DNA of 22,425 nucleotides. Source: Anaerolineae bacterium. GTDB taxonomy: Bacteria; Chloroflexota; Anaerolineae; JAAYZQ01. Positions within the stretch are counted from its first letter, which is position 1. Each line of letters starts with the position of its first letter. The position numbers and the translations under genes were made by a program. The stretch spans positions 1 through 22,425 of the forward strand of contig JAFGOG010000625.1 in assembly GCA_016926595.1 (NCBI GenBank), read 5' to 3'. Positions 1 through 22,425 of the stretch are shown in pieces. Below the pieces are notes generated by a model that saw only the letters and a program-made list of their open reading frames with translations, had not been told where the DNA came from and made no database searches.

Positions 1-96
1 ACCCATCGCTCATATCCTGCGTGCTCAGATCCTCGGTTGGCCGCTAACAACCGTCAAGGAGCTTGTCCCACATGCGTAACGCTCCCCCTAAGTAGT

Positions 97-125
97 TTTG
101 TGGTTCTGGTTGGATGTGGTATAAT
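97..125 (+). promoter_or_regulatory. Promoter of intergenic element, copy 1
   Basis: TATAAT at 120-125 is preceded by TGG, giving an extended -10 (TGn). A weak -35 (TTTGTG) lies 17 bp upstream at 97-102. The other two copies of the element carry the same arrangement, which supports a real promoter. Transcription would start near 132. Confidence 0.55.
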
Positions 126-131
126 TCGTTC

Positions 132-258
132 TACTTGCTTTCAGCCCCGCTAAGGTGGCGACATGGTGTGCGCTCGAGGTCCCTTGGGGGCATATCGAGT
201 TATCGATAAATCGATTTCTCTATCAGGGGACAGACCCAACAAGTCGGTCCTTGTCTGT
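132..258 (+). ncRNA. Candidate small RNA, copy 1 of a three-copy element
   Basis: The segment runs from the predicted start of the 97-125 promoter to a hairpin with arms GACAGAC and GTCTGTC (about 230-258). It contains CCCTTGGGGGCA at 181-192, then the near-palindrome ATCGATAAATCGAT flanked by GAG and CTC (about 196-220). The last two blocks recur nearly unchanged at 8992-9030, and the first also at 16596-16607. The part between promoter and CCCTTGGGGG has diverged from the other copies and is about 8 nt shorter. An overlapping open frame exists, but a 1-nt length difference between copies inside the conserved block argues against coding. No known RNA family was recognised. Confidence 0.4.
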
Positions 259-262
259 CGCC

Positions 263-324
263 CTAACCAGCCACCCTTGCGGATTGAGAGGCACTCTGCC
301 CGCTTCTCAATCGAAGCTGGTTAG
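263..324. other. Nested inverted repeat (strong hairpin)
   Basis: Outer arms CTAACCAGC (263-271) and GCTGGTTAG (316-324) are perfectly complementary over 9 bp. Inside them, GATTGAGAGGC (282-292) pairs with GCTTCTCAATC (302-312) over 11 bp with one G-T wobble and a 9-nt loop. No T-run follows, so it is not a standard terminator. It follows element copy 1 directly and could be a 3' extension of that RNA, a mobile-element end or a recombination site. Confidence 0.6.
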
Positions 325-358
325 TATAAGCTGTTTAGATTTCAACCGTAACCAGCAT

Positions 359-562
359 TCAGACCGGATAGCTGAATTGCGCCTCCTCGTTCGCGGGCAG
401 CACGCCCCGGCGCAGCTTGCCCAACTTTTCCAGCAAGCGCAGGACTTGGCCCTCGCCGCCTCCGGCCCGCCGCGCCAACCGTTCGGTCAACTGCCAGCGC
501 CGTTCGCCCCTTTACTCAGCCAGCCAGCCCAGGCGGTCGCGCAGGGCAGGTAGACGCCAGCC
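359..562 (-). pseudogene. Decayed C-terminal coding remnant, unrecognised
   Basis: On the minus strand a protein-like frame reads from about 562 down to a TGA at 361-359. It is rich in Arg, Leu and Glu (for example RLGWLAE, then RRWQLTERLARRAG and QVLRLLEKLGKLRRG) and is broken by a TAA at 514-512. The composition looks like the end of a helical protein. There is no start region, and another in-frame stop lies just upstream at 565-563. I do not recognise the family. It may be chance in GC-rich DNA. Confidence 0.3.
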
Positions 563-642
563 TCACGGCTCCCCTAACTGCACAAGGTCTAGGCCAAATC
601 CGGCCGTCAGTCGACCGTCCGAAATCGGTCAGCGGTTTCCTC

Positions 643-671
643 TTGACCTCCTTGACGTTCCGCCCTATAAT
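643..671 (+). promoter_or_regulatory. Strong sigma-70-type promoter of the zinc-ribbon operon
   Basis: TTGACC at 643-648, a 17-bp spacer and a perfect TATAAT at 666-671 give a near-consensus promoter. A second TTGACG at 652-657 is too close to serve the same -10. Predicted start is near 678, so the transcript has a leader of about 120 nt before gene A, containing the small Cys-rich frame at 704-772. Confidence 0.75.
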
Positions 672-703
672 GTGTATACTTGAAGTGGCGAGGAGGGAGG
701 AGC

Positions 704-772
704 ATGCTCGACCGCTGTTTCTTCTGCCGGTTCTCGCCCTGTTGCTGTTGCTCGGGATACTGTGAACGCTGA
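704..772 (+). CDS. Cys-rich 22-residue leader peptide
   Basis: A short frame starts with ATG at 704, 7 nt after a perfect AGGAGG (691-696), a much better ribosome site than that of gene A downstream. The 22-residue product has seven cysteines (C5, C8, C13 to C16, C20), including four consecutive Cys codons, and stops at TGA 770-772. It lies about 26 nt after the predicted transcription start and 24 nt before gene A, in the same frame. Poly-Cys leader peptides are known to work as cysteine-responsive attenuators in mycobacteria, so a regulatory uORF is one reading. A metal-binding or exported micropeptide is another. It is too short for composition to prove coding. The ribosome site is the main evidence. 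Confidence 0.5.
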   Translation: MLDRCFFCRFSPCCCCSGYCER

Positions 773-796
773 ACTGACAAAACCAGAGTAGTTGTT

Positions 797-1597
797 ATGG
801 AAAGCGAAAACACCCGATTACCGCTCCGTTGCGCCCAGTGCGGCGCCGATCTGAATATTGGCGCTGGCGAGGTCTTTGTGGCCTGTGCTCACTGCACTTC
901 CGCTCTCTACCTCGACCGGAGCGAGGTGGTCTTGCACTACCTGGTGGCCCGAACCCTGGACGCCCAGGCCGCCACAGACACGCTCAAGCGCTGGATGGCG
1001 GGCCCCAGGACAGCCAAAGACCTGGATCGCCTGGCTATGATCGAGCCGCCCCAGCTCCGCTACTTGCCCCTCTGGCGTTTCCGGATCGTTGACGACGGAT
1101 CGTCGACCACGAGCTTGGGGGAGCAGGTCCACGTCGAACCGGCGACAGAGGCCGACCCCTGGCTCCAGGAGTTGACCCTCCCGCCGGGCGAACTACGCTT
1201 TTTCCGCGACCCCAGCCTGGCTCCCCTGCTGCTGCAACCGACGATTTCATACGAAACAGTCGAATCCCCGATCCCCGCATCGCGCGAGGTTGCCCTAGTG
1301 CATGTGCCTCTCTTCTTTTTCCAGTATCGCTTCCACGACGAGACCTATCGCGCGGCTGTGGATGCAGCTTCGGGCCAGGTTCTGGCTGCCGCCTATCCTG
1401 CCCGCCAGGATTTGGCCTACCGCATCCTGGGCTTTGTCACTTGTGCCGCTTTCTTCCTGGCGGCCTTTGGCCTCTACTGGCTGTTGTACGTGACCGGCGA
1501 GAAGCTGGTCCCCGCCCTTGCACTGCGCTGTGGGCTGCAGTTGCTGCTTACCGCGCTGCTGTTTTTTCCGGCGTGGCTGGTCGCCCGCAAGTTCTAG
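797..1597 (+). CDS. Zinc-ribbon membrane protein A (module 1)
   Basis: This 266-residue protein has an N-terminal zinc ribbon with Cys at 12, 15, 30 and 33 (CAQCG and CAHC). A soluble middle region follows with the motifs RYLPLWRF (88-95) and PLFFFQY (171-177), then a VDAASGQV turn. The C-terminus has two predicted membrane helices at about 209-231 and 240-262. The paralogue at 5069-5848 aligns from the first residue, with all four Cys at the same positions, which fixes the start. No clear Shine-Dalgarno precedes this ATG, so translation may depend on the Cys-rich frame upstream. Gene B follows after 15 nt. The function is unknown. The ribbon may bind zinc structurally on the cytoplasmic side of a membrane complex (inference). 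Confidence 0.85.
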   Translation: MESENTRLPLRCAQCGADLNIGAGEVFVACAHCTSALYLDRSEVVLHYLVARTLDAQAATDTLKRWMAGPRTAKDLDRLAMIEPPQLRYLPLWRFRIVDDGSSTTSLGEQVHVEPATEADPWLQELTLPPGELRFFRDPSLAPLLLQPTISYETVESPIPASREVALVHVPLFFFQYRFHDETYRAAVDAASGQVLAAAYPARQDLAYRILGFVTCAAFFLAAFGLYWLLYVTGEKLVPALALRCGLQLLLTALLFFPAWLVARKF

Positions 1598-1612
1598 GAG
1601 GAAGGCCTGGAT

Positions 1613-3427
1613 ATGCGTGCAGAGCAGGTTGTCTACAGCCTCAACTGCCCCCAGTGTGGCAGCGCCCTGGGGGTGGACGAAGGCCGCACGGTCGTAACCT
1701 GTCCTGCCTGCAACACCTCCTGCCGGGTGAGCGGACAGAAAGGTCTGTGGCGTTTCCAAATCCGGCCCGGCGTGAGCCGAGAGCAGGTCTTGGAGGCTGT
1801 GCCGCGCACCCTCTCCCGCCTGGACCTGGCCCCTGGCTTGAAAACCCAGGCGACCGTCCAGGAGTGTTTCCTCGTCTACCTGCCCTACTGGCGGGCCTGG
1901 ATGCGCGCCGCCGCCTGGCTCTTTGGCCGCAAGGCGGTCAAGAACGACACTGTGCCTAAGGAAAAGGTCATCGCCGAGGATTTCACCTGGACCGACGCCG
2001 CCTGCGACGTGGGCGAGTTTGGCTTGCAATCGCTTTTGCCCCACCGAATGGGCCGCCTGGAACCCTTTGACCGGGAGGCGTTGCAGCGCCGCGCCCTGGT
2101 GCTCGAACCGGCCGAGTCGAGCACCGAGGCCCTGGAACAGGCCGAGAACGCTTTCGTGGAAAAAGCCCGCCAAGAGGCGGACCTGAAAGAGATCTTTTTT
2201 GAACGCTTCCAATTCTTGCAGCAAAAGTTGAGCCTGGTCTACTATCCCCTCTGGGTCGTGCGCTATCGCTATCGGGAGCGCGCCTACCACCTGGTTTTCG
2301 ACGGACGCCGGGTTGTCTCGGGGCGAGCGCCGGGCAATCCTCTGTGGCAGGCGGCGGCGCTGGTGGCTGCCCTGCTTGTGGCCGCCACGCTGTCGGTGGA
2401 CCTGATGATGCAGTCGGTTCGCATCTGGACGGACCTGGTCCAAGGGGGCGTCCCCCTCAGCTTTGACCTGATTCTGCTCGCCATCTTTACCGTCATCTTT
2501 TGTCTCGGCGCGTCCTCCCTGGCCACCGCCCTACTCCTGGCTGGCTATTCCTTCTTCCGCCTGGGCGGCGAACGGATGCTGGGCGGCAAGCAACGGTTTT
2601 GGGACCTCGGCCGAGCGTCAGCAGTCGGCTGCCTGTGGGGGACAGGTTGGCTCCTGGTGTTGATTTTGGCCCAGGTCTTCGCCTGGCGACACGAGATCAT
2701 CATCCCCGCCTTTGTCCTGACCACCTTTGCCGCCCTGGGCCTGGGCTGGTGGACGATGGACGTCGAACCGGAGCCTGATCCGCCGCTGGACGCCTGGCTG
2801 CGGCTGGGCCAGGCGCAGCCACAGCCAGAGACCGCCCGGCCCGAGTTGACGCCGCTACAGTGTCTCAACTGCCAGACACCGGTGCGCGCCCGTGAGGGCA
2901 TCGTCGTCTACCGCTGCCAGGGCTGCGGCTGGGGCCTGGAACTGGGGCCGGATGGGCTGCGGCAGATAGACATTGCCTTCGCCGCCCCCCAGCCTGTGCC
3001 TCGCGGCCAACGTCCGGGCAACCTGCCCTTCTGGGTGTTCGATGGTCAAGTCGAAATTCGGCAGCGGAAAGCAGTCAAGACGACCTTTATGGGTTGGGAG
3101 ACGGGGCCCAGCCCCGACCGGGGTCAGATGTGGCAGCAGCCGCGCCGCTTCTACGTGCCAGCTTTTGGAGGGCGATTAGAAGACCTGGAAACCTGGGGCG
3201 TCCACCTGACCCTGACGCAACCCGACCTGACGCCGGGCAAGCCCATCAACGTTCAGGACTGCGTCCGCACCGAGGAGGAAGCCCGCTGCCTGGCTGAATT
3301 CATCTTTCTGCGCATCGAGGCGGACAAACGCGATGTGCTGCAAGACCTGGACTACAGCCTGACGCTGATGGCGTCCCGGCTGGTGGTGATCCCCTTTGTA
3401 GAGAAAGGCCAAGGAGAAGGTCTGTGA
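1613..3427 (+). CDS. Double zinc-ribbon polytopic membrane protein B (module 1)
   Basis: This 604-residue protein has a zinc ribbon at residues 12-33 (Cys 12, 15, 30, 33). Repeated aromatic motifs of a shared fold follow: VYLPYWRAWMRAAAW (89-103) and VYYPLWVVRY (209-218). About four membrane helices span 245-380. A second ribbon (Cys 417, 420, 435, 438; QGCGWGLEL) precedes LPFWVFDG (471-478) and FYVPAF (513-518). The paralogue at 5861-7681 shares this whole layout. The start follows AGGAGGAAGG about 7 nt upstream. The protein ends in a GTGA overlap with gene C. A distant similarity to zinc-ribbon membrane proteins such as Bacillus YdjG, which help dock an SPFH protein, is a guess that needs a profile search. 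Confidence 0.85.
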   Translation: MRAEQVVYSLNCPQCGSALGVDEGRTVVTCPACNTSCRVSGQKGLWRFQIRPGVSREQVLEAVPRTLSRLDLAPGLKTQATVQECFLVYLPYWRAWMRAAAWLFGRKAVKNDTVPKEKVIAEDFTWTDAACDVGEFGLQSLLPHRMGRLEPFDREALQRRALVLEPAESSTEALEQAENAFVEKARQEADLKEIFFERFQFLQQKLSLVYYPLWVVRYRYRERAYHLVFDGRRVVSGRAPGNPLWQAAALVAALLVAATLSVDLMMQSVRIWTDLVQGGVPLSFDLILLAIFTVIFCLGASSLATALLLAGYSFFRLGGERMLGGKQRFWDLGRASAVGCLWGTGWLLVLILAQVFAWRHEIIIPAFVLTTFAALGLGWWTMDVEPEPDPPLDAWLRLGQAQPQPETARPELTPLQCLNCQTPVRAREGIVVYRCQGCGWGLELGPDGLRQIDIAFAAPQPVPRGQRPGNLPFWVFDGQVEIRQRKAVKTTFMGWETGPSPDRGQMWQQPRRFYVPAFGGRLEDLETWGVHLTLTQPDLTPGKPINVQDCVRTEEEARCLAEFIFLRIEADKRDVLQDLDYSLTLMASRLVVIPFVEKGQGEGL

Positions 3428-4386
3428 ACGAATTGACTCTGAAACCGCTCCTGGCCCTGGGGGCCGGGTTGGCCGGTGCAGCCACCGTCGCTGCCTGTGT
3501 CTGTTTCTCAGGCTTCCTGCTGCTCTCTGGCGCTAGCTGGCAGGGAGTGGACCCGGCACTGTTGGACGCATTGGCCCTCCCTGTGCTGGCGGTTGGCCTG
3601 GCCGTGATCGCCTTGGCTTCCGTGGCCAACGGCGTCGCCTGGTCCATCCTGGTTTGGAAGCAAGGAAAGCGCGCCCTGCCCTGGATGCTCCTGTCGCTGT
3701 GTTGCACCCTGGCCGCGCCCTACGTCCTCCCGCTGGCCCTGGTCTTTTTCACTTCCAGCCCCCAAGTGGAGGATGTGCTCTGCCTGTGCGGCGCGCCCGG
3801 CGTGATAGCGGGGCTTTTTGTCCTCGCTTTCTGGTTCTCACTGCCCAGGCGACCGGCGACAGCGCAACAGCAGGAGGAAACAAAACCCCCGGAACCAGAG
3901 TTGCCGGCAATTCGTGAATCAGACCGCAGCGAGTCGATCGGCGCCCCCTTGACTCAAAGGCGACCAACCCCCACTGAGGCGACGTCCCCCACCAGTGGGG
4001 GCTGCCTGGGCGGTTTCGTCACCTTTGGTCTTGGACTGGCCGTGCCGAGCCTGGCGGCAGGCGTGATCCTGTTGCTGTTGCACCTGGTCTCCATCTTGCT
4101 GTTGGACGCCCAGGCCATCGTTCCGGCCCGTGGCAATCCCAGGCATTGGACCGAGGTTTTGGCGACGGCGTATCTGCTGCTTTCGCCGGTTGCGGCGAGT
4201 GTCATGACTCTGGTCGCCTCCCTCGTGTTGCTGGGCGTCGTCGTGGTTCCCCGCATCCCTTCCAGGGCGGGCAAGGTTGTCAACACAATTCTGTTTTCTC
4301 TGCTATCGGCAATCTTGAGCCTTGTGCTTGGCTTTGCGGTAGTGGCCAGGCTGTTCACGCGGTATAACCCGGAGTGGTGGCGATGA
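3424..4386 (+). CDS. Polytopic membrane protein C (module 1)
   Basis: This 320-residue, very hydrophobic protein starts at GTG 3424, overlapping the stop of gene B by 4 nt, with AAGGAG (3411-3416) 7 nt upstream. About four helices lie in residues 9-138. A polar, Pro/Glu/Thr-rich linker covers roughly 140-190, and about three more helices fill 192-310. It has no zinc ribbon and no recognised family. The tight overlap suggests it forms a complex with A and B. The linker DNA contains an 8-bp inverted repeat (CCCCCACT at 3968-3975, AGTGGGGG at 3994-4001). Module 2 has no equivalent: protein H occupies the corresponding place there. Confidence 0.8.
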   Translation: MNELTLKPLLALGAGLAGAATVAACVCFSGFLLLSGASWQGVDPALLDALALPVLAVGLAVIALASVANGVAWSILVWKQGKRALPWMLLSLCCTLAAPYVLPLALVFFTSSPQVEDVLCLCGAPGVIAGLFVLAFWFSLPRRPATAQQQEETKPPEPELPAIRESDRSESIGAPLTQRRPTPTEATSPTSGGCLGGFVTFGLGLAVPSLAAGVILLLLHLVSILLLDAQAIVPARGNPRHWTEVLATAYLLLSPVAASVMTLVASLVLLGVVVVPRIPSRAGKVVNTILFSLLSAILSLVLGFAVVARLFTRYNPEWWR

Positions 4387-4390
4387 TCCA

Positions 4391-4741
4391 ATGTCCCAAG
4401 AGGAGATCAGACACTTCCAGTTGCTGGCCGAGGCGCTGGATTTTGTCGCTGCCTGCCTGGAAAGCGACGCGGTTGCGGGCCTGGCGGAAGAGATAGAGGC
4501 TACGGAGCACCTTTTGGCGATGGACCCGGGTTGGCCCAGTACGTTTCAGCAGTACTTTTCAGCCCTCAAGGACATCCACTTGGAAAAGGGTTTGCGCCGG
4601 CTGTACGCGGACAGGAGCTTTCCCGACGATGCCGAATTCTTTGAGCTGGGCGGTCCATTAACCGACCTGGAACACAAGGCCATCCAATTCGTCAAGAGAG
4701 ACGAGGGCTGGGTACTGGCCAGCGTCGTGATGTATCGCTGA
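4391..4741 (+). CDS. Small acidic protein D, unknown
   Basis: This 116-residue soluble protein begins 4 nt after gene C. It is acidic and probably alpha/beta, with an Ala/Glu-rich N-terminal helical half and a C-terminal half ending in EGWVLASVVMYR. No signal peptide, membrane helix or Cys motif is visible, and I do not recognise the family. Its ribosome site is weak, so it may be translated by coupling to gene C. Its place at the end of module 1 suggests an accessory or regulatory subunit (inference). Confidence 0.65.
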   Translation: MSQEEIRHFQLLAEALDFVAACLESDAVAGLAEEIEATEHLLAMDPGWPSTFQQYFSALKDIHLEKGLRRLYADRSFPDDAEFFELGGPLTDLEHKAIQFVKRDEGWVLASVVMYR

Positions 4742-4799
4742 GTGCTCCGAAATCGCCTGTTTGCCCAGGACGACCATTGCACTGAGTGTGGGAGGAAAG

Positions 4800-5069
4800 A
4801 TGGACCAGCAATCAATCCCTGAGCGTCTGCGAGATCACCTGGAGCCCGGCGAGCGGCTGCTGTGGCTCGGCTCTCCCGATGCAAAGTGGTTCTCGTGGCG
4901 CGCTGTGGCGGAGCTTGTAGGCCCCGTGTGGGTGGAACTTGACGTAGACGAGCGCGTGAACCTTTCCTTTGTCCGCATCCCAGACGTGGATCTGGCCCTG
5001 GCCATGGCCTACGCTGCCGCGGAGGAGGCCGGGATTCCCCCACCAGAGCGGCCGAGGGGGACAGCCTGA
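4800..5069 (+). CDS. Small protein E, unknown (start of module 2)
   Basis: This is an 89-residue protein. The ATG at 4800 is chosen because GGGAGGAAAG (4790-4799) lies directly upstream. An upstream alternative at 4761 would add 13 residues without a ribosome site. Its stop overlaps the ATG of gene F (TGATG at 5067-5071), so F is likely translationally coupled to it. The N-terminus (EPGERLLWLGSPD) resembles the opening strand of bacterial PH-like domains, but the protein is too short for a complete domain, so it may be a truncated relative. The C-terminal part is Ala/Glu-rich and helical. Confidence 0.6.
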   Translation: MDQQSIPERLRDHLEPGERLLWLGSPDAKWFSWRAVAELVGPVWVELDVDERVNLSFVRIPDVDLALAMAYAAAEEAGIPPPERPRGTA

Positions 5070-5848
5070 TGAACAGAACCAAGACGCAACCGATTTTCCA
5101 GTGCACCCAATGCGGCGCCGACCTGGACATCCCCGCCGGCGCGGTCTTTGTCACGTGTTCCCACTGCGCCTCTACCCTCTACCTCGACCGGAGCCAGGTC
5201 GTCTTTCACTACACCGTCGCCCGCACGCTGGACGCCGAGGCCGCCGGGCGCACCCTGCGCCGCTGGCTGGCCGGCGGCGAGAAGGCCAAAGACCTGGACC
5301 GCGAGGCCGAGATAGAGACTCCGGTTCTGCGCTACTTTCCTTTGTGGCGCTTCAAGGTCCGGGAGGGCGAGGACGAGCGCTTCCACGTCGAGCCAGCGGC
5401 GGTGACGACCCTGGGCCTGCTCGACGGGCTACCCATCCCGCCAGGCGAGTTGCGCTGCTACGACCCCCGGCTGGCGCCCTACCTGGTGCGCCCCACCGTG
5501 CCCCACGAAGCAGTGTCCAGGTGGCAAAATGTGCGGGAAACGGCCCTCGTCCACGTGCCTCTCTTCTTTTTCCAGTACCGCTACCGGGGGCAGACTTACC
5601 CCGTCGCCGTGGACGGTTCCAGCGGTCAAGTGTTTGCCGAGACCTATCCCCGCCGCTGGGACCTGCCCTACCGGGGCGTCGCCGTGTTTGCCTTCGCGCT
5701 CCTGACCCTGGTAGCCCTGGCCGCCTATCTGCTCGTCTCGCCGGGCAGCGAGGACCTGGGCCTGGTCTACGCGCTGCGCTGTGGGGTCCAATTGCTGGCC
5801 GCCGGACTGCTCTTTTTCCTGGCCCGGCAGGTCGCACGAAAGATGTAG
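5069..5848 (+). CDS. Zinc-ribbon membrane protein F (module 2, paralogue of A)
   Basis: This 259-residue protein aligns along its whole length with gene A. It has the same zinc-ribbon Cys positions (12, 15, 30, 33), the same LYLDRS, VARTLDA and KDLDR segments, RYFPLWRF, the identical PLFFFQY, and two C-terminal helices. Identity by eye is somewhat over half. It overlaps gene E by 1 nt and is followed 12 nt later by gene G. The central linker before the HVEPA motif is shorter than in A. The function is unknown. The conserved pairing of an A-type and a B-type protein in both modules implies that they act together. Confidence 0.85.
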   Translation: MNRTKTQPIFQCTQCGADLDIPAGAVFVTCSHCASTLYLDRSQVVFHYTVARTLDAEAAGRTLRRWLAGGEKAKDLDREAEIETPVLRYFPLWRFKVREGEDERFHVEPAAVTTLGLLDGLPIPPGELRCYDPRLAPYLVRPTVPHEAVSRWQNVRETALVHVPLFFFQYRYRGQTYPVAVDGSSGQVFAETYPRRWDLPYRGVAVFAFALLTLVALAAYLLVSPGSEDLGLVYALRCGVQLLAAGLLFFLARQVARKM

Positions 5849-5860
5849 GAGTTGGCTGCT

Positions 5861-7681
5861 ATGCCTGAGAAGCCGATCATCCGAGGTTTGAACTGCCCCC
5901 AGTGCGCCGGCGCTCTCGAAATCGAGGCGGGTCGGGCGGTGGTGAACTGCCCCTTCTGCGGCGTCTCCTCGCTGCTGGACGGCGAGAAGGGGGTGTTGCG
6001 CTTGCAGGTCAGGCCTACCGTGGGGCAGGAGCAGGTCGAGGCAATGGTTCGGCGCTTTTTTCTCCGCTGGGACCGCGACCCCGACCTGGAGCGGGAGGCA
6101 GCCATCCGGGAGTGTTTCGTCGTCTATGTGCCCTATTGGCGGGTCTCGATGCGGGCCGCGGCTTGGCTCGCCGGGCGGAACGTCGGCGAGGATAGCGACG
6201 ACCCGGCCGAGAAAACCATCGTCGAGGATTCTGTCTGGACCGTGGCCGCCTACAACGCCAGCCAGTTTGGCCTGCAGGAGTTGAAGGGGCTCCAGGGCAG
6301 AGAGCTTGAGCCTTTCGACCGCGAGGCGCTGCGACAGCACGCCCTGGTCTTTGAGCCGGAAACATCCGGCGCCAGAGCGAGCGAGCAGGCCGAGTTGGCC
6401 TTCCGGCAGGCAGCCCACCGCCAGTCCGGCGTGACCAGCACCCTGTTCCAGCGTTTCTTGTTCTTTGGCAAGCGCCTGAGCCTGGTGTACTATCCCCTGT
6501 GGGTGGCGCGCTATACGTTCCGGGGACGCTCCTACCAGGTGGTGGTGGACGATCATCGGGTCGTCTACGGGCAGGCGCCGGGGAATCCGACCTGGCGGGC
6601 AGCCATCCTGGTGCTGGCCGTCTTGGTGGGCGCCACCCTGCCCCTGGATTTTCTGATGGGGTGGTCGTGGATGGTCGCCAACGAGCCGTTGTCGTTGGGT
6701 TTTGACCTGCGCCTGGTCGAAAGCGGTCTGGCTTGTGGGGTCTATTACGCGACCACCTGGGCCGTGGCCTGGTTGTCGGTGTCCATCCTGTTGGCCGGCT
6801 ACCGCTTTTTCCGTTTCGGCGGCGAGCGGATCCTTGGCGCCCGGCGCAAGCTCCCTCTGCAGGCCTTGTGGCCCACGTTGGCCTGGGGGCTGGGGCTGGT
6901 CCCGTGTATGATCCTGGCCCTCGCCTTTCCCTGGCGGCTCGAAATCCTCCTGCCCACCTATGCCCTCGTTAGCGCCGCCAGCCTGGGACTGGGGTTGCTG
7001 GTCAGGCGTCGGTCTCGCGCCAACGGGGCGCGACCGGAGGTTGACTGGTTCCAGCAACCTGACTGGCTGTGGAAAGCCCAGCCCGCCGATTCCGCGCCAG
7101 ATGACCAGCCCACGCTCAAGCCCCTCCACTGTCCCAACTGCCAGACGCCGCTGTCAGCCAGGGAGGGCGAGGCGGCCTACCTGTGCCAGGGTTGCGGCTG
7201 GGGTCTGGAGTTAGTGGAGGAAGGGCTGCGCCGGATCGAGGTCGCCTTTACCGAGTCGTTGCTTCACCCCAGGGTTGAGGTTGCCCAGCATCTGCCCTTC
7301 TGGGTTTTTGAGGCGACGGTGCAGGTGGAAAAGCGGAAGGCGGTCGAGAAGCATCTGCTCGGCAAAGAAAAAGCCAGCACGGACCACGGCCAATTCTGGC
7401 AGGCGCCTCGACAGATCTACGTGCCCGCTTTCGACGCGCCGATAGAGGACTTGAAAGCCTGGGGCATGGACCTGACCCGTATGCAACTCGATTTGTCGCC
7501 GGGAGATAGCGAGCGGCTCGAAGGTTGCGTCTACACCGAAGCAGAGGCCCGCGAACTGGCCGAACTGATTTTCCTGGCAATCGAGTTCGACAAACCCGAC
7601 GTCATGCAAGAGATCGACTACACCCTGACGCTGACGTCACCCCGGCTGGTGGTCATCCCCTTTGTGGGAGTGTCAAAGTGA
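5861..7681 (+). CDS. Double zinc-ribbon polytopic membrane protein G (module 2, paralogue of B)
   Basis: This 606-residue protein repeats the layout of gene B: N-terminal ribbon (Cys 12, 15, 30, 33), VYVPYWRVSMRAAAW, VYYPLWVARY, about four membrane helices, a second ribbon (CPNC and CQGCGWGLEL), LPFWVFEA, YVPAFD and a C-terminal LVVIPFVG. The ATG at 5861 is preferred over a TTG at 5852: AGGAG sits 9 nt before it, and the first Cys then falls at residue 12 as in A, B and F. The stop overlaps the GTG of gene H by 4 nt, as B does with C. No enzyme motif is visible, so a structural or docking membrane role is inferred. Confidence 0.85.
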   Translation: MPEKPIIRGLNCPQCAGALEIEAGRAVVNCPFCGVSSLLDGEKGVLRLQVRPTVGQEQVEAMVRRFFLRWDRDPDLEREAAIRECFVVYVPYWRVSMRAAAWLAGRNVGEDSDDPAEKTIVEDSVWTVAAYNASQFGLQELKGLQGRELEPFDREALRQHALVFEPETSGARASEQAELAFRQAAHRQSGVTSTLFQRFLFFGKRLSLVYYPLWVARYTFRGRSYQVVVDDHRVVYGQAPGNPTWRAAILVLAVLVGATLPLDFLMGWSWMVANEPLSLGFDLRLVESGLACGVYYATTWAVAWLSVSILLAGYRFFRFGGERILGARRKLPLQALWPTLAWGLGLVPCMILALAFPWRLEILLPTYALVSAASLGLGLLVRRRSRANGARPEVDWFQQPDWLWKAQPADSAPDDQPTLKPLHCPNCQTPLSAREGEAAYLCQGCGWGLELVEEGLRRIEVAFTESLLHPRVEVAQHLPFWVFEATVQVEKRKAVEKHLLGKEKASTDHGQFWQAPRQIYVPAFDAPIEDLKAWGMDLTRMQLDLSPGDSERLEGCVYTEAEARELAELIFLAIEFDKPDVMQEIDYTLTLTSPRLVVIPFVGVSK

Positions 7682-8847
7682 AGCAGCCCTTTGTCTGTCC
7701 TCAGTGCGGACACGAGAGCGACTTTGATCCGTGGGTCGCGGCGGCGCGCTGCCCCCGCTGTGGCTACAGCCCCTCGCCGCCCCCATCCGGGACCGACGCC
7801 CGCTTCTTTGGAGAATCGGATCGACGTCTGAGCTGGGTCGACGCGGAAGCAACGACCGCAGAGGAGGGCGACTTGGATACGGGCGCCACGGCAGGCGACC
7901 GAGAGCCGCCCGCCGCCCGCCTTCTGCACTGCCCTCGCTGCGGGCACAAGAGCCTCATCCTGGCCGGCGAACCCCTCCGCTGCTCGGATTGCAGGCACCG
8001 ACCCCGGCCTGGCGAAGGCCAGGTCCTGGACCTCACGCTTGCGGACCTGCAAGAACTGCTGGGCTCGGCCGAGGAACCAGGCCGGGGGCCTGAACTCCAC
8101 CTCAAGGTGGGAGAAAGCGACCAAACCTACCATCGTTTGCGTCAGCAGTTTCGTGAGAAGGCGCCGCTGCGCGTATTCGAGTGCCCCTCGTGCGGCCGGC
8201 AGAGCGTGTTTCGGACCGATGAACTGCCCTACTGTGCCTGGTGTGGGCACGCAGCGGGCAGCCGAACTCGATCCAGGATTCGTCAGCCAGCCATCGAGGA
8301 GGGGAAGCAGGTATCAAGCCCCGGTTGGACGGACGTGCTCAGCGTCCTCGCTCCTTCGAACCTGGGGCGTCTTTTCGGGGGCCTCATGCATCTAGCGCGA
8401 AGTGACGTCCGCCTGACGCTTGGGGTTTTGTTCCTGACCGTTTGGGGGCTGCTGTTGCTATTTGCCTTCAGCCGCGATTTGCGCGAATCGGTGGGCCACA
8501 AGCTGCAACTCATGTTCTCAGCCACGAGTACGACCGAGGGACGAGTGGTAGAGCGGTTTGAACAGCGCGCCCAAAAGGGACCTTCCAACTACTACGTCAC
8601 CTATCGCTACTCGGTTCCGGGTGCCGATGGTCAGGTACAGGAATTCACGAACCGGGAACGGGTCAAATGGAGCCTGTACGACAGGCTCGAATCCGGCGCG
8701 ACCGTCACAATCCGCTATGCCGACCGCGATCCCAGCATCGCCAGCATCAGCGGCAACGAGGGCCTGTGCTTCGGAACAACTTGCCTGACGCTGCTCGTGC
8801 TGCTTGTGGTCGTGTTCACGTTATATGCTTGGGCTTCCAAGCCTTGA
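7678..8847 (+). CDS. Triple zinc-ribbon protein H with DUF3592-like domain
   Basis: This 389-residue protein starts at GTG 7678, inside the stop of gene G, with GGGAG 7 nt upstream. It has three zinc ribbons: Cys 7/10/25/28, 85/88/102/105 and 169/172/186/189. They are separated by charged linkers. A membrane helix (about 246-264) follows, then a beta-rich domain (about 283-357) with the DUF3592 pattern (TEGRVVERF, YYVTYRYSV, GATVTIRYADRDP), then a last helix (366-385). In DUF3592 proteins this domain lies between two helices, as here. The likely topology is ribbons in the cytoplasm and the DUF3592 region outside (inference). It ends the second module. Confidence 0.85.
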   Translation: MKQPFVCPQCGHESDFDPWVAAARCPRCGYSPSPPPSGTDARFFGESDRRLSWVDAEATTAEEGDLDTGATAGDREPPAARLLHCPRCGHKSLILAGEPLRCSDCRHRPRPGEGQVLDLTLADLQELLGSAEEPGRGPELHLKVGESDQTYHRLRQQFREKAPLRVFECPSCGRQSVFRTDELPYCAWCGHAAGSRTRSRIRQPAIEEGKQVSSPGWTDVLSVLAPSNLGRLFGGLMHLARSDVRLTLGVLFLTVWGLLLLFAFSRDLRESVGHKLQLMFSATSTTEGRVVERFEQRAQKGPSNYYVTYRYSVPGADGQVQEFTNRERVKWSLYDRLESGATVTIRYADRDPSIASISGNEGLCFGTTCLTLLVLLVVVFTLYAWASKP

Positions 8848-8899
8848 GAGGAGCAGTTGCGCTGGCTTGCATGGGGAGAGCGCATTCCCGCAGACGTGT

Positions 8900-8928
8900 T
8901 TGCACATACTGCGAATCTGTGTTATACT
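8900..8928 (+). promoter_or_regulatory. Promoter of intergenic element, copy 2
   Basis: TTGCAC at 8900-8905, a 17-bp spacer and TATACT at 8923-8928 preceded by TGT form an extended -10 promoter. Copy 3 at 16504-16532 has the same spacing and flanking bases. Predicted start is near 8935. Confidence 0.6.
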
Positions 8929-8934
8929 GTGGCC

Positions 8935-9070
8935 GATGTCAAGTGTTGCGCCTCCAAGAGAGGGTTCCGTGACAGGTTTTTGGTAAGTGACCCCTTGGGG
9001 GCACTCGAGTTATCGATAAATCGATTTCTCCAGCAAAGGACCGACCTCATAGGCCGGCCCTTCTCTTCCC
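8935..9070 (+). ncRNA. Candidate small RNA, copy 2 of a three-copy element
   Basis: The first 75 nt match copy 3 almost base for base. They include a CCTC/GAGG hairpin (8951-8963) and a GTGACCC/GGGGCAC hairpin around CCCCTTGGGG (8988-9004). The next 25 nt, with ATCGATAAATCGAT, match copy 1. The segment ends in a hairpin with arms GGACCGACC and GGCCGGCCC around a TCATA loop (about 9038-9060), followed by TTCTCTT. Promoter, structured core and end hairpin give a unit of about 135 nt. A 112-residue open frame (8857-9195) overlaps it, but it starts upstream of the promoter and its sequence is not protein-like. The rest of the gap to 9272 shows only a second hairpin. Confidence 0.45.
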
Positions 9071-9217
9071 ATCAGATTGCACAACGAATTGGCTATCTGC
9101 CCAAGGATGCTCCTCGCGAGACTGACAGCTACCTGGCAAGGCTCCACAAAGCAGAAGGTAGGAAACGAATCGAGGACCAGATTGTTCCCTTGTGAGAACC
9201 TGACGGATAGTGAAACT

Positions 9218-9236
9218 CCCCGGCCACAGGTCGGGG
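9218..9236 (+). terminator. Hairpin, possible plus-strand terminator
   Basis: CCCCGGCC (9218-9225) pairs with GGTCGGGG (9229-9236). In plus-strand RNA the only imperfection is a G-U wobble, while the minus-strand copy has an A-C mismatch. So it favours plus-strand transcripts over the convergent otsB operon. The T-run is poor (CCTTTTC about 11 nt later). Confidence 0.35.
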
Positions 9237-9272
9237 CATCCTGTGCCTTTTCGTGAAAGGAACCACGTCCTC

Positions 9273-10067
9273 TCACCTGGGAACGTCGAGCAGCACCTCC
9301 AGCCACCGACGGGCGGCTTGCGGCGATTCCAGGCGCAGGTCGGCCTCGGTGTCCCGGGGCCCTGCCGCCACCACCACAGCAATGCCCCCGCGCGCTTTGA
9401 TGACGCCAAATGCCTCTTCGTCCTTGTCGTCGTCGCCCAGGTAGAGGGGCAGTGCCCCGGGCCAGGGATAGTGGTCCAGCAGGTGGGCGACCGTCAAGCC
9501 CTTGTGCGCCAGCCGGGGGCCAATCTCCAGGAACTTGTGCCCACCCAACAGGCGGAACAACCCCGGGGCGGCTTGCGCTAGAGCCGCATCAGCTAGGTGA
9601 CTGGCGTCGGTCAGCACCCGTTCGGCTTCACCCTCGTCGGCAAAACGCGCATGGAGGGCCAGTGCCCAGCCCTTGTCCTCCAGGAAAAAGCCCTGCCGCC
9701 CGGCGACCAGATCTGCCCAGCGGGGCTTGAGGGCATCCAACGTGGGGCGCAGGCGGTCATACTCGATCCGATCGATGCGCACGCCTTCTGGCGTCTGCAG
9801 CTCGATGCCGTAGGTGCCGGCCAGCAGAACCCCAGGTACGGGGACCAGCTTTTGCACGTGACTCAACCGCCGGCCGCTGACCATGGCCACACGCAATCGA
9901 GGGCGCCGCGCCAGCCGCTCGATCAGGTCTACCAGGTCCGGATCCGGGTTGACGTGCTCCGGTGTGGGGGAAAAGTCAGCCAGGGTGCCATCATAGTCCA
10001 GGAACAGCCACAAGCGCTCTGCCTGGGCCAGCCGCTCTTGCAGCCGGCCATGAGTTTCCGCCTTCAC
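9273..10067 (-). CDS. otsB: Trehalose-6-phosphate phosphatase
   Basis: This 264-residue HAD-superfamily phosphatase would remove phosphate from trehalose 6-phosphate in the cytoplasm, giving free trehalose. Motif I is DYDGT (residues 24-28, nucleophile D24), motif II is MVSGRR, the motif III region is GHKFLEIGP followed by HKG, and motif IV is LGDDDKDEEAF. Length and order fit OtsB. It starts at GTG 10067, overlapping the stop of the glycosyltransferase gene by 4 nt, with GGGAGG just upstream, and it ends the four-gene operon. Because an OtsA-type synthase is in the same operon, trehalose 6-phosphate is the most likely substrate, but a related sugar phosphate cannot be excluded. Confidence 0.9.
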   Translation of the reverse strand: MKAETHGRLQERLAQAERLWLFLDYDGTLADFSPTPEHVNPDPDLVDLIERLARRPRLRVAMVSGRRLSHVQKLVPVPGVLLAGTYGIELQTPEGVRIDRIEYDRLRPTLDALKPRWADLVAGRQGFFLEDKGWALALHARFADEGEAERVLTDASHLADAALAQAAPGLFRLLGGHKFLEIGPRLAHKGLTVAHLLDHYPWPGALPLYLGDDDKDEEAFGVIKARGGIAVVVAAGPRDTEADLRLESPQAARRWLEVLLDVPR

Positions 10068-11323
10068 ACATCCTCCCGGCGGCGAAGCAGTGGTTCAATA
10101 TCGCGGCGAAAGATGGCCTGCCAGGTAAAGTTCTGCCGCACTCGGCGACGAAGGCGATGGACCACGCTGCCGTCGGCCCAGGCCAGTATGCGCTCGGCCA
10201 GGCGGTCGGGAGCCTCGTCCAGGCCGAACAAGATCACGTCCTCGCCGCCGATCTCTACGGCGGCCGGCACCTCGGTGCACACCACCGGAATGCCAGCCAG
10301 GCCTGCCTCCAGCACCGGCATGGCAAATCCTTCGCGGTGGCTGGGCATGAACATCAGGTCGCTGACGCGGAACAGGTCGCCCACCACGCCGGCGTCGATG
10401 AGGTAAGGCTCGTCTGGGACGCTCCCCAATTCAAAGACGAAACGCATCTCCTTTTCCCCGCCCAATTCCTGGCGCAACACCTGCAACGTGCGGAAATAGA
10501 CCATGCTCTCCGCGTCGTGGGGGTCGGGTGGGCCGGTCAGGACCAACCTGGGACGGCAATCGCGCGCTTTCAAAGCGGCCACCACCCGCAGCGCATACTC
10601 AATATTCTTGGCCTGGGTGACGCGTACCGGCATCAGCAGCACCAGATCCTGTTCCAAAAGGCCCAGGCGCTCGACCAGGGCGGCCCCTTCTGGCGACAAA
10701 CCCAGCAGCACTTGCGGATCGACGCCGTTGTAGATCACGAGGATCTCTTCCGCTGGGCAGCCAAACAGCCCGGCCAGTTCCAGTTGCCGGCGTTGCGAGA
10801 CGACGACGTAGGTCACGTCCTGGCGACGGCTGCGCAACAGGTCCCAGGGGTGACCGGGATGGACTTTCGAGCTGGAGCTGGGGCTGGTCCAGGTAAAGTC
10901 GTGGCACCAGGCGATGCAGTAAGGAGGCTTGTCCCTGTCCAGCAGGCAGTCGAGCGCAGCAGTGAGGGGCAGGTTGAAATGCTTAGTAAAGACGTTGTGG
11001 ACGATGAGGGTGTCGCAGCAGTTCAGGATGGGTGCCAGCCTCTCGCCCAGCCGCTCGCTCGTGGCCTCGAACTCGGGCGGCACCTGGCCCTGCTCCAACT
11101 GGGCGCTCATACGGGCGATCTCGGCGTGCTGTGAATCGATCTCGGGCACGAGGACCAGATCGACGCCTTCTGGCATCGCCTCGGCCTCACCGCGACCGAC
11201 GAGGACAGTGACCGGGTAGCCGGCCTGGACGAAGGCCTGGGCGTGGGCCAGGATCACGGCTTCGACTCCGCCGACGACCGGCGGGGCGGTGTAGTGTAGA
11301 ATCGCGATGCGGGGAACCCTCAT
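10064..11323 (-). CDS. Glycosyltransferase family 4 (GT-B fold)
   Basis: This 419-residue protein has a Rossmann-like N-terminal half (PRIAILHYTAPPVVGGVEAV) and a GT4 nucleotide-sugar-binding half with VIYNGVD, PVRVTQAKNIEYAL and the EX7E motif EGFAMPVLE. It is a retaining transferase that uses a nucleotide sugar; donor and acceptor are not clear from sequence. The ATG at 11323 is chosen because AAAGGAG lies 9 nt upstream, which removes an 18-residue extension with no ribosome site. It sits between otsA and otsB, overlapping otsB by 4 nt and 14 nt after otsA, so all three are probably co-translated. It may add a second sugar to trehalose or make a related compatible solute. It does not look like TreT. 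Confidence 0.85.
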   Translation of the reverse strand: MRVPRIAILHYTAPPVVGGVEAVILAHAQAFVQAGYPVTVLVGRGEAEAMPEGVDLVLVPEIDSQHAEIARMSAQLEQGQVPPEFEATSERLGERLAPILNCCDTLIVHNVFTKHFNLPLTAALDCLLDRDKPPYCIAWCHDFTWTSPSSSSKVHPGHPWDLLRSRRQDVTYVVVSQRRQLELAGLFGCPAEEILVIYNGVDPQVLLGLSPEGAALVERLGLLEQDLVLLMPVRVTQAKNIEYALRVVAALKARDCRPRLVLTGPPDPHDAESMVYFRTLQVLRQELGGEKEMRFVFELGSVPDEPYLIDAGVVGDLFRVSDLMFMPSHREGFAMPVLEAGLAGIPVVCTEVPAAVEIGGEDVILFGLDEAPDRLAERILAWADGSVVHRLRRRVRQNFTWQAIFRRDIEPLLRRREDV

Positions 11324-11337
11324 TGGGACAGACTCCT

Positions 11338-12855
11338 TTACAAACTCAGCTCGGCAATGGCCTGTAGTTGGCGGCATAACCAGGCAGCGATGTCCTCCCG
11401 CTCGACGAGCCAGCGCAGCCGGCCGGCACGCTCCCGGCGCTCTTCGGCGGGCATGACCAGGGCCTGGTGCAGCGCTTCGGCCGTGGCGTACACGTCGCAG
11501 GGCGAGATGACCAGCGCGCCCGGCTCAAGCTGCTGGCGTGCCCCGGTCCGTTCCGACAGGACGAGCACGCCGTCACGCCGGTTGACGACGGGGCCTTCTT
11601 TGGCCACCAGGTTCATGCCGTCGGCGATAGAGTTGACCAGCAGCACGTCGTACAATTGCATGGCCGCGACCGCCCGCGGATAGCTTTCGCCGACCAGCAT
11701 GCGCACCGGCTCCCACTCGCTGTCACCACAGGTGGCATTGACCCGCCCGGCTGTGGACATCAGGTCGTCCAGGTAGTGCCGATATTCCTCCACGTCCAGC
11801 CGCGACGGAACCAGCAGCGCCAGGAATTGGACCCGGCCCCGGTGCTCGGGGTGCAGCTCCAGCATCTCTTCAAAGGCCAGAAAGCCGCGCACGATGTTTT
11901 TGCTCGGTTCGATGCGGTCCACGCGCAAGATCAAACTGCACGCCCCGACTATCTCCTGGAGTTCGGACAGGTGTCCGGCCACCTCCGCCGAGCCAGCTAC
12001 TTGCTTCAGCGCCTCAGGATCAATCGAGATGGGAAAATCGCGCACGTAGGTGGCGTGATTCCGGTGCCACACTCGACTGCGCCGATAGTTCACCGCGGCC
12101 CGGGGCAACAACGACTCGACGGTGCGCAGAAAATCCAACCCGTCTTCATGAGTTTGAAAGCCTAACACATCGACAGCACACAAGCCGTCGAGGATATCCT
12201 GGCGCATGGTCGGCGGCAGGATGCGCCAATACTCCGGTCCCGGCCAGGGGATGTGAACAAAGTGCAGTACCGTGGGTCGTTCGTGTCGGCGCAGGCTGGC
12301 CCGCACGAGACGGGGTACGAGGTAGAGATGATAGTCCTGGAGCATGACGAGAGTGGGGCGAGATGTAGCCCGGACGCGCCGGACAATGGCCTCGGCAAAG
12401 AGGCGGTTGACAGCCTTGTACCCATCCTCCCAGGCCTGCCAGGTGGCGCGGTCGATGACGGGCGCGCGGGGCATGTCCCACATCGAGTGCTGCAGGAACC
12501 ACAACAACGGATTGGCGATGACGTTATAGTAGCCTTCGTAGGCCGCTTCGTCCGGCGAAAGGAACTGCACCCCCACTCCCCCGCCGCCTTCAAGGGGTAC
12601 GCGCCCCTGCTGCCATTCGGCGTCGGCGGCCGTCTGGGCGCAGGCGATCCAGGTGGCGTCGTCTGCGTGGCGGCACAGGTCGGTCAGCGCCGTGACCAGG
12701 CCGCCACCACCCCGCTGAACTTGCAGCGTGCCATCCTCGGCCCGGTCAAAGGTCACGGGGGCGCGATTAGCGGCGATGATCAACGCCCGGTTGGCAAAGA
12801 GGTCGGCTTGCAGCGCCTCGCAGCGCTGGCGCATCGCTTCTCTATCCAGTTCCAT
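11338..12855 (-). CDS. otsA: Trehalose-6-phosphate synthase (GT20)
   Basis: This 505-residue protein would join glucose from a nucleotide donor to glucose 6-phosphate. GT20 signatures are present: SNR-like ANRAPV, the Gly loop RGGGGL, LQDYHLYLVPRLVR, HIPWPGPEYWRILP, the phosphate-binding pair R and K in RVDRIEPSKN, and the donor-site motif DGMNLVAKE. The ATG at 12855 follows GGGAGGG by 7 nt. A longer reading to 12993 would add 46 residues that merely overlap the previous gene. The start overlaps the GH63 gene by 14 nt. The segment YYNVIANPLLWFLQHSMWD differs from E. coli OtsA, so it belongs to a divergent branch, and an acceptor other than glucose 6-phosphate is possible. Confidence 0.85.
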   Translation of the reverse strand: MELDREAMRQRCEALQADLFANRALIIAANRAPVTFDRAEDGTLQVQRGGGGLVTALTDLCRHADDATWIACAQTAADAEWQQGRVPLEGGGGVGVQFLSPDEAAYEGYYNVIANPLLWFLQHSMWDMPRAPVIDRATWQAWEDGYKAVNRLFAEAIVRRVRATSRPTLVMLQDYHLYLVPRLVRASLRRHERPTVLHFVHIPWPGPEYWRILPPTMRQDILDGLCAVDVLGFQTHEDGLDFLRTVESLLPRAAVNYRRSRVWHRNHATYVRDFPISIDPEALKQVAGSAEVAGHLSELQEIVGACSLILRVDRIEPSKNIVRGFLAFEEMLELHPEHRGRVQFLALLVPSRLDVEEYRHYLDDLMSTAGRVNATCGDSEWEPVRMLVGESYPRAVAAMQLYDVLLVNSIADGMNLVAKEGPVVNRRDGVLVLSERTGARQQLEPGALVISPCDVYATAEALHQALVMPAEERRERAGRLRWLVEREDIAAWLCRQLQAIAELSL

Positions 12856-14635
12856 CGTTCGACCCTCCCAAGGACCGGATCTCCTTCTCTCGGCTGGCCT
12901 GGATGGCCAGATCGATAAAGACAGCAGCAGTCCAGCCAAAGACCTCGGCGGCGGTCGGGGGCGGTTCGCCGGTTTCGGCGTGATAGTACTCATAGATGCC
13001 GGGCTGGCCCATGACTAGATTGAGTGTTATGTCTAAAAGGGCACCCGCCAGGGCGAACTCGCCGACCTGCCGCAGCGCCTCGATAAAGACATAGTTGACA
13101 TTGACCCACACCGGGCCACGCCACATCTTTTCCGGGCTGAAGTGCGGGTCGTTGCGCGCCACCGAGGGGATGGCGCACTCGCCCCAGAACTGGTCAGGGT
13201 CGGTCAAGTGGGCTAGCAGCCGGTCGCGGATCGAGTCGGGCAGTTGGCCGGTCCACAGGGGGTAGAGGTTGAAGGGCGTGACCACCGGGATGGGTTGGTT
13301 ATCATGCAGGGCGCGGAACATGCCCGCCTCCTCGTCCCAAAAGTCCTCGATCATGCGCCGCACGATGGCCGAAGCGCGGCGGCGCCACATGGCCCCTTCG
13401 GCCTCCATCCCCAGAGCTTCGGCCATCATCGCCAGCGAGCCCATCTGCACGCAGAGATAGGTGTTCAGGTCAGGCGATTCCACCGGCAGGCCATAGTCCC
13501 ACAGCGGGCTGTCGTCCAGGCCGGAGGAATAGGGATGGTTGTACTGCACCAGGCCGTCGGCGTCGTCGTCGTTCATGCTGAACCACCAGGCGTTCCAGCG
13601 CACCAATGGTACATAGATCTCTTGCAAGAACCCCGGGTCGGGGTCGACTTCGTGAAGCTTGAGTGCCGCCCAGGCCATGATGGGTGGCTTGGTAACTTTG
13701 GCGCGCAGGGGATGTTCGATGTCGGCCACCACGGCTTCGTCGTAGACGGCGTCGGGGATCATGCCGTCCGGCAACTGGCAGGCCAGCATGGTCCGCAATT
13801 GGTTGCGGGCCAGATCCGGGTCGACATGACGGAAGGCCAAGGTGTGAAAGCAGGCATCCCAGTTCCAGATGCCCACGTACTGCACCTTGGAGGGCATCAT
13901 GGCCTCGTGCTGGACCCGCCCCAGGGGGGCGACCAGGTTGTTGCTCATCACCCACCAGGCGTAATAATAGTGGTCCCGGAAGCGCTCGGCGACGGGCGGC
14001 ACACGCGCGAACCACTCACTCCACCGTCTCTCGGCTGCGGCCAGTGTCTCGGCAAAGGGGACGGCTTCGCCATCCAGGCGCAGGTCGTTGCGGATGTTGA
14101 GGTGGATGGCCATGTCGTCGCCGCCATCCACGACGAACTCGATGGAATAGGACTCCCGTTCCAAGCCCAACTCGTTCCGGAGCACCTGGCCGTTGGTGCG
14201 GTAGGACAGGTTGCGCACTCCCATCAGGCTGCCACCATCCTCGCTCTGTTGCCACATCTGGGTGCTGACGCGGAAGTGGATGCCGGCCGGCACATTGGGC
14301 GGTAGGCCCACGGCCACTGTGTCGTTCCGGCGAAAAGCCAGAGAGAAGGTACCCAACCGGGTCTGGAAAAGGAGAACATGAGGATAGGTGGTCAGGTGAT
14401 AGGTGAGAGGCATCCCCTCCTCATCGACAAAGCACAGGTCCTGGATGTAGGGCGGGCGGAAACGATAGGTGTCCAGTCCGGGCTGGATGGCCGTTAACCG
14501 CTCTGCAAGTTTGATGTAGAGTCGTTCGCCATCGGCTTCTTTGAACACCAACAGGCGCGAGCCCCGGTCGCTGAAAGGCACGCGGGTGATGTCTATGCGG
14601 TTTTTGAGCTGATCAAGGTGAGTGTATCTGGTCAT
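12842..14635 (-). CDS. GH63-like (alpha/alpha)6-barrel glycosidase
   Basis: This 597-residue protein has an N-terminal beta-rich part (about 1-200) and an (alpha/alpha)6 toroid typical of GH63/GH37 enzymes. Motifs are WNWDACFHTLAFRHVDP, LPDGMIPDAVYDE, SGLDDSPLWD (with the likely catalytic Asp), MWRGPVWVNVNY and, near the C-terminus, EYYHAETGEPP followed by FGWTAA. Family members cleave alpha-glucosides, including glucosyl- or mannosylglycerate and trehalose-like substrates. There is no signal peptide, so it is cytoplasmic. It is the first gene of the operon with otsA, the GT4 gene and otsB, so it may recycle the product of that pathway. The ATG at 14635 is chosen because a TGG-TATGAT box ends 7 bases before it, suggesting a leaderless message; ATG 14641 is the alternative. 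Confidence 0.8.
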   Translation of the reverse strand: MTRYTHLDQLKNRIDITRVPFSDRGSRLLVFKEADGERLYIKLAERLTAIQPGLDTYRFRPPYIQDLCFVDEEGMPLTYHLTTYPHVLLFQTRLGTFSLAFRRNDTVAVGLPPNVPAGIHFRVSTQMWQQSEDGGSLMGVRNLSYRTNGQVLRNELGLERESYSIEFVVDGGDDMAIHLNIRNDLRLDGEAVPFAETLAAAERRWSEWFARVPPVAERFRDHYYYAWWVMSNNLVAPLGRVQHEAMMPSKVQYVGIWNWDACFHTLAFRHVDPDLARNQLRTMLACQLPDGMIPDAVYDEAVVADIEHPLRAKVTKPPIMAWAALKLHEVDPDPGFLQEIYVPLVRWNAWWFSMNDDDADGLVQYNHPYSSGLDDSPLWDYGLPVESPDLNTYLCVQMGSLAMMAEALGMEAEGAMWRRRASAIVRRMIEDFWDEEAGMFRALHDNQPIPVVTPFNLYPLWTGQLPDSIRDRLLAHLTDPDQFWGECAIPSVARNDPHFSPEKMWRGPVWVNVNYVFIEALRQVGEFALAGALLDITLNLVMGQPGIYEYYHAETGEPPPTAAEVFGWTAAVFIDLAIQASREKEIRSLGGSNDGTG

Positions 14636-14641
14636 AGGCAT

Positions 14642-14650
14642 ATCATACCA
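14642..14650 (-). promoter_or_regulatory. Extended -10 promoter of the trehalose operon (leaderless)
   Basis: Read on the minus strand, TGG is followed by TATGAT (14647-14642). With the usual 6-7 nt distance, transcription would start at about 14635, the A of an ATG. No Shine-Dalgarno is present there. The -35 is weak (TTGCGC at 14672-14667, 19-bp spacer). The box lies within the decayed end of an AbiEi gene. Confidence 0.45.
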
Positions 14651-14654
14651 GATT

Positions 14655-15329
14655 CAGGCCGAAGGCGCAAAAGCAGCCGTCAAGCTCCCGAGCCATCAAC
14701 TTGCGGCTGACAACGGCTGTTGGGATCGCATCGCGTCCGAGTTTCTGGGCATAGCCGGCAGCCTGTCCCAGGCGGCAATCTCACTGACGCCAGCACACAG
14801 GTCAGGTCGGGCTAGGCCATCCAGGATCGTTCGCTCCAGGTTGCTGACAGTGACCCTCTCGTAGGGTGTCACCCAGACCAGCTTGCGGCCCCACAACACC
14901 AAAGAGGGCGCATGGATGAAACAATAGGGCACGCCCAGGATATCGCGGTCGGCCAAACGCCGGGGGGTAGCTACAACAACGGCTGTAACGGGCCGGGTGA
15001 GCATGTTGTGGATGCCCATGGCGCTGTCGTGGGAGATGTAGAAGGTTGCACTATCGAGCAGCTCGCGGGCAATAACCTAGCGATTGACCTGGGGCGTTGC
15101 TTCGTCGCCTGATGACAACGGCACGCTCGCATATTGGCCGTCAGCCGGATCAGCCGGCATGGGCAAGCCGCCGCTCTGAAAACAGTGCGGCGTCGCAACT
15201 GCTCTCCAGAAGCTTCTGAGCATCGGCGACCGAAAAGATCGTTCGATTGCTTTCGGGCAGGGCCGTGAGCAGGCGGGCACCAGTCGCACCAAGAGTTTTG
15301 CCGGTCATCGGTCGCAATTCCTGTTCCAT
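14655..15329 (-). pseudogene. AbiEi-type antitoxin gene, decayed
   Basis: The frame opens at ATG 15329 with an AbiEi-like N-terminus (TGARLLTAL, FSVADAQKLL, SERRLAHAG) and ends at TGA 15152-15150. The family then expects a pattern like GWLIRL, GQY, VPL. This continues in other frames: IRLT in one, then GQYASVPLSSGDEATPQVNR in the next, indicating at least two small indels. In that last frame a TAG at 15079-15077 interrupts before VIARELLDSATFYISHDSAM and GIHNMLTRPVTAVVV. The core runs on through VTPYERVTVSNLERTILDGLARPDLCAG. Near 14790 another frame change is likely (GYAQKLG, TAVVSRKL). It is a type IV antitoxin regulator that can no longer be made. No AbiEii gene follows it on this strand. 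Confidence 0.75.
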
Positions 15330-15337
15330 GTATCAAA

Positions 15338-15353
15338 GAGGTTGAACTACCTC
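15338..15353. promoter_or_regulatory. Inverted repeat, possible AbiEi operator
   Basis: GAGGT (15338-15342) and ACCTC (15349-15353) are separated by 6 bp and lie 9 bp upstream of the decayed minus-strand AbiEi start. AbiEi antitoxins are known to repress their own promoters through inverted repeats. The short arms make this tentative. Confidence 0.3.
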
Positions 15354-15375
15354 ATATTTTTTACACAGGACATGA

Positions 15376-15680
15376 TTTGTCAAGTTTCGTAGTCTCTGGG
15401 AGCGTCACTGTTCTTTGGCTACCAACTGACCGACATGGGAAGCGACCAGCAGGCTTTTGTGGCAACACCAGAAAAGGCGCTGCTGGATCTGGTGCACCTG
15501 CAACCTCGGGGCGATGCACCAGAATACCTCCGGCAATTGCGTCTGCAGAATCTGGAACGGCTGGACCTGGGCCAGTTGCAGCGTCAAGCTGCGCGAGCTA
15601 AAAGTCCAAAGCTGCGCCGAGCGGCAAGTCACATCACCAAGCTAGCCGAAGCTGAAGCACAGGAGTACGAAATCCTATGA
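15376..15680 (+). pseudogene. AbiEi antitoxin, C-terminal fragment beside AbiEii
   Basis: An 81-codon frame from ATG 15435 carries the AbiEi C-terminal signature: ATPEKALLDLVHL, then PEYLRQLRLQNLERLDL and SPKLRRAA. The same frame extends upstream to 15393 and encodes LFFGYQ, a family motif. Just before it, FVKFRSL is readable one frame off (15376-15396), and a TAG at 15390-15392 closes the main frame. The N-terminal winged-helix half is therefore missing. Its stop overlaps the toxin ATG (ATGA at 15677-15680), the usual bicistronic arrangement. In AbiEi the C-terminal domain gives the antitoxin activity, so a shortened product might still act, but the ATG at 15435 has no ribosome site. Confidence 0.7.
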
Positions 15681-16480
15681 AAGACTACCTGGCCCAAATC
15701 GTCTGTGCAGCTACCACCCCCGTACAGGGACGCAATGTGGCCCGCGAATATTTGCAGGCTCGAATCCTGGGCGCGCTTCAGCGGGCAGGGGCGATGATCC
15801 CCCTGGCCTTCCACGGAGGCACCGCCCTTCGTTTCCTCTTTGCCAGCGCCCGCTATTCCGAAGATCTGGACTTTGCCCTGGAGCAGGCCCCAGCAGAGTA
15901 CGACTTCCGCGCCTACCTCCAAGCTATTCGCTCCACCTTCACCGCCGAGGGTTACCAGGTGGAGCTGAAGGTGAGCGATCAGAAAACAGTTCACAGTGCC
16001 TTTGTCCGATTTCGTGGCCTGCTCTACGAACTGGATCTCTCGCCTCATAGGGACGAGGTGTTGGCAGTTAAGATCGAAGTAGATTCCAATCCTCCAACCG
16101 GTGCGGGATTGAAAACCAGCATTATCCGCCGCCATGTGATCCTCCAGCTTCAGCATCACGATCGGGCCTCGCTCCTGGCAGGCAAGCTACATGCCCTTCT
16201 CCAGCGACCGTACACCAAAGGCCGCGACGTCTATGACCTGTTGTGGTACCTCAGCGATCCAGAGTGGCCGGCACCGAACCTGACTCTGCTCAACAATACG
16301 CTGCAACAGACAGGTTGGGAGGCAGAACCGTTGACCGAGGACAATTGGCGAAGGATTGTACGAGACCGACTCCAAGCAGTCGACTGGGAGCAGGTCGTTG
16401 CCGACGTGCGTCCTTTCCTCGAGCCGGCCGCCGATCCGGGTATTCTGAAGTTGGAAAACCTGATGCGAGTCCTTGAATAG
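15677..16480 (+). CDS. abiEii: AbiEii nucleotidyltransferase toxin
   Basis: This 267-residue protein belongs to the AbiEii/MenT-type nucleotidyltransferases, toxins of type IV toxin-antitoxin and abortive-infection systems. The motifs are complete: HGGTALRFLF (46-55), the metal-binding SEDLDF (D63 and D65), VKIEVDSNPP (131-140), and LAGKLHALLQRPYTKGRDVYDLLWYL (167-192 region, K170 and D184). The length is normal and there are no internal stops. AGGAG lies 11 nt upstream. It follows a truncated antitoxin frame with a 4-nt overlap. An intact toxin beside a broken antitoxin suggests reduced expression or activity, or neutralisation in trans. A candidate small RNA with its own promoter begins 24 nt after the stop. 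Confidence 0.85.
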   Translation: MKDYLAQIVCAATTPVQGRNVAREYLQARILGALQRAGAMIPLAFHGGTALRFLFASARYSEDLDFALEQAPAEYDFRAYLQAIRSTFTAEGYQVELKVSDQKTVHSAFVRFRGLLYELDLSPHRDEVLAVKIEVDSNPPTGAGLKTSIIRRHVILQLQHHDRASLLAGKLHALLQRPYTKGRDVYDLLWYLSDPEWPAPNLTLLNNTLQQTGWEAEPLTEDNWRRIVRDRLQAVDWEQVVADVRPFLEPAADPGILKLENLMRVLE

Positions 16481-16503
16481 CGTGCAGAAGCCAGGGCGTA
16501 CGT

Positions 16504-16532
16504 TTGCCCCTACCGAGAATCTGTGCTATACT
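16504..16532 (+). promoter_or_regulatory. Promoter of intergenic element, copy 3
   Basis: TTGCCC at 16504-16509, a 17-bp spacer and TATACT at 16527-16532 preceded by TGC form an extended -10 promoter, matching copy 2 in spacing and in the bases around the -10. Start is predicted near 16539. Confidence 0.6.
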
Positions 16533-16538
16533 GTAGTC

Positions 16539-16675
16539 GATGTCAAGTGTTGCGCCTCCAAGAGAGGGTGCCGTGACAGGTTTTTAGTACGAGACCCCTT
16601 GGGGGCACACAGCTCATCCCCGCCGAAAACGGTGGCGTTCAGGTGGTAGACCCGGCTTCGTGCCGGGTCTTTCAT
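16539..16675 (+). ncRNA. Candidate small RNA, copy 3 of a three-copy element
   Basis: From the start to CCCCTTGGGGGCAC (16595-16608) the sequence is nearly identical to copy 2, with the same 69-nt distance between the -10 and the CCCTTGGGGG block. The ATCGATAAATCGAT part present in copies 1 and 2 is replaced by unrelated sequence. The unit ends in a strong terminator at 16648-16672, giving a predicted RNA of about 137 nt. No open frame is shared with the other copies. Confidence 0.5.
16648..16672 (+). terminator. Rho-independent terminator
   Basis: AGACCCGGC (16648-16656) pairs perfectly with GCCGGGTCT (16662-16670) around a TTCGT loop, followed by TT and then CATT. It would end the copy 3 RNA and insulate the RHS fragment downstream. 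The T-run is short. Confidence 0.65.
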
Positions 16676-16700
16676 TACAATCACAAGGAAGCAGTTCGTA

Positions 16701-18242
16701 GTGGACACCCCCTTCCCGGATCAGGTCGCGACGGTGCGGGTGCGCGGGCGCGACCAGGAAGGGTGCATTACACATTGGTCGGACCCGATCGAAGTGAGCT
16801 GGGAGGTGTGCTACCCCGGCGCGCCGGCCGTGACGGGGGTGACACCGGCCACCGGCTCCGATAGCGTCACCATCCGGCCCAGCCTGGTCGTGACCTACAA
16901 CGAGGCAATCTACATCGGCTCGCCGGCGAACGGGCTGCAAGCGCCGCAGGCGTCATTGTCGCTGCCGCCGTCGGTTGGCGACCTGAGCTTTCGTGCCGAG
17001 GCGGTCGTACCCGTGACCGACGTGTGGGCGCTGGCGGTGCGCTACGTGCCGCTGTGGAACCAGTCGATCCCCTCGCTCGAGGAGTGGACGGCGTACACGG
17101 CGACGGTAGCGGGAGCGATGGATGCCATGGCGCAAGCCGTCACCGCCACCTGGACCTTCACCACCGGCGACTTTACCCAGCCGGAAGTAGTGGGCACGGT
17201 CCCGGAGAAGGGGAGCCAGGAGGGCGCGCCGCAAGAGGTGATCGCCTACTTTGGCGAGGACGTGTCGACGGCGGAGGCGTGGTTCATACTGGTCGGCCCG
17301 AAGGGCGAGCTAGAGGGCGAGCTGACCTACTACAACGATGCTTCCGGCGAGCCCGAGGGGCCATCGTGCTACCATTGGCACTTTACCCCCTACGACCCAC
17401 TGACCGCCGGCCAGTACACGGCCGAAGTATTCGGCGTGACCGACCGGGCCGGCCTGGAGATGGAAGCCCCATACGAGTGGTCGTTCGAAGTGACGGAAGA
17501 GATCGGGGGCGAGCTGCTGGCGCCGCCGGCAAAGGCACCGCGCGCGGCAGAGCCGGTTGAGCGCGAGCCGGAAGAGGATCTGCCGGCAGCCGGCGCAAGG
17601 GAGGCAAAGGCGGCAGTGTTGGAAGAGCCGCTGGAAACGCCGGCCGGCGACGGCGGCGAGATCGAGAGTGGGATGGCGGGCGTGCTGTACGTGCGGAGCA
17701 CGTCCTACTACTACTTTGGCGGACAGCGTGTGGCAATGCGGCAGACTAGCTCGTGGGGGGAGAATGTAGTATACTACCTCGTGACCGACCACCTGGGCAC
17801 GACGAGCCTGGTGCTCGATGCTGCCGGCGGCAGGGTGGCGGAGAGCCGGCATTATCCGTACGGCGCCGAGCGGTGGATATGGACGGCGGATGGGAGTGGG
17901 ACGTTACCAACGGATTACCGATTCACAGTCTACGATGCCATTTCGGCTGGAAAGGCGGAGAACGCGATATTCACATCGGCCCCCAAGATTTCGGAGGGTG
18001 CACAAGGGCAGTTTGAGGGGGCCTATCGTGTAGCCCAAAATGGAAAGGTAATTGCCGACAAAGCCCTCGAAGAAGTCAGGCGACCAAGCTTCTGGACAAA
18101 GTTTGGCGCGGCTGCGTCTTCAGCTTGGCAGGGCCTGAAGGCTTGGGGGACACAGCTCACAACGAACTTGGCGAGCACTGAGGTCGTTCTTCCCTTTTTC
18201 TATCTCCCCTACGGTGCGGTTGAGCAGATGTTGCAGCCTTGA
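16701..18242 (+). CDS. RHS/Ig-like cell-surface protein, 5'-truncated and with an altered tail
   Basis: The 513-residue frame begins at GTG 16701 within what looks like the end of a fibronectin-like domain (TVRVRGRDQEG, then SDPIEV) and has no signal peptide, so the true 5' end is missing. Big_5-like beta domains follow (VTGVTPATGSDSV; ATWTFTTGDFTQP; YEWSFEVTEE). A Glu/Ala/Pro-rich linker comes next, then the start of an RHS core (YYYFGGQRVAMRQ, YYLVTDHLGTTSLVLD, ESRHYPYGAERW, TDYRFT). RHS proteins normally continue with GQR and a YNARYYDP-type segment. Here the sequence changes at 17932 to an unrelated tail of about 100 residues with lower GC. AAGGA (16685-16689) might serve as a ribosome site. 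It is probably a non-functional recombined fragment. Confidence 0.6.
   Translation: MDTPFPDQVATVRVRGRDQEGCITHWSDPIEVSWEVCYPGAPAVTGVTPATGSDSVTIRPSLVVTYNEAIYIGSPANGLQAPQASLSLPPSVGDLSFRAEAVVPVTDVWALAVRYVPLWNQSIPSLEEWTAYTATVAGAMDAMAQAVTATWTFTTGDFTQPEVVGTVPEKGSQEGAPQEVIAYFGEDVSTAEAWFILVGPKGELEGELTYYNDASGEPEGPSCYHWHFTPYDPLTAGQYTAEVFGVTDRAGLEMEAPYEWSFEVTEEIGGELLAPPAKAPRAAEPVEREPEEDLPAAGAREAKAAVLEEPLETPAGDGGEIESGMAGVLYVRSTSYYYFGGQRVAMRQTSSWGENVVYYLVTDHLGTTSLVLDAAGGRVAESRHYPYGAERWIWTADGSGTLPTDYRFTVYDAISAGKAENAIFTSAPKISEGAQGQFEGAYRVAQNGKVIADKALEEVRRPSFWTKFGAAASSAWQGLKAWGTQLTTNLASTEVVLPFFYLPYGAVEQMLQP
17237..17668 (+). repeat. Segment duplicated at 19580-20008
   Basis: This stretch of the RHS/Ig-like gene, from about GTGATCGCCTAC to GAGATCGA, recurs downstream in direct orientation. 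By eye, the 3' half is almost identical over about 250 bp, and the 5' part has more substitutions. It covers one beta domain and the Glu/Ala linker. Direct copies about 2.3 kb apart could recombine and remove the DNA between them. Confidence 0.85.
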
Positions 18243-18281
18243 GGGACTGTCCAATATGTGACTACCTGGAATGAAACAGAA

Positions 18282-18309
18282 GAGAACAACCGGAACCCCG
18301 GCTGCTCTC
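18282..18309 (-). terminator. Rho-independent terminator, minus strand
   Basis: On the minus strand, GAGAGCAGCCGG pairs with CCGGTTGTTCTC over 12 bp, with two G-U wobbles, around a GGTT loop, followed by TTCTGTTTC. On the plus strand the two wobbles become A-C mismatches, so the hairpin serves the minus strand. It lies 46 bp after the end of the recombinase remnant. The rest of 18243-18355 shows nothing else. Confidence 0.65.
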
Positions 18310-18355
18310 TCCCTTCCCTTGGGTTTCTACAGGATAGCACGCGCTTCGGCCCGTG

Positions 18356-18900
18356 TCAAACGACCCGCGCCTTGGATCCGTTGTCGTTTTCGGCCAAGCC
18401 TGCACTGAGCGAAGCGAATGTGGCCAAGATCCCGGTGCGCAAAGCCTGGACGGTCTCCCGTTGCGCGTCGTTGAGGGTACCGGCGTGAAGCGCATCGACC
18501 AGGGCCAGCAGCTGAGCGCTGTCCGGCGGTGTGCTTTGGTGCTATTCGCCGTCAAAGTGGTTTTCAATCTCGGCCATCGCGCGGTAGTAGTCGGCGTCCA
18601 CCGTGCCGTCATACAGCCGCGCGTAGCCCAGCGTGGTGTCGATGAACTTGTGACCGAGAATGCTCTGCACCGTGAGTACCGGCGCGCCGGCGTTGAGCAG
18701 CAGCGTGGCGCAGCTAAACCGGAGCTGATGCGGCGTGATGCGCACACCGCAGCGTTTGGCGTAGGTTCGCAGCCGGCAGGCGCAGTAGCTGACGGTCAAC
18801 GGCTCGTTGCGGTAGAGCAAGAGATGATCGTCGACAGCCGGGCCGTGCACGCCGAGGTACGCCTCGATGGCCGCCATCGTCACGTTGGGTAGACGATGTG
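18356..18900 (-). pseudogene. Tyrosine recombinase, truncated and interrupted
   Basis: The minus-strand frame carries the C-terminal catalytic half of a phage-type integrase: MAAIEAYL, then TPHQLRFSCATLLLNAGA (the H-x-x-R box), VQSILGHKFIDTTLGYARLYDG (His box and the likely nucleophile Tyr). The first catalytic Arg and the whole DNA-binding N-terminus are missing; homology fades at about 18900. A TAG at 18544-18542 interrupts the frame, after which it continues for 61 sense codons (LLALVDALHAGTLN, RETVQALRTGILA) to a TGA at 18358-18356. The tail is protein-like, so the TAG is probably a nonsense mutation. With both lesions it should be inactive. Confidence 0.75.
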
Positions 18901-18951
18901 GTAGCAAACCCGTCCTGCTGAGGCCCGCACGACTACCAGCCCGCGGGGTAC

Positions 18952-18980
18952 TTGACCTTGTGCCTGTTCACGTGTAAAAT
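18952..18980 (+). promoter_or_regulatory. Promoter of the RelE-type toxin-antitoxin pair
   Basis: TTGACC at 18952-18957, a 17-bp spacer and TAAAAT at 18975-18980 form a good sigma-70-type promoter. Predicted start is near 18987, about 54 nt before the antitoxin ATG. Confidence 0.65.
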
Positions 18981-19040
18981 AGCCTCAGAAGGAAGACCTG
19001 CCTGGTGGTTTGTGCGCAAGCAGTCGGAAAAGGAGGCGAC

Positions 19041-19262
19041 ATGACCGCGCTAGAAGCGCTCGAATCTGTTCAATATGTGACCGTAAAGGGGAAACGATGG
19101 GCAGTGGTCGGTGCTGATGAATGGGAGGCCATGATCGAATGGCTCGAGACCCTGGAAGACATGGATCTGGCAGACGAGGCGTTTGCTCAGCTAGAAACTG
19201 CAGGTGGAGACCGCGAGCGAGCAGGCTGGCTCAAGTGGGATGAAGCAAAAGGGGATCTGTAG
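19041..19262 (+). CDS. Antitoxin of a RelE/ParE-type pair
   Basis: This 73-residue acidic protein starts at ATG 19041, right after AGGAGG (19031-19036). A longer reading from 19005 lacks a ribosome site. The N-terminal half has a short beta/helix pattern (VQYVTVKGKRWAVVGADEWEAMIEWLE) like Phd/YefM-type antitoxins. The acidic C-terminal half would wrap the toxin. It is followed after 1 nt by the toxin gene, and both share the promoter at 18952-18980. Autoregulation by the complex is usual in such pairs, although no clear operator is visible here. Confidence 0.75.
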   Translation: MTALEALESVQYVTVKGKRWAVVGADEWEAMIEWLETLEDMDLADEAFAQLETAGGDRERAGWLKWDEAKGDL

Positions 19263-19263
19263 G

Positions 19264-19563
19264 GTGAGCCGGTACACGGTCTATGTTACCCCTCCAGCTT
19301 GGAAAGAGATCAAAACCCTGCCCGGCCATATGCGCCAGCGGGTGAAGCAGGTCATCGACAGGCTGGTCGACGATCCTCGTCCTCACAACAGCGTGGTGCT
19401 CCGCGCCCCTGAAGACGAACGTGAACTGTGGAGGCTGCGCCTGGACAGATGGCGGATCGTGTATGCAGTGACCGAGGCGGAAAAGATGGTAGACATTCTG
19501 GCAGTCCGGAAAAGACCGCCATATGATTATGGAGACCTCGAGGAGCTGCTAGGGGTACTGTAG
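19264..19563 (+). CDS. RelE/ParE-family toxin
   Basis: This 99-residue protein has the compact RelE fold pattern: YTVYVTPPAWKEIKTLP, helix RQRVKQVIDRLVDDP, then LWRLRLDRWRIVYAV and VDILAVRKRPP. RelE toxins cleave mRNA on the ribosome and ParE toxins inhibit gyrase; the sequence alone does not decide between them. The GTG at 19264 lies 1 nt after the antitoxin stop. The gene is intact and the pair looks functional, in contrast to the broken genes on both sides. An RHS fragment begins right after the stop codon, so the right end of the inserted DNA lies at about 19565. Confidence 0.8.
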   Translation: MSRYTVYVTPPAWKEIKTLPGHMRQRVKQVIDRLVDDPRPHNSVVLRAPEDERELWRLRLDRWRIVYAVTEAEKMVDILAVRKRPPYDYGDLEELLGVL

Positions 19564-19564
19564 T

Positions 19565-20031
19565 GCAACCAGTCCACCTTTGTGGTGGCCTACTTCAGCG
19601 AAGACGTGTCGACGACCTTCGCCTGGTTCACGCTTGTCGGCCCGAAGGGCGAGCTAGAGGGCGAGCTGGTCTACTACGACGAATCCCCCTGCGAGCCCGA
19701 GGGGCCGTCGTGTTTCCACTGGCACTTCACCCCTTCTGATCCACTGACCTCTGGCGAATACACGGCCGAAGTATTCGGCGTCACCGACCGCGCCGGCCTG
19801 GAGATGGAAGCCCCATACGAGTGGTCGTTCGAAGTGACGGAAGAGATCGGGGGCGAGCTGCTGGCGCCGCCGGCAGGTGCGCCGCGCGCGGCAGAGCCGG
19901 TTGAGCGCGAGCCGAAAGAGGAGCTGCCGGCAGCCGGCGCAGGGGAGGCAAAGGCGGCAGTGTTGGAAGAGCCGCTGGAAGCGCCGGCCGGCGACGGCGG
20001 CGAGATCGATGGCAGGACCAGTTGGCCTTGA
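19565..20031 (+). pseudogene. RHS/Ig-like gene fragment (second copy)
   Basis: The frame begins within a beta domain (VVAYFSEDVS) and carries the same LVGPKGELEGEL, HWHFTP, YTAEVFGVTDRAGLEMEAPYEW and Glu/Ala linker as 17237-17668. It leaves the homology at about 20008 and stops at 20029-20031. There is no start signal, signal peptide or RHS core. It is a remnant of a relative of the gene at 16701-18242. The 5' half is more diverged than the 3' half, which suggests recent gene conversion or patchwork recombination. Confidence 0.8.
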
Positions 20032-20036
20032 TCCTC

Positions 20037-20204
20037 ATGGAGCCCGGCGAGGTCCGCGAGCGGTTTTTCAGTAACTTTGCCGGGATCCGCCTTGATGGTA
20101 GCAACGCAACCATCATACCGCCCAGGAGAGTCATTCTGGCCCTTGATGTAGAAGCAGTCCATACCCTGGATGCTTTTCTGGTGACCAGCACCCAAGATCC
20201 GTAG
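20037..20204 (+). CDS. Short hypothetical frame or gene remnant
   Basis: A 55-codon frame opens at ATG 20037 (EPGEVRERFF, then NFAGIRLDGSNATIIPPRR) and stops at TAG 20202-20204. The composition is protein-like, and the frame is open further upstream into the junction with the RHS fragment, so it may be the 3' end of a lost gene. There is no ribosome site and I do not recognise it. Between 20205 and the ABC gene there are only the regulatory sites listed separately. Confidence 0.25.
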   Translation: MEPGEVRERFFSNFAGIRLDGSNATIIPPRRVILALDVEAVHTLDAFLVTSTQDP

Positions 20205-20215
20205 CCGCGGAGTGG

Positions 20216-20247
20216 GCGCACAAGAGCCAGCCCAGGTGCGCACAAGA
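20216..20247. promoter_or_regulatory. Tandem 10-bp direct repeat, possible regulator site
   Basis: GCGCACAAGA occurs at 20216-20225 and again at 20238-20247, a spacing of 22 bp or about two helical turns. It lies 13 bp upstream of the -35 of the ABC operon promoter, the position expected for an activator dimer. Confidence 0.35.
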
Positions 20248-20260
20248 TCGGCTGCGGTTC

Positions 20261-20290
20261 TTGACACCAGGAGCCGGATGGGAGTACAAT
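20261..20290 (+). promoter_or_regulatory. Promoter of the ABC exporter operon
   Basis: A perfect TTGACA at 20261-20266, an 18-bp spacer and TACAAT at 20285-20290. Start is predicted near 20297, giving a leader of about 80 nt. Confidence 0.7.
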
Positions 20291-20310
20291 AGGCGTATTG
20301 CGCGCACACT

Positions 20311-20336
20311 CAGGGGGCCGCATGGTGTGGCCCCTG
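20311..20336 (+). promoter_or_regulatory. 5'-leader hairpin of the ABC operon
   Basis: CAGGGGGCC (20311-20319) pairs with GGCCCCTG (20329-20336) with one bulged G and a 9-nt loop. It lies about 14 nt after the predicted transcription start and about 28 nt before the ribosome site. No T-run follows, so it is more likely an RNA-stabilising or protein-binding element than a terminator. Confidence 0.4.
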
Positions 20337-20377
20337 GGGAAAAGTTGTAGAGGATGCCAATCCAAAGGAGGGTCGGC

Positions 20378-21250
20378 ATGAGTGTCATCGAAGTCAACAA
20401 TCTGACCAAGTACTATGGCAAAGCCCGAGGCATTGTCGACGTCTCGTTCCACGTCGACGAGGGCGAGATCTTTGGGTTCATCGGGCCCAACGGCGCCGGC
20501 AAATCGACCACCATCCGCCTGCTCCTGTCCCTCATCTACCCCACCAGCGGCACCGCGGCCATTTTTGGCAAGGATGCCATCAAGTACGGGCCGGAGCTGC
20601 GGCAGCAGATCGGCTACTTGCCCTCCGAGGTCTTTTACTATGACCGCATGAAGGTCATCGACCTGCTCAACTACTCGGCCAGCTTCTATCCGGGCGACCA
20701 CAAGCAGCGCATGCACGAGCTGGCCGAGGCGATGGAGCTCGATCTGAACCGGCGCATCGAGGACCTGTCCTACGGCAACCGCAAAAAAGTCGGTATCGTC
20801 CAGGGGCTTTTGCACCGCCCCAAGCTTCTCTTCCTCGACGAGCCCACCGCCGGCCTCGACCCGCTCATGCAGCGCAAGACCTTCGAGCTGATCCGCGAAG
20901 AGAACCGGCGCGGCGTCACCGTCTTTTTCTCATCCCACATCCTGGGCGAAGTGCAGCGCATGTGCAACCGCGTCGCCATCATCCGCGAAGGCCGCATCGT
21001 CGAGGTCGCCGACATCCGCACCCTGCAAAAGAACAACTACAAAAAGGTGCGGGTGGCGGCCGACGGCCTCGATCCCGCCTACTTTGAGCTGCCCGGCGTC
21101 ACCAACCTGGAGCAGCACAACGGCGCGGTGCGCTTTTTCTACAAGGGCGACATCAACCTCGTCACGAGCAGGATCGGCGGCATCCCCGTGTCCGACGTGA
21201 CCATCGAGGAGCCCACCCTCGAAGAGATATTCATGCACTACTACGAGTAG
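20378..21250 (+). CDS. ABC transporter ATP-binding protein
   Basis: This 290-residue ATPase powers the exporter formed with the two permeases downstream. Walker A is GPNGAGKST (36-44), the signature is LSYGNRKK (130-137; a variant of LSGGQ), Walker B is LLFLDEPTAGLD (150-161), and the H-loop is SSHILGE with H187. The C-terminal part (about 215-290) is the accessory region common in drug, lipid or antibiotic exporters of the ABC-2 class. The ATG at 20378 is chosen because AAAGGAGG lies just upstream; an ATG 24 nt earlier has no ribosome site. The substrate cannot be told from sequence. Confidence 0.92.
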   Translation: MSVIEVNNLTKYYGKARGIVDVSFHVDEGEIFGFIGPNGAGKSTTIRLLLSLIYPTSGTAAIFGKDAIKYGPELRQQIGYLPSEVFYYDRMKVIDLLNYSASFYPGDHKQRMHELAEAMELDLNRRIEDLSYGNRKKVGIVQGLLHRPKLLFLDEPTAGLDPLMQRKTFELIREENRRGVTVFFSSHILGEVQRMCNRVAIIREGRIVEVADIRTLQKNNYKKVRVAADGLDPAYFELPGVTNLEQHNGAVRFFYKGDINLVTSRIGGIPVSDVTIEEPTLEEIFMHYYE

Positions 21251-21259
21251 GGGGGGATC

Positions 21260-22072
21260 ATGGCGAAGAATATTTTCCGGCAGGAATTCAAAATGCTGTC
21301 GCGCTCGGTGATCACCTGGTCGGTGGCCATCGCGGCGGTGCTGTATATCTATATCGCCATATTCTCCTCGTTCATCGAGGATGTGGAACTGCTGACGGAA
21401 ATGATGTCCAGGTTCCCACCGCAGTTGCTGGCCGCCTTTGGCATGGAGAATGTGCAGCAGATGTCGACCGTGCTCGGCTATTTCAGCTTTGCTTTCCTCT
21501 TTGTCCAGATCTGCCTGGCCATCCAGGCGGCCGGCTATGGCTTTTCGTTGGTCTCGGTCGAAGAGAGAGAGTGGACGGCCGATTTCCTGCTGAGCAAGCC
21601 GGTGGCGCGCGCCCAGATCCTGACCAGCAAGCTGCTGGCCGCGTTGGCCGGCTTGACCATCACCAACCTGGTGATCTGGATCAGCAGTTTCGTCTTTATC
21701 AACCTGTTCCGGGGGGGCAGGCCGTACGACGCCGGCGCGCTGGTGCTGCTGCTGTTGAGCATTGTCGTCTTTCAGCTCTTTTTCTTCAGCGTCGGCCTGG
21801 TCATCTCGCTGCTGGTCAAAAGAGTTCGCAGCGTCACCCCCTACGCCATGGCCCTCGGTTTTGGCATGTACGTGCTGAACGTTTTCGGCGACATGCTGGG
21901 CGAGAGCACGTTAGAGCTGATCACCCCCTTCAGGCACTTTAGCCCGGGCTATATCCTCCAGCACGGAGCCTACGACCTGCCCCTGGTGCTGATCAGTGTA
22001 ATCGTGATCGTGATCGCGCTCGTGGGCAGTTATCTGCTCTACACCCGGCGCGATATTCCGGCGGTGGTGTAA
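21260..22072 (+). CDS. ABC-2 type permease
   Basis: This 270-residue integral membrane protein has about six helices in the ABC-2 pattern: near 19-41, 65-90, 120-145, 155-180, 190-210 and 240-262. Between helices 2 and 3 lies the cytoplasmic segment EEREWTADFLLSKPVARAQIL, which is typical of these permeases and contacts the ATPase. It begins 9 nt after the ATPase stop, with a run of G as ribosome site. It should pair with the next permease as a heterodimer, since the two proteins share the same layout. Confidence 0.88.
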   Translation: MAKNIFRQEFKMLSRSVITWSVAIAAVLYIYIAIFSSFIEDVELLTEMMSRFPPQLLAAFGMENVQQMSTVLGYFSFAFLFVQICLAIQAAGYGFSLVSVEEREWTADFLLSKPVARAQILTSKLLAALAGLTITNLVIWISSFVFINLFRGGRPYDAGALVLLLLSIVVFQLFFFSVGLVISLLVKRVRSVTPYAMALGFGMYVLNVFGDMLGESTLELITPFRHFSPGYILQHGAYDLPLVLISVIVIVIALVGSYLLYTRRDIPAVV

Positions 22073-22084
22073 GGAGGTCGAGAG

Positions 22085-22425
22085 ATGAACATCTTTGTGA
22101 GAGAGTTAAAGGCCAACCTGAAATCGCTCATCATCTGGAGCGTCATCGTCATCCTGTTCATTGTGATGGGCGTGAGCAAGTTTTCCGCGTACTATAACAA
22201 CCCCGAGATGCTGGCCATCTTTGACGCCATGCCCCCACAACTGGTCAAGGCCATGGAGTTTGAGGCCCTGGACCTGACCACCCTCAACGGCTTTATCGGG
22301 CTCATGTTCACCTACTATGCGCTCCTGCTCGGCATCGCGGCCACCATGTGGGGCAGCGACGTCATCTCCAAAGAAGAGCGCGACAAGACCGTCGAGTTCG
22401 CCCTGACCCTGCCGGTCACCCGCAG
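22085..22425 (+). CDS. ABC-2 type permease, partial (runs off the window)
   Basis: The ATG at 22085 follows AAGGAGGTC, a near-perfect ribosome site, 12 nt after the previous gene. The 113 visible codons encode a first helix (SLIIWSVIVILFIVMGVSKF), a loop, a second helix region (FIGLMFTYYALLLGIAATMWG) and the cytoplasmic KEERDKTVEFALTLPVTR segment equivalent to that in the upstream permease. The gene is open at the right edge. Confidence 0.88.
   Translation, partial: MNIFVRELKANLKSLIIWSVIVILFIVMGVSKFSAYYNNPEMLAIFDAMPPQLVKAMEFEALDLTTLNGFIGLMFTYYALLLGIAATMWGSDVISKEERDKTVEFALTLPVTR

Follow-up and report, generated by a model that had tools for sequence, protein, structure and literature searches.

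A duplicated operon of YdjG-like zinc-ribbon membrane proteins in an Anaerolineae bacterium

Results

The window, meaning the whole stretch of DNA analysed, is 22,425 nucleotides of contig JAFGOG010000625.1 (Chloroflexota; Anaerolineae) and contains an operon at 797-8847 with eight open reading frames, A to H, all on the plus strand. A sigma-70-like promoter match (TTGACC-17-TATAAT, plus strand, 643-671) lies before A and agrees with the consensus, on which the call is based, at 11 of 12 positions; five such sites occur between 500 and 9300, vs 0.8 expected in shuffled sequence. A (797-1597, 266 aa) is YdjG-like and carries a zinc ribbon (C12, C15, C30, C33), a candidate PepSY/YpeB-like domain that is predicted to be cytoplasmic, and a C-terminal hairpin of two transmembrane (TM) helices. 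B (1613-3427, 604 aa, four predicted TM helices) is a fusion protein: its N-terminal half, with ribbon and domain, is by sequence a paralogue of A, and its C-terminal T domain (2840-3427) has a second ribbon and corresponds to a separate gene in other genomes (48-row alignment and profile search). C (3424-4386, GTG start), the accessory gene of this first copy, encodes a polytopic membrane protein of no family. The second copy consists of the A-type gene F (5069-5848, 259 aa), the B-T fusion G (5861-7681, 606 aa; T domain at 7109-7681 from the 48-row alignment), and its accessory gene H (7678-8847, GTG start) with three zinc ribbons, two TM-like segments and a DUF3592 domain. Two small genes beyond the earlier description lie between the copies, D (4391-4741, 116 aa, without a TM-like segment) and E (4800-5069, 89 aa); neither belongs to a family, and E has the look of what is perhaps a fragment or remnant of a longer gene.

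A sequence-only reading of this DNA had described the same core pair occurring twice, and alignment bears this out: A and F are 56% identical (145/258; score 35 sd above 50 shuffles) and B and G 49% (287/582; 61 sd above shuffles). Its four-cysteine ribbon is present at residues 12, 15, 30 and 33 of A, B, F and G (CxxC pairs at 12 and 30), and with further CxxC pairs in B (417/435), G (424/442) and H (7/25, 85/102, 169/186) its count of nine ribbons holds, one each in A and F, two each in B and G, and three in H. The GTGA overlaps at B/C and G/H were also read correctly, as were the aromatic motifs, PLW91 in A and F, PYW91, PLW212, PLW243 and PFW472 in B, and PYW91, PLW212 and PFW479 in G. The triple-ribbon H is DUF3592-like as described (PF12158, 28.0 bits vs a cut-off of 25.3), and this is the only match above curated cut-off that Pfam gives in A to H; NCBIfam gives none, and Rfam no match.

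Relatives were collected by scanning genomes. A first scan of the genome collection with B alone returned no relatives; a scan with a B alignment gave 120 confirmed relatives, of which the best 80 were examined; their flanks reached 10 kb per side at most and were often shorter. That A and B stay adjacent, a check proposed from the sequence, proved correct: A lies upstream of B in 78 of the 80 loci, and in the remaining pair, L033 and L041, the contig start truncates the locus. The A-B gap never exceeds 1084 nt in the 78 loci and is 200 nt or less in 72 of them. Behind B, 77 of the 80 loci have a separate T gene, mostly of 180-215 aa; L050 lacks one, and L072 and L079 stop within B or immediately after it. 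Profile searches for each gene find A, B and T together in 75/80 loci, in several bacterial phyla and in archaea. Because T aligns with the C-terminal third of window B and G, B and T are fused in the window; all four cysteines are kept in 48 of the 48 rows of the T alignment, which includes both window proteins. Neighbours at Chloroflexota loci vary and, by sequence reading, include RidA-like, two-component, PLD-like and ATPase-like genes.

B is sporadic. Strong matches occur in 16 of the 298 genomes searched in the class of genome G003, the genome that carries the Chloroflexota locus L004. Of the 301 genomes searched in the phylum of G003, three give a strong match and one further genome a weak match; in none of these is B fused. 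G017, the sole genome searched in its order and class, has a weak B match and no A-type gene at E 1e-8. The OtsA-like protein of the window, named by the look of its sequence, is 74% identical to its G017 counterpart and 54% to the next best among 251 genomes from the phylum of G003; the window probably belongs to a Chloroflexota lineage for which few genomes exist. Longer proteins with a weak match to the profile of B or of A are often encoded in genomes from the class of G003 (388-492 aa in fourteen loci, L121-L134), and the four of these that were read (L121, L122, L123, L129) have two ribbons, like YdjG.

The sequence-only reading also proposed that a duplicated membrane module had specialised by swapping its third subunit. 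The duplication stands, and the swap does not: the conserved third subunit is T, which is already within B and G, and C and H, unrelated to one another (z 0.0), are extra genes without counterparts in related loci. Against the open reading frames of L001-L134, C has no match and H scores at most 19.5 bits. A TPM/YdjH-like role for C or H was likewise rejected, since neither has such a Pfam match.

Trees place the order of events. Nine B-type rows, the fused proteins together with the partial P0008 and P0009 (366 aa, without the T part), form one clade with 100/100 support. Within it B and G lie on separate supported branches, P0002, P0003 and P0008 with B and P0005 and P0007 with G, and fused P0004 falls outside both; the A tree has the same split between A and F. 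On this evidence from sequence trees, B-T fusion came first and duplication of the module later, and since other proteins sit on both branches, the duplication predates the split from several relatives.

Of 57 rows of unfused B, 44 have two TM-like segments, and hydropathy gives three or four for the seven fused B proteins; the structural model of window B has four long helices (243-277, 284-316, 332-355, 360-382). T has no TM-like segment in 48/48 rows, and a TM-like start is found in 0/65 B rows and 1/77 A rows. If the N-terminus of B is inside, the two extra helices before T would keep T cytoplasmic. A structural search with B also brought up helix bundles, CdvB2 among them, at middling Z scores and over the TM helices; these matches were discounted.

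In 26 of the 80 loci, A is preceded by an SPFH gene of the YdjI family (median gap 56 nt, range -63 to 650). A helical gene, C4, comes before SPFH in 21 of the 26, giving the order C4-SPFH-A-B-T. The linked loci are all seven from archaea (Methanoperedens and other euryarchaeal among the titles) and 19 of the 20 from Ignavibacteria/Bacteroidota, the twentieth being cut by the contig start. The one SPFH representative scanned has PF13421 (Band_7_1) and SHOCT domains, both over cut-off. All 21 C4 rows match NF047596 (LIMLP_15305 family), one of them at 31.7 bits vs a cut-off of 210; a C4 representative gave no Pfam match at E 0.1 and no convincing relative among solved structures. An SPFH or PspA-like gene near the operon, the other check proposed from the sequence, was thus found as SPFH in relatives and not in the window, where profiles of SPFH and C4 were run against the open reading frames.

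No SPFH gene was found in the flanks of 54 of the 80 loci, including all 49 from Chloroflexota (L042, a Promineifilum locus, is presumed to be one of these). The SPFH profile finds Chloroflexota SPFH proteins elsewhere (104-321 bits), so the absence at these loci is not profile blindness. An unlinked C4-SPFH pair is present in each of G003, G004 and G005, the Chloroflexota genomes with A-B-T whose SPFH loci were read. G017 also has a C4-SPFH pair elsewhere in its genome, and a small open reading frame just upstream of that pair (L157, 280-798) weakly matches the B profile (12 bits). C4 and SPFH occur in 236 and 244, respectively, of the 298 genomes in the class of G003: each in 15 of the 16 A-B-T genomes (G560 without C4 and G399 without SPFH at the limits used); among the remaining 282 the counts are 221 and 229. 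With C4-SPFH pairs so common whether or not A-B-T is present, co-occurrence in this class is uninformative, and phyletic co-occurrence was discarded as evidence for a link between A-B-T and SPFH.

Four of 22 plasmid records matching SPFH were examined. The Enterococcus and Vibrio regions have a B-like neighbour, and those of Butyrivibrio and Bacteroides have no neighbour matching the profiles. A Bacteroides zinc-ribbon gene was considered as T (E 1.5e-7 to the T profile) and rejected, as the match is best explained by the ribbon and the neighbouring gene does not match B. A plasmid search with B from L054 returned one record, from Enterococcus. On the Vibrio coralliilyticus plasmid (L102, 4971-7124), SPFH and a YdjG-like gene form a two-gene unit near a TIR-domain gene.

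Elsewhere in the window, copies of a repeat flank the operon on both sides (160-256 and 8898-9066; 24-base core identical at 197-220 and 9007-9030), with another at 16502-16608. Genes for an AbiEii nucleotidyltransferase (15677-16480) and a ParE-type toxin (19204-19563) are present, as is a bacterial Ig-like (Big_5) gene (16701-18242), of which a 300-base stretch is repeated 2.3 kb downstream (19582-19881, 86% identity) with an integrase-like open reading frame on the minus strand (18542-18907) between gene and repeat.

Discussion

The sequence-only reading guessed at a link to Bacillus YdjG, and both the profile comparisons and the SPFH gene upstream of A in relatives lend weight to it. With hhalign, the SPFH-linked YdjG-like Vibrio protein aligns to the B profile over 247 columns (E 1.3e-20), spanning most of the N-terminal half of B. 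An Enterococcus protein from an SPFH/TPM cluster, which comes from a similar gene setting and was used as a stand-in for B. subtilis YdjG, aligns to the B profile over 97 columns (E 8.5e-14) and to the A profile over 94 columns (E 1.5e-8). In the pspA-ydjGHI operon of B. subtilis, as described in PMC11237479 and PMC8581546, YdjG consists of two zinc ribbons, a YpeB-related domain and TM helices. When YdjG or YdjH is missing, neither YdjI (SPFH) nor PspA is recruited to the membrane, and cells show shape defects under alkali stress, according to PMC8581546, where how stress is perceived is called unclear.

We lean towards reading the operon as two diverged copies of a YdjG-like membrane receptor or anchor for an SPFH scaffold. 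A and B, which both combine a zinc ribbon with a candidate PepSY/YpeB-like domain and membrane helices, would act together with T. T is a zinc-ribbon protein, soluble where it is separate; here it is attached to B after two additional TM helices and would stay cytoplasmic. Their natural fusion predicts one direct contact, between B and T, and suggests that T is cytoplasmic. The A-B-T complex would sit in the inner membrane, where its cytoplasmic domains may bind and position a YdjI-type SPFH scaffold and its helical partner C4, and the anchored SPFH/C4 would sense or stabilise disturbed membrane, by analogy with the part YdjG and YdjH play for YdjI and PspA in B. subtilis. C and H probably give the two copies different outputs, a division of labour between modules.

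The strongest rival sees A-B-T as a self-contained membrane machine, with a task such as the assembly or quality control of membrane proteins, and SPFH linkage as a lineage-specific trait of Ignavibacteria/Bacteroidota and archaea, without physical partnership in Chloroflexota. The trio (75/80 loci) is tighter than its tie to SPFH (26/80), which is missing from the flanks at all 49 Chloroflexota loci, and neighbours there are variable. However, SPFH beside a YdjG-like gene recurs in Vibrio and Enterococcus plasmids, and G003, G004 and G005 have an unlinked C4-SPFH pair, though such pairs are common in the class anyway; we consider this rival rather unlikely. A defence or conflict module, in which a membrane sensor uses C and H as accessory effectors, would suit the sporadic presence of B (16/298 genomes), the AbiEii and ParE genes later in the same contig, and the TIR gene near the Vibrio pair. 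It is improbable given that Pfam places no effector domain above cut-off in A to H and that PADLOC (E 0.01), run on nine proteins (A to E, H, and one each of SPFH, C4 and T, with F and G left out), returned only one 16-bit match, to H. Least probable of all, and very unlikely, is a role as membrane-tethered regulators whose ribbons bind nucleic acid. Source names (RPC12/RpoP, L37AE, RNA-binding Zn-ribbon) and weak matches, at the level of the ribbon, to ribbons of RNA polymerase and ribosomal proteins might suggest it, as might the Pfam zinc ribbon of YdjG, which PMC9239133 calls DNA-binding. Against it, every ribbon match that Pfam lists for A, B, F and G falls below cut-off, and conservation extends beyond the ribbon across the whole protein.

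Returning to the receptor or anchor reading, a bolder and more tentative form is possible: C4-SPFH with A-B-T may be a distinct membrane-surveillance complex common to Bacteria and methanotrophic archaea, built on paralogous zinc-ribbon/PepSY-like receptors rather than on YdjH/PspA, with the window carrying a version that has a B-T fusion and two copies of the entire receptor, each copy having its own membrane output, C or H. Literature searches on YdjG, SPFH and zinc ribbons, and the available parts of PMC8581546, PMC11237479, PMC9239133, PMC3581485, PMC7159879 and PMC12419801, gave no description of the A-B-T trio. Joined by SPFH and the helical partner in two groups, the trio gives defined components for experiment.

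Among known systems, DUF3592 (PF12158) is the C-terminal domain of H, which adds three N-terminal zinc ribbons. The pair of SPFH (PF13421) and C4 (NF047596-like) genes lies upstream of A-B-T in Ignavibacteria/Bacteroidota and archaea, whereas it is unlinked at the Chloroflexota loci examined and was not found in the window. The pspA-ydjGHI operon differs in its linked PspA and TPM (YdjH) genes, families that are not among the Pfam matches of A to H; the linked loci have C4 upstream of SPFH. YdjG differs in being one protein with two N-terminal ribbons, where A, B, F and G have one each and a paralogue pair is joined by T. The likeness to YdjG lies in the order of parts, a zinc ribbon, then by sequence a YdjG-type domain with P-aromatic-W motifs, then TM helices, and in relatives that adjoin a YdjI-type SPFH gene. 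The C-terminal domain of YpeB (PDB 5boi) is a possible counterpart of the candidate PepSY/YpeB-like domain, and the A-B-T trio is most likely a variant of the YdjG type.
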